From NCBI GenBank assembly GCA_026014745.1, contig JAOZHS010000001.1:682001-746000 (forward strand): DNA of 64,000 nucleotides. Reading direction: 5' to 3'. The stretch comes from Candidatus Bathyarchaeota archaeon (lineage in GTDB: Archaea; Thermoproteota; Bathyarchaeia; Bathyarchaeales; Bathycorpusculaceae). The translations under genes were made by a program, and so were the position numbers. The notes below the pieces were generated by a model. The model made no database searches and was not told where the DNA came from. It saw only the letters and a list, made by a program, of their open reading frames with translations. How positions within the stretch are numbered: position 1 is the stretch's first letter; each line of letters starts with the position of its first letter. Below, one piece after another: positions 1 to 64,000 of the stretch.

Positions 1-183
1 AAAACAAGACTCGGATTAATGAGGTTTTGGAGGCACCTTTTGTTTGAGTCAGATTTTATCAAGCCCCCTGAAGAGTGGTTCAATAAGTTTCAATTTGGTA
101 ACTTCGAAAGTGTCTCTGTTAACTGGGCTCCTGATGTTATCGATAGAAATCAAATGAGTTTATGGGACTATAAAGGAGAATAA
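1..183 (+). CDS. C-terminal fragment of the short-Argonaute partner gene (probably APAZ-domain protein)
   Basis: Frame 1 is open from the first base to a TAA at 181-183, giving the last 60 residues of a protein whose start lies outside the window. The tail is rich in aromatic residues (a FWRHLLFESDF stretch, an EEWFNKFQFGNFE stretch) and ends in DYKGE. The next gene begins 6 nt later and encodes a short Argonaute. Short Argonautes are nearly always encoded directly after a protein with an effector domain (SIR2, TIR or nuclease) fused to an APAZ domain. From that context I infer this is the APAZ end of such a partner. The effector type cannot be seen, and the tail alone does not prove APAZ. 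Confidence 0.55.
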   Translation, partial: KTRLGLMRFWRHLLFESDFIKPPEEWFNKFQFGNFESVSVNWAPDVIDRNQMSLWDYKGE

Positions 184-189
184 TGAACA

Positions 190-1659
190 ATGAACGTGGC
201 CCTTTTAAGTGAACCAAAACTATTTTTCAGCGAAAAAGAGACTTGTACAGATCCCCAAGTAGGGTTATTAAATTATGGCCCTTATGGGGGTGCCAAAACT
301 AAGAAACCTGAGAAAGAAAAGGTGACAATCCATGCTGGAATTATTGGCACCCTTAGAAGCATAAATGCTGCCAAAAGTTTTCTTGAAAGGTTAAATGGCC
401 GTATCTCTGCACAAGAGAGTACGTCTAAGCAATACAAAGGAATAGACTTTCCTGGGCTAGGATTGAATGGACCTCTGCGATTTGAGATTGTTATTGACGA
501 AAACGATGTCTTAGACATCAATCGAGAATTTATCCGATATCTCTCTCGCTTAGATAGAAGAGAACGCATTAAGGAAGCGGTCGCAAAATATTGTGAGAAA
601 TTCGACGTTTTGGCTGAAGCTCATCCCAAGCCAGATATCATCTTGCTCCCTCTTGATGATGAATTACTTGCTCTTTGTAAGGACCCTGACGTTAAAGTTG
701 ACCGCATTGTATATCAAAAAAGGGATTTTGGTGATCCAGAAAGTGCTAACGCCCCCATGTTCGATTTTCATCATCATTTAAAAGCTCAGGCAGCACTTCC
801 TAGACGCGATTTTGTCACTCAAATGTTAAATCCCAAAACAATGGTATTCTCTGATGAGAGACAAAGTGCGGCCTTAATCGCTTGGAACTTCTCAGTCGGC
901 ACTTACTATAAGGCAACAGGCACTCCTTGGAAATTAGCAGATATAAATGATGACACTTGCTACATTGGGATCTCTTTTTATCGAGAAATAATCAAGGACA
1001 AAATGGCGATGAGAGCAAGTATCGCACAGGTTTATATGAGGACTGGTGAGAGTCAAGTAATTACTGGGAGACCTTTTGAATGGGATGAAAAAGTCAGAGG
1101 TCGCCATGTTTGGTTGACTTCGTATCAGATGGAAGAGTTAGTTGCGGGGTCCATAAGAATCTTTTTTGATCAACGTCAGAAAAATCCAAAGAGGTTAGTC
1201 GTGCATAAATCGACTCATTTCTCAGAAGATGAAATCAAAGGCTGCATAGATGGCAGTAAAAATATCGATCAGATCGATTTAGTGCATGTAAGTGAAGATA
1301 TCGGCTTTAGAGCGTATCATCACAAATACGATTTTCCTGTCGTACGTGGTACTTTGATTACTAATAGCAAGCAACCAAACGACGCAATGTTATTTACTTC
1401 TGGTTACGTTCCCACTATTGGAACCTATCCCGGTCCTTCTGCACCAAAACCGCTTCATCTTAAGTGCCAAAGGATTGATTCATCCATCGAAATGATAAGT
1501 TCAGATATTCTGGGGCTCAGCAAGCTTGATTGGAACTCTTGCACATTCTATACAAGATTGCCTGTCACAATAGGGGTCTCAGAAAAAGTTGGGGACATTT
1601 TGGCTGAGATGGCAATCGCGAATATTTCGCCTCCAACAAGCTATCGATATTATATGTGA
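190..1659 (+). CDS. Short prokaryotic Argonaute (MID-PIWI), catalytically inactive
   Basis: The 489-residue protein has the length of short pAgos, with no N or PAZ domain. The MID part includes a K198 to T210-Q211 region resembling the 5'-phosphate pocket of guide-binding Argonautes, followed by YKATGTPWKL (240-249), a block typical of pAgo PIWI entry. The PIWI strand that normally carries the first catalytic Asp reads CYIGISFY (257-264), with Ser262 in its place. The second Asp site reads VVHKSTHF, with Ser341. The C-terminal LPVTIGVSEK region lacks the final acidic or His ligand. The protein should therefore bind guide and target without cutting and signal to the partner encoded just upstream. 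An AAGGAG ribosome site lies about 10 nt before the ATG. Function in anti-plasmid or anti-phage immunity is inferred from the family. Confidence 0.88.
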   Translation: MNVALLSEPKLFFSEKETCTDPQVGLLNYGPYGGAKTKKPEKEKVTIHAGIIGTLRSINAAKSFLERLNGRISAQESTSKQYKGIDFPGLGLNGPLRFEIVIDENDVLDINREFIRYLSRLDRRERIKEAVAKYCEKFDVLAEAHPKPDIILLPLDDELLALCKDPDVKVDRIVYQKRDFGDPESANAPMFDFHHHLKAQAALPRRDFVTQMLNPKTMVFSDERQSAALIAWNFSVGTYYKATGTPWKLADINDDTCYIGISFYREIIKDKMAMRASIAQVYMRTGESQVITGRPFEWDEKVRGRHVWLTSYQMEELVAGSIRIFFDQRQKNPKRLVVHKSTHFSEDEIKGCIDGSKNIDQIDLVHVSEDIGFRAYHHKYDFPVVRGTLITNSKQPNDAMLFTSGYVPTIGTYPGPSAPKPLHLKCQRIDSSIEMISSDILGLSKLDWNSCTFYTRLPVTIGVSEKVGDILAEMAIANISPPTSYRYYM

Positions 1660-1674
1660 CGTTTTCTCACATTT

Positions 1675-1840
1675 TTTCTATTTTTTCCTTTTTTGAATAT
1701 GATTTGTTGTGTTTTTTTGTTTTGTGGGGTTTGTTTTTTTGGTTGGGGGGTGGGTTTGGGTGGTTGTTTGGGTTGTTTTTTAATTGGTTTTTTGTTTGGT
1801 GGAATTGCTTATAGGGTTGGTGGGGGTTTGGGTTTTTGAC
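1675..1840 (+). other. G/T-only spacer with G-quadruplex potential
   Basis: Downstream of the Argonaute gene the + strand is almost purely G and T for about 150 bases. It contains G-runs at 1745-1750, 1752-1754, 1758-1760 and 1770-1772, a pattern able to form a G-quadruplex, plus another G-rich block at 1814-1832. Long T-runs at 1680-1740 could end transcription. No coding frame is convincing here. Confidence 0.5.
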
Positions 1841-1907
1841 GGGCGAAAAACGCTTTATGGGCCATGCTAGTGCCCGCTTGCATTGCGCTGTTCACTGCTT
1901 TCCGATG

Positions 1908-2081
1908 CTTTCAGCGAACCTATTTGTAGCCTATTTGGATCCTATTAGTGGTTCTATGCAGAAACTATAGAGGGGGAGGGGGCACCGCCTCATATTTGGA
2001 TGCTATTAGAAACTCATTGCAGAACCCTAAGAGGGGGTAGGGTGCTATTGGCGGAAAATGGCGCCTTTAGTATGTTGAAAA
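1908..2081 (+). repeat. Dispersed repeat, copy 1 (with an internal degenerate second copy)
   Basis: Bases 1918-1965 are identical (48 of 48) to 42668-42715. Inside are three 11-bp units each starting CCTATT (1919-1929, 1930-1940, 1941-1951), then TTCTATGCAG. A second, degenerate version follows at about 1988-2055 (ATTTGGAT, GCTATTAG, CATTGCAGAACCC, then GGGGGTAGGGTGCTATTGGCG), whose 3' half matches the 3' half of the copy at 42.7 kb. The element is bounded by imperfect inverted ends, CTTTCAGC (1908) and GTTGAAAA (2074). It lies between two genes and has no open frame. Confidence 0.85.
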
Positions 2082-2143
2082 TCTGTGTTTATCCCCCCCA
2101 TTTTTGAGGCGAATATGCCTTCTGAGCGGCGGGGTGACCCCAA

Positions 2144-2153
2144 ATTTTTTAAG
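2144..2153 (+). promoter_or_regulatory. TATA box for leaderless YhfC-like gene
   Basis: ATTTTTTAAG centred near 2148 lies about 27 bp before the ATG at 2176. This is the spacing expected when transcription starts at or next to the start codon, and it supports choosing 2176 over the upstream TTG at 2104. Confidence 0.5.
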
Positions 2154-2175
2154 CCCACCCAACCAAACGGTACCT

Positions 2176-2955
2176 ATGCAAAACATTGACCCCCTCTTCC
2201 TGCTCCAACCCATCCTCGTCATCGTCATCTCTCTTGCTGTGATGATGTACTGGTATTTCAAACGGCGTTTTCATTTGGGGGTCTGGCTCTACAGCTTAAT
2301 CGCCTACTTTGGCGCTATTGGGTTGAAATATGCCGTGCAGATCCCCACTGCGGGACTCATCGGTACCAATCCTTACGTGCAGGGTGCCTATCTTGGCTTG
2401 CAAACCGTCGCTTTCGAGGTCGGCTTAGCATACCTAATCGCCTGGTACGCCATTTCCCACCACAAACTCGATGTCCGCGACGCAGAAGCTTATGGTTCGG
2501 GGTTGGCTTTCTGGGAAAACGCCGTCTTCCTCGGCGCACTATCGCTTCTAAACATGGTCACCTACTACTATATCCTCGCGTCAGGCGGAGAACTCGCCCA
2601 AACCCTCTACAACCAACTAAACACCGCCGCACCCACACTTTTTGCCCCCACAACCGAAGTACTCGGCTTAGTCGCCCTCGGCATCCTAGAACGCCTCTCC
2701 TCAATGCTCATCCACATCGCCTTTGGCTACCTCTGCTTCATGGCCATAATCTACCGCGACAAACGCCTATTCCTCCTCGCCCTGCCCATGGGATTGGTGG
2801 ACTTCTTTGTGCCCTTCGCACAGAACAATATGCTGCTCTTTGAAGGACTAATATTTGCCATAGCCATCGATTCAGTGCTGGCAGCCTGGCTCGCCGTAAA
2901 ACTCGTCAAAGACAAGTCGCCTACGGCACAGGCGCCCACGCTGCCAAACAGCTAA
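2176..2955 (+). CDS. YhfC-like putative glutamic-type intramembrane protease
   Basis: This is a 259-residue polytopic membrane protein with about seven hydrophobic segments (roughly 8-28, 35-52, 72-93, 107-135, 160-172, 176-195, 200-250). Conserved-looking polar residues sit within helices: Glu114 in GLAFWENAVFLG and the Glu172-Arg173 pair followed by His180 in LERLSSMLIHIAFGY. This arrangement resembles the YhfC family, related to the CAAX/Rce1 glutamic intramembrane proteases. I infer a membrane protease or a catalytically related membrane protein; the substrate is unknown. The ATG at 2176 was preferred because a TATA box lies about 27 bp upstream and the 24 residues before it look uncoding. 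The dispersed repeat ends about 95 bp upstream. Confidence 0.55.
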   Translation: MQNIDPLFLLQPILVIVISLAVMMYWYFKRRFHLGVWLYSLIAYFGAIGLKYAVQIPTAGLIGTNPYVQGAYLGLQTVAFEVGLAYLIAWYAISHHKLDVRDAEAYGSGLAFWENAVFLGALSLLNMVTYYYILASGGELAQTLYNQLNTAAPTLFAPTTEVLGLVALGILERLSSMLIHIAFGYLCFMAIIYRDKRLFLLALPMGLVDFFVPFAQNNMLLFEGLIFAIAIDSVLAAWLAVKLVKDKSPTAQAPTLPNS

Positions 2956-2980
2956 AACTGCAATGATGAAAAAAATTGGG

Positions 2981-3232
2981 CTATTTTGACCACTGAGCAT
3001 TCGAAAACTCAATGGCTTCCAATATGATTTGCGAAAAGTCGCCGTTTTCACATTGATCACAATACATAACAAACCCGTCAAAAGCAAAGAAATGCATGTT
3101 TTTGCGATGATAGATAACTTTTGGGCGGGCAATGCGGACCAATTCGAGGAAGTTGGGTTTGTCAAATTTCACGCGATACGAGCTTGCGTCGTTGTTTGAT
3201 TCGGTTGCTGCTACATACATAGCTGATTCCAC
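2981..3232 (-). CDS. Small hypothetical protein
   Basis: An 83-residue soluble protein without transmembrane segments. The central part (VIYHRKNMHFFAFDGFVMYC) has the alternating hydrophobic/aromatic pattern of beta strands, followed by a CDQC pair. I do not recognise a family. The GTG start at 3232 is preceded by AGGTGA at a suitable distance; an ATG at 3220 is the alternative. It is convergent with the upstream membrane-protein gene and divergent from the next gene. It reads better as a protein than the overlapping + strand frame. Confidence 0.5.
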   Translation of the reverse strand: MESAMYVAATESNNDASSYRVKFDKPNFLELVRIARPKVIYHRKNMHFFAFDGFVMYCDQCENGDFSQIILEAIEFSNAQWSK

Positions 3233-3361
3233 TACTGTTCACCTGAATGCACTTTTGAAATATGAACATTTAACCGTATCCTATATAGAATCAATAGCAT
3301 GTTTTTGCGAAAAGCTTATCCTTAAATCGCCAGTAATAGTGTCCTGCAGGGGCTAACTGGC

Positions 3362-4138
3362 ATGTCACTAGAAACAGGCAGAAAACTGGGCTTAATCTCC
3401 ACCTTACTCTTAATAATCCTACCCGTAATCTCCATAATCAGCATCGTAGGATTTGTTTCCTCAATACTTTCTTCCGCCATAGGCCTTGGCGGATCTTCCC
3501 TTCCATCGGACATCTTCGCCGCCTCAGCAGGTTTAGGCATCCTAACAGGTCTCTTAGGTATACTCCAAATAGTGGCACTTATCCTATTCGTCATCGCCAT
3601 GTACCTACTCTCCCGTTATTACAATGAACGGGGCATCTTCACAAACATTATCTATGCCGTAATCTTGATGGCAATCACCGTGGGGATTGTGATAGTCACC
3701 GAATTCCTATTACTCGTACCCTACGCTTCTACGATCTCCACGACATCCCCGCCCACCGAGATTTTAGGCGGATTCTTAACCTACTTAATCGTAATCCTAG
3801 TAGTTGCCGTAGTAGTCATAATTGTGAGCGCCGTTCTAATCATGCGGGCACTCAACAAGTTAGGCGAGAAATCCGAGGTTGACAGCTTCAAAACCGCGGG
3901 CACCCTATTCCTAATCGGCATTCTGCTAACAATATTGGTCGTCGGCGTATTCATTGTTTGGATTGCCATGATATTTGCCTTCATGGGCTTCTACCGTCTA
4001 AAACCTCTCCCACCGCCCACTGCCACAACCACTTATCAAGCTCCGCCGCCCATAGTGCATACAACTGTTTGCCCCCAGTGCGGAGCCATAAACACTCCTG
4101 AAGCGGTTTATTGCAAAAACTGCGGTAACCACCTCTAA
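3362..4138 (+). CDS. DUF996-like membrane protein with C-terminal zinc ribbon
   Basis: The 258-residue protein has about five to six long hydrophobic segments separated by short loops, with a YNERGIFTNIIYAVI stretch and a closing FMGFYRLKP motif that resemble the DUF996 family of archaeal membrane proteins. A proline-rich linker then leads to a zinc ribbon with Cys237, Cys240, Cys251 and Cys254 (CPQCG...CKNCG), facing the cytoplasm or used for protein contact. The function is unknown. A TATA-like CCTATATAG near 3278 lies in front of it. Fusion of a tail zinc ribbon to membrane proteins is common in this lineage. Confidence 0.6.
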   Translation: MSLETGRKLGLISTLLLIILPVISIISIVGFVSSILSSAIGLGGSSLPSDIFAASAGLGILTGLLGILQIVALILFVIAMYLLSRYYNERGIFTNIIYAVILMAITVGIVIVTEFLLLVPYASTISTTSPPTEILGGFLTYLIVILVVAVVVIIVSAVLIMRALNKLGEKSEVDSFKTAGTLFLIGILLTILVVGVFIVWIAMIFAFMGFYRLKPLPPPTATTTYQAPPPIVHTTVCPQCGAINTPEAVYCKNCGNHL

Positions 4139-4174
4139 AGCCACCCTTTGGTCGCTTGCTGTTTTTCATAAAAA

Positions 4175-4184
4175 ATTATATAAG
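4175..4184 (+). promoter_or_regulatory. TATA box upstream of ferritin-like gene
   Basis: AATTATATAA is a strong archaeal TATA box centred near 4180, predicting a start of transcription near 4206 and a short leader of about 17 nt before the ATG at 4223. Confidence 0.6.
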
Positions 4185-4222
4185 TTAGAGCTTCTCCCAA
4201 TTGAATAGAGTTGTGAATCTTT

Positions 4223-5203
4223 ATGGCAGTCAAAGTAACCCCAGACTATATAGAGCTTTTAAACAAAGCGGTCGAGCGAGAAATCCAGGTTTCCCTCCAA
4301 TACATTTTGCAACATGGGAAAATGGAGAAACTAAAACGCCGAACCCTTCCTGAAAACATCCTTTTAGACAAAACCACCTATGATGCCGTCGGTAAAATTC
4401 TGCGTGAATTTGCCATTGCAGAAATGAAACATGCCGCTGCCATCATGGAACGCATTTACTATCTCGGTGGACAAGCAACCACCAAGAGCGGCAAAATCAA
4501 CATCGGCAAAAGCATAGCTGAATTCGCCAAAAACGGGGTTTTAGCAGAAGAAGAAGCCCTAACCCTCTACCGCCAAATCATCAAAACCGCCGGTGAAATG
4601 GGCGACTGGGAAACCCGCCAAATGTTCGAGAAGATCTACCGCGAAGAAGAAACTCACCTTTTCAAATTTGAAGAATACGTAGCCTTCCAAGATGAAAAAG
4701 AAGAACCAAGCACCATTGCCACTCCTGAATGGCAAAAAATCTACACCGACGAATACTTCGCCTTACTCAACAAAGCCGTAGCCGCAGAAATCACGGGCAT
4801 TATCCAATACACCAACCAACACGAAAAAACGGCATATTGCCCTCTGCGCCAAAAAGCCACCGCTTTAGAAGCTGTAACTGAAACTAACAAAACCGAAGTT
4901 GTCAGCAAACTCCTCAAAACCGTATTCATGCAAGAAATGGACCACCTCGAAAAAATCAGCGAACGCATCTATCTTCTTGCCGGCGAAGCTGTAACTGTTC
5001 CCGAAGTTATGCCTGTGGTGGGTAATAACGCTCAAGAATTCTTGGCGCTTGACCACAAACTCGAAAGCGACACTATTGATCTATACCGTAAAATCATTGC
5101 TGAAGCCCTCAAGAAAGGCGACACTACCACTCGGCGTATGTTCGAAGACATAATTGTTCAAGAAGAAGAGCACTTCTGGACATTCGACGACTTCGTACGC
5201 TAA
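4223..5203 (+). CDS. Tandem bacterioferritin-like diiron protein (two ferritin-like domains)
   Basis: The 326-residue protein contains two ferritin-like four-helix domains in tandem (about 8-155 and 176-322). Each carries a full set of probable diiron ligands: Glu20, Glu67-x2-His70, Glu111 and Glu142-x2-His145 in the first; Glu189, Glu238-x2-His241, Glu281 and Glu314-x2-His317 in the second. The halves are clearly related (LLNKAVEREI versus LLNKAVAAEI, GDWETRQMFE versus GDTTTRRMFE). The family stores or detoxifies iron, peroxide or oxygen. No heme Met is obvious. Standard bacterioferritins have a single domain of about 155 residues, so this gene is an internal duplication or fusion. It stands alone, with its own TATA box and terminator. 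Confidence 0.82.
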   Translation: MAVKVTPDYIELLNKAVEREIQVSLQYILQHGKMEKLKRRTLPENILLDKTTYDAVGKILREFAIAEMKHAAAIMERIYYLGGQATTKSGKINIGKSIAEFAKNGVLAEEEALTLYRQIIKTAGEMGDWETRQMFEKIYREEETHLFKFEEYVAFQDEKEEPSTIATPEWQKIYTDEYFALLNKAVAAEITGIIQYTNQHEKTAYCPLRQKATALEAVTETNKTEVVSKLLKTVFMQEMDHLEKISERIYLLAGEAVTVPEVMPVVGNNAQEFLALDHKLESDTIDLYRKIIAEALKKGDTTTRRMFEDIIVQEEEHFWTFDDFVR

Positions 5204-5220
5204 ACCCAAACCCAACCCTC

Positions 5221-5257
5221 TCCCCCCTTATTTTGGGGGAACCTGTTTCTTTATTTT
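5221..5257 (+). terminator. Hairpin and T-rich terminator after the ferritin-like gene
   Basis: TCCCCC (5221-5226) pairs with GGGGGA (5235-5240) around an 8-nt loop, followed by a T-rich stretch. It lies 18 bp after the stop codon. Confidence 0.55.
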
Positions 5258-5346
5258 AAAAAGCTGCAGTGTTGACTGGGTACAGTCACATATTTTTATC
5301 AACTAACCCGTGTTCCTTTCTCGGTGATGTTGGGAGGTGAAATGTT

Positions 5347-5493
5347 TTGTCTCGTAACCCAAAGTCTATGGAGCCCACCATAACCTCGGAAGGCAAATTC
5401 ATGTGCACTGAAGACAACGAAACCTTCAACACCCGAGAAGAATACGACAAACACTGCAACCGCGCCCATAAAGAAAGCAGCAGCAACTGGTAA
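5347..5493 (+). CDS. 48-residue C2H2-zinc-finger-like small protein
   Basis: A short frame starts at TTG 5347, six bases after a strong GGAGGTGA ribosome site (5333-5340), and ends at TAA 5491-5493; an internal ATG lies at 5368. Residues 18-44 read FMCTEDNETFNTREEYDKH then a CNRAHKE tail, which follows the C2H2 finger pattern (aromatic-x-C, F, hydrophobic, H-x3/4-H) except that the second metal-binding Cys is Asp. Single-finger small proteins of this style are common in archaea and are presumed nucleic-acid or protein binding. Longer frames on the opposite strand here look like shadows. Confidence 0.6.
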   Translation: MSRNPKSMEPTITSEGKFMCTEDNETFNTREEYDKHCNRAHKESSSNW

Positions 5494-5568
5494 AACCAAA
5501 TTCCTCAATCTTTCTGTATATCCAACTTTTTGTTTATCTCATAAGGTAGGTTTGTCTCTATTTTTTTG

Positions 5569-5588
5569 GTCAAGAAACCTTGACTAAG
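5569..5588 (+). promoter_or_regulatory. Palindromic operator candidate GTCAAG-N4-CTTGAC
   Basis: The 20 bases here include a perfect 6-bp inverted repeat around AAAC and are identical to 62902-62921. A related, degenerate site (GTCAAG-AAAT-GTTAAC) follows at 5594-5609. Both lie upstream of the membrane-protein gene starting at 5648. Confidence 0.5.
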
Positions 5589-5647
5589 CTTTAGTCAAGA
5601 AATGTTAACTGTAAATCATTTAAGCAAACAATCAACCGAAAAATATC

Positions 5648-6121
5648 ATGGACAATTCAAGCCTTAAGCCAGTCGGCATCAGAATAGTCACGATTCTACT
5701 TTTGTCTGCCTCTATGGGGTTTGGGTTTTTAGGGACAGTTTTCTTTGCGTTAGGCATGGTCGGAGGGACTGAACTGCATCCTTCCTCTATTCCTGCTGAT
5801 GCTTTGTGGCTAATCGTTTTTTCCTTCTTGTTTGCGTTTTTAACTTTTTTTGGCTTTATTCTATTAGCGGCTAATCGCCAACCAACCAAAGGAAATTGGT
5901 ATTTCCTTATTGTGCTGTGGCTTTCTATGGTTGGATTTTTCAGCTGGGCACTTTTTGCAGACAACCCCTATAATAGCGGAGAACCCAACCTCCCTGTTTT
6001 TGTAGGAATGAACTTTGTATGTGTGGTTTACAGTCTGGCGTGTACGTTTTATTTCCAAACAACCCCCGTGAAAGAGTACTTCAACATGGCAAAAGCAAAA
6101 ACAGCGGCAGGAAAAACCTGA
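5648..6121 (+). CDS. Four-helix membrane protein of unknown function
   Basis: The 157-residue protein has four predicted transmembrane segments (about 10-35, 50-75, 83-103, 113-133) and a basic C-terminal tail (KEYFNMAKAKTAAGK). I recognise no family. Two GTCAAG-type palindromic sites lie 40-80 bp upstream, so it may be regulated together with the SPL-like gene at 62.9 kb, which has the same site. Confidence 0.6.
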   Translation: MDNSSLKPVGIRIVTILLLSASMGFGFLGTVFFALGMVGGTELHPSSIPADALWLIVFSFLFAFLTFFGFILLAANRQPTKGNWYFLIVLWLSMVGFFSWALFADNPYNSGEPNLPVFVGMNFVCVVYSLACTFYFQTTPVKEYFNMAKAKTAAGKT

Positions 6122-6481
6122 TAGGTGACGTTGACCTACCTGCCCTCCCATATCTAAAGTATAAAGAGGCTTTTTTTCCTGCTGAGCTTTTCTCCCCCCG
6201 CAAAAACGTGTCCAGTGGTGCCCGCGCGCGCATTTTTAGATTATATGCGGGGATGCATTGGAAAAAACCAAAAATTCCCTAAAAATCGCTGTCACTCCGG
6301 TTTTTGAGTGCTGAGTCGGCGGTTTGGGGATTGGCTGGTTTTTGGGTTTCTGAAACAAAAAAGCTAAAAAAAGGGTAAGTTACATTAAAAAAGGGTGGAG
6401 GTTCCCTATTTAATGCCTCAGAAACCTGTTGCCGATGGGTTTAGCGGCTGTAACAAGGTTTATGTGACCGCAAACGGAATG
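6122..6481. other. Gene-free stretch upstream of the 16S promoter
   Basis: No convincing frame or RNA gene is seen. The stretch holds A- and T-rich blocks, a short alternating GC run near 6220-6231, and two copies of AAAAAAGGGT about 20 bp apart (6367 and 6387). It probably holds the end of the upstream transcript and distal promoter sequence of the rRNA gene. Confidence 0.4.
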
Positions 6482-6489
6482 TTTATATT
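6482..6489 (+). promoter_or_regulatory. TATA box of the 16S rRNA promoter
   Basis: TTTATATT lies about 300 bp before the mature 16S start. It predicts a transcript starting near 6510, so that the structured leader elements at 6531-6680 fall within the primary transcript. Confidence 0.5.
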
Positions 6490-6530
6490 GACTGAGTGAT
6501 CTTCTGTTAGAATTCAGCTACAATTGCTAC

Positions 6531-6622
6531 CTCCGCGATTATCACATGGCGGCGGCTCAACCCGTACTGAAACGGCGATTGCCTTACAGGGATGATGGAG
6601 TTGGCCTCCAATCGCGGGGACA
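6531..6622 (+). ncRNA. Long stem structure in the 5' leader of pre-16S rRNA, followed by ACA
   Basis: CTCCGCGATT (6531-6540) pairs without a gap to AATCGCGGGG (6610-6619), a 10-bp stem with one G-U pair. It encloses about 70 nt that can form small hairpins (CCGT/ACGG at 6562-6575, GGAG/CTCC at 6597-6609). The trinucleotide ACA follows the stem directly (6620-6622), as in H/ACA guide RNAs. It could be a leader-encoded guide RNA or simply a leader structure that shapes ribosome assembly. The stem is seen in the sequence; the role is not known. Confidence 0.4.
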
Positions 6623-6629
6623 TATATGT

Positions 6630-6657
6630 AGACCTGACTAATTGCTCAGTTAGGTCT
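6630..6657 (+). other. Hairpin in the pre-16S leader
   Basis: AGACCTGACT (6630-6639) pairs with AGTTAGGTCT (6648-6657) around an 8-nt loop, with a single G-U pair. It abuts the processing stem that starts at 6659. Confidence 0.6.
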
Positions 6658-6658
6658 G

Positions 6659-6680
6659 AATTGGGCTTTGACGTATAGAG
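6659..6680 (+). other. 5' strand of the pre-16S processing stem
   Basis: AATTGGGCTTTGACGTATAG plus AG (22 nt) is complementary to 8344-8365 in the trailer, with one G-U pair and no mismatch. Weaker inner pairing continues (TCTCC/GGAGA, CTCC/GGAG). Archaeal pre-16S is bracketed by such a helix, which carries a bulge-helix-bulge cut by the splicing endonuclease; the exact bulges were not resolved by eye. Confidence 0.8.
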
Positions 6681-6788
6681 TGGAATGTTTCTCCCTCCAA
6701 ATCCAGTAAGAATAGAATGCGAGAAACTTTAGTGTCAATTTCGTACCACACAAAAAACACATGATCCGACAGAACAATTGGAGTGCAT

Positions 6789-8278
<1,490 letters not shown>

Positions 8279-8343
8279 AAGAAAAAAACAAGTTTCAAGC
8301 AAACGAAGCTTGCTGGAGGAGCAAGGAGAGCATGAATACCAAG

Positions 8344-8365
8344 CTCTGTACGTCAAAGCCCAATT
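8344..8365 (+). other. 3' strand of the pre-16S processing stem
   Basis: This 22-nt trailer stretch, starting CTCTGTACGTC and ending CCCAATT, is the partner of 6659-6680. It marks the transcript as continuing at least 90 nt past the mature 16S end. Confidence 0.8.
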
Positions 8366-8709
8366 AACACAGCAATCAAGTAGCACCCAACGGGTTTCAA
8401 AACATTTCTTAATTTTAAAGTTTATAGATAGTTTTCTATTGGTGTCTCTCTCTGTGAGGGGTATCCCTTACATTCTTTGTCAGTAGATCACTTGTTGTTT
8501 TTGTCTTTGTGTGGATGTGGTTGTTTTACGGTTGCCACAAGTTAGTTGTTGGTTTGGGTTGTTTTTTGGGTTTGGTTTGTGTTTTGAGGTCTGATTGGTT
8601 GTTGCATAACAATATTCTACCACACGTCCAACATGGAGGCATGTTGAAGAAGTCGTCGTGTGAGTGTGGGGTTATGTATGGATTGTTTTTTTCTCCACAA
8701 GAAGTAACA
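8366..8709. other. Gene-free spacer after the 16S unit
   Basis: The stretch contains T-rich sequence near 8400-8430 that may end the rRNA transcript, and a G/T-biased block at 8490-8590. The only frame (8509-8754) is low-complexity and unconvincing. No tRNA, 23S or 5S sequence is seen. Confidence 0.5.
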
Positions 8710-9639
8710 TCAAGGCACGACCTTTCTTTTAGAATTTACAGGTATTTTTCTTAAAGTTAGGACTATCACAAGCCCTATAACAAAAATAACAAAAACTAAA
8801 CTTGCTTCAAGTGCGCAATAAGGTGTCTCTAAGGCTTGCACGTTAAAATAGAGTCTTTCTGACGTTCCGGTATGTCCGAATTGGTTTATGGCAGATAGGG
8901 TGATATTATGGTTGCCATTCGATAAGTTGTGTAACGTTAGGTTACTATCTGCTGGGCTGCTTTTTCCATTGTCCAATACATACGCCATCTTGGTGACTAA
9001 TCGGTCAACAGTAAAGTTCAGAGACAAATCTGAGCAAGTCAAGTTAATATTTTGAGGCGTAAGAAGTCTAATTGAAGGCTTAGAAGGAATTATGCTTACG
9101 TTTTCATTGTGGACTATGGAGAAAACCGACGGGTTAGCAGAAACAGTGAAGGTGATTGTGGCCTCCTGGTCCACTGAGAAAGTTCGATCAGTATAGTTGC
9201 TGCTGCCGAAGTAGCCTCCGCCAGCGTGGGCTTTAAAGGTTAATTTGTGTGTTCCATATGGTATATTGTCAATAGTAAAGTTGTATTGCATGAAATGCTT
9301 CCCGTCTGTGAAGTCTTTATCATAAAAGTAGGATTGACCACTAGGATTAGGACACCACTCCTCTGCTTGCATCCAATCCCCCTGATAGACGGTAACTGCG
9401 AGCCCCCGACATAAGTTATTTGTATCCACTAGATGCACTGAAAAGCAAACCACCATTGTGCCATTCGGGGAAATGTCTCTCTTTTGCGGGGAATCGAAAA
9501 AGAAAACTATCGCTATATCATTGGGCGCATCTACAGTTATGGAGGGCTGAAAATTGGGATTAGCCCCCACAGGTTCAGTAAACAGCAAAATAACCCCGAG
9601 AATGGCTACAGCGCCGTAAGGTAACAATTTCCGTTTCAT
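8710..9639 (-). CDS. Secreted, membrane-anchored surface protein with Ig-like domains
   Basis: The 309-residue protein has an N-terminal signal segment (about 6-26, after MKRK), two beta-rich regions (about 35-150 and 185-265) and a C-terminal membrane anchor (about 278-298) followed by KRK. It has many N-glycosylation sequons (NGT, NFT, NYT, NLT, NHN-like). The second region (NITLSAINQFGHTGTSERLYF) looks like an Ig-type fold of the kind found in archaeal cell-surface proteins. No specific family is recognised. It is transcribed towards the 16S gene and divergently from the kinase gene. Confidence 0.7.
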   Translation of the reverse strand: MKRKLLPYGAVAILGVILLFTEPVGANPNFQPSITVDAPNDIAIVFFFDSPQKRDISPNGTMVVCFSVHLVDTNNLCRGLAVTVYQGDWMQAEEWCPNPSGQSYFYDKDFTDGKHFMQYNFTIDNIPYGTHKLTFKAHAGGGYFGSSNYTDRTFSVDQEATITFTVSANPSVFSIVHNENVSIIPSKPSIRLLTPQNINLTCSDLSLNFTVDRLVTKMAYVLDNGKSSPADSNLTLHNLSNGNHNITLSAINQFGHTGTSERLYFNVQALETPYCALEASLVFVIFVIGLVIVLTLRKIPVNSKRKVVP

Positions 9640-9790
9640 ATTACCTATTGAGCTGATAGCGGGCTGTCACCTTATTAGGTTTTGCAGCTAAGCCTCTTGG
9701 CTAAGCGTTATATGTCGGTGATATTTGGTTCAGTGTCTGAAGTGTGAAGTTGCCTATCTACTTATTTTGGGTATGTAGTCTGGATGCATA

Positions 9791-11731
9791 ATGCTCTTAA
9801 CCCATTGGTCACCAAACTGTTTTTGTGAACTATCTTTGAGCCTGCACGAAGACTTGCCCATAGATGCGTCAATGCCTTCCGAAACCGCGTTTCCTGACAA
9901 ATACCGAAACTTGTTTGATAATATGCTTGATGGATTCGTGTTTGGTAAAGTCCTCTATAACTGTAAAGGTGAAGCCGTAGATTTTGTTCTGTTCCAAGTT
10001 AACAAGGCGTTTGAGCGTCTTACAGGCTTAACCAAAAAGCAGGTTCAAAATCGCAGAATAAGTGCGTCAATCCCCAATATCCACGTTATTAACCCTGAGT
10101 TGCTAAAGATTCATGCTCGGGTGGCTTTGAATGGGCGGGGCGAAAAATTTGAGATTTACTTGGAGGCGCTACAAAAATGGCTGTTTATCTCGATTTATAG
10201 CCCTAAAAAAACCTATTTCATAAGCCACTTCGAAAACATAACTGAACGAAAAGCCAACGAAGCTCTGCTCAAGAGTAGTATGGAGCGGTTCATGACGTTG
10301 GCGGATTCACTGCCCGAGGTAGTCTTTGAAACAGACCTTTCTGGCAAACTCACCTATGTTAATCGGATCGCTTTTGAATTAACTGGGTTTACGCATGATG
10401 AATATACCGCGCTTAAGCATTCTTTTGAAATGTTTATAGCGCCAAGAGATCGTGAACGTGCAAAAGCAAACTTTGCAGCCTCAATACAAACGGGGAGTTC
10501 AAGCACCCAAGAGTATTGGATGCTACGGAAAGATGGCTCTGAATTTCCCGCAGTCGTCAAGAGCATTCCTGTTTTTACTGAGGGCCACTTGGTAGGCATA
10601 CGCGGAATAATTATTGATGTCACAGAAACCAAGAAAACTATGGATAAGTTGGCTTTTCAGGCGCAGCTGCTGGAATCTGTTGGGCAAGCAGTTATCGCGG
10701 TGGATAAAGAGACTGTGGTACGTTACTGGAACCGCGGCGCTGCCAAGCTTTACGGTTGGTCTGAATCTGATGCAGTGGGGAAATGCCTCAACGAATTGGT
10801 CACTGAATCTTATCCAGAAGAGCCTTACTTAGTCTACTCTCACCTGAGTGCTGGAGAGACTTGGTCTGGCGAAATTCAAGCTCAACTCCGTGACGGCTCC
10901 GTTGCTCCCCTGATTGTTAATCGCTATCCCGTCATGGTCGAGAACGATGAGTTCATCGGATTCATCAGCATCTACACCGACATCACCGAACAGAAAGCAT
11001 TAGAATACAAACTCGCAGATTATGTGGATGCGTTGGCGGACTCGTCAGAAAAAATCAACGACCTAAACGATAAGCTCCTTGTTGTCGGCAGCTTAACCCG
11101 CCACGACATACGCAACAAACTCTCCGCCTTCAATGGCTTAATGTATCTGATGAAGAAAAGAATCTTGGACAACCCTGACGCTTTAGATAAGCTTGCTGAA
11201 ATGCAGAAAGTGCTAAAGCAGCTGCTAGATATTTTGGAGTTCCAAAAAGTGTATGAACTGGTAGGTTCTGAGCAGTTGACTTTTGTGGGCGTTGGCGCCT
11301 TCTTTAATGAAGCGGTTGAGTTGCTTTCTGATTCAAAGGGGCTGCAGATTGATTTTAAATGTGAAGGCTTAGAAGTGCTGGCAGATTCGTTGCTCCGGCA
11401 GGTAATTTATAATCTCATTGATAACACCCTAAAATATGGAGAAAAAGCCACGGCGATTCATCTTTACTGCCAAAAAGATCACGAGGATTTGTTATTGATT
11501 TATGAAGATAACGGGCAGGGAATAAGCGATGAGGAACGGCAGCATCTATTTGAGAAGGGCTTTGGCAAAGGCACCGGACTTGGGCTTTACATGATTAAGA
11601 GGATTGTGACGACGTATGGGTGGCTTTTGGAAGAAAAGGGTGCCTTTGGCGTCGGCGTCCGTTTTGTCATGAAGATTCCTGCGGGCGGTTATCGTTTTTG
11701 TCCGCAGTGCTCCGCATCATCCACCGCTTAA
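9791..11731 (+). CDS. PAS-domain sensor histidine kinase
   Basis: The 646-residue protein has three PAS domains (about 35-150, 163-275, 288-400), a short coiled linker, a phosphoacceptor helix with His438 in SLTRHDIRNKLSAF, and a HATPase domain with the N box near 540 (YNLIDNTLKYG) and G boxes EDNGQGISD and GKGTGLGLYMIKRI. No transmembrane segment is apparent, so it is a cytoplasmic sensor, with the signal probably read by the PAS domains. It ends in an FCPQC pair. No response regulator is adjacent. The start is uncertain: ATG 9872 (MPSETAFPDKY), just before the first PAS domain, is a reasonable alternative. Confidence 0.9.
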   Translation: MLLTHWSPNCFCELSLSLHEDLPIDASMPSETAFPDKYRNLFDNMLDGFVFGKVLYNCKGEAVDFVLFQVNKAFERLTGLTKKQVQNRRISASIPNIHVINPELLKIHARVALNGRGEKFEIYLEALQKWLFISIYSPKKTYFISHFENITERKANEALLKSSMERFMTLADSLPEVVFETDLSGKLTYVNRIAFELTGFTHDEYTALKHSFEMFIAPRDRERAKANFAASIQTGSSSTQEYWMLRKDGSEFPAVVKSIPVFTEGHLVGIRGIIIDVTETKKTMDKLAFQAQLLESVGQAVIAVDKETVVRYWNRGAAKLYGWSESDAVGKCLNELVTESYPEEPYLVYSHLSAGETWSGEIQAQLRDGSVAPLIVNRYPVMVENDEFIGFISIYTDITEQKALEYKLADYVDALADSSEKINDLNDKLLVVGSLTRHDIRNKLSAFNGLMYLMKKRILDNPDALDKLAEMQKVLKQLLDILEFQKVYELVGSEQLTFVGVGAFFNEAVELLSDSKGLQIDFKCEGLEVLADSLLRQVIYNLIDNTLKYGEKATAIHLYCQKDHEDLLLIYEDNGQGISDEERQHLFEKGFGKGTGLGLYMIKRIVTTYGWLLEEKGAFGVGVRFVMKIPAGGYRFCPQCSASSTA

Positions 11732-11803
11732 GCCCAAAGCGTGGGCATCAAGCGTTGAGACTATAAATAAGCAAGCCATACTCTCCCACAGGAGAGACAC
11801 CGT

Positions 11804-12118
11804 TTGCAGCTTGAAGAGATGAAAAAAGAAATCGAAGCCCTCGTCATCGCCAAAGGCTTCTACAACAAACCCGAAGACATCCCCAAAAAACTCCTCTTCG
11901 CCTTCATCGAACTCGGCGAAGCCAGCGACGCATGGAAAAAGGGTCTTGGAGAAGAAAAAATTGCGGAGGAACTCATCGATGTCATCTTTTACATTCTTGA
12001 TGCCAGCCGTTTGGCTTGCCCGAACATGAATATGGATGAGGTCTTCGCCAAAAAGTTGGCTAAGAATCTTGGGCGCCCCTACCAATATGGCGAGGGACAT
12101 CGCAATCAACAGCCCTAA
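11804..12118 (+). CDS. MazG-like nucleotide pyrophosphohydrolase
   Basis: The 104-residue all-alpha protein carries the MazG metal-binding signature: ELGEASDAW (E-x2-E) around residue 36, then EELIDVIFYILD (E-x2-D) around 55. This family hydrolyses NTPs or dNTPs to NMP and pyrophosphate and is used for pool clean-up. TTG 11804 follows an AGGAGAG ribosome site; ATG 11819 is an alternative. It lies between the kinase and the cysteine-cluster gene on the same strand. Confidence 0.75.
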   Translation: MQLEEMKKEIEALVIAKGFYNKPEDIPKKLLFAFIELGEASDAWKKGLGEEKIAEELIDVIFYILDASRLACPNMNMDEVFAKKLAKNLGRPYQYGEGHRNQQP

Positions 12119-12171
12119 TTGCTGTTTTTTCTGCTAAACTTTTATTTTTCCCTGTCTCTAAATGTTGCACG

Positions 12172-12609
12172 TTGACCACTGTGGATTTCACCTATCCCCC
12201 TGACTTAAATTTCGAATGCAACGGCTGCGGACTCTGCTGCGGCGACACCCCCCAAAAAACCCGACACGTTCTGCTCTTAGAATCTGAAGCCCAAACAATC
12301 GCGGCGGAAACAGGATTACCCATTGCGTCTTTTGCAAAAACCGTCACCGACAAAAAACCCTACGTATACGAGATGGAGAAACCCCTGAATGGTCGATGTT
12401 TCTTTTTGGATGCAGAAAACCGATGCCGCATATACGCTCATAGACCGCTAATTTGTCACTTTTACCCTTTCCAGTTAACTTTCTCAGCGGACCAGAATTG
12501 TTATGTTTTCGCGGTAACCCCAGAGTGCCCCACCGTAGGTAAAGGTCGGCATCTGACAAAGAAGGATTTTGAGGCGCTGTTTGCGTTGGCGTCTGCGCGT
12601 TTGCCCTAA
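12172..12609 (+). CDS. YkgJ-family cysteine cluster protein
   Basis: The 145-residue protein has the YkgJ/UPF0153 pattern: CNGCGLCCGDTP near the N-terminus (residues about 16-27), CFFLDAENRCRIYAHRPLIC in the middle and a further Cys in TPECP. The clustered cysteines are thought to bind zinc or an Fe-S centre; the role of the family is not established. The start is TTG 12172. Its 3' end overlaps the convergent pyrI gene by 4 bp. Confidence 0.8.
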   Translation: MTTVDFTYPPDLNFECNGCGLCCGDTPQKTRHVLLLESEAQTIAAETGLPIASFAKTVTDKKPYVYEMEKPLNGRCFFLDAENRCRIYAHRPLICHFYPFQLTFSADQNCYVFAVTPECPTVGKGRHLTKKDFEALFALASARLP

Positions 12610-13070
12610 ATCTGGGACAGCACGTCGGCTTGTTCGACCGTGACGCCGCAGTAGTGGCACTTTAGCACCATGGGTTCTTGTTGTTTGACGTGGAATTTGG
12701 TGTGTATGGGTTCGTGGCTGTTGCTTATGCAGCAGGGGTTAGCGCATTTTACGATGCCTTCCACTGATGGGGGCAGTTTCACCTCTAGTTTTTCGACGAC
12801 GCAATAGTCGTGGATTATGTTGATGGATGCGTGGGGCGCGACTAAGGCGATGCGGTTGACTTCTTGGGGACTGAGTGCTTTGCCCTCGATTTTGACTATG
12901 TCTTTGACGCCGAATCGGTGGCTGGGGACATTGATAGCGATGGTCATTACCCGCTTTTCTTTGCCTGTTATGCCAAGTATTTTGACGACATCTAGGGCGT
13001 AGCCGCCGCGGATATGGTCGATGACTGTTCCGTCTTTGATTTTTGATACTCGAAGTTCCTTTTCACTCAT
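12606..13070 (-). CDS. pyrI: Aspartate carbamoyltransferase regulatory chain
   Basis: The 154-residue protein matches PyrI in length and layout: an allosteric domain (1-100) that includes the DHIRGGYALDVVKILG block, then a zinc domain with Cys109, Cys114, Cys138 and Cys141, the same spacing as the E. coli protein. PyrI binds CTP/ATP and controls the PyrB catalytic trimer in pyrimidine synthesis. In archaea pyrI is normally next to pyrB; no pyrB is adjacent here, and the only carbamoyltransferase-family gene in the window is at 50.6 kb. It is convergent with the upstream YkgJ gene. Confidence 0.93.
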   Translation of the reverse strand: MSEKELRVSKIKDGTVIDHIRGGYALDVVKILGITGKEKRVMTIAINVPSHRFGVKDIVKIEGKALSPQEVNRIALVAPHASINIIHDYCVVEKLEVKLPPSVEGIVKCANPCCISNSHEPIHTKFHVKQQEPMVLKCHYCGVTVEQADVLSQI

Positions 13071-13128
13071 GCCTGTGCCTCAAGAAGCCTAGTGCTTATG
13101 CTACAGAAAAATATTACTAAAAAAATAG

Positions 13129-13860
13129 TTAAGGATGTGCTCGAGGCGGCGACCTTAAAGTGATGACGGTTGTTCCCGCAAACTTGTCAAAGTATCGCAT
13201 GAACGTGCAGTTCCTTATGCGCCACCCAACCAACAAATCAAACGGAAGAAGCGGGAGGACTTTGCCAAAGTTCCGCACGGCTGCGTGGTCGTAGGACATT
13301 TTTTTGCCGTCTGTGCGCACCACTTTTAGGCCCATGATGCGTTTGCCTATGCTTTGCCCGTTGAAGCCCTCCAGTAGCGTGGAGTAGACCCATTGGAGCC
13401 CGATGGTTATCAAGAGGATGGTACTGGCGCTGTTGTCAAGGAATTCTGAGACGGAGATGGACATGATTTCGGGCAGGACGGTGATGGCTACGGTTATCGC
13501 TAGGATGAAGGTGAAGTCTATGAAGAATGCGGTGATGCGGCTTTTTATGGATGCTACGGGTAGAGTGCTGGCTTTGCCTTGGACGTCTGCGGCTTCTGCC
13601 CAGCCTTCTACGTCGTGGATGACGCGGACGGCGCTTTCGCCTGCTCGACTGAGGCGGTATTTGCCGGTTGGGGTTTGTTCTATGAAGGGGGCGAGGGAGC
13701 GAAGGTGGAAGCTGAGTTTTCCGGTGTCGACTTTGAGTAGGTTGAGTAGGTCGGTGAAGGAGGATTCGGTGTTGTTGCTGAGGTTGAGTAGGATTTCCCT
13801 GCGTAGTGGGTGGGATAGGACGGAGAGGACTTTGGAGACGTTGCCTTGATCTACTGCCAT
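13129..13860 (-). CDS. Membrane-bound regulator: winged-helix (ArsR-like) domain fused to RDD domain
   Basis: The 243-residue protein begins with an ArsR-like winged helix (about 8-80: VLSHPLRREILLNL, TGKLSFHLRSL, KYRLSRAGE). It then has an RDD-type membrane domain (about 103-230) with two transmembrane helices and the family motifs KSRITAFFIDF, GQSIGKRIMGLKVV and YDHAAVRNFGKVLPLLP. RDD proteins are small membrane proteins, some linked to transport. The fusion suggests a membrane-tethered regulator that reads a membrane signal. It runs in the same direction as pyrI, 58 bp upstream of it, and divergently from rio2. Confidence 0.75.
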   Translation of the reverse strand: MAVDQGNVSKVLSVLSHPLRREILLNLSNNTESSFTDLLNLLKVDTGKLSFHLRSLAPFIEQTPTGKYRLSRAGESAVRVIHDVEGWAEAADVQGKASTLPVASIKSRITAFFIDFTFILAITVAITVLPEIMSISVSEFLDNSASTILLITIGLQWVYSTLLEGFNGQSIGKRIMGLKVVRTDGKKMSYDHAAVRNFGKVLPLLPFDLLVGWRIRNCTFMRYFDKFAGTTVITLRSPPRAHP

Positions 13861-14021
13861 GTCTATAACCGTGGTTCACTAATTATGATATCTTTTAGAT
13901 GAATAGATTTTGTATAGCCCATCATAAACACGGTTCTCCCATATAAGTCCAACCCAAAAAACGCAAAAAACCCGTCAAGAACCCAATTCTTAATAGACCA
14001 AATAACCTACTAAAAACCCAC

Positions 14022-14921
14022 ATGTCAAGCGCCGACGCAGCCGTACAAGTATACCGCCAACTCGAAAGCGAAGACTTCCGAATCCTAAACATAATCGAAG
14101 CAGCCATGGCAAAACACGAATACGTCCCCAAAGAACAAATCCAAAAATACGCCAAAGTCCCCATGGACCGCATCGATTATACACTGGGCAAACTCAACAA
14201 ACTCGGCCTAACTATGCGCACCCAAGAAACCTACAACGGCCACACTCTCAACTACGCAGGCTACGACTGCCTAGCCATAAACGCCCTAGTCAAAGCCGAC
14301 ATCATCCGTTCCTTTGGACAAACCCTCGGCGTGGGCAAAGAAGCCGACGTCTACGACGCTCTCAGCCCCACAGGCAGGCGCATAGCCGTCAAATTCCACC
14401 GCCTTGGCAGAATCAGTTTTCGCCAGACCCGCCGCAAACGAGGCTACACTCGCGAACACAGCACTTGGCTGTTTCAATCCCACCTTGCCGCTGAACGTGA
14501 ATACCAAGCCCTCAAACTCGTTTATGATATGGGCGTAGCGGTGCCGGAGCCTATTAGCCAAAACCGTCACGTTATCGCTATGGGCATGATTGAAGGGGGT
14601 CAGCTGGTTCAGTACATAGACATCGGTGACCCAAAGAATGTGTTGCGCGAGATTTTGCGTAACGTCAAAAAAGCCTACCGAAAAGCCAACATAATACATG
14701 GCGACCTCAGTGAATACAATATTATTTTGCAACCGGATGGGCATATTCTAATTATTGATTGGCCGCAGGCCGTTAAAACTGACCATGTAAACGCGGCTGA
14801 GTTGTTAGAGCGTGACCTCAAGAACGTCTTGAATTATTTTAGCCGAAAATTCGGCATAGAATTAACTATCCAGAATGCCTATGCATATGTGACTGGAGAA
14901 GCTAGACGCTTACCCGTTTAG
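14022..14921 (+). CDS. rio2: RIO2 family serine protein kinase/ATPase
   Basis: The 299-residue protein has the RIO2 layout: an N-terminal winged helix (about 10-85), then a minimal kinase domain with P-loop GVGKEADVY (103-111), Lys124, catalytic loop HGDLSEYN (227-234; Asp228, Asn233) and metal-binding Asp246 in IDWPQ. RIO2 acts in late maturation of the small ribosomal subunit. It overlaps the convergent Lsm gene by 4 bp. Flanking genes for RNA binding (Lsm) and tRNA charging (gatDE) fit a translation neighbourhood. Confidence 0.93.
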   Translation: MSSADAAVQVYRQLESEDFRILNIIEAAMAKHEYVPKEQIQKYAKVPMDRIDYTLGKLNKLGLTMRTQETYNGHTLNYAGYDCLAINALVKADIIRSFGQTLGVGKEADVYDALSPTGRRIAVKFHRLGRISFRQTRRKRGYTREHSTWLFQSHLAAEREYQALKLVYDMGVAVPEPISQNRHVIAMGMIEGGQLVQYIDIGDPKNVLREILRNVKKAYRKANIIHGDLSEYNIILQPDGHILIIDWPQAVKTDHVNAAELLERDLKNVLNYFSRKFGIELTIQNAYAYVTGEARRLPV

Positions 14922-15163
14922 TGCTTGTTGGCGTCAAGCACGATATAGAGTATGTTGTTGCCGCGAAGGAGCACGTTGCCATAGTTTGTCATTAGTTGAT
15001 CTTCTTTACATTCTGTGGCGCCTTCAAGGAGAAGGTTCATGTGGCCATCGCATTTTATCATTTTGCCCTTGTACTCATAGCCATTTTTTAGGACAACTTC
15101 GATGTTACCGTGCAACTGTTTAATGAGAACGTTTAGTGGTTTTTTACTTGGTTCCATCATCAT
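14918..15163 (-). CDS. Sm-like (LSm) RNA-binding protein
   Basis: The 81-residue protein shows both Sm motifs: Sm1 (VVLKNGYEYKGKMIKCDGHM then NLLLEG) and Sm2 (NVLLRGNNILYIVLD). Archaeal Sm-like proteins form heptameric rings that bind U-rich RNA. It is convergent with rio2, sharing 4 bp at the stops. Upstream, 210 bp separate it from the next same-strand gene, so it has its own promoter. Confidence 0.92.
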   Translation of the reverse strand: MMMEPSKKPLNVLIKQLHGNIEVVLKNGYEYKGKMIKCDGHMNLLLEGATECKEDQLMTNYGNVLLRGNNILYIVLDANKH

Positions 15164-15374
15164 TGGTGATTCCTGCCGAATCTTGTAATATCCATGAACC
15201 CCCTACCAGATATAAAAGCCTTATGAAAAACCAGTAAGGTTAATTTAACAAAAAAGGTTTTCATCTCTTTAAAAATAGGTTTATTTGAGAAAAATGGGGC
15301 TAAAAATTGCTTTTGTTCAAATCACCTGTCTAAATTGGGTTGTTTCAGGGAAAAGCGTTGAATTTGCGCTTTAC

Positions 15375-15620
15375 TTACAGCTTAGCGATTAGTGATAATG
15401 CGGCTACTACCAGAAACGCTACGCCCGTCCAGAAAAGGTCGCCGCCAGTAAGGAAGTACACGATGATGGCAACTATTGCGGCTGGAATCAAAACCAAGAA
15501 CAGCCTGATGAAAACAATTATGATTATCCCGATAATGACCAGAACTATCAGCGCAATTAAAGAGAGACCTATGTCGCCCAAAACCGACAAAACAATTGGA
15601 AAAAGGACACTATTGTCCAT
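15375..15620 (-). CDS. Small hydrophobic membrane protein
   Basis: The 81-residue protein is almost entirely hydrophobic, with two or three membrane segments and no charged domain. A single Asp-Ile-Gly near 16 and a TGGDLFW loop are the only polar features. No family is recognised. It lies between the Lsm gene and a conserved unknown gene on the same strand. Confidence 0.55.
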   Translation of the reverse strand: MDNSVLFPIVLSVLGDIGLSLIALIVLVIIGIIIIVFIRLFLVLIPAAIVAIIVYFLTGGDLFWTGVAFLVVAALSLIAKL

Positions 15621-15699
15621 AAGAAAACCTTCAAAGAACCAAGACTGCGCGTTGGTAATAAGGTTTTTTGCATTACCTCGCCAACGGAAGCTAAGCGGT

Positions 15700-16170
15700 T
15701 TAGCTCATTTTGCCTCGAATTTTAGAGAGCACATCCTCTTCTACCCACTTCTCGCCCTGAATGGTAAGTTTAAACTCGGGTTTGCTTGGGTCAGGCTTGA
15801 AAACTTGGCCGCGTTTGGTCATTTCGTTGAGGCGCGCAGGCACCATGCTCTTTATGCCGCTGGATTCCAGTAACTTCTGCACTTGCGCTGCCGTGTTTTT
15901 CTTGTCATCCGATGCGTACAAAATCAATCCGACATCCTCGTAATGGGTGAGTTTTTCGCGGGTTACAATCACGGGCCCCTCGGTGGTTGGTTCGACGATG
16001 CCTTTGAGTTGAGCGCCTGAGGGGGTCAAGCGGTTAGAAACGAAATCGCCTAGTTTTTCCACAAAGTCTTCGGGGACACTTTGCAGCATGTCAAGTATTT
16101 CTTGGGGGGTTTGACCTTCGATGACTACTTCGCCAAAGGGGGTTTTGATGCGGGCTTCGATGCGTTTCAT
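15700..16170 (-). CDS. Conserved hypothetical protein, possible winged helix
   Basis: The 156-residue soluble protein has an N-terminal strand-rich part (MKRIEARIKTPFGEVVIEG) followed by a short helical EILDMLQ segment. The C-terminal half (about 75-150) has the pattern of a winged helix: ASDDKKNTAAQVQKLLESSG, then ARLNEMTKRGQVF and a FKLTIQGEKWVEE wing. I recognise no named family. The ATG at 16170 is preferred over the upstream start at 16227 because an AAGAGG ribosome site precedes it. It follows gatE by 72 bp on the same strand and may belong to the gatE transcript. Confidence 0.6.
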   Translation of the reverse strand: MKRIEARIKTPFGEVVIEGQTPQEILDMLQSVPEDFVEKLGDFVSNRLTPSGAQLKGIVEPTTEGPVIVTREKLTHYEDVGLILYASDDKKNTAAQVQKLLESSGIKSMVPARLNEMTKRGQVFKPDPSKPEFKLTIQGEKWVEEDVLSKIRGKMS

Positions 16171-16241
16171 AGTGGTTGCCTCTTTATGGGTATAGCTGGC
16201 GCTGATAGCTTTTAGGATTTGCGGCAAAAAATAAAGGTAGG

Positions 16242-18140
16242 TTAGTTGAGCCGCTCTTTGAGGAGTTTGCTGACGAGTTCAGGGTTGGCTTTACCGCGAA
16301 CTTCCTTCATTGCAGCGCCCATCAGCATGCCAAACGCGCCCTTGCCCAGTTTTTCGATTTGGGCTTTATTGGATGCGACGATCCGGTCAATTATGGGCGC
16401 CAAATCCGCTTCAGTGAACATCTTAAGACCTAAAGCTGCGGTGGCATCTGCTACGGTTTTGCCTTCGTTCTTTGATAGCCAACTGAATACGTCTGCGGTG
16501 GCTTCTTTGGCGAGTTCTCCTGCACCGACTGCTGCAAAGATTGCGCTGATTTGTTCGTCGGTGACGTTTTCAGTTGGAACGCCGTCGCGTTTGAGTGCCT
16601 TCACGGTTTCGGTTAGAAACGCAGCAATGGTTGAGGCGGGTGTACCGCTGGCTTTGGCTGTTTCTTCAAAGATGGTGATGTATTCGGAGTCGATGAGTTG
16701 CTTGGCGAGTTTTTCGTTGAGGCTGTATTCTTTGATGAGGCGGGTTAGTTTTTTGTCTGCTGGTTCGGGTAGGTTGGCTTTGATTTGTTGCACGAGTTCT
16801 TCCGTGATGGCCTGCGAGGGGATGTCAGTTTCGGGGTACATGCGGGCTGCTCCCGGTCGGGGACGCATATAGCGTGTTGTACCGTCGTCTTTGGCGGTAC
16901 GCGTCTCCTGCGGGACACCTGTACAGGCAACTTGTGCCCGGTCAACCACAGCTTTCAAGGCGTCGTGAGTGTTTTCAGCTGTATCAGCTACGAAAACCAC
17001 TGCGTCGCCTTCGCTGGCGCCAACTAATTCCCGCAAGGCTTTTACCTCTTCGGGGGTGATGCCATAATTTGCTAGTACTTCGTCGGTGTGGAATATGCCG
17101 CCGACTCTGCCCCAGAATTTGGCGTAATCCGATAGTTCGCTGCCTAAACGGAAGCCTGGCATAAGTTCGCGTCCCGTTAAGCCGTTGAAGCCTGAGAGTT
17201 TGACGGCGAGGACTTTTTGCTTTTTGTCCACAGCTTTGCGGATGACTTTGCTTTTGGTTGCTTGGAATAGTTTTGTGACGTCAACGAACTCTGCTTTTAG
17301 TGAGGTGGGGGTGATGCCTCTTTTTGCGAGTTCTTCTTTGATTGCAACCAGGTTTAGTTGACGTTGAACCTCGTAATCGACGACTGTTGAGATTAATTCA
17401 AGTTCCTGTACGCCTTTAATTTCGATAAGGGTTCCGTTGGGTATAGAGACGTTGAGGTCTTGGCGAATCGTACCCAAGCCACGCATGACCTTGCCTGTGT
17501 CGCGGAGTATTCTGCCGATGGCAAACGCGACTTCTTGCGCTTCTTGAGGCGAGTAGATGACGGGTGCGGTGGCGACTTCGATAAGTGGAATGCCTAATCG
17601 GTCGATGCGGTAACGGATGGTTTTGCCCTCATCCTGAGTCCCAGTTTTGCGGGCTGCATCCTCCTCAAGGAAGGCTGCCTGCATGGGAATGGTTTTTTCG
17701 CCGACTTTAATCCAGCCGTCAAGAGCAAGGGTGCATGTGCGCTGGAAGCCAGTGGTGTTGCTGCCGTCGATGACGGTTTTGCGCATGACGTGCACTTCGT
17801 CGACGGGTTGCATATTCATCATCAAAGAGGCGGTGAGGACAACTTTGACGGCGTCTATGTTGATTGGGTGGGGTGGTTCTTCATCCATTTCGACTAGGCA
17901 AGAGCTTTTGTGGTTAGCTTCATAGAGAATGCGCACGCCTTTTTGGAACTCAAAGTATGCTGCAGGATCCACCTGTCCCAACTCGCTCTGAGTCGGTCGA
18001 AGGCGTCGGAGAAAGGTGATTTCGGGTTCTTCTTTGAAGAGTTCAGGGGGGCAACTGCAGAAGAGTTTGCTGTTTACGTTCAGTTGCTGGTGGATTTCTA
18101 AGCCGACTTTTAAGCCGACTTTGACATAGTCGATGGTCAT
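16242..18140 (-). CDS. gatE: Glu-tRNA(Gln) amidotransferase subunit E
   Basis: The 632-residue protein matches archaeal GatE, with the GLKVGLEIHQQLNVNSKLFC opening, the FLEEDAARK and SNTTGFQRT blocks of the GatB/E cradle domain, an inserted AspRS-like domain (about 280-410) and a C-terminal helical YqeY-like tail. With GatD it converts Glu-tRNA(Gln) into Gln-tRNA(Gln) using ammonia released by GatD, a route found only in archaea. Its ATG overlaps the gatD stop as ATGA, indicating coupled translation, and an AAGGAG site precedes it. Confidence 0.97.
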   Translation of the reverse strand: MTIDYVKVGLKVGLEIHQQLNVNSKLFCSCPPELFKEEPEITFLRRLRPTQSELGQVDPAAYFEFQKGVRILYEANHKSSCLVEMDEEPPHPINIDAVKVVLTASLMMNMQPVDEVHVMRKTVIDGSNTTGFQRTCTLALDGWIKVGEKTIPMQAAFLEEDAARKTGTQDEGKTIRYRIDRLGIPLIEVATAPVIYSPQEAQEVAFAIGRILRDTGKVMRGLGTIRQDLNVSIPNGTLIEIKGVQELELISTVVDYEVQRQLNLVAIKEELAKRGITPTSLKAEFVDVTKLFQATKSKVIRKAVDKKQKVLAVKLSGFNGLTGRELMPGFRLGSELSDYAKFWGRVGGIFHTDEVLANYGITPEEVKALRELVGASEGDAVVFVADTAENTHDALKAVVDRAQVACTGVPQETRTAKDDGTTRYMRPRPGAARMYPETDIPSQAITEELVQQIKANLPEPADKKLTRLIKEYSLNEKLAKQLIDSEYITIFEETAKASGTPASTIAAFLTETVKALKRDGVPTENVTDEQISAIFAAVGAGELAKEATADVFSWLSKNEGKTVADATAALGLKMFTEADLAPIIDRIVASNKAQIEKLGKGAFGMLMGAAMKEVRGKANPELVSKLLKERLN

Positions 18141-19480
18141 GGTTGGGCTCCTTCAACAATTTTGTCCTGTGGCAATGTGCGGGGCATATATTCGCCTGCA
18201 ACGTTAGTTTTGAGCAGTTTGATGGCTTCTTTGGGGTCGCTTGTTTGACCCAAAGACCACATAAGTTTCACTAATCCAGTTTCAGGGAACATGTCATCGA
18301 GCGGCACCACGCCAAATGATTGTAAGTCGCGGCCAGTGTCGTAAACGTCCATGTCAACCCGTCCCCAAATACACTGAGACGCCAACGCGACAACGACGCC
18401 TTTGCTGGTGGCACGTTTGATGGCGTCAAAGCAAAATTTACTCACATGCCCCAACCCTGAACCCTCAAGTAAGATGCCTTTCATGCCGCGGTCAACGTAG
18501 AAGTCGATGACGGCTGGGTCCAGTCCTGGATGGAATTTGATGAGGGCAACTTTGTCGCAGAAGTCGGGTTTGAGGACCAGTTTTTTGTTGGGCTCGCGGC
18601 GTTGGTATCGGTCGGTTTCCATGGTGACTTGGAGGTTTTGGACTTTGGCGATGGGGAAGCCGTTGATGGATTTGAAGGTGTCTCGGCGGCTGGTGTGGCA
18701 TTTGCGTACTTTTACGCCTCGATGCACGATGATTGCGGTGTCGGAGGTGGTTTGATGCATGGCTAAGCCGACTTCGGCAAAGGGTCCTTCACCCGCGGCT
18801 TTAACGGCGCCGATGAGGTTGGTGGCTGCGTCGCTGCTAGGGCGGTCTGAGGAACGCTGGGCGCCGACCAATATGACAGGGACAGGGAGGTTTTGAAGCG
18901 CAAAACTGAGCGCCGCAGAAGTGTATGCCATGGTGTCAGTGCCATGTGCAACCACCACGCCGTCAACGCCTGCCTCAATGCGTTTGGCAACTGTTTGGGC
19001 GAGTTCAGTCCAGTTTTTAGGCGTCAGGTTCTCGCTGTAAATACTATAAACGATTTCGGTGTCGACTAAGGCTACGTCGGCGAGTTCTGGGACGACGCCG
19101 TAGAGGTCGCTTGCGGACATGGCGGAGCGGACGGCGCCTGTACGGTAGTCAACGCGGCTCGCGATGGTTCCGCCCGTGCTCATTATAACCACATGGGGCA
19201 GGCTGGGGTTCTGTTTAGGCAGCGGCGGCGCAGCAAAGGTGGGTTTGGAGCCTAACCCGACTTTCTCAACTTTTACGTCGGGGGCAGGTTGGATGCCGAT
19301 GTTGTAGCCGCTTTTCATTTTGATGATAATCGCGGTGCCTTCTCCGCTGCGTGGGATGAGGATGCCTTCGTAGGTTTTGCCTTTGCTGATGATTTTTAGG
19401 ATGTCGCCAACGTTGCAGTCGGCGGCTTGTAGTAGGCGTAGTGCCTCGCCCCGATAACCAGAATCTTGCAGTTCACTCAA
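18137..19480 (-). CDS. gatD: Glu-tRNA(Gln) amidotransferase subunit D (asparaginase-like)
   Basis: The 447-residue protein has the GatD layout: an N-terminal beta domain (about 1-85), then a type I L-asparaginase domain with STGGTIASR (nucleophile region, Thr105), VVAHGTDTM (His179, Thr181, Asp182) and a later Lys in the HRGVKVRK region. It releases ammonia from glutamine or asparagine for GatE. The start is TTG (19480), two bases after the elp3 stop. The elp3-gatD-gatE order with minimal spacing indicates one transcript devoted to tRNA function. Confidence 0.96.
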   Translation of the reverse strand: MSELQDSGYRGEALRLLQAADCNVGDILKIISKGKTYEGILIPRSGEGTAIIIKMKSGYNIGIQPAPDVKVEKVGLGSKPTFAAPPLPKQNPSLPHVVIMSTGGTIASRVDYRTGAVRSAMSASDLYGVVPELADVALVDTEIVYSIYSENLTPKNWTELAQTVAKRIEAGVDGVVVAHGTDTMAYTSAALSFALQNLPVPVILVGAQRSSDRPSSDAATNLIGAVKAAGEGPFAEVGLAMHQTTSDTAIIVHRGVKVRKCHTSRRDTFKSINGFPIAKVQNLQVTMETDRYQRREPNKKLVLKPDFCDKVALIKFHPGLDPAVIDFYVDRGMKGILLEGSGLGHVSKFCFDAIKRATSKGVVVALASQCIWGRVDMDVYDTGRDLQSFGVVPLDDMFPETGLVKLMWSLGQTSDPKEAIKLLKTNVAGEYMPRTLPQDKIVEGAQP

Positions 19481-19481
19481 C

Positions 19482-21074
19482 TTATTTTAGCCTCTTTGAA
19501 ACGTAAACTCCGTCGCGTTCGTACCCGAAACGCATGTAATATCTCCTTGTTCCTAGTGCGCTGATGACTAAAAGCTTTTTGAAGCCAAACTCCGCCTTCG
19601 CTAACCGTTCTGCCTCAGCCAAGAGCTCAGCGCCATATCCTTTGTGCTGCCACGCGGTCTTCGAATGTTTGCCTACAGGTACAAGTTGCCCGTAAACGTG
19701 AAGTTCCCGTACGATGGCTGAGGGGACCTCGGTGATTTCGGGTCTGTGCGCCTTGGGGGATGGTGCCCTCATGCGCAAATAGCCCAAGAGAACGTCATTT
19801 TCGGGGTCTTCGGCAGAAATAAACAGTTCCGTGCCCCCTGATGCCTCATAGCGTTGCGTTAAAATTTTGACTTTTTCCAGATCCGGGTGGACCTTTTCAA
19901 CTGCCATACGATGCCCCACTTCGCGGCAACGAATGCACCGGCACTGTCCCCCCTGTTCTTTGAGTTTTTTCTGCGCCAACTCCCGTATATCGCTGCGTTT
20001 TACTCCTGCCAAAATCAGGCGTGCCGGAATGTCGCGTTGCACACGCATAACGCGTACCCATGGGGGGATGCTTTTTTTGATTTCGGCGATGATATTAGTG
20101 GCTTCTTCGGTCGTGTAAGGCGTGTAGGTGCCCTGTTGGTACCATTCATGTGCTTTGGTGCCTGCGATGGCGAGGCAGGGATAAATTTTTATCATATCAG
20201 GTTTAAACGCGGGATCGGTGAAGATTCGCTTAAACGCCGCCAAATCTTTCTGCGGGTTGGAGCCGGGCATGCCGGGCATCATGTGGTACACAATTTTTAA
20301 CCCTGCGTCTTTGGCGATACGCGTTGCCTCCACCACGTCTGCGACTGTGTGTATTCGTCCCACCAAACGGTAAATGTCATCATCGGGGTTCTGCACTCCC
20401 AGTTCAAGTCTGGTAACTCCCATGTCCAGCATGGCGTCGATGTGGGGTTGCTTGGCCCAGTCCGGACGGGTTTCTACGGTGATGCCGACATTGCGGGTGG
20501 AGCTGACTTCAGCGTTGGCTTTCGCTTCCTCTATGTTGGCTGAGGTTTTGCCTGTTATGGCGTCTAGGAGGCGTTGGATAAACCAAGTTTGGTATTCCTT
20601 TGGAGTGGCGGGGAAGGTTCCGCCCATCACGATTAATTCGACTTTGTCCACTTTATGTCCAATCGCGGTGAGTTGACGGATGCGGTTTTGTACCTGCTCA
20701 TAGGGGTCAAAGTTGTTCTGTGTACCTCGGAGCGCGGCTGGTTCGTATCCTGTGTAGCTCTGTGGGCTGCCAGTTGTGGGTCCGCCGGGGCAATACGCGC
20801 AGGGTTCAGGCTGCGGGCACGGGTAGGGTTTGGTCATGGTGGCGACGACGGTGACGCCGCTGATGGTACGTGTGGTTTTTCTTCGCAGAAGTGGCAGTAG
20901 TTGTTTTGCTTCGTTTGGGGTTAGGTTGGCGATTATGTCTGCGTTGGCGGGGACGGCGGGGAGGCGGTATTTTGCGGCGGTTTTGATTTTGAGGCGGTTA
21001 ACATCGTCTCGCGTGGGCGATGACATAGAAAGTAGAGTGGCGATGATTTCTCGCAGAGCAACGTTGTTAGTCAA
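19482..21074 (-). CDS. elp3: Elp3-family tRNA uridine-34 acetyl/carboxymethyl-modifying radical SAM enzyme
   Basis: The 530-residue protein has an N-terminal helical region, a radical SAM domain with Cys86, Cys92 and Cys95 (YPCPQPEPCAYCPGGP), and a C-terminal GNAT acetyltransferase domain (about 390-530, with HKGYGAELLAEAE as the acetyl-CoA loop). Archaeal Elp3 acts alone to place a carboxymethyl group on the wobble uridine of tRNAs. The start is TTG at 21074. It heads the gatD-gatE run; eS30 lies 86 bp upstream in the same direction. Confidence 0.95.
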   Translation of the reverse strand: MTNNVALREIIATLLSMSSPTRDDVNRLKIKTAAKYRLPAVPANADIIANLTPNEAKQLLPLLRRKTTRTISGVTVVATMTKPYPCPQPEPCAYCPGGPTTGSPQSYTGYEPAALRGTQNNFDPYEQVQNRIRQLTAIGHKVDKVELIVMGGTFPATPKEYQTWFIQRLLDAITGKTSANIEEAKANAEVSSTRNVGITVETRPDWAKQPHIDAMLDMGVTRLELGVQNPDDDIYRLVGRIHTVADVVEATRIAKDAGLKIVYHMMPGMPGSNPQKDLAAFKRIFTDPAFKPDMIKIYPCLAIAGTKAHEWYQQGTYTPYTTEEATNIIAEIKKSIPPWVRVMRVQRDIPARLILAGVKRSDIRELAQKKLKEQGGQCRCIRCREVGHRMAVEKVHPDLEKVKILTQRYEASGGTELFISAEDPENDVLLGYLRMRAPSPKAHRPEITEVPSAIVRELHVYGQLVPVGKHSKTAWQHKGYGAELLAEAERLAKAEFGFKKLLVISALGTRRYYMRFGYERDGVYVSKRLK

Positions 21075-21159
21075 ACTTGGCGTACCGAAGATAGGTTGAG
21101 TTTACAAATAAATAAACTAAGCTGACTAAACAAAAAGATTACAAGAAAAAGAGTGGTGC

Positions 21160-21321
21160 TTACATCCAGTTTTGCCCTACTTTCCGCTGCAACAGGACGC
21201 GTTTTTCGTAGTTGCGTCGGCTGCGGTTTTTGGGGCTTGGAGAAGTCTTCTCTTGAGCTTGGATTTTAGGGGTTTGAGACCTTACTTTTCCAGCTTTGGA
21301 GAGTGATCCGTGAGTTGGCAT
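21160..21321 (-). CDS. rps30e: Ribosomal protein eS30
   Basis: A 53-residue frame begins [20 protein letters not shown] and ends GQNWM. It is very basic and follows the eS30 pattern HGSLxxAGKVRxQTPKV...RRxYxxR. The ATG (21319-21321) has an AGGTG ribosome site 7 nt upstream. It was found by translating the minus strand of this apparently empty gap. It lies upstream of elp3 on the same strand. Confidence 0.95.
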
Positions 21322-21407
21322 ATTTTTTCACCTTGCCACATAAAGCATGAATGTTACACTTAAACCTTACCTAGCCCGCCTAAGCAGTCTCCAATAAAAC
21401 ACCGAGG

Positions 21408-21764
21408 CTAAGCGGATTTGTCGAGGTGAGGCGGCTTTCGATGCGCATCCCAAGCATGATGCAACGCCAAGGTGGGGTGATAAATTAGCAATCGGGGACC
21501 CGAGTAACGCATGACGGCTTTGACTTTTTGTTTCATGTCGGGACGGTAGCAGTGGATGATGCATTTGCCGCAAGTAGTTTTCTTCTCCTGAAACGGGCAC
21601 TTGTCTAGTCGCATAAACGCGTAGGCTTGGAATTCTTGACATTCGGGGCATAGTTCGCCTTGGGTGCCGTGGTGGCCTTTGCAGTAGATTTGGGTCATGT
21701 AACCGATGGTTTTCTTTTCCCGTTTCATTCGTTTGTGGGTTGGGTTAGGCGGTTGAGGCTTCAT
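21408..21764 (-). CDS. YgbA/NosP-like cysteine-rich protein (nitrous oxide-stimulated promoter family)
   Basis: The 118-residue protein has the signature of the family annotated as nitrous oxide-stimulated promoter protein (YgbA): IYCKGHHG...LCPECQEFQAYAFMRLDKCPF then TTCGKCIIHCYRP and VMRYSGPRLLIYHPTLALHH. The conserved cysteines probably bind a metal. In bacteria, ygbA is controlled by nitric-oxide-responsive regulators; the molecular role is not established. The start is uncertain, and later Met codons at residues 13 or 23 are possible. Spacing to eS30 is 86 bp, same strand. Confidence 0.75.
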   Translation of the reverse strand: MKPQPPNPTHKRMKREKKTIGYMTQIYCKGHHGTQGELCPECQEFQAYAFMRLDKCPFQEKKTTCGKCIIHCYRPDMKQKVKAVMRYSGPRLLIYHPTLALHHAWDAHRKPPHLDKSA

Positions 21765-21909
21765 GCTTCTTCGCTTTAAGATGGGGTTGTGTTCACATAA
21801 GGGTTTGCCCTAAAATTTACGGGTTTTTGGAGAATTTTGTTTCTTATTGGCGAACCCTTTATTTCAAACAACGCTCATTGCTTTTTCATAATTATTTAGC
21901 CTACTCTTG

Positions 21910-22206
21910 ATGGTGGATGCAGTGAGCGAAGATTCATACGAAGGTATACCTCGAGATCAAATTCCTTGGGACCCAAAAATTGACAGTCAAAAATGTGTTA
22001 GCTGCGGAAAATGCGTAGATTTCTGTCATATGCACGCCTTTAAAACCGTAGAAGTTAAGGGCAAAAAACAAACCGAAGTTATCCCTAACCGTTGCGTGGT
22101 GTTTTGCCGCGGCTGCGAAGACATCTGCCCTGTCGGCGCTATCTCGCATCCTGACGAAGAAAAAACCGAAGCACTAATCAAGAAACTCAAAAGGGGCACG
22201 CAATAG
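21910..22206 (+). CDS. Ferredoxin with two [4Fe-4S] motifs
   Basis: The 98-residue protein has CVSCGKCVDFCHMHAF followed by CVVFCRGCEDICPVGAI. The second cluster has an extra CxxxC-style entry, as in some iron-sulfur electron carriers linked to radical SAM or oxidoreductase partners. A C-terminal helix (EKTEALIKKLKRG) follows. A TATA-like CATAATTATTTA about 20 bp upstream suggests a leaderless start at ATG 21910. No redox partner is adjacent. Confidence 0.8.
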   Translation: MVDAVSEDSYEGIPRDQIPWDPKIDSQKCVSCGKCVDFCHMHAFKTVEVKGKKQTEVIPNRCVVFCRGCEDICPVGAISHPDEEKTEALIKKLKRGTQ

Positions 22207-22355
22207 CGCAACAAACATCATCTGCGCTGTGGCTACCGTTTGGTTAGCATTGTTTCGTCAGGTATAAAAGTCGCTTTTTACATATTCAACTTAGAGCTTT
22301 CTTAGCAACAATGTGAGCTTAAGACTACTTCTAAGTCTCGGGTTGTTGAGGGTTT

Positions 22356-23495
22356 ATGGGTTCTATGCAGATTTGTGCTCATTGTGTTTTGTCCAGTTCT
22401 TTCCCAAGGATAAGTTTTGACAACCAAGGGGTTTGCTCAGTTTGTAATGAATATAACAAGTGGTGGGGCAACTGGAACGTAGAGAAAGAACAGAAACAGA
22501 AGGTTTTGGGTCAGATTTGTCAAGCCGCAAAAAATAAGCATAAAGAATTCGACGCTCTAATTCCCCTCTCAGGCGGCAAAGACAGCAGCTACGTGCTATA
22601 CATAGCTCGACAAAAACTCGGTTTAAAATGTTTGGCATACACGTTAGACATAGGTTACCTTTCTGAACATGCAAAACATAACATCGAAAAATCCTGCCGA
22701 ACCTTAGGCGTTGAGCACATATATTACCGCTTAGACCCCCAATTGACCAACAAACTCTTCGCGCTATTCATCAAGAAAACTGGTTGGTTCTGTTCTGTTT
22801 GTATGCGTGCAATTCAGATGTCCACTTTTCGCGTCGCTGAAATGTATCGGGTTCCGCTCATAATCAAGGGTAGCTCCATGCGCACGGAGTTGCCGCTTGC
22901 CCGCGAAATGTTCCAAGGCGGCGACCCAGCCCACGTAAAGCGGGTGCTCGAAGGTGAACCCATTGCTCATGAATGCAAAAGACTCTGCGAGCGGGGCGCA
23001 AGTTTTGAGCGCAAACTGGGTTATTTGATGTTTCTGCTCTCTGGACAGAAGCGCCTGTCTTCATATGCGTACTTTAACCTTGCAAGCTATGTGGATTGGG
23101 ACTACAACGTTATGCAAGATACTATACGTAGCGAACTAGGCTGGACCGCTCCTGACGATTCGGAGCATATGGACTGTACGATTCATGCAATCCAAAAATA
23201 CATCCACAACCGCCGCTTCCCCTCCCTAGACATTAAACGGCTCACTTATGCACGGTATGTTATGGCTGGGTTTATGACTCGTGAAGACGCTCTGCGCAAA
23301 CTCCAAGAAGAACCCAACGAGGTTTGCCCCGAAACGGTCCTTAACGGTTTTCTAAAAAATATTGAAATGACGCGAGAAGAGTTTGACCAATACGTGGATT
23401 TAGGTCCTCGGCATCTGCAGTATCATCCTACTCCCAGTTTGGCTTTGAGGCTGGCCAAAAAGATTTTTCCTATTCAGGACGCTGGAACAAATTAA
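22356..23495 (+). CDS. PP-loop N-acetyl sugar amidotransferase-like protein
   Basis: The 379-residue protein opens with a zinc-binding segment (CAHCVLSSSFPRISFDNQGV then CSVC) and continues with a PP-loop ATPase motif SGGKDSSYVLY near residue 74. This layout resembles the WbpG/PseA family of N-acetyl sugar amidotransferases, which use ATP and ammonia to turn an acetamido into an acetamidino group on surface sugars. A further Cys pair (CSVC) lies near 150. A TATAAAAG box (22263) lies about 90 bp upstream. No glycan synthesis genes are adjacent, so the sugar role is inferred from the family only; tRNA-thiolation relatives are a less likely alternative. Confidence 0.7.
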   Translation: MGSMQICAHCVLSSSFPRISFDNQGVCSVCNEYNKWWGNWNVEKEQKQKVLGQICQAAKNKHKEFDALIPLSGGKDSSYVLYIARQKLGLKCLAYTLDIGYLSEHAKHNIEKSCRTLGVEHIYYRLDPQLTNKLFALFIKKTGWFCSVCMRAIQMSTFRVAEMYRVPLIIKGSSMRTELPLAREMFQGGDPAHVKRVLEGEPIAHECKRLCERGASFERKLGYLMFLLSGQKRLSSYAYFNLASYVDWDYNVMQDTIRSELGWTAPDDSEHMDCTIHAIQKYIHNRRFPSLDIKRLTYARYVMAGFMTREDALRKLQEEPNEVCPETVLNGFLKNIEMTREEFDQYVDLGPRHLQYHPTPSLALRLAKKIFPIQDAGTN

Positions 23496-23568
23496 CGCGC
23501 TTGGCTGGGGGAAGTAGATAAATTCTGCTTTTGTTCTTTTTTATATGCCTTGCCGAAATTGAGCACCC

Positions 23569-23730
23569 ATAACGACGGACTCAACAGAGGAACCCAAGAA
23601 ACACAAATCTTGCACCTATGACGATCGAGTTCCACCCAATTATGGAACAGGTGAGGTCGGGCACAAATTCCCACGCCGAGAGAACTTAGCCAAGCTAAAA
23701 GCAGCGCTCAGCTATGCGGTTAAGTGTTAG
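23569..23730 (+). CDS. Possible small protein with non-standard ATA start
   Basis: A frame open from 23563 to TAG 23728-23730 encodes a protein-like tail (DDRVPPNYGTGEVGHKFPRR then ENLAKLKAALSYAVKC) but has no ATG, GTG or TTG. A good TATA box (TTTTTTATAT near 23543) predicts transcription starting at 23568-23570, exactly on an in-frame ATA. It may be a leaderless gene starting at ATA, a gene whose ATG carries a sequencing error, or a decayed remnant. Confidence 0.3.
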   Translation: MTTDSTEEPKKHKSCTYDDRVPPNYGTGEVGHKFPRRENLAKLKAALSYAVKC

Positions 23731-23817
23731 GTTACGTTGGGAGACAAACCGCCCGCAAAAAATTGATCTGCTTTTTTCCTAAACGTTTGGATTAACCTCC
23801 TTTTGGATTCAAGTAAG

Positions 23818-23826
23818 CTATATAAG
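23818..23826 (+). promoter_or_regulatory. TATA box for leaderless surface protein gene
   Basis: CTATATAAG is centred 26 bp before the ATG at 23848, the spacing of a leaderless archaeal transcript. It decides for 23848 over the in-frame upstream TTG-type start at 23803. Confidence 0.65.
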
Positions 23827-23847
23827 AACACAAACAGTCTCCCCTTT

Positions 23848-25299
23848 ATGCGCCGCAAAGTCGTCTTGAGCTTGTTTTTACTCATTTCAGTCGCAACGTT
23901 TGTTGCACCCCTAAAATACGCCTCAGCTACGCCTCCTGTGTTGCAGTGGGAAAACACTTACGGTTACCTCAACGGAGTTATGGCAATCCAAACCAGCGAC
24001 CAAGGATACGCCATCGTGGGAACCCGCGCCGACTTTGTTGCCTCCATTGAACCCTACACCAACCATTCCGCCACCCTCATAAAAACCGACTCAGCTGGCA
24101 AGTTAGAGTGGCAAAAAAACTACGTCACCCAAACTGGCGGCAACCCCCAATTAATCATAGACTCCAACGGACGCTATGTCCTTTCGGGGTCACAAAATCC
24201 CGCAGTTGACTCGTCTGGCGCAAACGCCGTATTCCAAACAGTCGACGGCGGCTATGTTGTTGCAGGAACCGAAACTTGGGTATATAATTTTGGACAGGGC
24301 GGCGTCATCATAACAAACGGCAAACTCACGGTTTTCTTTCTCCTAAAAACCGATGCAGACGGCAACGTTTTGTGGCACAAAACCTACAACCCCGGTAACG
24401 GCGGAAACTACAGCTTCATTATACCCATCAACGCTGCATTATCCCAAGTAATTGCCACCAGTGATGGCGGTTATTTGTTGGCTGGCACCCTAAACTCAGG
24501 CGAATTCGGCTGGGTAGTTAAAGTGGATGCTTCAGGTAAAGAGCAATGGCAAAAAATCTACCGATTTGGGCAAAATGACACGTATGCCCAAATCTACTAC
24601 GCTGAACAAACCCCCGACGGTTACTTGTTGGCGGGGAGCTTGGGCGGCTACTACCTTTTTAAACTAAACTCTGAAGGCGACCTGACCTACGTCAACCACT
24701 TAACTGACAGCCGCTCCTACTTTAGCACCTTCTTTAAAGGACACGACGACGCGTATCTCTGGGTTGGGTTTGCTCGAGTGGAAAACCAATCGGTAGGCTC
24801 CATTCTATTCGTAAACGCCGACGACAACGTGATTGCCAACAAAACCTACCCAGACACAAGCCCCTTCAACTTAGGCGCCCCAACAGCCGATGGCGGTTAC
24901 CTGATGGTCCAAACGCAGCCGCTTTCTTTTCTTCCCACTTTTTCTTCAATTAACACAACCTTAGCCAAGCTGGATGCAAACAACAACGTTGAATGGCGAC
25001 AAACCTACGGCGAAACCCTTGACCTGACCCGCGCACTATTTCCCACCTCAGATGGCGGGTTTGGGTTGGTGGGCACCCGTTTAGAGGGTTACTATACTTG
25101 GAAGTACGATTCCACCACCTACAAACAATGGATTTTCCTATCCAAAACCGCGCCCCTCACGGCGTCCCCAACGTCATCTCCGACGGTGCCCGAAATTACC
25201 CCCTGCTATCTTGCTTTGCTGGCTGTAGCTGTTGCGGCTGTTGCGTTGGCTTCAAAAAAGATCCGTCATGTACCTCTCTGCGGGGAAGTAAATTCTTAA
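23848..25299 (+). CDS. Secreted beta-propeller-like surface protein with C-terminal anchor
   Basis: The 483-residue protein has an N-terminal signal peptide (MRRKVVLSLFLLISVATFVA) and repeated units of about 50 residues built on the pattern DGGYxxxG(T)...KTDxxGxxxWxKxY. The units recur near residues 45, 130, 200, 260 and 380, a layout expected to form a beta propeller outside the cell. A proline/threonine-rich stalk and a C-terminal transmembrane helix (about 453-472) end the protein. The role is unknown; such proteins are abundant on archaeal surfaces. TATA box spacing shows it is leaderless. Confidence 0.8.
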   Translation: MRRKVVLSLFLLISVATFVAPLKYASATPPVLQWENTYGYLNGVMAIQTSDQGYAIVGTRADFVASIEPYTNHSATLIKTDSAGKLEWQKNYVTQTGGNPQLIIDSNGRYVLSGSQNPAVDSSGANAVFQTVDGGYVVAGTETWVYNFGQGGVIITNGKLTVFFLLKTDADGNVLWHKTYNPGNGGNYSFIIPINAALSQVIATSDGGYLLAGTLNSGEFGWVVKVDASGKEQWQKIYRFGQNDTYAQIYYAEQTPDGYLLAGSLGGYYLFKLNSEGDLTYVNHLTDSRSYFSTFFKGHDDAYLWVGFARVENQSVGSILFVNADDNVIANKTYPDTSPFNLGAPTADGGYLMVQTQPLSFLPTFSSINTTLAKLDANNNVEWRQTYGETLDLTRALFPTSDGGFGLVGTRLEGYYTWKYDSTTYKQWIFLSKTAPLTASPTSSPTVPEITPCYLALLAVAVAAVALASKKIRHVPLCGEVNS

Positions 25300-25342
25300 A
25301 TTCGTAGTTCTTATTAGGCTATCAGAATCGAGCTGACAAGGT

Positions 25343-26431
25343 TTGGATTTAGAACGCAAAATAGAGCTTATCTGTAGACCGCCCACCGAAGAAGTAGTCA
25401 CACCAGAAGACATACGGGCACTACTAGAAACTGACGAGCACCCCATCGCCTACAACGGTTTTGAACCCTCAGGGCTAGTCCATTTGGGCACTGGCGTTAT
25501 GTGCGGTTACAAAATGAAGGATTTCGTGGAAGCAGGCGTACATTTTAAGGTGTTCCTTGCAACCTGGCACGCTTACCTCAACAATAAACTCGGCGGCGAC
25601 CTCACGCTTATACGCAAAGCCGCTGACCTCTTCCGTCATAGTTGGATTGCACTGGGCGTCCCTGCGGACAAAGTAGAATTCATCTACTCAGACGAATTAT
25701 ACAATGACCTTACTTTCTGGGCAAAAACCATGAACATAGCAAAAAACATGACTATCGCCCGAACCACCCGAACCCTCGAAATCGCCGGCCGCAAAGAAGG
25801 CGAAGCCCACTATGTATCGGACTTTCTCTATACCCCCATGCAAGTTGCCGACATATTCCAGCTTAAAGTCAAAATCTGCCAGTTAGGCATGGACCAACGC
25901 AAAGCCAACATGGTCGGGCGCGAAATTGGCGAAAGACTCGGATACTGGAAACCCTCCTGCGTCCACCACCACCTCCTTCAGGGGCTAGAGAAACCTGCCA
26001 TTTGGCCTATTCCAGAGGGGCAGGAACGTGAAGCTGTTGCGTCAGCGAAGATGTCTAAGAGTAAACCTCAAACATGCATATTTATCTACGATACTCCCGA
26101 AGAGATCAAACAAAAAATGAGTCGCGCGTTTTGTCCTGAGCGCATCATCAAATTCAACCCTATACTGGACATATGTAAATACATAATCTTCCGCGAAAAA
26201 GACAGCTTTACCATCGAGCGCCCAGCCAAATTCGGCGGCAACGCGCAATTCCACAGTTTCCAAGAACTCGAAACCTGCTATGCGGAGGGTAAACTGCATC
26301 CTATGGACCTCAAAAACGGAGTCGCAGCAGAACTCGCAACCATCCTTGAACCCGTCCGCCGCTACTTCGCCAACAACAGTGAAGCCAACGACTGCCTAGA
26401 AACTGTTCGCAAAGCCAAAATCACCCGTTAA
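25343..26431 (+). CDS. tyrS: Tyrosyl-tRNA synthetase
   Basis: The 362-residue protein has the archaeal TyrRS form: class I signature GLVHLGT (44-50, HIGH variant), YSDELYND, a VGREIGERLGYWKPSC block, and an intact KMSKS at 236-240. No C-terminal S4 domain is present, as in archaea. The start is TTG at 25343, just after AAGGT. The Toprim gene follows after 4 bp, so the two are probably co-transcribed. Confidence 0.95.
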   Translation: MDLERKIELICRPPTEEVVTPEDIRALLETDEHPIAYNGFEPSGLVHLGTGVMCGYKMKDFVEAGVHFKVFLATWHAYLNNKLGGDLTLIRKAADLFRHSWIALGVPADKVEFIYSDELYNDLTFWAKTMNIAKNMTIARTTRTLEIAGRKEGEAHYVSDFLYTPMQVADIFQLKVKICQLGMDQRKANMVGREIGERLGYWKPSCVHHHLLQGLEKPAIWPIPEGQEREAVASAKMSKSKPQTCIFIYDTPEEIKQKMSRAFCPERIIKFNPILDICKYIIFREKDSFTIERPAKFGGNAQFHSFQELETCYAEGKLHPMDLKNGVAAELATILEPVRRYFANNSEANDCLETVRKAKITR

Positions 26432-26435
26432 CGCC

Positions 26436-26846
26436 GTGTCAAGCCACCTAAAAGACCGCGCAGAAAAAATCCAGCTACTCCTTGCCAAACTCGCAGAGGT
26501 ATCAGCAAAGAGTACCTTGATTGTGGTGGAAGGCAAAAAAGACGCCGAAGCCCTCCACGAATTAGGCATAAATGGCGCGGTTCTGACGGTGAAGACAGGC
26601 GGTAAATCCTTTCTTGAAGCCGCCGCCGAGTTAGAGGCGCTTGGCGTGGCTGAGGTTGTTTTGCTGTTGGATTTTGACCGTCGCGGCAAAGAAGGCAGCA
26701 AACGGCTACAGCAGGAACTGGAACGGCAAAAAATTAAGGTTAACGTGAGGTTTTGGCATGAATTGCATGCGTTGGTGGGGCGTGAGGTGCAGTGCATCGA
26801 AAGTTTACCTGCCTATCTATGTACGTTGCAACAAAAAATTGCGTGA
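26436..26846 (+). CDS. Stand-alone Toprim-domain protein
   Basis: The 136-residue protein is a bare Toprim fold: IVVEGKKDAEAL (catalytic Glu) near residue 32 and LLLDFDRRGKEG (Asp-x-Asp) near 78, preceded by a short helix. Toprim domains bind two metals and occur in DnaG primases, topoisomerases and RNase M5-type nucleases. Single-domain archaeal versions have no proven role. The start is GTG at 26436, 4 bp after tyrS, which suggests an RNA-related job. Confidence 0.75.
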   Translation: MSSHLKDRAEKIQLLLAKLAEVSAKSTLIVVEGKKDAEALHELGINGAVLTVKTGGKSFLEAAAELEALGVAEVVLLLDFDRRGKEGSKRLQQELERQKIKVNVRFWHELHALVGREVQCIESLPAYLCTLQQKIA

Positions 26847-27080
26847 CCTCCCAAAGAGGCGTGAAAACATTCAGGTGCATGTTGCTTTTGGGGTCTTTGA
26901 ACTTTTTTAGTCAAATAGGCGGGGTAAATGGCAATAAATGTTGGGTTGCCCTGCCATTCGATGATGATTAAGTGGGTTTGACTGTTTTTAGGCTGCCAGT
27001 TGTCCGCCAAAGTTGCACATGTGCGGGGGGCAGTTGCTTCTGGTTTTTAGGTGTTTTAGTTTCCTTTCTGTGCGATATGT

Positions 27081-27120
27081 TTTATAATGTCTGTGGAGAA
27101 CTTCGTTAGTTATTCGGAGG
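27081..27120 (+). promoter_or_regulatory. TATA box and strong ribosome site before Hsp20
   Basis: TTTATAAT at 27081-27088 and a CGGAGGGGG ribosome site at 27115-27123 precede the ATG at 27132. They give a short leader starting near 27110 for the Hsp20-uL15-SecY run. The rest of 26847-27080 holds no convincing gene. Confidence 0.6.
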
Positions 27121-27131
27121 GGGAAAATTAA

Positions 27132-27578
27132 ATGAGTGCAAGATGGAAACGTTCCATTAAGAATCGAAAATGGTTAGATATTAGTAGCAGTTCACCTAAA
27201 CCTCGAAAAACTCAAGTTTCCCAGACTAGGGATCGGTCTAAATCGGTTCCCCTTCATGCAAGTTTTCGTCCCTCAAAAAGCTACGCCAAAGCTAAAGAGG
27301 ACCAAAAACCACTGATCGATATTTTTCAAGAAAATAATTATATAACTGTTGTCGCAGAAATAGCAGGGTTTAATAGGGAAACACTCAAAATACATGTGAA
27401 AGATCAGAAACTTACGCTGTCGGCAAAATCGAAGGAACGTCGATACTATAAAAGTTTAAATTTGCCGAAAGTAGTGATTCCAAACGCAATGCACACCAAA
27501 TACAAGAACGGCGTGCTTGAGATTAGACTTAGAAAAGCTGAAACAATAGGGAAAGAAGCGGACCAAAATGCCACATAA
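27132..27578 (+). CDS. Hsp20/alpha-crystallin-like small heat-shock protein
   Basis: The 148-residue protein has a long basic, serine-rich N-terminal region (1-60) and a C-terminal alpha-crystallin-like beta domain (about 62-138): PLIDIFQENNYITVVAEIAG, the KLTLSAKSKERRYYKSLNLP strand-loop, and KYKNGVLEIRLRKAE (the conserved GVLxIxLxK motif). It may act as a chaperone for nascent proteins. It overlaps the start of rpl15 by 11 bp and heads the ribosomal/secretion operon, so it is probably translationally coupled. Confidence 0.78.
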   Translation: MSARWKRSIKNRKWLDISSSSPKPRKTQVSQTRDRSKSVPLHASFRPSKSYAKAKEDQKPLIDIFQENNYITVVAEIAGFNRETLKIHVKDQKLTLSAKSKERRYYKSLNLPKVVIPNAMHTKYKNGVLEIRLRKAETIGKEADQNAT

Positions 27579-27978
27579 ACTTAGAAAAATTAGGAAATTC
27601 AGAGGCACACGTACAATAGGTTACGGAAGAATCGGTCAACACCGAGACAGCGGCAGTAAGGGTAACCGAAAAGTCGGACGCCACAAACACTTATGGAGCA
27701 AAATTGTAACCAGTGAACCCAATTACTTCGGGAAACATGGTTTCACGTCACCTCAAAGTCTCCATCGTACAGTAAAAGTAATCAACCTGAGCAAACTTGA
27801 CCAAATGGCACAAGGCAAAAGCATCAACCTAACCGAACTCGGTTACACCAAGCTTTTAGGCACAGGTAAACTCACCAAACCCTTAACCATAGAAGTTGAG
27901 GCTTTCTCTAAATCTGCAGCTGAAAAGGTTAAAGCTGTAGGTGGAGAAATTAAGAGTTCGCAAGCTAACGGAGAGTAA
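27568..27978 (+). CDS. rpl15: Ribosomal protein uL15
   Basis: The 136-residue basic protein begins MPHKLRKIRKFRGTRTIGYG and contains the archaeal uL15 block KVGRHKHLWSKIV, with the C-terminal LGTGKLTKPLTIEVEAFSKS core. It overlaps the Hsp20 gene and precedes secY by 8 bp, the usual end of the archaeal spc-type operon. Confidence 0.95.
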   Translation: MPHKLRKIRKFRGTRTIGYGRIGQHRDSGSKGNRKVGRHKHLWSKIVTSEPNYFGKHGFTSPQSLHRTVKVINLSKLDQMAQGKSINLTELGYTKLLGTGKLTKPLTIEVEAFSKSAAEKVKAVGGEIKSSQANGE

Positions 27979-27986
27979 CCTGTTAC

Positions 27987-29402
27987 ATGGCCGGAAGATT
28001 CCTCAGCCTCTTCAAACCAATAGGCCGAGTTTTACCTGAAATTAAAAAGCCTGAACGCAAAGTAAGCTTTAACGAAAAAATCTTCTGGACTGCTCTTGTC
28101 CTAGTTGTTTTCTTGGTTATGACTGAAATCCCACTCTATGGGATTGAGCAGTCTGCCCAAGATAACTTTGGGGCCCTACGTGTCATCTTTGCCTCTAACC
28201 AGGGCACCCTCATGGAGCTAGGCATTGGGCCTATCGTCACGGCGGGTTTAATTCTCCAGTTACTCGCAGGCTCCGGCATCATTCAATGTGATATGTCAAA
28301 ACCTGAAGACAGAGGTCTCTTTACCTCAGCAAGCAAAGTCTTCACAATCGTCTTAACCGGTGTCCAAGCAGGTGCCTACATCCTTAGCGGCATGTATGGA
28401 AGCATTTCTGGACCCGTATCGCTGATAATATTCTTGCAGTTGATAGCCGCAGGCATAGTTGTTATGTTAATGGATGAACTTGTCCAGAAAGGCTGGGGCC
28501 TAGGCAGTGGAATCAGCCTCTTCATCATGGCAGGTGTCGCCCAAACAATCCTCTGGTCAACCTTCTCGCCACCCACAGGCCTATTCGTCGGCGGATTACA
28601 AAGCTACCTTGATGGTCAACGTTCCCTTATGGACTGGGTGTTCGGTGACATATCCGGATATTACCCCTCACTAATCGGCCTAATCGCAACCATCGCAGTC
28701 TTCCTAGTAGTAATCTACCTACAGGGCGTTAGAATTGAGCTACCCATGAGCTATGCAGGCTACAAAGGCTTCCGCAGCAGATACCCAATCAAACTCATGT
28801 ACGTCAGCAACCTGCCAGTCATCTTCGCTTCCGCGCTGTTCGCAAACGTTTACTTCTTTGCGCAACTGCTCTGGAGCCAATTCGGCAGACCGGAACCCGG
28901 CACGAATCTGTTCTTCCAGATATTTGGTGACTTCAGTTACAACGCTACTAGCAATAACGTCTCGCCCGTAGGCGGACTAGCATACTTCGTCACTGCCCCG
29001 CGCAACATTCAAGGCGTCGCCCTAGACCCACTACGCGCTGTCATCTACCTCGTCGTCATAGTGATCTTCTGCGCCATATTCTCGCTCATCTGGCTGGAAG
29101 TCGGCGGTTTAGGACCCAAGAAAGTCGCCCAACAACTCATGGACAGCGGCATGCAAATCCCAGGCTACAGACGCAGCGGACGACCCATCGAAGCCATACT
29201 CAAACGCTACATCCCCGTCGTTACAGTGCTTGGCGGTATACTCGTCGGTGTCATAGCTGGATTCTCCGACTTCCTAGGCGTATACGGTTCAGGAACAGGC
29301 ATCTTGCTTTCCGTCGGCATCGTGTATCAATACTACGAGTTGCTGATGAGGGAGCGCGCCGCAGAAATGTTCCCCGCATTCAGAAGAATCCTAGGCGAAT
29401 AG
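27987..29402 (+). CDS. secY: Protein translocase subunit SecY (Sec61 alpha)
   Basis: The 471-residue protein has ten transmembrane helices. The plug region follows TM1 (EIPLYGIEQSAQDNFGALRV), and conserved blocks ELGIGPIVTAGLILQLLAG, GWGLGSGISLFI and ILKRYIPVVTVLGGILVG are present. It forms the membrane channel with SecE, encoded at 52.5 kb. It follows rpl15 and is closed by a hairpin terminator. Confidence 0.97.
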   Translation: MAGRFLSLFKPIGRVLPEIKKPERKVSFNEKIFWTALVLVVFLVMTEIPLYGIEQSAQDNFGALRVIFASNQGTLMELGIGPIVTAGLILQLLAGSGIIQCDMSKPEDRGLFTSASKVFTIVLTGVQAGAYILSGMYGSISGPVSLIIFLQLIAAGIVVMLMDELVQKGWGLGSGISLFIMAGVAQTILWSTFSPPTGLFVGGLQSYLDGQRSLMDWVFGDISGYYPSLIGLIATIAVFLVVIYLQGVRIELPMSYAGYKGFRSRYPIKLMYVSNLPVIFASALFANVYFFAQLLWSQFGRPEPGTNLFFQIFGDFSYNATSNNVSPVGGLAYFVTAPRNIQGVALDPLRAVIYLVVIVIFCAIFSLIWLEVGGLGPKKVAQQLMDSGMQIPGYRRSGRPIEAILKRYIPVVTVLGGILVGVIAGFSDFLGVYGSGTGILLSVGIVYQYYELLMRERAAEMFPAFRRILGE

Positions 29403-29412
29403 CCTACCTGAC

Positions 29413-29441
29413 GCTGCAAACGCAGCTTTTTCTTTCTTTTT
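29413..29441 (+). terminator. Hairpin terminator after secY
   Basis: GCTGC (29413-29417) pairs with GCAGC (29422-29426) around AAAC and is followed by a long T-rich run, 10 bp after the secY stop. Confidence 0.65.
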
Positions 29442-29588
29442 TCCCGTTTTTGCTTGTTTTTCTGTATTGTTCTTCTCGACTATGCCCGCGGGGAAGTGGT
29501 AACGGTTATTAACGTGAGCAAACAAGATACGCTACGCACAACGTGAAACAGTGATGGCTGCTAAATAATTAATGAGGACGAATGAAGT

Positions 29589-30515
29589 TTGAAGAAAATT
29601 GTTGCTCTATTGGTATTCGCGATGGTGATGCTTTCAGCAGTTGCCTTAGCCATTGGACCAGTAACTGGGCAGGGCGCGCTAAGTTTCCAAGCATCCATAA
29701 TTGGTCAAAGCGCAGGAGTTTCAGAAGCTACCACATACACTGTTACCATCAGCAACAATGGGCAAGCTAATCTTGGCGACGCAAAACTCTCCATACCAGC
29801 CGGGTACACTAACGTAAAAAATGTAGTCATCACTCAACAACCTGCGTCGCAAAACTGGAATATAACCATCCAAAATGACGCCATCTTAATGGTTGGTTCA
29901 GGCGATGGGTTACCTCCAGGGCAACAACTCGTATTTACTTTTGAAGCCTTAAACCCTCAAGTGGCTGGAAGCTACTCTTGGACTTTAGGCGGCAATCAAA
30001 CCACCAGTTCAGCTGGTCTTAACTCGCCCGAATATACCACAAACATAACCTCTAACCTTGAAATCACCTCCATGACGGCGGCGATAATCGTTTTATTCAT
30101 AGCTGCAGGCATTGCTGCGTTGAACACCGTAATTAACCGGTTATTGATTGGTTACTTTGTCGGTTGGGAACAGTACCGTGTTATGCAAAAAGAAATGGCT
30201 GAATACCGCACTGAAACCATGGCGGCAGCAAGAGCCAACGACAAGAAACAAATGGAGAAACTCAAGAAACGCCAATCCCAAATCAACGCGATGCAACAGA
30301 AAATGCTTAAACCTCAAATGGTGCAATTCGGTATTTCCTTCCTATACCTCTTCGTCTGGTTCTTGGTGTTGACACCAACCTTCGGCAGTACCTCAATGGC
30401 GTACATCCCCGGATTTGGTCCAGTTCCAGTCTTCTACTGGTATCCAATATGCTCATTGTTCTTAGGGTTACTTGCACAACGTCTCATCGGCGTGATGCCT
30501 ATCGAGCAGCGATAA
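29589..30515 (+). CDS. EMC3/Oxa1-type membrane insertase homologue (DUF106) with N-terminal ectodomain
   Basis: The 308-residue protein has a signal-like N-terminus (1-28), an extracytoplasmic beta domain (about 30-155; TYTVTISNNGQANLGDAKLS) and then the DUF106 core: TM at about 160-185, a basic coiled-coil (KEMAEYRTETMAAARANDKK to KPQMVQF, about 205-250) and two TMs at about 250-300. DUF106 proteins are the archaeal relatives of YidC/Oxa1/EMC3 and insert membrane proteins. Position between secY and cmk matches the archaeal gene order. The ectodomain makes the protein longer than typical DUF106 proteins. The start is TTG 29589. Confidence 0.82.
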   Translation: MKKIVALLVFAMVMLSAVALAIGPVTGQGALSFQASIIGQSAGVSEATTYTVTISNNGQANLGDAKLSIPAGYTNVKNVVITQQPASQNWNITIQNDAILMVGSGDGLPPGQQLVFTFEALNPQVAGSYSWTLGGNQTTSSAGLNSPEYTTNITSNLEITSMTAAIIVLFIAAGIAALNTVINRLLIGYFVGWEQYRVMQKEMAEYRTETMAAARANDKKQMEKLKKRQSQINAMQQKMLKPQMVQFGISFLYLFVWFLVLTPTFGSTSMAYIPGFGPVPVFYWYPICSLFLGLLAQRLIGVMPIEQR

Positions 30516-30521
30516 TGCAGG

Positions 30522-31136
30522 GTGAATATAGTGGAAAAGCAAAATCTCCCCTGCAAAAAAACAGTAATCTGCATATCGGGCATGGCGGGAACTGGCAAAA
30601 GCACTCTCTCCAAGCGGCTTGCCCAAAAATATAACTTAGCCTACTATTCAGGTGGTGACGCACTCAAGGCTTTAGCTCAAGCCGAAGGCTACAACGCTTC
30701 CGTTGAAGGCTGGTGGGAGAGCCCTGAAGGCTTAAAGTTTCTCGGCGAAAGAGTCAACAACCCCAAATTTGACAAGGCAGTGGACGATAAACTCTTAGAA
30801 TACGCCTCACAAGGTAACGTTCTTCTTGATAGTTGGACTATGCCTTGGCTGCTTAAAGGTGGCAGTTTTAAAATTTGGTTGCTGGCTTCATTGGAGAAAC
30901 GTGCAGCGCGGGTGGCTCAACGAGACAAGATGACTGTTGAGGAAGCCTTTAAGGTGCTGAAAGAAAAAGAAGCCCACACAAAAACTATCTACAAGAACCT
31001 CTATGGCTTTGTTTTGGATGAGGATTTTGAGCCGTTTGATTTGGTTTTAGATACTGATAATTTGACGGCAAATGACGTTTTTGAGACTCTGTGTCGCGTG
31101 ATTGATAACGTGCTTTTTTCGAGTCAAACCGTTTAG
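30522..31136 (+). CDS. cmk: Cytidylate kinase
   Basis: The 204-residue protein has P-loop GMAGTGKST (20-28), an NMP-binding YSGGDALKALAQAEG region, a VLLDSWTMPWLL stretch and RVAQRDKMTVEEA as lid, the archaeal CMP kinase pattern. It phosphorylates CMP/dCMP. It starts 6 bp after the EMC3-like gene. The neighbouring eL34, eL14 and adenylate kinase genes seen in some archaeal versions of this operon are absent here. Confidence 0.88.
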   Translation: MNIVEKQNLPCKKTVICISGMAGTGKSTLSKRLAQKYNLAYYSGGDALKALAQAEGYNASVEGWWESPEGLKFLGERVNNPKFDKAVDDKLLEYASQGNVLLDSWTMPWLLKGGSFKIWLLASLEKRAARVAQRDKMTVEEAFKVLKEKEAHTKTIYKNLYGFVLDEDFEPFDLVLDTDNLTANDVFETLCRVIDNVLFSSQTV

Positions 31137-31249
31137 AAATGTAGAATTGTTATAGAATTTACTTCTATTTTATTATTACTGAGGCATTAAAATACCTCCA
31201 ATTTAGCTTCTTTTAATCAATCAAACGTTACGATGGGGAAGGGGGATCA

Positions 31250-31624
31250 ATGAAAATTATCTGCGGATTAGCTCTGAGCATATTTGCAGCTTTAATCATC
31301 ATCTGCAACTTTGCTTCATATCGCTATATCAATATAACTTCAACCGCTTCAATGCTGCTTTTTAACGCCTTTTTTATTTCGCTGTTTTTCCTACTTAACG
31401 GCAGCCCCATACAGAAGGCAGGACTGTTAACTATAGGTAACGGTTTGGGGTTTTTGTGGAACCTGTTCTTCCACTACATACAGTTAACGGGTTACAGTTA
31501 CTTTGGAATAACCTTTGACGCCTTATTCACCCTCATCTATCCCCTCCTTACCCTCATGTGGATAGTGCCCTTTTGTTCCCTAACCCTGAGTTATCTACCA
31601 AAATATCAAGTAACCCCCAACTAG
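31250..31624 (+). CDS. Four-helix membrane protein
   Basis: The 124-residue protein has four predicted membrane segments and few charged residues. A GGGAAGGGGG-rich ribosome site precedes ATG 31250. The glycosyltransferase gene starts 10 bp after its stop, so it is probably a partner in the same transcript. It could be a flippase-like or accessory membrane subunit, but I recognise no family. Confidence 0.6.
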   Translation: MKIICGLALSIFAALIIICNFASYRYINITSTASMLLFNAFFISLFFLLNGSPIQKAGLLTIGNGLGFLWNLFFHYIQLTGYSYFGITFDALFTLIYPLLTLMWIVPFCSLTLSYLPKYQVTPN

Positions 31625-31634
31625 AGGCAACAAA

Positions 31635-32909
31635 ATGATTATCCAAATCTTAACCGGCTTCTTTGTTTTCTCAGCTTCAATAATCAGCCTCTACCTAATT
31701 CGTCACTACCTCTTCACAATCACGGTACTGCGCAGGGCAAAAAACAGCAAATCATCAGCCAATAAATCGACACTCTCGTTTCAACCCACTGTCACAGTGC
31801 TTATTCCCGCACACAACGAGGAAAAAGTGGTCAGCAAGCTGCTTCAGAACATGGCGCAATTAATTTATCCTAAAGAAAAACTCGACATTCTTCTAATAAA
31901 TGACGGCTCAACCGACGACACAGGCATCATCGCTGACCAATACGCCAAAAAATACTCCTTCATTCGGGTGCTACATAGAAATGGCAAAGACAGCGCAAAA
32001 GGAAAAGCCGCAGCCATGAACGCTGGCCTAAAACAATCAAGCGGAGAAATCGTGCTCTGTTTCGACGCCGACTACCTTCCCCACCCCGACTTAGTAAGCC
32101 GCCTCGTAGAGAAATTTTCAGACCCAAAAGTAGGTGCAGTGCAGGGGCGCCCCGTCGTCTTAAATGAGCCACAAAACCTCGTAACCCGTTTAGTAACGTT
32201 GGAACGCATCGGCGGTTATCGAGTTGATGAGGAAGCGCGCGACGTTTTAGGGTTGGTGCCGCAGTTCGGTGGAACGGTAGGGGGGTTTAGACGTAGCGCC
32301 CTTGAAGGCTTTGGCGGATTTGATGAGTCCATGCTTACTGAGGATACCGATTTGACTTTCCATCTGTATCGAGAGGGCTACAAAATTCGTTACGTGGCGG
32401 ACGCGGAATGTTATGAGGAAGCCGTGGATAGTTGGAGTGCGTATTGGCGGCAACGGCATCGGTGGGCAAAGGGTCACATGCAAGTCTGCTTCAAACATGC
32501 CTTCAAAGTTTTGTCAAGCAAAAAAATGAAGTTAAAAGAAAAAATCGACGGCATACTAATCTTACACATCTACTTCCTGCCGCTGCTGACAGTTTTGTCC
32601 TTTTTGATTGGCGGTTTACTAATTCTTAACGGTTCCCAAGTTACTGGGTTGTTGTGGTTTGTTGTGCCCATAGCGCTCTACAGTTTTGTAGGCAATTTTG
32701 CTCCCTTCTTTGAAGTTGGCATCGGCGCCTATTTGGATGAACGAAAACGTATCCAATGGTTAACGCCCTTTATGATTTTCTCCTTCTTCTATAACACCCT
32801 AATCTGCACCAAAGCCTTCCTTGACCTGCTATCCGACAAGGTCCGACGCAAGTCAAAGGGTGATTGGGAAAAAACAGACCATAAAGGAAAAGGAGTCAGT
32901 GATATTTGA
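31635..32909 (+). CDS. Processive family 2 glycosyltransferase
   Basis: The 424-residue protein has one N-terminal TM (4-24), a GT2 catalytic domain (VTVLIPAHNEEKVVSKLL at about 53, LLINDGSTDDTG, the DADYLPH metal site, TEDTDLTFHL as catalytic base region, and the QRHRWAKG motif diagnostic of processive enzymes such as cellulose and hyaluronan synthases) and three to four C-terminal TMs. It probably polymerises or transfers sugars at the membrane. The small four-helix protein lies just upstream in the same transcript. Confidence 0.88.
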   Translation: MIIQILTGFFVFSASIISLYLIRHYLFTITVLRRAKNSKSSANKSTLSFQPTVTVLIPAHNEEKVVSKLLQNMAQLIYPKEKLDILLINDGSTDDTGIIADQYAKKYSFIRVLHRNGKDSAKGKAAAMNAGLKQSSGEIVLCFDADYLPHPDLVSRLVEKFSDPKVGAVQGRPVVLNEPQNLVTRLVTLERIGGYRVDEEARDVLGLVPQFGGTVGGFRRSALEGFGGFDESMLTEDTDLTFHLYREGYKIRYVADAECYEEAVDSWSAYWRQRHRWAKGHMQVCFKHAFKVLSSKKMKLKEKIDGILILHIYFLPLLTVLSFLIGGLLILNGSQVTGLLWFVVPIALYSFVGNFAPFFEVGIGAYLDERKRIQWLTPFMIFSFFYNTLICTKAFLDLLSDKVRRKSKGDWEKTDHKGKGVSDI

Positions 32910-32933
32910 AAAAACCCTCAAGGACATGGTGAT

Positions 32934-33200
32934 ATGTTGTTGACTTTTGTTGAAGTTTCTTTGGCTTTGTCGGCTGCGACAGCCTTGGCTCTTTTGGTGA
33001 TGTTCACTCCAGCGTTTGTTGAACTTAAAAAACCGCGCGATGTAGGTCCCCGATTAATTGGGAACTATTTTACACGAAGCATCCTAGGCAACCTTAACTT
33101 GCCCCTCCAAAACATGGAAGACGACAGCCACTGTGGCGTCTTATCTGTGAGGGTTTTGAACCTGTTTGGTTTCCCGAACTTGGAGGGTGGCTTCATTTGA
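32934..33200 (+). CDS. Small membrane-anchored hypothetical protein
   Basis: The 88-residue protein has one N-terminal TM (about 5-27) followed by a conserved-looking TPAFVELKKPRDVGPRLI segment and a soluble tail. The pattern (TM then ELKKPRDxGPRLI) suggests a single-pass membrane protein of unknown function. It follows the glycosyltransferase by 24 bp and overlaps the tail of the convergent radical SAM gene by 8 bp. Confidence 0.5.
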   Translation: MLLTFVEVSLALSAATALALLVMFTPAFVELKKPRDVGPRLIGNYFTRSILGNLNLPLQNMEDDSHCGVLSVRVLNLFGFPNLEGGFI

Positions 33201-34242
33201 GGAGTAGCTTGGCGTTTCTCCACTGTTGACCTGCAAGCGAGAGGAGTCCTCGTGGTCCGCCATAGAGCGAGTACGCGACGTAGCAGAGGTAGTTGCATTG
33301 GGTGCAGTCATGGTATGTTGCTCGTAGGTCTTTGAATTCGGGGCTGTTCCATTTTTGGGATAAATCAAAAACAGAGCCCGCGAAATTGTGGCTGTGGCAA
33401 CCTGCAATTCTGCCTAGGTGGTCAACTACCAAAAAGTTGTTGAGCGCTTGGCATTTCCAGATGCGTTTCTCGTCGTCTTCGTAGAGTCCACGCATGGCTT
33501 CGAGCAGTTTGTCAGTCATGAGGATTAACTTGTTATTCTTTTTCATCTCAATTAGCTGGTTACAGAGTTTAACCATGGCTTTCCTATCAGATATGACGAA
33601 GTCGTCGTTTGGTTTACCGATACGGAATAGCTGTTTGGAATCTACCGAGGTGTCATATGAATAGAGGCAGTACCAAACAGGGATGCCTTTACCTGTGAAG
33701 TGATTGGTTATGTCTACGATTTCGTAGATGTTCTGTTGGCTAATGGTCGGTGTAACAGCAACTTTGATGCCTTCAGCATGTAACTTTTCTACGGCGTGCA
33801 TCGAGTTTTTCCATGAGCCTGGGACATCTTTGATGAAGTCGTTTCTTGTCCCGTCTAAGCTGTCGATGGATATGGCGACGAAGTCAACGTTTCGGAGGCA
33901 ATCAATCTTTTTGACTGCCATGCTGCCGTTATCATAAACTGTGGTCACGAACCGTTCGTTGGCGTATTCGATTATTTCGCCGATATCTTCACGGAGTAGG
34001 GGGTCGCCGCCGCTGAGAACCAAGTCCACGATGCCCATTCCTTTTAGAATGTCGAGGCCTTTTTTGATTTCTTCGGTGGAGAGTTCGTTTTGGTCTTGTT
34101 CTTTCCATACGTTGCAGCCGCGGCATCGATAGTTGCATTTTCTAGTGACAAGCCACTGTGCGTGATGCGGTTTGCCTGGAGAAAGTGAACGAGACGCTAC
34201 TGATGCTGCCTTTTTGAGTCCAACTGTCAAATCCGATGTCAC
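33193..34242 (-). CDS. Radical SAM protein with SPASM-like C-terminus
   Basis: The 349-residue protein has the radical SAM motif Cys36-x3-Cys40-x2-Cys43 (CNYRCRGC), a GGDPLL strand near 78 and the AISIDSLDG block. Its C-terminal cysteines (CQALN, CHSHNF, CTQCNYLC) could hold an auxiliary Fe-S cluster, as in SPASM/Twitch proteins that modify peptides or membrane-linked substrates. The substrate is unknown. Two glycosyltransferase genes lie upstream on the same strand. A TATA-like TTTTTATAG on the minus strand (34281-34289) lies about 43 bp before the start. Confidence 0.8.
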   Translation of the reverse strand: MTSDLTVGLKKAASVASRSLSPGKPHHAQWLVTRKCNYRCRGCNVWKEQDQNELSTEEIKKGLDILKGMGIVDLVLSGGDPLLREDIGEIIEYANERFVTTVYDNGSMAVKKIDCLRNVDFVAISIDSLDGTRNDFIKDVPGSWKNSMHAVEKLHAEGIKVAVTPTISQQNIYEIVDITNHFTGKGIPVWYCLYSYDTSVDSKQLFRIGKPNDDFVISDRKAMVKLCNQLIEMKKNNKLILMTDKLLEAMRGLYEDDEKRIWKCQALNNFLVVDHLGRIAGCHSHNFAGSVFDLSQKWNSPEFKDLRATYHDCTQCNYLCYVAYSLYGGPRGLLSLAGQQWRNAKLLLK

Positions 34243-34414
34243 TAGTCGCTTAGTTGATATTAGCTGTATTCATGCTTGCACTATAAAAACCATTATTTGT
34301 CCCCCTGGCACTTTGCCAATTGGACGCTCAATACCAGAAATCAAAAGCTGCGTTAAGCACTGTGTTGTTAGCATGCTACGGGCTGGGTTCTGCGTCAACA
34401 GCGACTGGTCTTTT

Positions 34415-35185
34415 TTAGTGGCCGTCTCGGAATCCGTTTAGCGGTAACTGAAGCGCCCAGTACAGCATGAAAACCGGGTAGAAGAGCGCGTATCGGTAGA
34501 GGTGGGAGTAAACGAGGCCGCATTGGAGGTCGCCTATGGCTTGTTCGAGACCGTTTTTGAGGTTCCAGTTGCTGGGCGGCTTACAGTGTAGACAATAAAT
34601 TCCCTTGCCCACCGCGACATGGTACCCCCGCTTCAAAATGTGCTCAACGATAAAGGCATCTTCGAAGGTATGTAGGTGCTCTGGAATCACGATGTCCTCG
34701 ACAGCTTTATGCAGAATTAGGGTGTCGTGCATTCCGCCTCGCAGATGGAAGCATTGACGCGCCACAATCGTTTGCAATGTCAAAGCCCATTTGCTTTTTA
34801 CGTTGGGCAAAATATCCACGTTTAGCCCCCAGACTGCGCCAACATCCTTTGTCATGTTTTGTTGTGCCTGCCTAAACCAGTCGTGGCTCAGCAGCACGTC
34901 GCTGTCTACAAACATGAACCATTCTGTGGAGACTCGGCGGATGCCTTCGGTGCGGGCTTTAGCTCGTGACCCATTCATTTGATGGAGTTGCACGTTGCCG
35001 TATTTGCGGTTGAAGCGTTCCAGAATTTCTATTGTGCGGTCGGTGGAGTAGCCGTCGATGACGATTAGGTTTTTGATTGGGACGTTTCGGTATACTGAGG
35101 CTAAGCAGTTGTTGAGTAGGTGTGCGCTGTTTTTGGTTAACAGCACTACGTCAATCTGTTGTGGGGATGTGGGGGCAAGCATCAC
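34415..35185 (-). CDS. Family 2 glycosyltransferase (paralogue A)
   Basis: The 256-residue protein has a GT-A fold: VVLLTKNSAHLLNNCLASVY, IDGYSTDRT (nucleotide-sugar Asp) and MFVDSDVLLS (DxD). A C-terminal hydrophobic helix (YALFYPVFMLYWALQ) anchors it to the membrane. It is closely similar to the next gene upstream and the two probably arose by duplication. Likely a role in surface glycan or lipid glycosylation. Confidence 0.82.
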   Translation of the reverse strand: MMLAPTSPQQIDVVLLTKNSAHLLNNCLASVYRNVPIKNLIVIDGYSTDRTIEILERFNRKYGNVQLHQMNGSRAKARTEGIRRVSTEWFMFVDSDVLLSHDWFRQAQQNMTKDVGAVWGLNVDILPNVKSKWALTLQTIVARQCFHLRGGMHDTLILHKAVEDIVIPEHLHTFEDAFIVEHILKRGYHVAVGKGIYCLHCKPPSNWNLKNGLEQAIGDLQCGLVYSHLYRYALFYPVFMLYWALQLPLNGFRDGH

Positions 35186-35237
35186 TTCGTATAAGTGGCG
35201 GGTCTGCTTAAAAACTAAACCCTGTATCTGTACCGTT

Positions 35238-35972
35238 TTAACTTAGCAGCATTTGATAAACTGAGTAAACCGTATAGAACCCATACGCCAACAGCAGGCG
35301 ACTAATGAGGCGGGGAGACCCAAACCTAAAAGACTCCACCATCAACCCCAAGCTCCCCTCCAAAGTCCAAACAACCTTTGGACGATAATGAATACAAAAC
35401 GGGTTATAGCACGCTACAACTTGGTAACCTTTGTTTTCAATGTGTTCTTTTATGAATGCGTCCTCAAAAACATGCAGATTATCAGGGATTTTGATGTCTT
35501 GGACAGTGGCGGTGCGTATCATAGTGTCGTGTGTTCCGCCGCGGACCTCAAAGATTTTGTGGGTAGTGGTTAAGAAGAGTTTTAGGGTTTTGGGGTTCTT
35601 TATAGTTGACCATACTTCGATGCCCCAGACAGCGCCCACCTTTGGCTTGATGTATGCTTGGGCTTTTTTGAACCAATCTCGGCAGAGCACCACGTCGCTG
35701 TCAACAAACACAAACCACTCGGTTTGGACGGCTTGGATGCCTTTTTGCCGCGCCGACCCCCGCGTGCCCTTATCAAAAAGCACCACAACATTGCCGTATT
35801 TTTGGTTAAACTCTTCAAGTATGGTTAGGGTGCGGTCTTTGCTGTAGCCATCCACGACGATGAGGCGGGCAACGGGGACGTTTTGGTAAACCGATGTGAG
35901 ACAGTCGAATAGCTTACGCTCACTATTTTTCGTAATCAGCACAACGTCCACAGCATCTGCCGTTTTGACCAT
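35238..35972 (-). CDS. Family 2 glycosyltransferase (paralogue B)
   Basis: The 244-residue protein shares motifs and order with its neighbour at 34.4 kb: VVLITKNSERKLFDCLTSVY, VDGYSKDRT, FVFVDSDVVLCRDW, a GGTHDTMIR block and HVFEDAFIKEHI. The gap is 52 bp, same strand, consistent with a tandem duplication followed by divergence. A C-terminal hydrophobic stretch (LLLAYGFYTVYSVYQML) suggests membrane association. Confidence 0.82.
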   Translation of the reverse strand: MVKTADAVDVVLITKNSERKLFDCLTSVYQNVPVARLIVVDGYSKDRTLTILEEFNQKYGNVVVLFDKGTRGSARQKGIQAVQTEWFVFVDSDVVLCRDWFKKAQAYIKPKVGAVWGIEVWSTIKNPKTLKLFLTTTHKIFEVRGGTHDTMIRTATVQDIKIPDNLHVFEDAFIKEHIENKGYQVVACYNPFCIHYRPKVVWTLEGSLGLMVESFRFGSPRLISRLLLAYGFYTVYSVYQMLLS

Positions 35973-36057
35973 TCGCTTGTGTCTCTGTTAACTTTTAATC
36001 TCTAGGTGGATGCAAATAGAGCTTATAAATCAACGCTTATGTTACGGAGAAACTCGC

Positions 36058-36729
36058 CTAGGAAACTGTGTTTGGCTGCTTGTTTACTAATAGCCGAACC
36101 GTCAACCCATACGTCGGCATCCTAAAAGACCAAAAAACTGCGCCCCCCAACGCAAAATCAAAAAACGCATCCACTACGAAAACCGCCCTCGGCAAACTTG
36201 TCGTTAAGATGTTGCGCCATTGTGCTGGTGTTTTGACGTTTATGTGGGTTGGGTCATAGTCTCTTGTTAAGGTGCGGATGGGTTTTTCCACTTTGCGGTT
36301 AGGCGTCGTGCAGATCACGGTGGTTTTGACAGCGTCAAACATTCCCTGTAGTGCTTTCTCTGGATTGGGCAGATGCTCTAAAACATCAAAACAGGTCACC
36401 AAATCAAACGTGTCCGCCGAGAAGGGGAGGTTGTTTTGGGCGTCGCAGACCAAGAATTCGCCGCATGTTTGCTGTTTGGCTTGTTTAGTTCCCCACGCCG
36501 AAATATCTGTACCGTACGTCTCATACCCTAACTCAGCCAACACCCCCGAAGTGTAGCCGAAAGCGCAGCCGACGTCAAGCGCCCGCTTCCCGTGCCCATC
36601 CAAAAGGTTTGTGCCTGAGGCTTTGGATGCCCACTGCAGAACCGCCAAAACATGCCGTCTAACCAGCGCCGCTTTGCGTTGGTAATTGCGGTTGTTAAAG
36701 TAGTCCTGCTCAAACGTCACATGGGTCAC
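36058..36729 (-). CDS. Class I SAM-dependent methyltransferase
   Basis: The 223-residue protein has SAM motif I ALDVGCAFGYTSGVL, motif II-type YGTDIS, the DLVTCFDVLEHLPNPE block and a TTPNRK strand, typical of small-molecule or sugar methyltransferases of the UbiG-like fold. It overlaps the AIR-synthase-like gene by 4 bp (ATGA type) and is upstream of the glycosyltransferases on the same strand; a glycan or lipid substrate is possible. Confidence 0.8.
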   Translation of the reverse strand: MTHVTFEQDYFNNRNYQRKAALVRRHVLAVLQWASKASGTNLLDGHGKRALDVGCAFGYTSGVLAELGYETYGTDISAWGTKQAKQQTCGEFLVCDAQNNLPFSADTFDLVTCFDVLEHLPNPEKALQGMFDAVKTTVICTTPNRKVEKPIRTLTRDYDPTHINVKTPAQWRNILTTSLPRAVFVVDAFFDFALGGAVFWSFRMPTYGLTVRLLVNKQPNTVS

Positions 36730-37733
36730 CGCGAAAGGGCTTTCCAGAGGTGGTCAGAAGCTGGTCGCGGCAGAATCTCCGCTGAATCGTCCTTATGCAC
36801 AAGAATCCGCTTGTTGGGGTTAGGCGTAAATTCGCCGATAACCTCCGCGTAAATCCGCTCCCCACAAAGCCGCTCCACAATGCAGTTGGCGGCGTCAGGT
36901 GCTGCAGCAATCAGCAACGCGCCTGAACTAATGAGCTGGAGCGGGTCAATTTCGTAAAAACGACAAATCTTTGCGGTTTCGGGTTCTACCGCGATTTTTT
37001 CTTCCCATACTCTTGCGCCAAGGTTTGCGGCGTCGGCGAGTTCGTTGATGCCGTTTAGGATGCCGCCCTCTGTGGGGTCATGCATTGCGTGGACGCCGCC
37101 TGCGCGGTATGCGGTTAGGGCGTCTTTGACAACGCTGATTTGGCTAAAGTAGCCCTTCGCCGTTTCGAGCATTTCGGGCGGGAAGACTTTGGAGAGTTGG
37201 CTGGTGCGGTCGCTTGCAAGAATGGCAGTGCCTTCAATTCCTGCGCTCTTAGTTAAAATCAGTTTATCGCCAGATTTTGCCCCCGCGGCGGTAACGTATT
37301 GTCCTTTCTCGGTTAAGCCCATTATGCAGCCGACCACGATGGGGTTAGCTATGCCTGGAGTGGTTTCGCAGTGTCCGCCCACGATGGCTATGCCTAACTC
37401 TTTGGCGGCAAGATGCATCTGGGTACTGATGGTTTCGATAATACTGCTGTCAACGCCCTCGGGCAGCATTATGCAGGAGAAGAAAAAAGCGGGTTCCACG
37501 CCGAAGGTGGCGATGTCGTTGGCGTTTACGTTGATGGCTTCCCAGCCGATGCGTTCCACTGCACCCGTAATGGGGTCCATGGAGACGATGGCGTTTTTGC
37601 TTCCAACATCAAGGACAGCTCCGTCCACGCCCGCGGTTGGGCCTAGCGTGACTTCGCTGCGGGCGGCGCCGAGGTTTTTGAAGACGACCTCTTTTAGAAT
37701 GTCTATTGGAATTTTTCCAGGCGGCAACTTCAT
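36726..37733 (-). CDS. AIR synthase-related (HypE/PurM-like) protein
   Basis: The 335-residue protein has the PurM fold: an N-terminal VDGAVLDVG strand, VNANDIATFGVEPAFFF, GGHCETTPG, and a C-terminal domain with MHDPTEGGILNGINEL, the signature of HypE-type ATP-binding proteins. Archaea carry such stand-alone members in addition to PurM, HypE and ThiL, and the reaction is unknown. ATG 37733 was chosen because AGAGGA lies 6 nt before it and it avoids overlap with the gene ending at 37769. Confidence 0.8.
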   Translation of the reverse strand: MKLPPGKIPIDILKEVVFKNLGAARSEVTLGPTAGVDGAVLDVGSKNAIVSMDPITGAVERIGWEAINVNANDIATFGVEPAFFFSCIMLPEGVDSSIIETISTQMHLAAKELGIAIVGGHCETTPGIANPIVVGCIMGLTEKGQYVTAAGAKSGDKLILTKSAGIEGTAILASDRTSQLSKVFPPEMLETAKGYFSQISVVKDALTAYRAGGVHAMHDPTEGGILNGINELADAANLGARVWEEKIAVEPETAKICRFYEIDPLQLISSGALLIAAAPDAANCIVERLCGERIYAEVIGEFTPNPNKRILVHKDDSAEILPRPASDHLWKALSR

Positions 37734-37768
37734 ACCTATTCCTCTGTTAGCGGATGCTTTTAAGTTAA

Positions 37769-38305
37769 TTATTTTGCTTGCATTCTCCACGATTTGGGGA
37801 GGCTCTTTCGCAACACTAACGCGATGGGGACTCCGATTGCTGCGCCAACAATCACTTGTGAGGCGTTGCCAGGAATCTCTGCAAACGCGGCTACACCCAG
37901 CCCTAACACAAAATATTCTACCAGTAAATAGCCCAGAATCATTTCTGCTCCCGCCACGGTGACTGCAAGTATATCTCGCCAGATCTGTCTTCGATTAGAG
38001 ATTACCCCTGCGATGGCTCCCTCTGCGCCTTTAATTATGAGGGTGAATGGAGCAAAGATGCCGTATCCGCTGATTATGTCTGCTAAAGCCGAGCCCACTC
38101 CGCCCGCGAAGCCGCCTACTATGGGTCCGAAGGTGAGGGCGCTTACGAAAATCATGATGTCGCCGACGTTTGTGTAGCCTCGTGTTGCGGGGTTTGGGAA
38201 CTGCAGTAGGAGGGTCGCTATGGTGACGAGGGCTGCCATAACACCTGAGAGGACGATTTGGATTACTGTTATCCTATTTCTACTGGATTGGTTGGATTCG
38301 GTCAT
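37769..38305 (-). CDS. ECF transporter S component (vitamin or precursor uptake)
   Basis: The 178-residue protein has five to six TMs and the S-component pattern: an AALVTIATLLLQFP helix, YTNVGDIMIFVSALTFGPIVGGFAGG, and FAPFTLIIKGAEGAIAG. Such proteins bind a vitamin or metal and dock to a shared energising module. No EcfT or ATPase gene is nearby, so it would depend on a module encoded elsewhere. The AIR-synthase-like gene follows 35 bp downstream, hinting at a link with thiamine or a nucleotide-derived cofactor. Confidence 0.78.
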   Translation of the reverse strand: MTESNQSSRNRITVIQIVLSGVMAALVTIATLLLQFPNPATRGYTNVGDIMIFVSALTFGPIVGGFAGGVGSALADIISGYGIFAPFTLIIKGAEGAIAGVISNRRQIWRDILAVTVAGAEMILGYLLVEYFVLGLGVAAFAEIPGNASQVIVGAAIGVPIALVLRKSLPKSWRMQAK

Positions 38306-38488
38306 GGCTTCACAGCGTTATAGTTCAAGCGGGTGTACTCTACCCAATCCCTTATAAAAACTTCTTTATTTACCTCCTATCCCCGCGACTCTAGAACAGA
38401 AATTGACGCCAAGAAACCTTTAAGTCCTTGTCGGTGGGGAAAATTCTAAATGTAAGTTTTCCCAACACAACTACTGTAAGTGAAATTT

Positions 38489-38890
38489 ATGAGTCTAAAA
38501 GAAGACCCCATTAAACTCCACAAAGACGCGAACGCTTTGATGGAAAACGGCAAAAACGCCGAAGCCCGCGACCTCTTTCTCAAAGTAGCCGACTTATACT
38601 ATAAAGGACAAAACTACTTTGGCTCCGCAGAAATGAGTTACAAAGCAGGAGAATGCAGCTTCCGCCTAAAGGAATACGAGAAAGCCGCAGAATACTTCTC
38701 CAAATCCGCTGAAGTCGCGTTAAGCAAGGGCTTTGACCGCTACGCCATCAGCGGCCTCGAACAAGCACGCGACAGCCAAAAAGCGTTGGGCAACAACAAA
38801 GAAGTCGAAGAACTCGACAAAAAAATCGCTGAACTTAACAAGAAAAATCAAGAACCCGAAGAAGAATCATCCTTCTCCGTCTTCTCCTAA
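38489..38890 (+). CDS. TPR-like helical repeat protein
   Basis: The 133-residue all-helical protein has tandem TPR-like units (ANALMENGKNAEARDLFLKV, SYKAGECSFRLKEYEKAAEY, AISGLEQARDSQKALGNNKE) and an acidic tail, like the alpha-SNAP/TPR scaffold proteins. It likely mediates protein contacts. ATG 38489 is chosen; an in-frame GTG lies at 38480. A hairpin terminator lies at its stop. Confidence 0.65.
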   Translation: MSLKEDPIKLHKDANALMENGKNAEARDLFLKVADLYYKGQNYFGSAEMSYKAGECSFRLKEYEKAAEYFSKSAEVALSKGFDRYAISGLEQARDSQKALGNNKEVEELDKKIAELNKKNQEPEEESSFSVFS

Positions 38891-38916
38891 ACCCTCTTTT
38901 TAGGGTTTTATCTTTT
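38889..38916. terminator. Bidirectional hairpin terminator between convergent genes
   Basis: AAACCCT (38889-38895) pairs with AGGGTTT (38902-38908), a 7-bp stem with a 6-nt loop, followed by TATCTTTTTT. It separates the + strand TPR gene from the minus-strand RecA-like gene that ends at 38917. Confidence 0.65.
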
Positions 38917-39693
38917 TTAGAGCATTCTGTAGCTTAATGTAACTGGCTCTTCTACAATACCCACGCCGAAGTCAACTAAGGTTTTAACTTCTGGAGTGAA
39001 TTCAGCGACGCCTAACATGTAGCTGGGATGCTTCTCAAGTTCCACCTCGCTGGTGTAGGGTGTTTTTGTGAATCTAAGAACGGTGTTTGCTTTTGCACTG
39101 GTTATCTCTTGTAGGATGCTGTCTCTTCGGTTGCTATCATGAGGCAGATAAGTTGCGATTACGATGACTTTTTGGCGTCGTGCAAAGGCTGCGAGGTAAC
39201 CCATGATTTGGCTGTAAACCGCTTTTGCTTCTTGGTCATCAACGTTATCATTTAAGAAGGGATTTACGATGTCAGAGATAACGACTAGTTTTGCATCGGA
39301 CGCTTCTACGGCTTCCTCTAACTCCTCCATTATCAGTGAAGTTAACCGATAGGCCGTGTATGCACGTGCAATCTTGATGTTGCTCAACGCGGCTTTTGCT
39401 TCTATTCGTTGTTGCCCAGCTGCTTCTAGGATGCTGGATAAGGCGGAGCTGCTTGCTGCGTCGATGAAGACGACTTTGTTATCTAAGCCGCCCTGCTGTT
39501 TTGGTAATTGTGCTCGGATGCAGAGTTGGGACACGAGCGAAGTAACAGTTTGGGTTCCATAGATTGCGGCGAAGTCGCCTGCTTTGAATCCTGGGAAAAG
39601 TCCATCTATGTCTGGAAGGTTGAAAGCTAACTTTGTTGCTGGAGTACTTTGGGTTGTTTGTGCCGTTGAGGTTTGGAAGATTAGTTGTTGCAT
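38917..39693 (-). CDS. RecA/RadA-superfamily protein with degenerate Walker A
   Basis: The 258-residue protein follows the RadA/RadB/KaiC-type core: DIDGLFPGFKAGDFAAIYG, then VVFIDAASSSALSSILEAA, a TSLIMEELEEAVEASDAKLV then VISDI (Walker B) and IVIATYLPHDSNRRDS. Where the P-loop GxxGxGKT should be it reads GTQTVTSLV (46-54), so the ATP-binding Lys is missing. I infer a non-catalytic RadB-like paralogue that may assist recombination or control. It is divergent from the DNA ligase gene across 175 bp that contain an inverted repeat. Confidence 0.72.
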   Translation of the reverse strand: MQQLIFQTSTAQTTQSTPATKLAFNLPDIDGLFPGFKAGDFAAIYGTQTVTSLVSQLCIRAQLPKQQGGLDNKVVFIDAASSSALSSILEAAGQQRIEAKAALSNIKIARAYTAYRLTSLIMEELEEAVEASDAKLVVISDIVNPFLNDNVDDQEAKAVYSQIMGYLAAFARRQKVIVIATYLPHDSNRRDSILQEITSAKANTVLRFTKTPYTSEVELEKHPSYMLGVAEFTPEVKTLVDFGVGIVEEPVTLSYRML

Positions 39694-39768
39694 GTTACTT
39701 CACTGACCGTCATTCGGCTGTTTTGCCTATTTAAAGCACCGCCGAACCAACATAACGCGCGGGGGGAG

Positions 39769-39797
39769 GGGTCAGTTAAAGTGAAACTGCCTGACCC
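39769..39797. promoter_or_regulatory. Inverted repeat between the RecA-like gene and DNA ligase
   Basis: GGGTCAG (39769-39775) and CTGACCC (39791-39797) form a perfect 7-bp inverted repeat with a 15-nt gap in the shared upstream region of the two divergent genes. It could be an operator for both. Confidence 0.4.
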
Positions 39798-39868
39798 ACC
39801 GTTGTAAACAATAATCGCTAAATATCCACCGGATCAATATCATTTTAGACACCTTCTCGGACCCAGCT

Positions 39869-41578
39869 ATGCCCACCTCTTTTAAATCCCTCAGTGAACT
39901 GATAGAAAAAATCGAAGCCACCAAAAAACGACTCGAAATCATAGCCTACACCGCAAACTACCTCCAAACCGTCGACGCAGACGAAATCCAAGCAGCCACA
40001 AACATGCTCATCGGACGCCCCTTCCCCCGCTACAGCCAAAAAACCCTCGACATCAGCTGGACAACCCTTAGCCACATTCTCGAAAGCGTCTGTGACTTCG
40101 ACTGGACAAGCTTCCGCGAAGCAATGGCACGTACAGGCGACATCGGTTCCGCAACCAAAGCCGTACTCGAACAAGGTAAACCCCGAAAACAGACCCAACT
40201 CACCCAAACAACCTTAACAATCACCGAAGTCCACCGCGCCTTCGAAGCCCTTGCCCAAACGGGTGGCGCGGGTTCCCGCACTAAAAAAGAGCGCCAACTC
40301 ACAGCGCTTCTAAGCCAAGCTACTCCTGTTGAGGCGAAGTATTTGGTGAAGATTTTTACGGGTGAAATGCGGACGGGGCTGCATGAGGGATTGCTTGAGC
40401 AGGCGGTGGCTGAAGCGTTTGAGGCGCCTCTGGCGAGGGTTCAGCATGCTGCGATGGTGCTTGGCGACATTGGCGAGGTTGCGGCTACCATAAAAACGCG
40501 GGGTGTGGTTGGGTTGGAGTCGGTTGGGTTTTGTGTTTTTCGTCCTGTGCAGTTGATGCTGGCGCAGACTGCAGAGTCAGTGACTGAAGCCTTAACTGAG
40601 CAGGGTGGTGCAGCGGCGTTTGAGTACAAGTACGATGGCGCGCGCGTACAAATTCACAAGCAGAAAGGGGACGTGTGCGTGTTTAGCCGTCGCTTAACTG
40701 ATGTGACCGAGAGCTTGCCCGAAGTGGTTGAAACCGTAAAACAAAACCTCCACGCACAATCCGCGATTGTGGAAGGCGAAGTCGTCGCATTAGACAAAGC
40801 GGGGTACCCTATCCCCTTCCAGCACCTCATGCGCCGCTTCAAACGCACCCGCAACGTAACCGACATGCAAACCCGCATCCCTCTCACACTCTACCTATTT
40901 GACATACTCTACCTAAACGGGGAAAGCCAAATCGCCAAAACCTACCTCAAACGACGTCAAATCCTCACCCAAACAGCAGGCGCCATCCCGTTGAGTGTGC
41001 AAATCGTCACCGACCAACCCTCTCATGCTGAAGGGTTTCTTCAAGAAGCCCTAAATTTGGGTCATGAGGGGTTGATGGCAAAAAAACTCGGCGGGTCTTA
41101 TACTCCGGGGCGGCGGGGGAAGCGTTGGCTCAAAATCAAGCCTGTGCTTGAGCCGCTTGACCTTGTTATTACGGCTGCTGAGTTTGGGTATGGTCGCCGC
41201 AAAGGCTGGCTATCAGACTACTACCTCGCCGCCCGTGATGCTCAGACTGGCAAATTTTGGGAGGTGGGCAAGACGTTTAAGGGGTTAACTGACTCAGAAA
41301 TAACCGACCTCACAGCGCGGCTAAAACGATCCGCAGTCGCCACGGAAGGTCACAGCGTTACTGTGTTGCCCCAAATTGTGGTTGAAGTGGCTTACAACGA
41401 GATTCAGCAGAGCCCCAAATACCCCAGCGGCATGGCACTCCGCTTCGCCCGCATCACCCGCATCCGCGACGATAAAGCCCCTGAGGAAGCGAGCACGTTG
41501 GGGCAGGTTAGGGAAATATATGATAGGCAGTTCCGCAATAAAGGCAAATACACTCAAGAGGTTGGTCACAGTGGATAA
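39869..41578 (+). CDS. lig: ATP-dependent DNA ligase
   Basis: The 569-residue protein has the archaeal ligase order: an N-terminal DNA-binding helical domain (1-220), adenylation domain with motif I EYKYDGARVQIHK (catalytic Lys254), motif IV-type EGLMAKKLGGSY, motif V KRWLKIKP, and an OB-fold C-terminus ending in a FARITRIRDDK block. It seals nicks in replication and repair. A TATA-like CTAAATATC lies near 39815. The E1-like gene overlaps its last 8 bp. Confidence 0.96.
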   Translation: MPTSFKSLSELIEKIEATKKRLEIIAYTANYLQTVDADEIQAATNMLIGRPFPRYSQKTLDISWTTLSHILESVCDFDWTSFREAMARTGDIGSATKAVLEQGKPRKQTQLTQTTLTITEVHRAFEALAQTGGAGSRTKKERQLTALLSQATPVEAKYLVKIFTGEMRTGLHEGLLEQAVAEAFEAPLARVQHAAMVLGDIGEVAATIKTRGVVGLESVGFCVFRPVQLMLAQTAESVTEALTEQGGAAAFEYKYDGARVQIHKQKGDVCVFSRRLTDVTESLPEVVETVKQNLHAQSAIVEGEVVALDKAGYPIPFQHLMRRFKRTRNVTDMQTRIPLTLYLFDILYLNGESQIAKTYLKRRQILTQTAGAIPLSVQIVTDQPSHAEGFLQEALNLGHEGLMAKKLGGSYTPGRRGKRWLKIKPVLEPLDLVITAAEFGYGRRKGWLSDYYLAARDAQTGKFWEVGKTFKGLTDSEITDLTARLKRSAVATEGHSVTVLPQIVVEVAYNEIQQSPKYPSGMALRFARITRIRDDKAPEEASTLGQVREIYDRQFRNKGKYTQEVGHSG

Positions 41579-42611
41579 AGCGGAACAGAAGCGGTTTGCT
41601 GAAACATTTTACAGTCGGCAGATCCTGCTAAATGAACTCGGCGTGGCGGGGCAACAAAAACTCGCCGCGTCGCGGGTTGCGGTGGTCGGTGTCGGCGGAC
41701 TCGGCAGCGTATCTTCTCTGTATCTTGCCTTAGCTGGGGTGGGTTATCTGCGGTTAATCGACCAAGACACCGTCGAAGCCCAAAATCTGCATCGCCAAAT
41801 CCTCTACACCCCCAACGACCTTCACTGCCCCAAAGCGGAAGCCGCGGCCAAGCACCTCGCCAAACAAAACCCCCTAATCCAAGTTGAAGCCCGCGCAGAG
41901 AATGTTAACGCCAGCAACGTAGAAGGACTCTTGGAGGGTGTTGATTGCGTGGTGGATGGTTTAGATAACATGGCTACCCGCTACCTTGTCAATCGTGCCT
42001 GCGTAAAACTTGGGGTGCCCTACGTGTTTGGTGCCGCTGTCGGTTTAGAGGGCAACCTTTCTGTGTTTGCTCCGCCTGATACTGGCTGCCTCGAATGCCT
42101 CCTGCCTAACCTATCTGATAATGACTTGCCCAATTGTAGCAGCCGAGGCGTAATAGGCGCCACACCAGGCATAATAGGTTCGATGTTGGCTATGGAGACC
42201 CTAAAGCTCCTCGCGGGCATCGGCACAACCCTAAAAGGCAAACTGTTAGTCTGCGACTTTAGCGACATGGACTTCACAGCCATTGATATCTCCAAAAACA
42301 AGCATTGCCCCACTTGCCACAACACTCTTTCCCCCGCTGTTGGTGGCGAGCGGTTAGTGTGGCTATGCGGCAAAGACACCGCCAACATCAACCCCCCAAC
42401 GCCCCTAAAACTCAGCCTCGACGAAGTCTACCCAAAAATAAGCGACCTGTTCACAGTGCGGTTAAAGTCTCAGTTGGCTTTGATGTTTAGCTACCAAGGG
42501 TGTGATGTGAGCCTCTTTAATGGCGGTCGCATGCTGCTCAAAGGCGTAACCGACGAAAAAACCGCCCTACAAGTTTACCGAGAAATTCTCCAAAAACTCG
42601 GTTATTCTTAG
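41571..42611 (+). CDS. E1-like ThiF/MoeB/HesA adenylating enzyme
   Basis: The 346-residue protein has the Rossmann P-loop VAVVGVGGLGSVSS, the RQILY block, DGLDNMATRYLVN, and a zinc site CLECLLP plus CPTCHN, as in MoeB/ThiF enzymes that adenylate the C-terminal Gly of ubiquitin-like proteins. A C-terminal domain (about 270-346) is extra. GTG 41571 is preferred over the long upstream start because a GAGG ribosome site precedes it and codons before it read in the ligase frame. It could serve SAMP-type conjugation, molybdopterin or thiolation; no ubiquitin-like gene is adjacent. Confidence 0.88.
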   Translation: MDKAEQKRFAETFYSRQILLNELGVAGQQKLAASRVAVVGVGGLGSVSSLYLALAGVGYLRLIDQDTVEAQNLHRQILYTPNDLHCPKAEAAAKHLAKQNPLIQVEARAENVNASNVEGLLEGVDCVVDGLDNMATRYLVNRACVKLGVPYVFGAAVGLEGNLSVFAPPDTGCLECLLPNLSDNDLPNCSSRGVIGATPGIIGSMLAMETLKLLAGIGTTLKGKLLVCDFSDMDFTAIDISKNKHCPTCHNTLSPAVGGERLVWLCGKDTANINPPTPLKLSLDEVYPKISDLFTVRLKSQLALMFSYQGCDVSLFNGGRMLLKGVTDEKTALQVYREILQKLGYS

Positions 42612-42657
42612 TTTGACCTGTCGGTGATTGCTATTTTTGCTCTGCTGCTTTCTTTTG

Positions 42658-42768
42658 TTTTCAACGGACCTATTTGTAGCCTATTTGGATCCTATTAGTG
42701 GTTCTATGCAGAAACCTAGGGGGGTAGGTCCGTATTGGCGCAAAACAAGCGCATTAGCTTGTTGAAAG
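42658..42768 (+). repeat. Dispersed repeat, copy 2
   Basis: A 111-bp element bounded by the inverted ends TTTCAAC (42659-42665) and GTTGAAA (42761-42767), with the 48 bases 42668-42715 identical to 1918-1965. It includes the three CCTATT units at 11-bp spacing. The GGGGGGTAGGTCCGTATTGG block at about 42720 matches the second half of the copy at 1.9 kb. It lies between the E1-like gene and a convergent DUF3795 gene. Confidence 0.85.
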
Positions 42769-42792
42769 CCAGTAGAAAACCCCGTACCTGTT

Positions 42793-43281
42793 CTATTTCT
42801 TATCGGGAACCCAACGCGCACTATCCCACTGAGCCTTACCAACCTTCTTTACAGGCTTCTCTCCTTGATAGTTGCAAGCATAGCATTTTCCATCATGAAC
42901 CGAAACCACATCGCCACAGGTTGGGCAACGGTACTTTTCAGCTTGGCTTTCGAGGAAACCATCCATGCCCTTCTCTTTTATTTCTTTGAGGTTAGATACC
43001 ATGCTCATGCCATAACGTGCTTGGTAATGCTGGTCAAGGTGACTTAGTCTTTGGCAGGGCATCTCACTGCATTCGAGGCAGGAGTTGAGTTGTTTGCCGA
43101 CTTTTTTGGGGAAGTCCCGCTTGATGAAGGCGCAGTTTTTGTCTCTGACTCGGCAGCCCGAGCAATGGGACACTTTGCCCTTCTGGGTGGGTACCCCCCG
43201 CGAGTAAGCTAAGTAGGCTTTGCAGACGCCGCAGTTCATGCCGCAGGGCGCTATGAGTTCGGGGCTGAATTTGTTATCCAT
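42793..43281 (-). CDS. DUF3795-like cysteine-rich protein
   Basis: The 162-residue protein has the DUF3795 opening IAPCGMNCGVCKAYLA, further pairs CSGCRVRDKNC and CLECSEMPC, and a C-terminal zinc ribbon CPTCG...CYAC. Cysteine spacing suggests iron-sulfur or zinc binding. The function is not known. It is convergent with the E1-like gene, with the dispersed repeat between them. Confidence 0.75.
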   Translation of the reverse strand: MDNKFSPELIAPCGMNCGVCKAYLAYSRGVPTQKGKVSHCSGCRVRDKNCAFIKRDFPKKVGKQLNSCLECSEMPCQRLSHLDQHYQARYGMSMVSNLKEIKEKGMDGFLESQAEKYRCPTCGDVVSVHDGKCYACNYQGEKPVKKVGKAQWDSARWVPDKK

Positions 43282-43366
43282 ACTTTGACAATCTGTAGAA
43301 TCGGCTTATGATTATTGTGCACTGTTAGCTGGCAACAGGTCTAAATCAAAAAAAGGTGATTTTTGC

Positions 43367-44218
43367 CTATTTGCGTTTTTTATAGGCAACAAATCCCAGC
43401 GCAATAACTGCTATCGCAACGACTGCTCCAATCGCGATGTATTCTATTGGGACAACGCTTTGATTGGTTGACGCGGTTGCATCTCCCTCTGGGTCAACTT
43501 CGGCTACAGTCCATGTGGAGAAATGGTTTGTGTTGCACACAAGGTCCCCGTTTTCGTCCATGTAGCTTTGAACTGTTTCCCACTGCGCGCGGGTCTGGTT
43601 CCAGAACATCCAAGTTAATCTTGAAGCGTTAACTTCTCTGTTTAGACTTTGGCTGAGTTCCGTTTGGTTTATTCTCAGTCGTATCTGGGCTTGAAGCTCC
43701 AAAGCAGCGTTGGGTTCTATACCTAAGTAAAAGTTTAAGCATCTTTCATTGACCATTGCACCGTTAAGGGGAGACTTAGTCAGGTTCATGGCAAGCGTCA
43801 TTGTCTGGTTAGGGTCAACTGTTAACCCGAACACTTTTGGGGTAACCTCTTCGTCAGCAGTGAAGGTAACGTTACAGTTTTGGGTGCAATTCATGACTAT
43901 GGTCATGTTTCTGAACTGAAATCTTGTTTGTTCTTGAGCTCTAACTTGCTCCATCTGATTTTTGGGTGTAACATCGGTTTTGTTGTATTGCTTTGCGTTG
44001 TCAGATGTGTTAGGGTCCGACGCCGCCGAGGTTCCATTTTGGTTTGAATCTGAGCCAGCATTCGGCGATGCGGTGCTGTTGGCTGCTGTTTGTTCGCCTT
44101 GGCTTGATCCGTTTCCGTTACCCGCCACCGTCGTGGAGAGCGGGGCTATGAATCCCGCGAGTAGGAGAATGAGTAACATTGCGCTGAGGTTCTTTAGGTT
44201 GATTTTTTTGTTTTTCAA
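43367..44218 (-). CDS. Secreted protein with C-terminal membrane anchor
   Basis: The 283-residue protein has a signal peptide (after MKNKKINLKN, hydrophobic about 13-32), a low-complexity Ser/Asn/Thr/Gly/Gln linker (about 33-85), a beta-rich domain (100-245) and a C-terminal TM (about 256-276) ending KKRK. NTTV-type sequons are present and the domain has two nearby cysteines (NCTQNCN). The region before the TM (WNQTRAQWETVQSYMDENGD then HFSTWTVAEV) looks like a surface domain in archaeal secreted proteins. It faces the opposite way to the membrane-anchored regulator gene. Confidence 0.68.
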   Translation of the reverse strand: MKNKKINLKNLSAMLLILLLAGFIAPLSTTVAGNGNGSSQGEQTAANSTASPNAGSDSNQNGTSAASDPNTSDNAKQYNKTDVTPKNQMEQVRAQEQTRFQFRNMTIVMNCTQNCNVTFTADEEVTPKVFGLTVDPNQTMTLAMNLTKSPLNGAMVNERCLNFYLGIEPNAALELQAQIRLRINQTELSQSLNREVNASRLTWMFWNQTRAQWETVQSYMDENGDLVCNTNHFSTWTVAEVDPEGDATASTNQSVVPIEYIAIGAVVAIAVIALGFVAYKKRK

Positions 44219-44404
44219 GGTTTGTCCCTTGCATGGTGTATATTACGATGCGCGACTTAAGGGACACTGTGAAACAAGCATTCCAGCGCCGAAACGGAGA
44301 GGTCTTCTAAAAAAAGCAACTCAGACAACAAATTCAAGCGAACCATATGACCCTTTACTACACAAAACTTATTTTCTGTTTTACCAAAATTATTTTGAGT
44401 TATA

Positions 44405-45295
44405 ATGAGAAAGCACGGCTGGGGGCTAGCGGCGATAGTTATTGTTCTATCCTTAGCCTTGTTACTGTTCTATTTAGCCTCGGTTCAATCCACCGTAAGC
44501 ATAACCTCAACTGAACTTAGGGTTTACCGCGACGGCTTAGTGCACATCGAGCAAGCATTGACAATAGACGAGTTTTTGCCCCAAGCGTCTGTGACTCTGC
44601 TTTCTAGCAAGGTCGAAAACTTGGTTGTTCTTGACGGTGACGAATTGGCGGTGGACTACGAGCTAAAGGATAAGACCTTGGAAATTTACTCTCTGGGCGC
44701 CACCCACGTTAATGTTGAATATGACGTTAACACTCTCACAAGCAAAGAAAACGAGGTCTGGACGCTTCTACTCGATAGTCCCTACAGTGTGGGCGTAAGT
44801 TTCCCCATAAATTCATCCATCATCTACCTAAACGGAACACCAACATCCATCGACACCACAAGCGGTCAGCTATCATTAACGTTAGGTTCTGGACAATGGG
44901 AAATAAGCTACATTCTACAGTTAGCCGCCGGATATGAAGACCTATACAATACAGACCAATCTCAAAACGCAGCCATCCCCACAGAATATCTGGTCGCCGC
45001 CGTAATCGCTGTAGTCGCCGTAGTCCTCGTAGTTGGCGTTTTTTTGCTCAAGAGAAAAAGCAAACCTAACGTCAAGAAAACTTTGAACGCAAATCCAACT
45101 TTGATGAAGGAAGACCGCGCGGTGATTGAGTTCTTAGCGGAAAAAGACGGCAAAGCCTTTGAAGCCGAGATACGCGAACGCTTCCCAGAAATGCCCCGAA
45201 CAAGTCTTTGGCGATTAATTAAGCGGCTTGAAAAACTTGAGATAGTTGAAGTAAAAAAGATTGGGCTTGAAAATCAAGTTTCCTTAAAAAAGTAA
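44405..45295 (+). CDS. Membrane-anchored one-component regulator: ectodomain, TM, winged helix
   Basis: The 296-residue protein has an N-terminal TM/signal (about 8-30), an extracytoplasmic beta domain (about 32-185; RVYRDGLVHIEQALTIDE), a TM (about 197-217), a basic linker KRKSKPNVKK and a cytoplasmic winged helix (about 232-295; AVIEFLAEKDGKAFEAEIRE then RTSLWRLIKRLEKLEIVEVK). This is the layout of archaeal transmembrane transcription regulators that sense outside and act on DNA inside. The two secreted-protein genes on either side are candidate targets. Confidence 0.72.
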   Translation: MRKHGWGLAAIVIVLSLALLLFYLASVQSTVSITSTELRVYRDGLVHIEQALTIDEFLPQASVTLLSSKVENLVVLDGDELAVDYELKDKTLEIYSLGATHVNVEYDVNTLTSKENEVWTLLLDSPYSVGVSFPINSSIIYLNGTPTSIDTTSGQLSLTLGSGQWEISYILQLAAGYEDLYNTDQSQNAAIPTEYLVAAVIAVVAVVLVVGVFLLKRKSKPNVKKTLNANPTLMKEDRAVIEFLAEKDGKAFEAEIRERFPEMPRTSLWRLIKRLEKLEIVEVKKIGLENQVSLKK

Positions 45296-45305
45296 GATAT
45301 ACGGT

Positions 45306-46382
45306 TTAGTTGCCGCCTTTGCCTGCGTTGCCGCCGCCAGTGTTACCTGGATTGTTGTTGCCGCTGTTTGTGCTGTTGCCCCCTGTGTTTCCTGCGCCAT
45401 TATCTGGACCGCTTGTTCCGCTGTTTCCGTTGGAGGGTGTTGGTCCTTGTTGATGGTTAATTTCTTGGTTGAGGGCTTGTTCCATCTGCTGCACCATCTG
45501 GCCAACAGTTGTGCATTCTTCTATGGCTTTTTTGATGTCTGACTGGGATTGGGCATTCTGGATTATGTTTTGGAGTGCTTGCATGAATTGGCTCTCGCTT
45601 TGATAACCCAGCGATTGAAGGGTTGCATCGAAGTTGACGCCGTTTTGGCTTCCATATTGGAATCTTTCTTGGATTCTTTGCTGTAGGCTTTCACAGTATC
45701 TGCTTAGACGCCACATGTTGGATTCTTCAGCTTGGGTTTTTAGGTACTGGTAGATTTGGGTTATGTCTTGTTTTGCTTCAAGATAGAGCGTTTGCGCTTG
45801 ACTGTATTTTCCTTCCTGAAGAGCCGTTTGTGCTTCAAGCAGCTTGTCTTTTGAGGTTTCAAGGGTGAGGCGTTCTTGCGTTGCGTTCGCGGGTAGGAGG
45901 TTTTGAAGGGTTTCTACTCTTAGAAGTTCTCGGTTTATAGCATCCAATAATTCTTGATTATTTAATGCTGAATTGTCTTGGACGCCTGCTGTCTCCAAAA
46001 TTTGCTGCAGTGAACGGTAGACTTCTCTAAAAACGCTCAAAGCTTCACGGGCAGAATCCGCTGCTGAATCATAATTTGAGTTCGCTAAAGCCTCTTGAGC
46101 CGCCGAGAGCTTGCTTAATCCTTCATTTTGATATATTGTTACGTTGGCTTCAAACTGTTGGGTTAGGCTGGCGTTTTCGATTTTTTCTTGTGCTTCTTCG
46201 TCTGCGTAAACCTTGGTGATTAGGTTTTGGATTTGGTTTGATGTTTGCTCGGCTAATTGGACCATTTTTTCTTCGACGGCTACGTTTACTTGACCTTGAC
46301 CGTTTAAGATTAGAAATGCCGGTATCGATGAGGATATTAGCAGAATAAGCAGTGCGCGCGCTGCAGTTTTGTGGTTAGCCAT
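45306..46382 (-). CDS. Secreted coiled-coil protein with Gly/Asn-rich tail
   Basis: The 358-residue protein has a signal segment (about 7-28), long helical repeats (about 30-290; AKEEMVQ, AEQTSNQ, AQEALANSNYDSAADSAREA, LEAQTALQEGKYSQAQTLYL) typical of coiled-coil bundles, and a low-complexity tail (from about 312) made of Gly, Asn, Ser, Thr and Pro. The helices include repeated units of the pattern AxxALxxGxYxxAxxxxxxA. It is convergent with the membrane-anchored regulator, 10 bp between stops. No family is recognised. Confidence 0.65.
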   Translation of the reverse strand: MANHKTAARALLILLISSSIPAFLILNGQGQVNVAVEEKMVQLAEQTSNQIQNLITKVYADEEAQEKIENASLTQQFEANVTIYQNEGLSKLSAAQEALANSNYDSAADSAREALSVFREVYRSLQQILETAGVQDNSALNNQELLDAINRELLRVETLQNLLPANATQERLTLETSKDKLLEAQTALQEGKYSQAQTLYLEAKQDITQIYQYLKTQAEESNMWRLSRYCESLQQRIQERFQYGSQNGVNFDATLQSLGYQSESQFMQALQNIIQNAQSQSDIKKAIEECTTVGQMVQQMEQALNQEINHQQGPTPSNGNSGTSGPDNGAGNTGGNSTNSGNNNPGNTGGGNAGKGGN

Positions 46383-46601
46383 CTTTTATCACTATACAGG
46401 TATAGTGGGCGGGTAGTTAAGGAATATTTTGGAACAAGCGTTTCAACTCAAGTTTATTTTTTGGTGCCTAAGCAAAGTTTTTTGGTCTGACATTTCCTCT
46501 ATTGCGCTACTGAAACCTGCGGGCTAAAACTTAGGTGCGGTGCTGCGTGGAAATTATCAAAACTTAAATAATGAAACCAATATAGTTGCTTTTTCGAGAG
46601 T

Positions 46602-47165
46602 ATGAAGGCTAAATCCCTTGTTTTAGTCATAATTCTCGCAGCTTTGGCAATGGCATTAACGCCCCTTGCATTTCCTTTTCCAGCTTTGCCCGCTTTGTTT
46701 TTTGCCCTTTCCGAAGTACCGATTATGGTCGTCTACCTTCTTTTTGGCTTCAAAGAGGGTCTTTTTGCAGCAGCGCTAAATTGTCTATTTCTCTTCTTTG
46801 TGTGGCCTGGACCGTCAAACCCTTTTTTGCCATTAGGTTCTATCGTCTCATGGTCTGCCATGATGTTGGGGATCTATTTAGCGTCGAACCTATCTGCGCA
46901 AAGAGGTGCGCATGAGAAAATGGTTTTTTCGCGTCGTAAAGCTGAACTTGCTGTGATTTTTTCTATAATTTTGCGCTTATTGTTAACAACGCCTCTGATG
47001 TATGTGGTACTTAGACTGTTGGGGCTACCCGAGGTGGGTATTGTGGTATTTCTTTTGCCTTGGCTCGCGGTATTCAACACTATTCAGACGCTAATAACGC
47101 TTCCAATTAGCTTTGCTGCTGTAACTGCTGTGAATAAAAACTTCAAAGCAGCCTTGGGCAGGTAG
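46602..47165 (+). CDS. Six-helix membrane protein, ECF S-component-like
   Basis: The 187-residue protein has six predicted membrane segments, with a VPIMVVYLLFGFKEGLFAAA block like the substrate-binding part of ECF transporter S components. The vitamin is not identifiable and no energising genes are near. It may instead be a general membrane protein; the family assignment rests on overall layout. Confidence 0.5.
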   Translation: MKAKSLVLVIILAALAMALTPLAFPFPALPALFFALSEVPIMVVYLLFGFKEGLFAAALNCLFLFFVWPGPSNPFLPLGSIVSWSAMMLGIYLASNLSAQRGAHEKMVFSRRKAELAVIFSIILRLLLTTPLMYVVLRLLGLPEVGIVVFLLPWLAVFNTIQTLITLPISFAAVTAVNKNFKAALGR

Positions 47166-47359
47166 GTCTCCAAAATGGATTCATGATGTGAACAACCAGT
47201 TTATGCTGAATCGTAAACCAAGAAAAAAATGGGCAAGGTGTTTTGGTTTGGGCGCGCTGTGCTTTGTGTATGGATGAGGTACATTTGTCATCAACAAATA
47301 TTCCAACATAATTCTTAATTACTGCTTCAGCCACACAGTTCGGTTTGAGGTAACATAAT

Positions 47360-48424
47360 ATGGTAAAAATGGATTTCGGTGGCGTTAAAGAAGACGTCAT
47401 CACTCGTAAAGAGTTCACCTTGGCGCAAGCCCAAAAAATCCTAAAAGATGAAGTCGTCGTCTCCTTAGGCTACGGAATACAAGGAGCCGCCCAATCACTC
47501 AACATGCGTGATCAAGGAATAAAAGTAATCATTGGACAAGAAAAAGAAGGCGTATTCAAAAAAGAATGGGACAAAGCAGTAGCAGACGGATGGGTTCCAG
47601 GCGAAAACCTCTTCCCGCTCGAAGAAGCAGCCAAAAAAGGAACTATCAAAATGTTTCTGCTAACCGATGCAGGACAAAAAGCGGTATGGCCCAAAGTTAA
47701 AGCAACACTCAAAAAAGGCGACGCCCTCTACTTCAGCCACGGATTTAGCATAGTCTACAAAGAACAAACAGGCGTGATTCCACCCCAAGACATAGATGTC
47801 ATTTTGGTTGCACCCAAAGGCAGCGGCACCAGTGTCCGCCGTAACTTCGTTGACGGTTCAGGTATCAACTGCAGCTTCGCTGTCTTCCAGAATGCAACTG
47901 GCAAAGCCGAAGAACGTGCTAAAGCATTGGGCATAGCCATCGGTGGAGGATACCTTTTCCCCACAACCTTCGAGAAAGAAACATTCAGTGACCTAACAGG
48001 CGAACGCGGCACCTTGATGGGCGCCTTAGAAGGCATCCTAGAAGCACAATACAACACTTTGCGTTCACGCGGTCACAGCCCAAGTGAAGCCTTCAACGAA
48101 ACCGTCGAAGAACTCACCCAAAGCCTCATCCGCCTAGTTGACGAGAACGGCATGGACTGGATGTACTGCAACTGCAGTGAAACCGCACGCATCGGTGCCC
48201 TTCGATGGAAGGAACGATTCCGCAGCGCTACCCAACCAGTGTTTGATAGCCTCTACGACCTAGTCGCTGCAGGCGAAGAAACCCGCATCGTCCTAGAAAA
48301 GAGCAAAGCACCTGACTATCGCCAGAAACTCGCTGACGAACTCAAAGAACTCGGTAACAGCGAAATGTGGCGTGCAGGCGAAACTGTGCGTTCACTTCGT
48401 CCAAGCAAACCAAAGAAAGAATAA
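47360..48424 (+). CDS. ilvC: Ketol-acid reductoisomerase
   Basis: The 354-residue protein has the KARI class I pattern: GYGIQGAAQSLNMRD (dinucleotide loop) near 33, VILVAPKGSGTSVRRNF, an FSDLTGERGTLMGALEGILE knot domain and an ending ETVRSLRPSK. It makes the isoleucine, valine and pantothenate precursors. A GAGG ribosome site lies 10 nt before ATG 47360. No other ilv or leu gene is adjacent. A hairpin terminator follows. Confidence 0.95.
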   Translation: MVKMDFGGVKEDVITRKEFTLAQAQKILKDEVVVSLGYGIQGAAQSLNMRDQGIKVIIGQEKEGVFKKEWDKAVADGWVPGENLFPLEEAAKKGTIKMFLLTDAGQKAVWPKVKATLKKGDALYFSHGFSIVYKEQTGVIPPQDIDVILVAPKGSGTSVRRNFVDGSGINCSFAVFQNATGKAEERAKALGIAIGGGYLFPTTFEKETFSDLTGERGTLMGALEGILEAQYNTLRSRGHSPSEAFNETVEELTQSLIRLVDENGMDWMYCNCSETARIGALRWKERFRSATQPVFDSLYDLVAAGEETRIVLEKSKAPDYRQKLADELKELGNSEMWRAGETVRSLRPSKPKKE

Positions 48425-48432
48425 ACGTCTAC

Positions 48433-48461
48433 GCGGCTTTTGCCGCTTTAATTTTTATTTT
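48433..48461 (+). terminator. Hairpin terminator after ilvC
   Basis: GCGGC (48433-48437) pairs with GCCGC (48442-48446) around TTTT and is followed by a run rich in T. Confidence 0.65.
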
Positions 48462-48495
48462 AAAACAACAATAGCCTCAGAGGAGAGAAGGCACG

Positions 48496-48840
48496 TTGAT
48501 TTATCGAAAACAAGACGCCTTAAACATCGAGAAGTACGGCGTAAAGATGCGCATCTACAACAGCAAAGACCAATGCCCAGCGGCGGTTGTTTATCAGGAA
48601 ACCGAAACGGGGCACGCTGAAGAGTTTCTGCACACCAAAAGCAACTTCATCTTCTATATCATCGAGGGCGCGGGTACTTGGTTCATAGAAGACAAACCAT
48701 ACGAGGTGCAGGCTGGAGATGTTGTGATTGTGCCGCCCAACACCCGCTTCTACTACAGGGGCAAACTTAAGCAGGTCTGCGTGACTTCCCCCGCTTGGGA
48801 ACCCCAATACGAACAACACATCAAAGACATACCGCCCTAA
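48496..48840 (+). CDS. Cupin-domain protein
   Basis: The 114-residue protein is a single cupin barrel with motif 1-like EEFLHTKSNFIFYIIEGAG then a FIEDKPYEVQAGDVVIVPPN block. The His/Glu metal ligands of classical cupins are only partly present. TTG 48496 follows GAGGAGAG. The substrate is unknown. It begins about 70 bp after ilvC and may be transcribed separately. Confidence 0.72.
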   Translation: MIYRKQDALNIEKYGVKMRIYNSKDQCPAAVVYQETETGHAEEFLHTKSNFIFYIIEGAGTWFIEDKPYEVQAGDVVIVPPNTRFYYRGKLKQVCVTSPAWEPQYEQHIKDIPP

Positions 48841-48920
48841 ACCTGCTAAACAGCGAAAAACTGGGGCAAATTACCTTTTATAGTTGAATTACTCGCCATC
48901 TATGCTATGCGAGGCTCAGT

Positions 48921-50264
48921 TTGGATTACCTACCAGTTGCTGCGTTAGCCGTGTTTGGGGGGACGCTGTTTTTGATGATTCGGCGTCCACATGGATTGCG
49001 GTTAGGGTACGCGGCGGGCATTGGAGCAGCAGCCTCGCTTTTACTTGGAACAGTCACACTTGGACAGGCGGCGCAGTCGTTTTTGACGATTTGGGATGCT
49101 GCGCTGGCGTTTTTGGGTATTGTGGCGTTGTCGGTGGTTTTGGATGCGTTGGGCTTCTTTAAATGGGCGGCGCTTCGCGTAGTGCAATTGGCAGGCGGCA
49201 GCGGGCTTAAGCTTTACTTCTACGTAACGCTACTCACAGCCGTCGTCAGCATCCTATTCGCCAACGACAGCGCCGTCCTCATCTTAATCCCCATTGTGCT
49301 TGAAATCGTAAGCTGCCTAAACATCGACGCCAAAGGCAAACTCGCCTACCTCTTCAGCGCAGGCTTAATCGCCGACACCGCCGCAATGCCGCTCATAACC
49401 AGTAACCCCATAAACATCCTTAGCGCCGACTTCTTCGGGTACACCTTTTTGGATCACCTCAAATTTATGGCTCCCATCGCAGTCGCAACCATCTCAACCA
49501 GCATCCTCATCGTCTACCTCTTCTTCCGCAAGGGCATCCCTAAAGCCTACAACCCCGCCGCAGCCGACCAATTAACTCAAGACAAACAGTTAATTTCGCC
49601 CGCTCTGCTGCGAGTCTGTTTTGGAGTGCTGGTGGCGGTAGATGTGGGTTACGTTTTGACTTCACTTTGGAGGTTGCCTGTTTCTTTGGTGATTTGTAGC
49701 GGAGCCGCCTTTTTGGGGGCAGTTTATTGGGTTTCGTTGAAGCGCCACGGAGGCGTGAATGGCCAAAAGAAGGGGCTCTTTGGATTGGCGCGTGAGATTA
49801 ACTGGGATATTTTGCTCTTTATGCTCTGCATATTCCTTGTCGTGCAAGGGCTAGAAACGGTAGGCGTCACCAACATTGTAGCCTCGGCGCTTCAAGCCAG
49901 CAGCCAGCTTCCAGCAGTGTTGGGGATTTTTGGACCCAGCATGGTGGTCACCGTTGGCGCCAGCTTCCTAAATAATTGGCCCATGACGATTCTTGGGATG
50001 CTAAGTATCCAACATCTCGGCGCCTCAGGCACACAGCTAACTGGGCTAGTTTTCAGCAATGTTATTGGAAACAATTTGGGACCGCACTTTTTCCCGTTGG
50101 GCTCGCTGGCGATTTTAATGTGGCTAGAAACGATGCGGCGGCGGGGCGTCAACATTAGCCTCAAACAGTACCTAAAAGTGGGCGCCGTCGTCTCCATCGT
50201 GGAGGTTGCTGTGGCGTCGCTGGTGCTTTGGGCGGAGTTGACTTTGGGGTTCACGTTATTCTGA
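48921..50264 (+). CDS. ArsB/NhaD-type anion or arsenite permease
   Basis: The 447-residue protein has about 11 TMs and the ArsB/IT-superfamily pattern: LFANDSAVLILIPIVLEI, LIADTAAMPLITSNPINILS, FLNNWPMTILGML and LVFSNVIGNNLGPHFFPLGS. The NDS and NNLGP blocks are typical of arsenite efflux permeases. No arsA or arsR is adjacent, so the transported ion is inferred from the family only. The start is TTG 48921. Confidence 0.82.
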   Translation: MDYLPVAALAVFGGTLFLMIRRPHGLRLGYAAGIGAAASLLLGTVTLGQAAQSFLTIWDAALAFLGIVALSVVLDALGFFKWAALRVVQLAGGSGLKLYFYVTLLTAVVSILFANDSAVLILIPIVLEIVSCLNIDAKGKLAYLFSAGLIADTAAMPLITSNPINILSADFFGYTFLDHLKFMAPIAVATISTSILIVYLFFRKGIPKAYNPAAADQLTQDKQLISPALLRVCFGVLVAVDVGYVLTSLWRLPVSLVICSGAAFLGAVYWVSLKRHGGVNGQKKGLFGLAREINWDILLFMLCIFLVVQGLETVGVTNIVASALQASSQLPAVLGIFGPSMVVTVGASFLNNWPMTILGMLSIQHLGASGTQLTGLVFSNVIGNNLGPHFFPLGSLAILMWLETMRRRGVNISLKQYLKVGAVVSIVEVAVASLVLWAELTLGFTLF

Positions 50265-50618
50265 TATCTAAGAGACCTACCCCCTCCCCTATCTAAACTT
50301 AAAAAAGTAGCCAACTTCTGTGACTTTTTCGGTTGGAATCGATTCATTTGTTGACTTGGTTGAGCCTGACAGCTTGGAGGACAAAAAAAGAAGGATAAGC
50401 CTTTTTCATTGCCTATTCTGTCTTCATTTTGTCCTTGTCAGATTCAACTACTGATTCTGTTTCCTTTGCGCAGCATTGCCAAAAGAGTTCTTCTAAGCTT
50501 GTGCCTAAAGATTCTTTTTGCAATATCATACGATTCCGTATTATATCGAATTGCTTATGAAGCTTTCGAAAAAACGGGGCAATTAATTCTAGCGCTAACT
50601 CTGAAAAAAGCCATCCGC
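50265..50618. other. Gene-free stretch between the permease and the carbamoyltransferase gene
   Basis: The two genes converge here. No convincing frame, RNA gene or repeat was seen. The + strand frame starting at 50409 runs antisense into the carbamoyltransferase and was rejected. Confidence 0.5.
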
Positions 50619-51527
50619 CTACTTCATGAGTGTAAGCATTATGGCTTTGGCGGAGTAAAGACGGTTTTCAGCCTGCTCATAAATCACCGATTTGGGGCTG
50701 GCGATAGCCTCTGGGCTGATTTCGTAACCTCGATGGATGGGCATGTCATGCATAACGTATGCGTCGGTGCCCTCGAGCAGTTCTGCGTTGATTTGGTAGG
50801 GCATCATCAGTTTGAGGCGGCGTTCCTTCTCGTCGGCGAATTTGGGGTCCGTGAAGAACTCCATATCAATCCATGTGTCAGTATAAACGAAATCCGCGTC
50901 CGCAACTGCATCTTTGACGTCAAGGGTGGATTGCCAGAGCCCAGATTTCTTGGCTTCCGCAAGTAACTCCTCGTCTTTTGCAGCTGCATTAGTGATTGGG
51001 GTTACTGTGGTGAGTTTTACGCCTGTTTTGGTGCAGGCTTCAATAAGCGAGTTAGTCACGTTGTTGTGAACGCCGATATAGACCAACTTGGTGCCTTTGA
51101 GTTTGCCATGTTTCTCTTTGATGGTTATTAAATCTGCCAGTGCCTGACTAGGATGATACATGTCATCGCAGCCGTTGATGACGGGCACACGGGACGCAGC
51201 CGCCATTTTGCGCAGGTCACTGTTGTAGAGGAGCCGCGCCATGATGCAGTCCACGTTGCGGGATAAGTAGCCGATTTCGTCGCCTATGTCGGCAAGCGTG
51301 AAGTTGCTGCTTCGCCAATCCATGTATAGTCCGTGGCCGCCGAGTTGGGTCATGGCGACTTCAAAAGAGACGCGGGTGCGTGTGGAGGTCTTTTGGAAAA
51401 CTAAAGCGGCGGTTTTGCCCTTTTGGGTTTTGGCATACTTTTTGGGGTTGAGTTTGGTGTCTATGGCTAAGTCTACTATGGCGTTGAGGTCTTTGCCGCT
51501 TTGTTCTTTGAAGTTTAGTAGATGCAT
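50619..51527 (-). CDS. Ornithine carbamoyltransferase-family protein with altered substrate loops
   Basis: The 302-residue protein has the full carbamoyl-phosphate site (STRTR at 48-52, HPSQ at 125-128, VPVINGCDD) and overall OTCase length. The amino-acid side differs from OTCase: D-x3-SMG reads DTWIDME (217-223), with Asp221 for Ser, and the ornithine-binding HCLP reads HDMP (260-263), with Asp261 for Cys. I infer a divergent archaeal OTCase or a transcarbamylase for another amine. The symbol argF would overstate the evidence. It stands alone, divergent from dtd2. Confidence 0.8.
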   Translation of the reverse strand: MHLLNFKEQSGKDLNAIVDLAIDTKLNPKKYAKTQKGKTAALVFQKTSTRTRVSFEVAMTQLGGHGLYMDWRSSNFTLADIGDEIGYLSRNVDCIMARLLYNSDLRKMAAASRVPVINGCDDMYHPSQALADLITIKEKHGKLKGTKLVYIGVHNNVTNSLIEACTKTGVKLTTVTPITNAAAKDEELLAEAKKSGLWQSTLDVKDAVADADFVYTDTWIDMEFFTDPKFADEKERRLKLMMPYQINAELLEGTDAYVMHDMPIHRGYEISPEAIASPKSVIYEQAENRLYSAKAIMLTLMK

Positions 51528-51624
51528 TTTGCGTCCTCAGTACGGTTGAATCAGCCATGCCATAATAAGCTTTATGCAAAAACTTTTTTCACCTCAATGC
51601 TTAACCACAATAAGGAAACCGAAC

Positions 51625-52449
51625 ATGATATTGCTGGTCTCTTCTAACAAGGATATTGCAAGCCAAACAATCAAACAACAAATCCTCACCCAATACCCCT
51701 TCATAGAAACCTCCCAAACCTTCCAACAAAACCCCACCTACGCCGCGGAGTTTAACGGCAAAGACGTAACCCTCATAACTTTGGCGGAAGAATCAGTCCG
51801 TGCGCAGTATCTCCCCGAACAGTTCCCAAACTCTGAACTCGTCGTTTTCATCTCTCGACATAGTAGCCAAAGCGGCACACCCACTCTAACTGTCCATACT
51901 CCCGGAAACTTTGGCGACGCAGAACTCGGCGGATTACCCAAAACCGTTTCCGTCGCGCCTGCCTACGCGATGCAAACCGCCCTCAAAGTTCTCTTTCAAT
52001 GCAAAGAACACTTCCGCCTAAACCACGAAGTCAGTTACGAAGTCACCCATCATGGCCCCAGTCTAAGTGTCCCCACCATGTTTGTGGAGTTGGGTAGCAG
52101 TGAGGCTCAATGGCGCGATGAGGTGGCGGCGAAAGCGGTTGCCCACGCTGCGATGGCGGCGATTGCTGGTTTTGAAAAACCTCGCGCATCAGCAGTGATG
52201 GGGATTGGTGGGACACATTACAATCAGAAATTTACTTTGATGGCGTTGATGGGGCAAGCCGTTTTTGGACACATGATTCCCAAATATGCGGTTTCGTTGA
52301 CAGATGAGGCAATCGTGCGGCAGTGCATGGAGCGGACGTTGGAGCGTGTGCCGTTGGCTTTGTTGGATTGGAAAGGCATCAAAAGCGAGGACAAACCAGA
52401 CCTTCTGGCGGCGTTGGAGGCGGCTGGGTTGCCCTACAATAAAGTGTAG
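51625..52449 (+). CDS. dtdA: D-aminoacyl-tRNA deacylase (archaeal DTD2/GEK1)
   Basis: The 274-residue protein starts MILLVSSNKDIASQTIKQQI and carries the DTD2 blocks LVVFISRHSSQSGTPTLTVH then TPGNF, EVTHHGPSL and GIGGTHYNQKF. It removes D-amino acids (and some modified ones) from tRNA. ATG 51625 lies after AAGGA; the longer start at 51574 adds residues unlike the family. It is upstream of secE on the same strand, with a gap of 111 bp. Confidence 0.93.
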   Translation: MILLVSSNKDIASQTIKQQILTQYPFIETSQTFQQNPTYAAEFNGKDVTLITLAEESVRAQYLPEQFPNSELVVFISRHSSQSGTPTLTVHTPGNFGDAELGGLPKTVSVAPAYAMQTALKVLFQCKEHFRLNHEVSYEVTHHGPSLSVPTMFVELGSSEAQWRDEVAAKAVAHAAMAAIAGFEKPRASAVMGIGGTHYNQKFTLMALMGQAVFGHMIPKYAVSLTDEAIVRQCMERTLERVPLALLDWKGIKSEDKPDLLAALEAAGLPYNKV

Positions 52450-52560
52450 GCGCCATGGTTTGGGGTGGGAACCTTTAAAAGCGTAGGCGAAGAGTGTTTA
52501 AACCTAAAAGTTACAGTAACGTTTATTATAGAATAATGAAATGTTGAGTGTGCGGTAAAT

Positions 52561-52746
52561 ATGGGAATAAAATCTTGGCTAACACAGGCAGCACGCACGT
52601 TAAAGCTAGCCGTAAAACCTGATCGCGAAGAGCTTTGGCTCTCTATAAAAATTAGCGCCTTAGGCATCGGAGTAGTCGGTTTAATCGGTTTTGTAATTAA
52701 AATCTTAGCCTGGGCCATAACAGGAAATGCAGGAGCTGCCACTTAA
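52561..52746 (+). CDS. secE: Protein translocase subunit SecE (Sec61 gamma)
   Basis: The 61-residue protein has an amphipathic helix containing LKLAVKPDREELWLSIKI and a single TM (about 35-54), the standard archaeal SecE layout. It is the partner of SecY, encoded at 28 kb. TATA-like TTTATTATAG near 52522 lies 39 bp upstream of the start; spt5 follows 15 bp downstream. Confidence 0.93.
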   Translation: MGIKSWLTQAARTLKLAVKPDREELWLSIKISALGIGVVGLIGFVIKILAWAITGNAGAAT

Positions 52747-52761
52747 GGAGCTATAAGGGGT

Positions 52762-53235
52762 ATGGATAAAAAAGAAGAGCTCAGTCAAGTCAAAATTTTC
52801 GCTATCAAAACAACCACTGGTCAAGAACGCAACGTGGCACGGTTAATTGGTTCCAAAGTTGAAATGACCCATATTCCAATTAAGGCTCTTCTTGTCCCAG
52901 ACACCCTCAAAGGCTACGTATTCATAGAAGCAGACGGCCCCCACCTTGTCGAAGAAGCCATCGCAGGCGTTCGACATGTCCGCAGCAGAATCCCTGGTCT
53001 CATCAGCTTCAACGAAATTGAACGCTACATCGTACGCAAACCCGTCATGGAAGACCTCAACGAAGACGACGTTGTCGAAATCACTGGTGGACCCTTCAAA
53101 GGTATGCGTGCAAAAATCACTCGACTCGACAAATCTAAGGGCGAAGTTACCCTTGAGTTGCTGGAAGCAACGTTTACTTTGCCAATCACAGTACATTCAG
53201 ACTATGTAAAACTCGTAGAAAAAGCAAAAGCATAA
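52762..53235 (+). CDS. spt5: Transcription elongation factor Spt5 (NusG-like)
   Basis: The 157-residue protein has an NGN domain (VKIFAIKTTTGQERNVARLI, GYVFIEADG, HVRSRIPGLISF) and a C-terminal KOW domain (VVEITGGPFKGMRAKITRLD). With Spt4 it keeps RNA polymerase processive. It lies in the secE-spt5-rpl11 cluster. Confidence 0.97.
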   Translation: MDKKEELSQVKIFAIKTTTGQERNVARLIGSKVEMTHIPIKALLVPDTLKGYVFIEADGPHLVEEAIAGVRHVRSRIPGLISFNEIERYIVRKPVMEDLNEDDVVEITGGPFKGMRAKITRLDKSKGEVTLELLEATFTLPITVHSDYVKLVEKAKA

Positions 53236-53246
53236 AGTGAAAACCT

Positions 53247-53735
53247 ATGGTAGAAAAAAAAGTTGTAGAATTCATTGTCAGCGGCGGTCAAGCCAATGCA
53301 GGTCCACCTATAGGTCCAGCTCTTGGTCCTTTAGCCGTTAACGTCGTGGCTGTTGTCAACAAAATCAACGAAGTCACCAAAGACTATGCAGGAATGAAAG
53401 TTCCAGTTAAAGTGGCAGTTGACCCTGAAGACAAAACCTTCGAAATTACCGTTGGCACCCCAACTGCATCTGCACTTATAGTTGCTGAATTAAAAATCGA
53501 GAAAGGCTCCGGTACCCCTAACTCGGTTAAAGCCGGCGACTTAACCATGGAGCAGATTGTAAAGATAGCCAAGATTAAAGCTCCCCAACTGTTGGCGCCT
53601 GATACCAAAAGCGCTGCCAAAGAATTGCTTGGCACCTGCGTTAGCATCGGCGTCACTGTTGAAGGCAAAGACCCCCGAGAAGTCCAGAAGGAAATTGACT
53701 CTGGCACCTATGATAATGTATTCGGTAGCGACTAA
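53247..53735 (+). CDS. rpl11: Ribosomal protein uL11
   Basis: The 162-residue protein shows QANAGPPIGPALGPLAVNVV near the N-terminus and the C-terminal RNA-binding domain with MEQIVKIAKIKAP and LGTCVSIGVTVEGKDP. It binds the GTPase-centre rRNA. It follows spt5 by 11 bp. Confidence 0.97.
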   Translation: MVEKKVVEFIVSGGQANAGPPIGPALGPLAVNVVAVVNKINEVTKDYAGMKVPVKVAVDPEDKTFEITVGTPTASALIVAELKIEKGSGTPNSVKAGDLTMEQIVKIAKIKAPQLLAPDTKSAAKELLGTCVSIGVTVEGKDPREVQKEIDSGTYDNVFGSD

Positions 53736-53749
53736 TGCTAAGCGAATAT

Positions 53750-53758
53750 TTTTATAAT
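53750..53758 (+). promoter_or_regulatory. TATA box for the uL1-uL10 pair
   Basis: TTTTATAAT lies about 40 bp before ATG 53794 and predicts a start near 53780, followed by a GAGG ribosome site at 53783-53786. It gives the uL1-uL10 pair a promoter separate from secE-spt5-uL11. Confidence 0.5.
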
Positions 53759-53793
53759 GGGTTTCTAAATCCCTATTGGCACGAGGCTTAAAA

Positions 53794-54444
53794 ATGCCCC
53801 TAGACAACAAAACCATATCCGAAGCAATAAAACAGGCAAAAACGAAAGCTGGCGAGAAGAAATTCAACCAGACTGTAGATCTGATACTCGACATCGTCGA
53901 AATCGACATGAAGGCGCCAGAAGGTAAAATCCAAGAGGTCGTTGAGTTACCTCATGACACTGGCAAACCAAACAGCATCTGCGTTATTGCCTCTGGCGAA
54001 TTTGCCTTAAAAGCAAAGAACGCCCAAGCAGACCGCGTTATTGAACGCGCAGACTTAGAATCCTTAACGGGTAAAAAGAAGGAACTACGCAAAGTGGCCA
54101 CCGACTACGATGTATTCATCGCTGAGGCACCTTTGATGCCGCTGGTCGGTAGAATTTTAGGTCCAGTTCTGGGTCCTAGGGGAAAAATGCCTATTCCTGT
54201 TCCACCTAACGCGGACATCACTCCTTTGCTTGCAAAACACCGCAAAACCGTGGTTGTTCGCATGCGTAACCAACCCATCATCCAAGTTCCCGTTGGCTCC
54301 CAACAGATGAAAGACGAAGACTTAACCGAAAACACTATGGCTGTTCTTCGGGTTCTCGATACTAAACTTAAACGTGGACTCAAAAACGTCAAGTACGCTT
54401 TCATCAAGACCTCCATGGGTGAGCCCGTTAAAATTAAACCATAA
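53794..54444 (+). CDS. rpl1: Ribosomal protein uL1
   Basis: The 216-residue protein has the uL1 core: FNQTVDLILDIVEIDMKAPE, a C-terminal strand of domain I, and a domain II RNA-binding block LMPLVGRILGPVLGPRGKMP. It forms the L1 stalk. ATG 53794 has GAGG 7 nt upstream; the TTG 18 bp before it is unlikely. Confidence 0.96.
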   Translation: MPLDNKTISEAIKQAKTKAGEKKFNQTVDLILDIVEIDMKAPEGKIQEVVELPHDTGKPNSICVIASGEFALKAKNAQADRVIERADLESLTGKKKELRKVATDYDVFIAEAPLMPLVGRILGPVLGPRGKMPIPVPPNADITPLLAKHRKTVVVRMRNQPIIQVPVGSQQMKDEDLTENTMAVLRVLDTKLKRGLKNVKYAFIKTSMGEPVKIKP

Positions 54445-54458
54445 ATGAGAGAAACATC

Positions 54459-55316
54459 ATGCCGTCCCAACAAGTATTAGAAGAAAAATCAGGCGAAGTA
54501 GCAGCAATCAAAGACATATTCAAAGAATACAAATCCGTCGGCATCGCCAGTCTAAAGAAGGTTCGCGCTTCCCAACTTCAAGAACTCAAAAAAACCATGA
54601 AAGGTCAAGTTTACCTGCGCGTCCTCAAAAACACACTCATCAAAATCGCCATTGAAGAAATGAACCAAGCTGAACTCAAGAAGCTTGAGGAATACTTGGA
54701 AGGATCAAACGTCTTCCTCTTTACCGACCTCAACCCCTTCAAACTAGCATTGCTTCTTGAACGCGGCAAAGTAAAAACCACCGCCAAAGCAGGCGACGTA
54801 GCCGCCCTCGACGTGATTGTTCCTTCCAGCAACACAGGTCAACCTCCAGGACCCGTCATCAGTCAACTTAACGCAGTCGGTTTGCCTACAAAAATCGAAA
54901 ACGGCAGCGTCTGGGTTAGCAAAGACACCCTAGTTGTCCGTCAAGGTGAAGTCATCAACGACCGTCTCGCAGGTGTACTGGCGAAACTCGGCATAAAATC
55001 CGTAGAACTCGGCATATCCATGCGTGCAGTCTTCGACAACGGATTAATGATTACCGGCGACCAACTCAAGATCGATGTTGCCGCTACCAAGAATAGCGTC
55101 GAAGCCAGCAACCAAGAAGCCTTCGCACTTGCAATGAGCATCGGCTATGCATGCAAAGAAACCATCAAACCCTTACTGCAAAGCGCACACCAAAAAGCAG
55201 TTGCACTCTCAGTCAGCGCAGCCATACCCACCAAAGAAACCATCGCAGACATCATCCGCAAAGCCAACGCCGAAGCAACAAGCCTACAAGAGAAAGCCAA
55301 GCCCAAAGCGGCTTAA
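54459..55316 (+). CDS. rpl10: Ribosomal protein uL10 (P0), without the acidic tail
   Basis: The 285-residue protein has the uL10 rRNA-binding domain (VRASQLQELKKTMKGQVYLR, LKNTLIKIAI), the archaeal insertion domain (PGPVISQLNAVGLPTKIENG) and two C-terminal spine helices (ETIKPLLQSAHQKAVAL, KETIADIIRKANAEATSLQE) for uL12 binding. It ends KPKAA: the Glu-rich hinge and the GLGALFG-type terminus common in archaeal P0 are missing. uL12 does not follow. The stalk would rely on the uL12 tails alone to bind factors. Confidence 0.95.
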   Translation: MPSQQVLEEKSGEVAAIKDIFKEYKSVGIASLKKVRASQLQELKKTMKGQVYLRVLKNTLIKIAIEEMNQAELKKLEEYLEGSNVFLFTDLNPFKLALLLERGKVKTTAKAGDVAALDVIVPSSNTGQPPGPVISQLNAVGLPTKIENGSVWVSKDTLVVRQGEVINDRLAGVLAKLGIKSVELGISMRAVFDNGLMITGDQLKIDVAATKNSVEASNQEAFALAMSIGYACKETIKPLLQSAHQKAVALSVSAAIPTKETIADIIRKANAEATSLQEKAKPKAA

Positions 55317-55354
55317 ACCAACCTTTCTTAATTTTATTTTTTATTTTATTTGTT

Positions 55355-55990
55355 CTATGCCTTAATTGCTATTAGGCAGGCAAGCTTGTAGTCCTTCCAT
55401 GGGACATCTATTTTCTCAAAACCGGCTCTTTTTAGCCACTCAAGCTGCTCCATAAGCGAAGAAGGCTTGTCCGAATCATCAAAGGAGAATGTGGCATTCA
55501 AGTAAATCTTTGTTAAACGATCATCAGTGCCCTTCATAACATCAATGAGGATGAAAATGCCGCTTGGTTTAAGTTGGGTGTAGATTTTTTTAAAAAGCCC
55601 CTGCTTGTCTTCATCTGAAAGATGGTGTATTGCAAGAACTGAGTAAACAAGGTCAAAGCAACCTATCGAGGGTAAAGCACCCAAATCCCCCTGCGTCAAC
55701 TTTATTCTGTTTTTAACTGAAGCTAATTTTAGGCTTGATTGCTGGAGCATTTTGAGAGAAACATCAACCCCGACTAGCTTAGCTTGGGGGTATTTTTCTA
55801 AAAGTCGCTGGGCGATGTTTCCGGTGCCTATGCCGAGATCCAAAACCTCTATCTGGTCATCATCTGAGTAGGGCAATAGGCTGAAGAATACGTCTGTGAA
55901 TTTGCCGTATTGGGGTATTCTTTTCATGATTACTTGGTCATAGTGATCTGCTAACTTGTCGAATCTATCGCCGACTTTCATATCGCACAT
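55355..55990 (-). CDS. Class I SAM-dependent methyltransferase
   Basis: The 211-residue protein has motif I VLDLGIGTGNIAQRLLE, a VGVDVS strand, the DLVYSVLAIHHLSDEDK block and ILIDVMKGTDD, a UbiE-like methyltransferase of unknown substrate. It is convergent with uL10 and runs in the same direction as the TrmB-like gene, 72 bp downstream of that gene's stop. Confidence 0.8.
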   Translation of the reverse strand: MCDMKVGDRFDKLADHYDQVIMKRIPQYGKFTDVFFSLLPYSDDDQIEVLDLGIGTGNIAQRLLEKYPQAKLVGVDVSLKMLQQSSLKLASVKNRIKLTQGDLGALPSIGCFDLVYSVLAIHHLSDEDKQGLFKKIYTQLKPSGIFILIDVMKGTDDRLTKIYLNATFSFDDSDKPSSLMEQLEWLKRAGFEKIDVPWKDYKLACLIAIKA

Positions 55991-56062
55991 AATTTAGCCT
56001 CGACTTTTTATGCCTTGTGAATGTTTTGGCAAAGAGGCACCTGAACCATAAAGTACTCTTTT

Positions 56063-56887
56063 TTATTTTTCGGTTTCTGAATCTGTTTGCTGTGTTCCGC
56101 TCACAGCTTTAGCCCATATGTTATCATACCATTCTTGGATTAGTTGAACTACAATTCGATTGTTTGACCATAGTGAGGGGTACTCAAATGGGGTTGCTGT
56201 GGCGGATGTTGAAAGCAAGACTTCTTTTCTGTCTTTTATCATCAACTTAGCCAGTGGGGGGCTGTGGAGATATTTTACTTGATAGGTAGGTTTACTTGCT
56301 AAGATGGAAGCGGTCTTGCTGATTCGATATTTCTTGCGGGTTTTGCCCAGTATTTCTCGGACTTTTACTCCTTTGTCGAGGGCTACAACCTCGTAATCGA
56401 GGTTTTCTTTATTTAATTCGCTGCCTTCCGCGAAATTATTCATCAAATCCACATTTGCTTTGGCAGTCATCCAGTTTCTTCTGATTCTGTTTCCAATCGA
56501 TGCTCCCTTTGGAAGCAAAACAAAGTCGCCGATGTCTGTTTGCTCTTCAAGTTCATCGATTGCTTGGAAGGAGCTGAAAATTTTAAACGCTGATTTCTTT
56601 AGCTGTGCTGTCTGTTCGTTTCTTCTCTGAAATAGCAGTGAAATGCCTTTTTCTAGAGGTATGGCTCTATACTTGTTTGGTTTAGCTAATTTCTTTTCTA
56701 CAAGTCCATCGTTATGAAGCTCCGTTAGGACCCGGTATACATCCTGGGGGGCCACTTTGGCAAGGTTAGCCGTTGCCCTCCCTGTTGAAGAACCCGATTT
56801 AACTAGGGCTATGTAGACTTTTGCTTCCAAAACAGTAAGACCTAAATTTACGAGCGTTTCGACTGTTTCTTCCTGTTGTAGGTGCAA
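56063..56887 (-). CDS. TrmB-family transcriptional regulator
   Basis: The 274-residue protein has a TrmB-type winged helix at the N-terminus (LGLTVLEAKVYIALVKSGSS, APQDVYRVLTELHNDGLVEK) and a coiled-coil linker, then a C-terminal region with the LMNNFAEGSELN and LLSTSATATPFE blocks like the PLD-like effector-binding part. Many TrmB proteins respond to sugars. It is divergent from the 944-residue surface protein gene across 275 bp that contain a perfect palindrome. Confidence 0.8.
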   Translation of the reverse strand: MHLQQEETVETLVNLGLTVLEAKVYIALVKSGSSTGRATANLAKVAPQDVYRVLTELHNDGLVEKKLAKPNKYRAIPLEKGISLLFQRRNEQTAQLKKSAFKIFSSFQAIDELEEQTDIGDFVLLPKGASIGNRIRRNWMTAKANVDLMNNFAEGSELNKENLDYEVVALDKGVKVREILGKTRKKYRISKTASILASKPTYQVKYLHSPPLAKLMIKDRKEVLLSTSATATPFEYPSLWSNNRIVVQLIQEWYDNIWAKAVSGTQQTDSETEK

Positions 56888-57018
56888 GTTTTCCCTTCTA
56901 TCGCCTTATGATTGAGGTTTGCTTTTAAGCTTTTATAAAATCTCATTTTACAAAAAAATAATTAGTTAAAAAAGCGAAAAAGACAAAGATTTTTCCGTTT
57001 CTTTCATGGATTTAGCAA

Positions 57019-57098
57019 AATATTGCAATATTGAACGACTTTGCTTAAAGTTTAACTGGTTATTTTTGTTCTAACCATTCAGTTGGTAGTCGGTTAAC
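57019..57098. promoter_or_regulatory. Operator region between the TrmB-like and surface-protein genes
   Basis: A perfect 14-bp palindrome AATATTGCAATATT lies at 57019-57032. Downstream are related half-sites AACTGGTTA (57054-57062), TAACC-N3-CAGTT (57072-57084) and GGTTAAC (57092-57098). All lie in the region shared by two divergent genes and upstream of a TTTTTAAAA TATA-like box near 57110. Confidence 0.5.
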
Positions 57099-57162
57099 TT
57101 ACAGGGAGTTTTTAAAAATTCTTCAAACGATGTTTGCGTACCGACTATAAGGAAAGAACAAA

Positions 57163-59997
57163 ATGACGAAATTAACAGAGAATAAAACTGAAAAATTCTC
57201 AAGAAATAAATCTAAAACTACTGCACTCGTGCTCTTTCTGATGCTAACCATCACTGCTACTATGATTGCTTTACCTGCCGTTATTGCGCATGATCCCCCG
57301 TGGACTTTTCCAACAACCGCCTATGTCACTTGTGCGCCCGGTATCGTTGGTGTTGGCCAGTACACTACCATTGTTTGTTGGCTTGACAGGTATTCACCTA
57401 CATCTGGTGGTACAAACGGTCAAGTCTGGGAAGGCTGGCAACTAAACATCACTAAACCCGACGGAAAAACAGAAATCATCGGACCCTGGACGTGTTCAAG
57501 TGCTCTCGCCAGTGACTTTAAAGTGTATGTTCCCGACCAAGTCGGAAATTACACCATCGTATTCAGCTGGCCTGGCGGCGTAGTTGAACCAAGTGAAAGC
57601 GTCATTACCCGAACGCAAGCAAACGCAATTGCAGGCATCGGTGACATTTTCCTAGGCGCCACAAGCGAACCCACAACACTCGTCGTAAATCAAGAACCTA
57701 ACGCAGATTGGCCCGAAGCTCCGCTTCCAACAGATTACTGGACGCTCCCTATAAATGCCCAGAATAGACAATGGTCTTCTCTTGCAAGCAACTGGCTAAA
57801 AGGCACTTGGCTCATTAACAACTATCAAGGGGGTATAGCCCCAAACAGTGCACACGTACTATGGACAGCACCTATGGAAGCCTCTTCACCTGATGTCGCG
57901 GGTTATCCCGGCGGCATCGCTGACTCTCAATGGCCTGGTATTCAATACAATATCAACGACTACATAGATGCGTGGTCACAACCCATAGTCATGAACGGAG
58001 TTATCTACTACAACTCACCCGCAACTGCACAAAGCAACAGATATGGCTACTACGCAATGGACCTCTACACTGGAAAACAGATATGGTACAAGAACGGCAC
58101 CGACAACGGTCTCAACAACCCCTACACAATAAGTCAACCCGGCGGTGAAGTTGGTGGCTCTTATGCACAAACATACCTATCATTGACTCAGGGTCAAATG
58201 TATCACTCTCAAACAGTTAACGGAGACGGAGTAGCCTCATACTTGTGGATACAATCCGGCACTACCTGGTATATGCTTGACCCGACAACTGGCAACTTAA
58301 TATTGACGCTGAAAAATGTGCCCTCCGGTACATCCTCAACTGACCAAGACGGAAGCCTACTACGCTACAGCTATAACGCCAATACCGGTAACCTACTTTG
58401 TTGGAATTCGACCCAAGCCATTTACCCTGGTGGACCAACAGGAACCGCCCAACAAGTTTGGCACCCACCAGTGGGAGCAGTAATTGACGCTGTTAATGAC
58501 ACCCAATGGATGAATGCCAGCACTACATGGGGCACAGGCTTCGAACAATCCATCAAAGACGCCTTAAAAGTCCCCCACTCCGGATACACAATGAACGTAA
58601 CCATACCAAAGGGCCTCAAAGGATCAATGACTATCCTGCGAGACGATGACCGTGTGCCAAAACAAATCTTTGGCTCAGCAATAACCACCACCTTTGGAAC
58701 AATGGGCAGCATCGGCGGAGCCGCTAACGATGATAGCATTGCAATATGGCTCGCTACCATAAACGAACACGCAACAGCCTATAGTCCCTTCCCCAACGTA
58801 CCTGGCACCCTAAACAACAACCTTGGCTTCACCGTAACAATGGATTACAACAAGAACTTCACAGTTCCACTACCTGGCAAAAACTACACTTGGAGCATAG
58901 GACCCGTAGATTACAACTCTAAAATATTCATCCTAACCTGTCAACAAACAACACAGAAATGGGCCTACAGCCTAACAACTGGAAACCCATTGTGGGGACC
59001 AACTGAAACACTCGATCCAATGGGTTACTACACCTTTGGCACTGGTTCAGGCATAACAGGCGGGGTCTATGAGGGAATCTACATTGCAGCAAACGCCTAC
59101 AACCTAAACGGCGAAATCTATGCCTACAATGCAACAACCGGCACCCAACTATGGAAGTACAGTGCCCCAACAACTTACCACTATGAAAGCTCATATGGAA
59201 ACAATATGCCGCTCAGCTTGCTCTTCGTCTGTGACGGAAAGGTCTTTTTGGCATCAACTGAGCACTCGCCAACTCAGCCGCTATTTAGAGAATCCTATCT
59301 TCGCTGCGTTAACTTAACTGACGGGACATTGATTTGGAAACTTGAACAATACTCAACTGGTGTGGTTCAAGCGGTCGCAGACGGCTACTTAATTTCCAAC
59401 AGCCAATACGACAATTTGATTTACTGCATCGGTATGGGACCCAGCGCTACCACCGTACAAGCACCCATGACAGCTACCCCCGCGGGCGAAATTGAAATAA
59501 TACAGGGCACAGTCACTGATCAATCTCCAGGTGCAATCGCACATGCTAGCAAATATGGTCTCGTAAACGGTGTTGCGGCTGTATCTGACGAAAGCCAAGA
59601 AGTATGGATGGAATATCTCTACCAGCAGCAAGTAAAGCCCACAAACGCAACCGGTGTTCCAGTTTCCTTAGATGCAATTGATCCTAACGGCAACTTCATC
59701 CACATCGGTGACGCAACTAGCGATACAAGCGGCGCCTTTTCATATGCATGGACTACCCCCGATGTTCCCGGTAAATACACCATAATCGCTTCGTTCTCTG
59801 GCTCGGCATCTTATGGCAGGTCATCTGCAGAAACCGCCACTTATGTTGCAGAACAACAAGCACCCACCCCTGCACCAACCGACGCTCCGCTATCTCTCGC
59901 AGACACGTACTTCGTCCCTGCAACCGTTGGGCTATTTGTTCTAATGATAATCGTCATAGCTCTTCTGGTTCTGGTGTTGCTCAGAAAACGCCCATAA
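57163..59997 (+). CDS. Large secreted PQQ-like beta-propeller surface protein
   Basis: The 944-residue protein has an N-terminal TM/signal (about 22-43, after a basic start), an Ig-like domain (about 50-160), a long propeller region with blades ending in patterns like YAMDLYTGKQIWYKNG (about 305), YMLDPTTGNLIL (about 372) and AYNATTGTQLWKY (about 660), an Ig-like region (about 820-905) and a C-terminal TM (about 918-940). PQQ-type propellers on archaeal surfaces are thought to bind ligands or partner proteins, usually without PQQ. An AAGGAAAG ribosome site lies just before the ATG. Its upstream palindrome suggests control by the divergent TrmB-like regulator. Confidence 0.85.
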   Translation: MTKLTENKTEKFSRNKSKTTALVLFLMLTITATMIALPAVIAHDPPWTFPTTAYVTCAPGIVGVGQYTTIVCWLDRYSPTSGGTNGQVWEGWQLNITKPDGKTEIIGPWTCSSALASDFKVYVPDQVGNYTIVFSWPGGVVEPSESVITRTQANAIAGIGDIFLGATSEPTTLVVNQEPNADWPEAPLPTDYWTLPINAQNRQWSSLASNWLKGTWLINNYQGGIAPNSAHVLWTAPMEASSPDVAGYPGGIADSQWPGIQYNINDYIDAWSQPIVMNGVIYYNSPATAQSNRYGYYAMDLYTGKQIWYKNGTDNGLNNPYTISQPGGEVGGSYAQTYLSLTQGQMYHSQTVNGDGVASYLWIQSGTTWYMLDPTTGNLILTLKNVPSGTSSTDQDGSLLRYSYNANTGNLLCWNSTQAIYPGGPTGTAQQVWHPPVGAVIDAVNDTQWMNASTTWGTGFEQSIKDALKVPHSGYTMNVTIPKGLKGSMTILRDDDRVPKQIFGSAITTTFGTMGSIGGAANDDSIAIWLATINEHATAYSPFPNVPGTLNNNLGFTVTMDYNKNFTVPLPGKNYTWSIGPVDYNSKIFILTCQQTTQKWAYSLTTGNPLWGPTETLDPMGYYTFGTGSGITGGVYEGIYIAANAYNLNGEIYAYNATTGTQLWKYSAPTTYHYESSYGNNMPLSLLFVCDGKVFLASTEHSPTQPLFRESYLRCVNLTDGTLIWKLEQYSTGVVQAVADGYLISNSQYDNLIYCIGMGPSATTVQAPMTATPAGEIEIIQGTVTDQSPGAIAHASKYGLVNGVAAVSDESQEVWMEYLYQQQVKPTNATGVPVSLDAIDPNGNFIHIGDATSDTSGAFSYAWTTPDVPGKYTIIASFSGSASYGRSSAETATYVAEQQAPTPAPTDAPLSLADTYFVPATVGLFVLMIIVIALLVLVLLRKRP

Positions 59998-60190
59998 AAC
60001 ACACTCAAACCTTCCTTTCCCCTTTTATTTTTTTGTTCAATTTTAAATGTGCCCCCGCGGGTTTGGTTCCATTTTCCTTGGTTTTTGTCCTTTTTTCGTT
60101 AATTTTTTGGTGTTTATATCAGTATTAATAACAAATAATAATAATGAAATACGCTGTCTTCTAATGTCATAGCTAGCTGATTTGGGTATC

Positions 60191-61159
60191 ATGAAAGACC
60201 TTGAAGAAATTGACATAAAAATCCTAAAGGAACTCCTCAAGGATGGACGGCAAAGTTTCACAGCGTTGGCAGCGAAGCTTGGTACCTCAAAAGACATCAT
60301 TTGGAAACATTACACAAACATGGTTGCCGCTGAAATCATAACGGGCGCTACCGTTCAGTTGAACCATCCCAAGCTTGGGTATGGTGAGCAAGCCTTGATT
60401 ATGCTTAGTGTTGAATCGCAATATGTGGAAAACGTTTTTGAACGCCTTAAAAAAATGCCTGAGATCACAAGTTTTAGATGTTGTAACTCGTCCTATAACA
60501 TCGGTGCAATATGTCACCTGATGAGTCTTAGCGATTTAGAGCGTGTAAAAACACTCATAAGCAAACAAAGTCCCGTTAACGAAATTAAAACGAGTATCTG
60601 GACCAGCGTGCGGAACATCCCTGAAAATATTCTGCTTGGCGAATTACCCCCAGAAAGCGCTGACGGCATTGACATTGCTGAAGTCGAAAAAAAGCCTCCC
60701 CTAAACATAGATAAGGTCGATTTGGAGATTATCGAAAAGTTAACCCTTAATGGGCGTTTGCCTTTGAGTAACATCGCCGAGCAGATTGGCGTTTCAACTG
60801 ACACCGTAGTGCGGCGGTATGAGCGGCTACGGAAAAATAATTACCTCAAAGTCTCCATTCAAATCGACACGAAAAAACTGGGTTATCAAGCTATTATTAA
60901 CATATATTTGGCTCTCACTGACCAAAGCAAAACCAAAGAAGCTGCCGAGATGTTATGTAAAATCCCCGGCGTCTCTTACCTTATTAAGATAAGCGGGAAT
61001 TTCGATCTAATGGTTGCAGCTCTAGTTAGGGACTGTAACGACCTCATATTCATTGATGAGCAAATCGTGAAAATCCCCTACATAAAACGGATCGATTCCT
61101 CAATTCGTTCTGTTTTCCCTGCTTGGCCTCTGCGTAAGCAATGCATATCCACCTTCTAG
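60191..61159 (+). CDS. Double Lrp/AsnC-type transcriptional regulator
   Basis: The 322-residue protein contains two complete Lrp/AsnC units in tandem: HTH 1 (about 3-55; LKELLKDGRQSFTALAAKLG) with a RAM-like domain to about 150, and HTH 2 (about 177-235; EKLTLNGRLPLSNIAEQIGV) with a second RAM-like domain ending near 320. Single-unit Lrp is about 150 residues, so this is a fused tandem. Lrp proteins bind small ligands such as amino acids. The start is ATG 60191 rather than TTG 60182. It lies downstream of the surface-protein gene on the same strand. Confidence 0.82.
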   Translation: MKDLEEIDIKILKELLKDGRQSFTALAAKLGTSKDIIWKHYTNMVAAEIITGATVQLNHPKLGYGEQALIMLSVESQYVENVFERLKKMPEITSFRCCNSSYNIGAICHLMSLSDLERVKTLISKQSPVNEIKTSIWTSVRNIPENILLGELPPESADGIDIAEVEKKPPLNIDKVDLEIIEKLTLNGRLPLSNIAEQIGVSTDTVVRRYERLRKNNYLKVSIQIDTKKLGYQAIINIYLALTDQSKTKEAAEMLCKIPGVSYLIKISGNFDLMVAALVRDCNDLIFIDEQIVKIPYIKRIDSSIRSVFPAWPLRKQCISTF

Positions 61160-61231
61160 TTCCTCGTGATTCACAAGAACGGCAATCCCTAACTGACCGA
61201 TGCCTGCGAAATCCTTTTGAGGGAACGCCTG

Positions 61232-61687
61232 TTAGGTGAGGTTTCTTAGACGGTAGGTTTGGTAGTCGGGGAGTTTTCTTGGGTAGTCTTTGCACATGAG
61301 TGGGGATGAAATCAGAAAGTCCGCTGAGGAAAGGTTGCATGCTACGGGGATATTCCATACGACTGCCACTCGGAGGAGCGCTTTAACGTCAGGGTCGTGG
61401 GGTTGGGGTTCTAGGGGATCCCAGAAGAATATGAGGCAGTCTATGTCGCCGTCTGCTATGCGGGCGCCGATTTGTAGGTCGCCTCCAAGTGGTCCTGATT
61501 CAAGGCTGGTTATGTTTAAGCCGAGTTCTTTTTGGAGCATCTTGCCTGTGCTTCCGGTGGCGTAGAGTTCGTGTTGACGCAGAGTGGCAAGGTTGTACTT
61601 TGCCCATTCCAGCATGTCCGCTTTTTTGTTATCGTGGGCGATGAGGGCGATTTTTTTTCTGCACTTTAAAGTTGCCGAACTATCCAT
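61232..61687 (-). CDS. mgsA: Methylglyoxal synthase
   Basis: The 151-residue protein has the MgsA signatures: [25 protein letters not shown] (phosphate site), [14 protein letters not shown] with the catalytic Asp, and [20 protein letters not shown]. It makes methylglyoxal from dihydroxyacetone phosphate. MgsA is largely bacterial, so its presence in an archaeon suggests transfer. It stands alone and is convergent with the double Lrp gene (73 bp between the stops). Confidence 0.92.
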
Positions 61688-61763
61688 GTTTGTTCACTGC
61701 ATTTAAGGACGTTGAAGAGTTGATTAAAGTTTTTTTTGGTTGAAAAGGTGTCTTTATCTACAT

Positions 61764-62879
61764 TTAAGGCGGTAGGTTCATCGGTACTCCAACACCTTCA
61801 ATCTCCCCAGTATCCGCTCGTATCATAACTGTTACCTTGCCTGCTGCGCCACTTGGGTAGAGGTGATTAAGCGTTAAAGTCACCGTCCAAATTGGATAAA
61901 GGCAACCGTTTTGGTGTTGCGTATTGAATAGCTTGTAGTCAAAACTCAAGCTTGCCTTCATATCAACTACCTTTACGTTTGAGCCTTCAGGCACTGACCA
62001 ATCCATGTGGGTGACCTTTGTCTCCGCCATTTTTATGGCTTCAACTTGGTCTACCTTTATGGTTGCGTTATCAATCGGATAATGGTTCCAGTGATCAACG
62101 AAACTCTTGAATTTACCATCTTTATAAGTTAACGAGAAGGTGTCATAGGGATTTGGTATGCCGTTAACTGTTCGGCTCCAACGAAAGGTTTCGTAGAGAT
62201 GCAGCTCGTTTTTGTGACTTATATCGGTGTCATTGGTGGTTTCGCAGAATATTTCCATCTGGAGGTCACCTTTTTTTTGGGTGACGTTACTCGGGGCTGA
62301 GATATTGTTTAATGCATTTCGCATGTTCTGTGTATAAACTGCGTGGTATGCGTCTTGATACTTTTCTAAAAAGGCTTTAGCTTGGTCGAGAGTTGACATG
62401 TCAGATTGGGTGAATAGCAATGACCCATTTGTGCTGGAGATGTAGAAGCTAATCATGTTGTCGTTATTTGAATAGCCTACGTGGATTCTGTATTCTGATA
62501 GCGGCAACGCATTTGGAGACCAATGTGGCGACGGTTTCGGGTCTCCGCTATAGCCTAACGTGTAAAAAACACCGTTTGGTTTCTCTTCAATGAGCCCCAT
62601 GTATTTCTGGTAGTTAAACCCCACGATGTCTGCGAGTAGCAAAGTGTTCTCCCTTGATGTGTCATTTTCGAGTTCTACCTCAAAGGGGTGATTTTCCATG
62701 CGTGGATTAATTATTTGTCGCTGTTTATGGGTAACCGTAGCTATTTGAGTTGTTGCAAAATGAGCGAGACCTAACCCGATGAGAATAATCATCACAGTCG
62801 CCAATACTACTCGCCTATTAATCAGACCCCGTATGTTAATTGGCGTTTTAACCCCCTTTTTCCATAACCTCCCTTCCAT
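61764..62879 (-). CDS. Membrane-anchored protein of unknown function
   Basis: The 371-residue protein has an N-terminal TM (about 25-45) and a large extracytoplasmic region with NDTS and NGS sequons. The C-terminal part (DNATIKVDQVEAIKMAETKV, and LYPIWTVTLTLNH then IRADTGEIEGVGVPMN) resembles PepSY-like modules in which a strand pair ends with an ADTGEI turn. No family is certain. ATG 62879 is chosen over TTG 62906, which would overlap the divergent gene. The stop lies 76 bp upstream of the mgsA start on the same strand. Confidence 0.62.
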   Translation of the reverse strand: MEGRLWKKGVKTPINIRGLINRRVVLATVMIILIGLGLAHFATTQIATVTHKQRQIINPRMENHPFEVELENDTSRENTLLLADIVGFNYQKYMGLIEEKPNGVFYTLGYSGDPKPSPHWSPNALPLSEYRIHVGYSNNDNMISFYISSTNGSLLFTQSDMSTLDQAKAFLEKYQDAYHAVYTQNMRNALNNISAPSNVTQKKGDLQMEIFCETTNDTDISHKNELHLYETFRWSRTVNGIPNPYDTFSLTYKDGKFKSFVDHWNHYPIDNATIKVDQVEAIKMAETKVTHMDWSVPEGSNVKVVDMKASLSFDYKLFNTQHQNGCLYPIWTVTLTLNHLYPSGAAGKVTVMIRADTGEIEGVGVPMNLPP

Positions 62880-62891
62880 AGTTAGTTTTAA

Positions 62892-63851
62892 ATGATTTTT
62901 CGTCAAGAAACCTTGACTAAGACATTAGCAGGTATTGCGAATAGTTTTTGTTTGCCCAACCGCATACCTATACGCAGTGAAGTTTCGGTGCCGTTGATTT
63001 CAAGCTTTGACCCGTGGCGTTCTGGCCTCTGCACCTGCCCCCCTAAGCTAACCTTTAACCCCTACACAGGATGCGACCACCACTGCCTCTACTGCTACGC
63101 CTCAAGCTACATCCAAAACTTCAAAGACATCCACCCCAAAAAAGACCTCATCCCCCTCTTACGGCGAGAAGCAGCCAAACTCAACGGCGAAACCCTGTCC
63201 CTATCCAACTCATCCGACCCCTACCCGCGCCTCGAAGCCTCAGCATGCCAAACGCGACGTTGCCTCGAAGTGCTGGCGGGATGCAACTGCAAAATACAAA
63301 TCATAACTAAAAGCAACCTCGTTGCCCGCGACGCTGACCTCCTTTGTCGCCTTCCCGCAACTGTGGCTCTAACCATAACCACCGACAGCAACATGCTCGC
63401 AGGCATAATTGAACCCGACGCGCCTCCCCCCTCAGAGCGCCTCAAAGCCGCCGCGGAACTCCTCAAAGCAGGCGTACCCGTATCAGTCCGCATCGACCCC
63501 ATAATTCCCCATGTTAATGACCATCCGCAGCGGCTAATCAAAATCCTCGCCGACCTCGGCGTCAAACACGTCACCTGTTCCACTTACAAGGCTAAACCCG
63601 ACAACTGGACCCGCCTCGCCGATGCCCTGCCCAAGGTGATGGAGCAACTCAAGCCCCTCTACTTTGTGGATGGCGAAAAAGTCGGCGGCAGCGCATTATT
63701 GCCCAGCGAGTATCGGTATAAGCTGCTCAAAACCGTGCGGGATGAGGTGGTTGCGGCGGGCATGAAGTTTGGGGTATGCCGCGAGGGGCTGCATGGGTTG
63801 AGTACGGCGGCTTGTGATGGGTCATGGCTTATGCCTAAGAGGAGCCCCTGA
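62892..63851 (+). CDS. SPL-like radical SAM protein (spore photoproduct lyase family)
   Basis: The 319-residue protein has the radical SAM motif in [19 protein letters not shown] (Cys61, Cys65, Cys68) and blocks [27 protein letters not shown] and [13 protein letters not shown], the pattern of the SPL-like/Rv2578c family of radical SAM proteins linked to DNA photoproduct repair. The start is uncertain: ATG 62892 puts a palindrome inside the coding frame, whereas GTG 62988 would leave it in the promoter. The dinB gene begins one base after its TGA, so they form an operon. Confidence 0.8.
62902..62921 (+). promoter_or_regulatory. Palindromic operator candidate GTCAAG-N4-CTTGAC (second site)
   Basis: Twenty bases identical to 5569-5588, with a perfect 6-bp inverted repeat. 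It lies 10-30 bp downstream of a TTTTAAAT TATA-like box (62886-62893), where an archaeal repressor could block transcription of the SPL-like/dinB operon, and also 23 bp upstream of the divergent gene's ATG. Confidence 0.5.
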
Positions 63852-63852
63852 C

Positions 63853-64000
63853 ATGCAGCCGCGGATTATTTTTCTGGCGGATTTCGACTATTTCTTTGCA
63901 CAATGCGAGGAACTCCGCAACCCCCAAATCAAAGACAAACCTATCGTTGTCGGCGTCTACTCTGGCCGCACCGAAGAAAGCGGCGCAGTCTCCACCAGCA
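63853..64000 (+). CDS. dinB: DNA polymerase IV (Y-family, DinB), N-terminal fragment
   Basis: A frame starting at ATG 63853 and cut by the window edge gives 49 residues beginning [20 protein letters not shown] and continuing [13 protein letters not shown]. This is the Y-family DinB start, with the first catalytic Asp in ADFDYF and the steric-gate aromatic region. It begins one base after the SPL-like stop, so the two are translated together. Y-family polymerases copy past DNA lesions. Confidence 0.88.

Follow-up and report, generated by a model that had tools for sequence, protein, structure and literature searches.

In the DREN (DUF4365)-APAZ systems known as SPARDA (NbaSPARDA, TmuRE-Ago and XauSPARDA), a short Argonaute (pAgo) and a PD-(D/E)XK nuclease fused to an APAZ domain are encoded in one operon. 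The accessible part of PMC10810196 describes, for TmuRE-Ago, nonspecific (collateral) DNA cutting after RNA-guided target recognition. NbaSPARDA, according to the available text of PMC12205087, forms filaments, and its nuclease domains tetramerise and turn active, i.e. it is an oligomerisation-switched collateral nuclease; the same text gives D41, Q60 and K62 as the DREN active site. The nuclease-type short Argonautes that were found with experiments (KjAgo, TmuRE-Ago and NbaSPARDA) are all bacterial. The archaeal family to which the locus described here belongs is already catalogued by sequence, as PADLOC Aga_REase_Archaea, and no function was found attached to it. Our literature search, which covered few subscription papers, found no experimental work on archaeal restriction-endonuclease-APAZ pAgo systems. 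An effector called 'REase' is named among the APAZ nuclease effectors in the accessible part of PMC10810196, and 'MRR' is named among the SPARDA nucleases in that of PMC12205087; these may or may not be the same family. Argonautes are named among the few defences that are not low in Thermoproteota in the available portion of PMC12988326.

The window, i.e. the whole stretch of 64,000 nucleotides that was analysed, comes from a Candidatus Bathyarchaeota genome of 2.7 Mb in 3 contigs and starts inside a two-gene archaeal cassette, a nuclease-APAZ partner followed by a short pAgo, both on the + strand. A first-pass annotation had noticed a 489-residue MID-PIWI pAgo located 6 nt after the end of another gene, and this is indeed what is found: the pAgo reading frame (ATG start) occupies positions 190..1659 and the preceding gene ends at 183, 6 nt separating its stop codon from the pAgo frame. 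An AAAGGAG sequence at 172..178 (+ strand), 11 nt 5' of the pAgo ATG, reads as a probable Shine-Dalgarno-like element. Extension of the contig upstream, as had been proposed, turned the truncated gene into a complete protein of 473 aa with a TTG start (L002:13762-15183, in the upstream locus), of which 1239 nt lie before the window and only the last 60 codons plus the stop, the C-terminal end of the APAZ part, lie within it (1..183, + strand). The placement of the TTG start agrees with most homologues, which start at that alignment column or within a few residues of it. The adjacent, same-strand gene pair is also found in relatives.

The 489-aa protein matches the PADLOC class I pAgo model (pAgo_I) across residues 1-489 (E 7.9e-117). 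Its match to the solved structure of the short pAgo 9om4_B spans residues 4-489 (E 3.6e-52). Both are far beyond chance, which rules out a chance reading frame; Pfam gave no match for the protein. Further solved short pAgos matched as well (9qbp_B, E 1.6e-50; 9jsb_A, E 2e-41; 8ifk_B, E 1.7e-41), and these best solved relatives include SPARDA and SPARTA subunits. The protein is a MID-PIWI pAgo without N and PAZ domains and is thus a class I short pAgo. Its MID domain carries the canonical 5'-guide pocket, of the HK type, with codons spread over 769..912 (+ strand): H194 (769-771), K198 (781-783), Q211 (820-822) and K241 (910-912). Among 12 aligned clade members, 2 of them incomplete at the C-terminus, K198, Q211 and K241 do not vary, and position 194 holds H in 9 members and R in the remaining 3; HK and RK are pocket types given for short pAgos by Ryazansky et al. 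in the accessible part of PMC6299218. The serines previously noticed in place of two catalytic PIWI aspartates are both present, Ser262 encoded at 973..975 and Ser341 at 1210..1212 (both + strand). Serine stands at 262 in 12/12 aligned clade members, and both columns are non-acidic (without Asp or Glu) in 12/12 aligned short pAgos of the phylum, window included. The DEDX tetrad is therefore absent from the PIWI domain, as judged on S262 and S341, two of its four positions. With an intact MID pocket and a PIWI domain lacking the acid at 262 and 341, this pAgo should bind guides and not cut, i.e. act as a guide-binding, cutting-dead sensor.

As the first-pass annotation had pointed out, the class of such a system is set by the effector domain of the partner, which lay outside the window; an APAZ domain and an effector were expected in the upstream gene. 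Both were found, and the class is that of a restriction-endonuclease-like nuclease fused to APAZ. Pfam gave no match for the partner. The PADLOC Aga_REase_Archaea model (PDLC02417) matches residues 28-431 through its positions 1-367 (E 3.3e-21), thus spanning nuclease and APAZ, and the five other PADLOC models match nothing before residue 192, so that their matches correspond to the APAZ part. Aga_REase_Archaea also matches a Schlafen/AlbA-type partner in genome G003, only via its APAZ part; for this reason, it is the coverage of the nuclease part, and not a match to this model alone, that identifies a nuclease. A profile of six family members matches the APAZ of the DREN-APAZ protein 9jsb_D (E 1.5e-8) and also 9qbp_A, 9qbl_A and 9qbq_A, and by these matches the C-terminal part of the partner is an APAZ domain. 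The first ~155 residues are the nuclease domain, with D47...E64-x-K66 as in PD-(D/E)XK enzymes; E11, D47, E64, K66, F97 and W110 are invariant in 15/15 aligned nuclease domains. No Pfam family reaches its cut-off for the window's copy of this domain, and across the 15 members none except Mrr_cat recurs in two (best E 0.034). DUF4365/DREN gave no Pfam match to the domain, an hhalign comparison against 14 bacterial DREN domains gave a probability of 0.1, and a search against the sequences of solved structures returned one useless match (E 1.7). TIR and SIR2 effectors were rejected: searches of the N-terminus with Pfam and PADLOC gave no TIR or SIR2 match, and the PADLOC SIR2 models match the partner within its APAZ part only, from residue 200. 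Having an APAZ and a PD-(D/E)XK domain, the system belongs to the nuclease-APAZ class rather than to the SIR2 or TIR ones.

To look at the fold, the nuclease domain of a Methanomassiliicoccales relative (L058), whose partner protein is 27% identical to the window's over 459 residues, was modelled with AlphaFold from an alignment of 3 sequences (L058, L059 and L138); the model is thus that of a relative and not of the window's own protein. It reached a pLDDT of 76.7 and a pTM of 0.78, with a helix at 17-30, strands at 33-35, 48-52 and 62-72, a helix at 76-92 and a strand at 99-108. D47 is located immediately before strand 48-52, and E65 and K67 within strand 62-72. With rows within one Z unit being read as tied, and a Z near 8 being possible background, the highest fold matches were LmuA (9hr5: Z 9.0, rmsd 5.1, 157 aligned; 9nxx: Z 8.9, rmsd 4.9, 155 aligned), HerA-DUF (9c1m: Z 8.5, rmsd 5.3, 155 aligned), Cap4 (6vm5, 6wam, 6wan and 6vm6: all Z 7.9, rmsd 3.6-4.2, 139-144 aligned) and Hachiman (8zue: Z 7.8, rmsd 3.9, 144 aligned), with 4-12% identity across the Cap4, LmuA and HerA-DUF matches. 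Next came Lamassu LmuACB, Avs3, AF1548 and FokI (Z 7.6-7.0), and the first eleven rows of the Z list are all from defence systems, a consistent signal. Other entries of Cap4 (7yib, Z 6.6; 7yia, 6.1) and of LmuA (9ny1, Z 5.8; 9ny5, 5.4; 9hqx, 5.3) scored lower. The 50 listed fold matches contain no DREN, SMEK or HNH structure, an absence that excludes nothing. Foldseek matches of the domain were weak (EndoMS, E 0.024; Cap4, E 0.026, prob 0.91) and none was below 0.001. The full-length model of the relative's partner was good in the nuclease part only, and its mean pLDDT of 46 precludes any structural statement on its APAZ; its fold matches are led by the same families (LmuA, HerA-DUF and Cap4), and its top Foldseek row is the SPARDA filament 9qcc_A, at a weak score (E 0.014, prob 0.25, TM 0.13). 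The model tentatively suggests that the partner nuclease is probably a PD-(D/E)XK enzyme of the Cap4/LmuA kind. The systems to which Cap4 (CBASS), LmuA (Lamassu) and HerA-DUF belong are nevertheless entirely different in their sensor part, which here consists of APAZ and pAgo.

For the pAgo trees, 121 pAgos were collected after removing 3 repeat records, 12 were excluded (long or distant forms, fragments and the broken L033) and the rows were trimmed to the last 560 residues. The REase label was assigned with an HMM whose 6 training sequences belong to the 19 REase proteins and so match by construction; other labels were given by sequence patterns, and Pfam, run on 5 of these, agreed for L038 and L041 (Schlafen/AlbA) and for L040 (TIR) and was silent for 2. 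In a quick tree of 109 pAgos, the 19 with an REase-type partner form one clade (SH-aLRT 100). The careful tree, of 44 rows, likewise unites 12 REase-partner pAgos (100/99, and 100% of the bootstrap trees counted) and places the DREN and SMEK pAgos (14 rows) in a separate clade (100/100). Further copies, such as L149, L163, L165-L167, L172 and L173, lie outside the trees. The tree analysis flagged long branches for the window and L148 and an odd letter composition for L059. Of the 19 REase-partner pAgos, L138 comes from a tailed-virus contig and all the others are from archaeal cells or plasmids. PADLOC, the solved-structure matches and the trees, in which it had been suggested that the PIWI be placed, all put the window protein within the short pAgos, as first proposed, and the trees put it in the REase-partner clade. 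Compared with the remainder of Aga_REase_Archaea, which it resembles by the span of the partner match, the class I pAgo and the archaeal hosts, the window copy belongs with four relatives (L058, L168, L169 and L175) to a deep branch of its own (100/99), on a long branch of 0.95.

The comparison with DREN-type SPARDA is thus a mixed one. The APAZ domains are homologous, as are the pAgos (9qbp_B, 9jsb_A), and the window partner, a nuclease fused to APAZ, has the domain make-up of SPARDA in the wide sense of the term. In contrast, the window nuclease is not recognisably DREN by sequence, its site reads D-E-K instead of the D-Q-K of NbaSPARDA, and its pAgo is in another clade. The SPARTA (TIR-APAZ) and Schlafen/AlbA-APAZ systems of the phylum share the operon of APAZ protein and short pAgo, and the window differs from them in effector domain and pAgo clade.

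A pAgo match was found in 22/398 sampled genomes of the phylum, window genome included, with partners that include TIR, Schlafen/AlbA-type and other domains. The earlier remark that very few short pAgos are described from this archaeal group is therefore too strong for pAgos as such, and it stands for the nuclease type, the intact nuclease partner being present in the window genome only. The partner itself was matched in 4/398 genomes: the window genome, two with the APAZ part only, and G376, where it is split between two frames and an internal stop interrupts the pAgo. In Halobacteriota (the Methanoperedens phylum) 17/392 genomes match the partner, 15 including the nuclease positions and 2 the APAZ only. 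One of the 15, G601, is cut by a contig end and has a stop inside. The pAgo adjoins the partner in 12 of these 15 genomes and is nearby in the other 3, where one gene is interrupted by inserted genes, the partner in G745 and G667 and the pAgo in G582. The corresponding loci are L211 (pAgo) and L212 and L213 (partner), and some of the inserted genes are presumably transposase genes. Thermoplasmatota contribute 1/243 genomes, L058's own. The window's nearest relatives are three copies of the Methanoperedens phylum (L168, L169 and L175) together with L058, at 44-46% identity for the pAgo and 27-35% for the partner. Scanning genome contigs with single proteins found no relative; a scan with an alignment of 12 pAgos gave 570 confirmed stretches, and among the best 80 of these, the ones with a readable partner include two with an REase-type nuclease, L058 and L059 (Pacearchaeota). 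Eleven plasmid records match, all haloarchaeal by name. In the virus collection, 1/8 loci has an REase-type nuclease partner (L138); virus scans with single partners gave no additional loci, a virus scan with an alignment of haloarchaeal pAgos yielded 4, including the L138 contig again, and 50,697 phage records contained no partner homologue at E 0.01. The L138 contig (L138/L207, IMGVR_UViG_3300037843_001625) encodes terminase large subunit, major head and neck families and, close to its end, the nuclease-APAZ and pAgo operon. The accessible part of PMC11705971 reports a tailed provirus of Bathyarchaeia that has a pPIWI gene.

In 7/31 other genomes of the genus, the genes flanking the operon (ORFs of 142 aa and 259-283 aa) adjoin each other with conserved order and strand and 53-389 nt between them; among the other 24, the second gene has no match in 15, the first has none in 2, and in 7 they lie on different contigs. 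The distance is 3559 nt in the window genome, where the operon lies between them. Third-position GC is 0.36 for the pAgo, the lowest value among 40 long window ORFs (mean 0.53, sd 0.07), and 0.38 for the partner. From the adjacency of the flanking genes elsewhere and the low GC3, the operon looks like an arrival from elsewhere; its loss from the seven genomes is the less likely alternative, because the relatives are far. A G/T-rich low-complexity stretch follows directly after the pAgo stop (1660-1850), on the 3' side of the cassette, and might mark the insertion junction.

We consider it likely that the operon is a two-gene short-pAgo nuclease-APAZ immune cassette with a SPARDA-like collateral mechanism. 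The pAgo and its partner would pair as a heterodimer through the APAZ, and a small guide (RNA in studied relatives) would direct the complex to invader DNA, the guide type and the DNA target in this proposal being carried over from other clades. Upon target binding, complexes would assemble and bring nuclease domains together, which would then cut DNA at large and stop the cell before the invader spreads. LmuA was likewise solved as a nuclease tetramer on DNA, as the title of entry 9hr5 states. Against the SPARDA-like reading, the pAgo is outside the DREN and SMEK clade and on a long branch; moreover, the nuclease domain shows no sequence relation to DREN and has E at the place of NbaSPARDA Q60, so that its activation and substrate may not be the same. 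Cutting restricted to the recognised invader, i.e. removal of plasmid or virus DNA without collateral damage or arrest, is an alternative suggested by the canonical D-E-K nuclease, with FokI and EndoMS among its fold neighbours, and by carriage on plasmids and a virus contig, which fits competition of element against element. We regard it as unlikely, given that the highest fold matches are from defence systems, that genes are inserted in 3/15 Halobacteriota copies, as might befall a costly system, and that the studied nuclease-APAZ systems cut nonspecifically according to the available parts of PMC10810196 and PMC12205087.

The cassette could also be a relic, i.e. a mobile unit that inserted and is no longer functional. 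Both frames are open and the catalytic and pocket positions are kept despite only 24-46% identity among relatives, which makes decay improbable in our opinion, even if the occurrence is sporadic (an intact partner in 1/398 phylum genomes, a broken one in G376) and the base composition is odd (GC3 of 0.36 and 0.38 versus a mean of 0.53). NAD depletion of the SPARTA or SPARSA type comes to mind since other short pAgos of the phylum have TIR partners (Pfam TIR being confirmed for L040). As far as the sequence goes, however, this reading is refuted, by an N-terminus without TIR or SIR2 match and by a motif and a relative's modelled fold that are those of a nuclease, and we give it hardly any weight.

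As far as we found, four points have apparently not been stated before: that these archaeal pAgos form one clade, that the nuclease retains all of D-E-K, that its modelled fold resembles Cap4/LmuA, and that a tailed virus carries the cassette. It is possible, although short of probable, that the clade is a separate, archaea-only Argonaute branch that recruited its own Cap4/LmuA-type nuclease in parallel to the bacterial DREN and SMEK ones, and that was spread across archaeal phyla by plasmids and tailed viruses using it against competitors. As the clade is archaeal, independent and equipped with a different nuclease, it makes it possible to test if guide-triggered assembly and collateral cutting are general to APAZ systems or specific to DREN and SMEK. 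Nucleic-acid detection could also benefit from a collateral nuclease of archaeal, in some cases halophilic, origin.

Other observations concern the neighbourhoods and partners of archaeal pAgos. A conserved divergent gene pair lies just upstream of the partner, on the opposite strand, in the haloarchaeal loci L148-L153, L155-L158, L161-L167, L172 and L173; it was looked for and not found beside the window operon. The first gene, seen in 19 loci with some records counted twice, encodes an unassigned protein of 280-290 aa, and the second a protein of ~250-270 aa in complete cases, with a weak PIN-domain match that fell slightly short of the Pfam threshold in the single protein tested (E 1.1e-4, 23.2 versus 23.6 bits). 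This might be a toxin-antitoxin or accessory pair. The L034, L042 and L062 pAgos form a small archaeal clade (SH-aLRT 100); their partners have a possible nuclease domain in which the E-x-K place reads VEIIW or VEVIW, without lysine, and the effector had no Pfam match above cut-off in the two tested. Schlafen/AlbA_2-APAZ-like partners occur in 13 archaeal loci (L038, L039, L041, L044, L063, L065, L073, L078, L080, L082, L084, L131 and L132), Pfam SLFN_AlbA_2 being confirmed in the two tested and the remaining 11 being assigned by sequence pattern. Finally, long pAgos of 771-777 aa in two genomes of the phylum (L045 and L047) adjoin a gene of 448-473 aa, the start of which resembles what we take to be terpene-cyclase-like repeats.

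Follow-up and report, generated by a model that had tools for sequence, protein, structure and literature searches.

The window analyzed here, a 64,000-nucleotide stretch of a Bathyarchaeota genome, carries on its minus strand a gene (50619..51527; an open frame running from 51527 down to 50619, ATG to TAG) for a 302-amino-acid carbamoyltransferase that we read, with a probability of roughly 0.8, as an ornithine carbamoyltransferase (OTCase; ArgF/ArcB, EC 2.1.3.3) of a distinct subtype, the DME type, sharing the reaction and fold of other OTCases and presumably using ornithine as its substrate. On this reading it is a new subtype of OTCase and not a new activity; an enzyme with a different substrate is unlikely. 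The motifs DxxxSMG and HCLP serve as diagnostics for OTCase, and since the DME clade breaks both, motif-based annotation would misread it. The clade apparently fills the OTCase role in a major lineage of sediment archaea and in several bacterial phyla, and it provides a natural test of what the serine of SMG and the cysteine of HCLP contribute.

Family assignment and fold

The window protein comprises both carbamoyltransferase domains (Pfam PF02729 and PF00185). Its best NCBIfam model is PRK14804/NF011379, "ornithine carbamoyltransferase" (375.6 bits, cut-off 373), and it falls under the cut-offs of the general OTCase models, one of them marginally. PRK14804 is also the best model for the DME members L004, L044, L060 and L080 and for a protein from a P. 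megaterium plasmid, while several DME members score under its cut-off. The DME type is an OTCase subtype that is sharply delimited and widely distributed, in a family that NCBI already names OTCase, although PRK14804/NF011379 is an annotation name only; a literature search on this family found no paper naming the model. An AlphaFold model built with 33 homologues in the input has high confidence, with a pLDDT of 95.2, and can be superposed on OTCases at a TM score of about 0.9, showing the two-domain OTCase fold of an unknotted carbamoyltransferase. The closest solved structures are OTCases, that of P. furiosus coming first by sequence, and none of the structures matched by sequence or by structure is of a homologue with the DME motif.

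Among features of the transcarbamylase superfamily, STRT and HPSQ are present and the HxLP motif appears as HDMP. Two OTCase traits, a place in the OTCase branch and a lysine two residues before STRT, are found as well; the OTCase motifs themselves are not, with DxxxDME standing for DxxxSMG in 117 of 117 homologues (D and M kept) and HDMP for HCLP, a motif of most OTCases. Because the published DxxxSMG diagnostic places the protein outside canonical OTCases, we call it a subtype. Other members of the superfamily were considered and rejected on motifs, profile scores and the tree. The knotted enzymes (AOTCase, SOTCase and YgeW) have a proline-rich loop, an extended 120's loop and a lysine starting the 240's loop, all absent here, and their NCBIfam models score far below cut-off. 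The (T/S)RWQ(TT/SM)G and HDLP motifs of DPTCase and DBTCase are lacking, the Asp of HDxP being the only point in common. The RxQxER motif of aspartate carbamoyltransferase (ATCase) is also absent, and the ATCase of the genome is a separate gene (L126).

Active-site motifs

The initial annotation had described the carbamoyl-phosphate side as standard, which holds for STRT, R98 and HPxQ: FQKTSTRT lies at residues 44-51 (51375..51398, minus strand) and HPSQ at residues 125-128 (51144..51155, minus strand). That side is nevertheless not wholly standard, since the clade has lost QLGRGE(T/S) and the Asp of GDGNN. In alignment with canonical OTCases, the 80's loop (residues 71-84, WRSSNFTLADIGDE; 51276..51317, minus strand) no longer contains QLGRGE(T/S), in the place of which the clade has NFxLAD, and the canonical GDGNN is replaced by GVHNN (residues 152-156; 51060..51074, minus strand), or G(V/I)HNN across the clade. 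The NN pair is retained, N155 and N156 being invariant across 117 distinct homologues. K46 (51390-51392, minus strand) corresponds to the OTCase lysine that precedes STRT and pairs with the carboxylate of ornithine, and that is absent from putrescine enzymes, which have Gln there (PMC3282769). It is kept in all 116 distinct homologues with letters at that position.

On the ornithine side, DTWIDMEFF (residues 217-225; 50853..50879, minus strand) replaces DxxxSMG and HDMP (residues 260-263; 50739..50750, minus strand) replaces HCLP. The two acidic substitutions first reported, D221 for the Ser of SMG (codon GAT, 50865-50867, minus strand) and D261 for the Cys of HCLP (codon GAC, 50745-50747, minus strand), were borne out against the OTCases of P. 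furiosus and B. anthracis and in further alignments. The description of the SMG replacement needs correction beyond the change of Ser to Asp: Met is kept, the Gly is also changed (to Glu), and the loop exceeds its usual length by about six residues. The homologue alignment that had been proposed as a check places Asp at residue 221 in 117 of 117 distinct homologues. D217, W219, D221, M222, E223 and F225 are all identical in these 117, which can be put down neither to chance nor to sequencing error. Residue 261 is less constant (Asp in 81 of 116 homologues, Cys in 35), with Asp restricted to one clade and HCLP present in 34 clade members.

The first homologue set came from a collection scan (110 relatives, 80 kept) partly seeded with two peptide patterns, DTWIDMEF and DAYVMHDM, and motif invariance in that set is biased accordingly. 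An order-wide search by whole-protein similarity, in which no motif was seeded, found the same motif at every DME-range locus read. It returned two separated groups, one at 59-100% identity (the DME type) and one at about 36-48% (canonical OTCases and one other). Within the DME type, genes L178, L179 and L184 and their kin (families f7 and f4) replace N75 of the 80's loop by Gln and F224 by Leu (DMELF); these variants occur in lineages that mostly lack CPS and bear carbamate kinase. We also noted a carbamoyltransferase (L201; G049:C1, locus 7082-8044) with HPGP for HCLP and no SMG-like loop.

Phylogeny and distribution

In a tree of 60 rows, the DME type forms one clade of 40 rows with 100/100 support, placed inside the OTCase set on a stem measuring 0.93 changes per site and standing apart from ATCases and from knotted-type rows. 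Two basal bacterial groups combine the DME loop with an ordinary HCLP, and HDMP arises once, in a clade (100/98) of Bathyarchaeia and five bacterial sequences. It follows that the change of Ser to Asp came first and that of Cys to Asp later, so that the two were not one coordinated switch. This succession bears on whether the enzyme carbamoylates a diamino acid shorter than ornithine, 2,3-diaminopropionate or 2,4-diaminobutyrate, as the Asp for Cys of HCLP might hint: HDLP is a hallmark of DPTCase and DBTCase (PMC4581275), and the window protein has HDMP. We regard this as highly improbable, because the basal half of the clade has the same DME loop with an ordinary HCLP, because DPTCase and DBTCase have T/S for the D of DxxxSMG whereas D217 is invariant in the DME clade, and because a specialized antibiotic precursor would be an unexpected purpose for a core gene that almost all genomes of the order carry.

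The proposal of a new archaeal OTCase subtype survives as to the subtype, which has its own long stem and full support, but not as to an archaeal restriction, for several bacterial phyla carry it. In the collection scan, relatives from Bathyarchaeia are 63-83% identical to the window protein; beyond them, at 50-55% identity, are sequences from Latescibacterota, Gemmatimonadota, Poribacteria, single unassigned bacteria, one genome of the Myxococcota/Deltaproteobacteria, and two Paenibacillus. A plasmid-borne relative in P. megaterium (L212; NZ_CP085446.1), with both DME and HDMP, heads a probable phosphonate-peptide cluster (7995-16683) that includes two ATP-grasp genes resembling L-amino-acid ligases, a TPP decarboxylase gene in split form, and genes for a luciferase-like oxidoreductase and for PEP mutase. 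By analogy, this carbamoyltransferase could supply citrulline or act as a self-resistance OTCase. ArgK is such a self-resistance OTCase, for phaseolotoxin.

Host arginine pathway and substrate

At 97.5% completeness, the 2.7 Mb genome of the host has argG-argH-carA-carB in one row and, in another, lysW-lysX-lysY-lysZ-lysJ-lysK, a set capable of ornithine synthesis. The only other carbamoyltransferase found in it is an ATCase, and there is no second OTCase; without the DME gene, the arginine pathway of the host would therefore lack one step, and only one. In most of the 33 genomes reached via homologues, the DME gene and ATCase are likewise the only family members, and argG is over cut-off in 28 of these 33 DME-carrying genomes. 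Three bacteria have a canonical OTCase in addition to the DME gene, which counts against our main reading; these exceptions are two Paenibacillus, with a canonical argF next to argG besides the DME gene, and one unassigned bacterium with four members of the family. A literature search on bathyarchaeal arginine metabolism found nothing direct.

From the two acidic replacements, the initial annotation had suggested a different, perhaps more positively charged substrate. The evidence does not support this, as K46, N155, N156, D217 and M222 are invariant and the enzyme is the only candidate in the host for the step from ornithine to citrulline. In OTCases, the amino-acid head of ornithine is gripped by an Asn, by the Asp of DxxxSMG and by the Ser and Met that adjoin it (PMC4581275). 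All known residues of this kind are invariant in the clade except the replaced Ser, which is now a second acid beside D217. Their retention is consistent with an amino acid whose α-amine and carboxylate are free, and argues against both putrescine and N-blocked ornithine.

Could the acids instead accommodate a second free amine, as in a putrescine-type carbamoyltransferase that phosphorolyses N-carbamoylputrescine derived from agmatine? The acidic pocket and the persistence of the gene without argGH would suit such an enzyme, as would agmatine deiminase-like and N-carbamoylputrescine amidase-like genes near pyrB in the argGH-less congener G076 (L221; G076:C17, 1484-3513), for which these are the best models, both under their cut-offs. 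We consider it very unlikely nonetheless: K46 is present where putrescine carbamoyltransferases have Gln, the (Y/W)(G/W)(V/L/I)x motif and the C-terminal extension of about 20 residues are missing, the TIGR04384 score is 209.8 against a cut-off of 500, and the host arginine pathway would be stripped of its OTCase. That N-acetyl-, N-succinyl- or LysW-bound ornithine is carbamoylated seems exceedingly improbable. The host presumably makes ornithine on LysW, and the acetylornithine and succinylornithine enzymes set a precedent for blocked substrates, but the clade belongs among OTCases and lies away from the knotted-type rows, D217, which binds the α-amine, is retained and joined by a second acid, the host encodes a LysK-like hydrolase that would release ornithine, and the DME gene is retained in 32 genomes without LysY. 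Ornithine is the likeliest substrate.

Genomic neighborhood

The gene for DtdA, a D-aminoacyl-tRNA deacylase (PF04414) outside the pathway, is divergently transcribed beside the DME gene (51574..52449, plus strand), and dtdA adjoins it in 84 of 98 bathyarchaeal loci. The flanks are strongly conserved, with dtdA, Spt5/NusG, L11, L1 and L10 to one side and, opposite them, SRP54 and ribosomal genes. No arginine gene adjoins the DME gene, the neighbors of which are translation genes. Since the neighborhood is identical with and without argGH, it shows vertical inheritance only and is no guide to function. In the window, an ArsB/CitMHS-type permease gene (48921-50264, plus strand; a Pfam ArsB match under the NCBIfam ArsB cut-offs) adjoins the DME gene. 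In five bathyarchaeal loci (L160, L166, L167, L190 and L192), the DME gene is followed directly, on its own strand, by a gene that by eye resembles speD (S-adenosylmethionine or arginine decarboxylase family).

Gene content across the order and a possible reverse role

Among 93 genomes of the window's order with completeness of 90% or more, 86 have the DME type, six have a canonical OTCase, none has both and one has neither. The genes argG and argH are always found together, in 52 genomes (argG of G036 being split between contigs), all of which have CPS and LysY; the full set of argGH, CPS and LysY accompanies the DME gene in 46. Of the 41 genomes without argGH, 40 keep the DME gene, whose presence there arginine synthesis does not explain; this counts against a plain ArgF reading. 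Both CPS and LysY are absent from 27 of these 40, single-contig assemblies included. Many lineages of the order have lost argG, argH, CPS and LysY together, while ATCase and the DME gene stay.

Where we read the pyrB neighborhood, in ten of these 27 genomes, pyrB was present in all ten and adjoined by pyrI in nine, with pyrI confirmed by profile in three. Carbamoyl phosphate is still needed in such genomes. A search of the 93 genomes with a chimeric query of two proteins, carbamate kinase and arginine deiminase, detected carbamate kinase, with limited sensitivity, in nine genomes, eight of them among the 27 without CPS, and gave no match to arginine deiminase, a weak negative. In the CPS-less 27, the DME enzyme is the one detected possible maker of carbamoyl phosphate, besides carbamate kinase in eight. 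By analogy with Thermococcus, we tentatively suggest that in about 27 sampled bathyarchaeial genomes lacking CPS, ArgG, ArgH and LysY but retaining ATCase, the DME enzyme might be the main maker of carbamoyl phosphate, through phosphorolysis of citrulline. The direction of the reaction, anabolic in the host and reversed in relatives without argGH and CPS, is put forward just as tentatively. The pattern of gene loss thereby makes a testable claim on the source of carbamoyl phosphate for pyrimidines in CPS-less Bathyarchaeia.

A stronger version would make phosphorolysis of citrulline, as a source of carbamoyl phosphate or ATP, the main job of the enzyme everywhere, the host included, with the same substrate and with the motifs marking a catabolic OTCase. 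Retention of the gene in 40 argGH-less genomes, 27 of them without CPS, is what such an enzyme would predict. We judge it improbable, however, because CarAB, ArgG, ArgH and ornithine synthesis of the LysW type are all encoded in the host, carbamate kinase and arginine deiminase were not detected there, 46 genomes carry the full set, and argG is present in most bacteria that have the basal form. An anabolic OTCase in the host remains the better reading.

In one genome, two further divergent carbamoyltransferase-like genes (L202; G124:C2:34000-45000) share a short region with a second carbamate kinase (G124:C2:42762-43685), which suggests a catabolic carbamoyltransferase locus.

Proposed mechanism

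As in other unknotted OTCases, a trimer would bind carbamoyl phosphate through STRT, R98 and HPxQ, and the 240's (SMG) loop would close over ornithine. The carbamoyl group could then move to the δ-amine of ornithine to yield citrulline and phosphate, or the reverse. Homology would place the two extra acids around D217, the putative holder of the ornithine α-amine. On the simplest reading of the sequence, D221 probably replaces the Ser contact, taking over its hydrogen bond to the α-amine. D261 may add to that contact, as has been proposed for the Asp of HDLP in diamino-acid carbamoyltransferases (PMC4581275). The lengthened SMG loop and the altered 80's loop would retune closure rather than specificity. 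In the window organism, the enzyme would supply citrulline to ArgG and ArgH, and in relatives without argGH, CPS and the LysW ornithine pathway, phosphorolysis of citrulline could provide carbamoyl phosphate for ATCase.

Comparison with known systems

The window enzyme resembles P. furiosus OTCase (ArgF; PDB 1A1S, 1PVV) in fold, length, STRT, HPxQ, the OTCase lysine, the D of DxxxSMG, the NN pair, HxxP and the QAENR end, with about 41% identity in the structure match. It differs in having DME and a longer loop for SMG, NFxLAD for QLGRGE, G(V/I)HNN for GDGNN, and HDMPIHRGYE for HCLPAHRGEE. With diaminopropionate and diaminobutyrate carbamoyltransferases it shares the Asp for the Cys of HCLP; these enzymes lack the D of DxxxSMG, which the window enzyme keeps. 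Putrescine carbamoyltransferase from E. faecalis (PDB 4A8H) is similar in its unknotted fold and altered 230's/SMG loop, but its Gln in the place of K46, its YGL motif and its C-terminal helix are all absent from the window enzyme.

For the reverse role, the nearest comparison is with Thermococcus kodakarensis, which lacks CPS, argG and argH and in which growth without pyrimidines is severely impaired when arcE or arcB is deleted but hardly affected when arcC is (PMC13260591). There, arginine synthetase (ArcE) turns arginine into citrulline, from which OTCase makes carbamoyl phosphate (PMC13260591). Like ArcB, the DME enzyme is kept along with ATCase in genomes without CPS, ArgG and ArgH, and CPS is linked with argGH. 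Unlike ArcB, it is of the DME type in sequence and belongs to a different archaeal class. The likeness concerns OTCase, ATCase, CPS, ArgG and ArgH. If the parallel is true, the arginine-derived route to carbamoyl phosphate known from Thermococcus would extend to a second large archaeal group, with a retuned active site.
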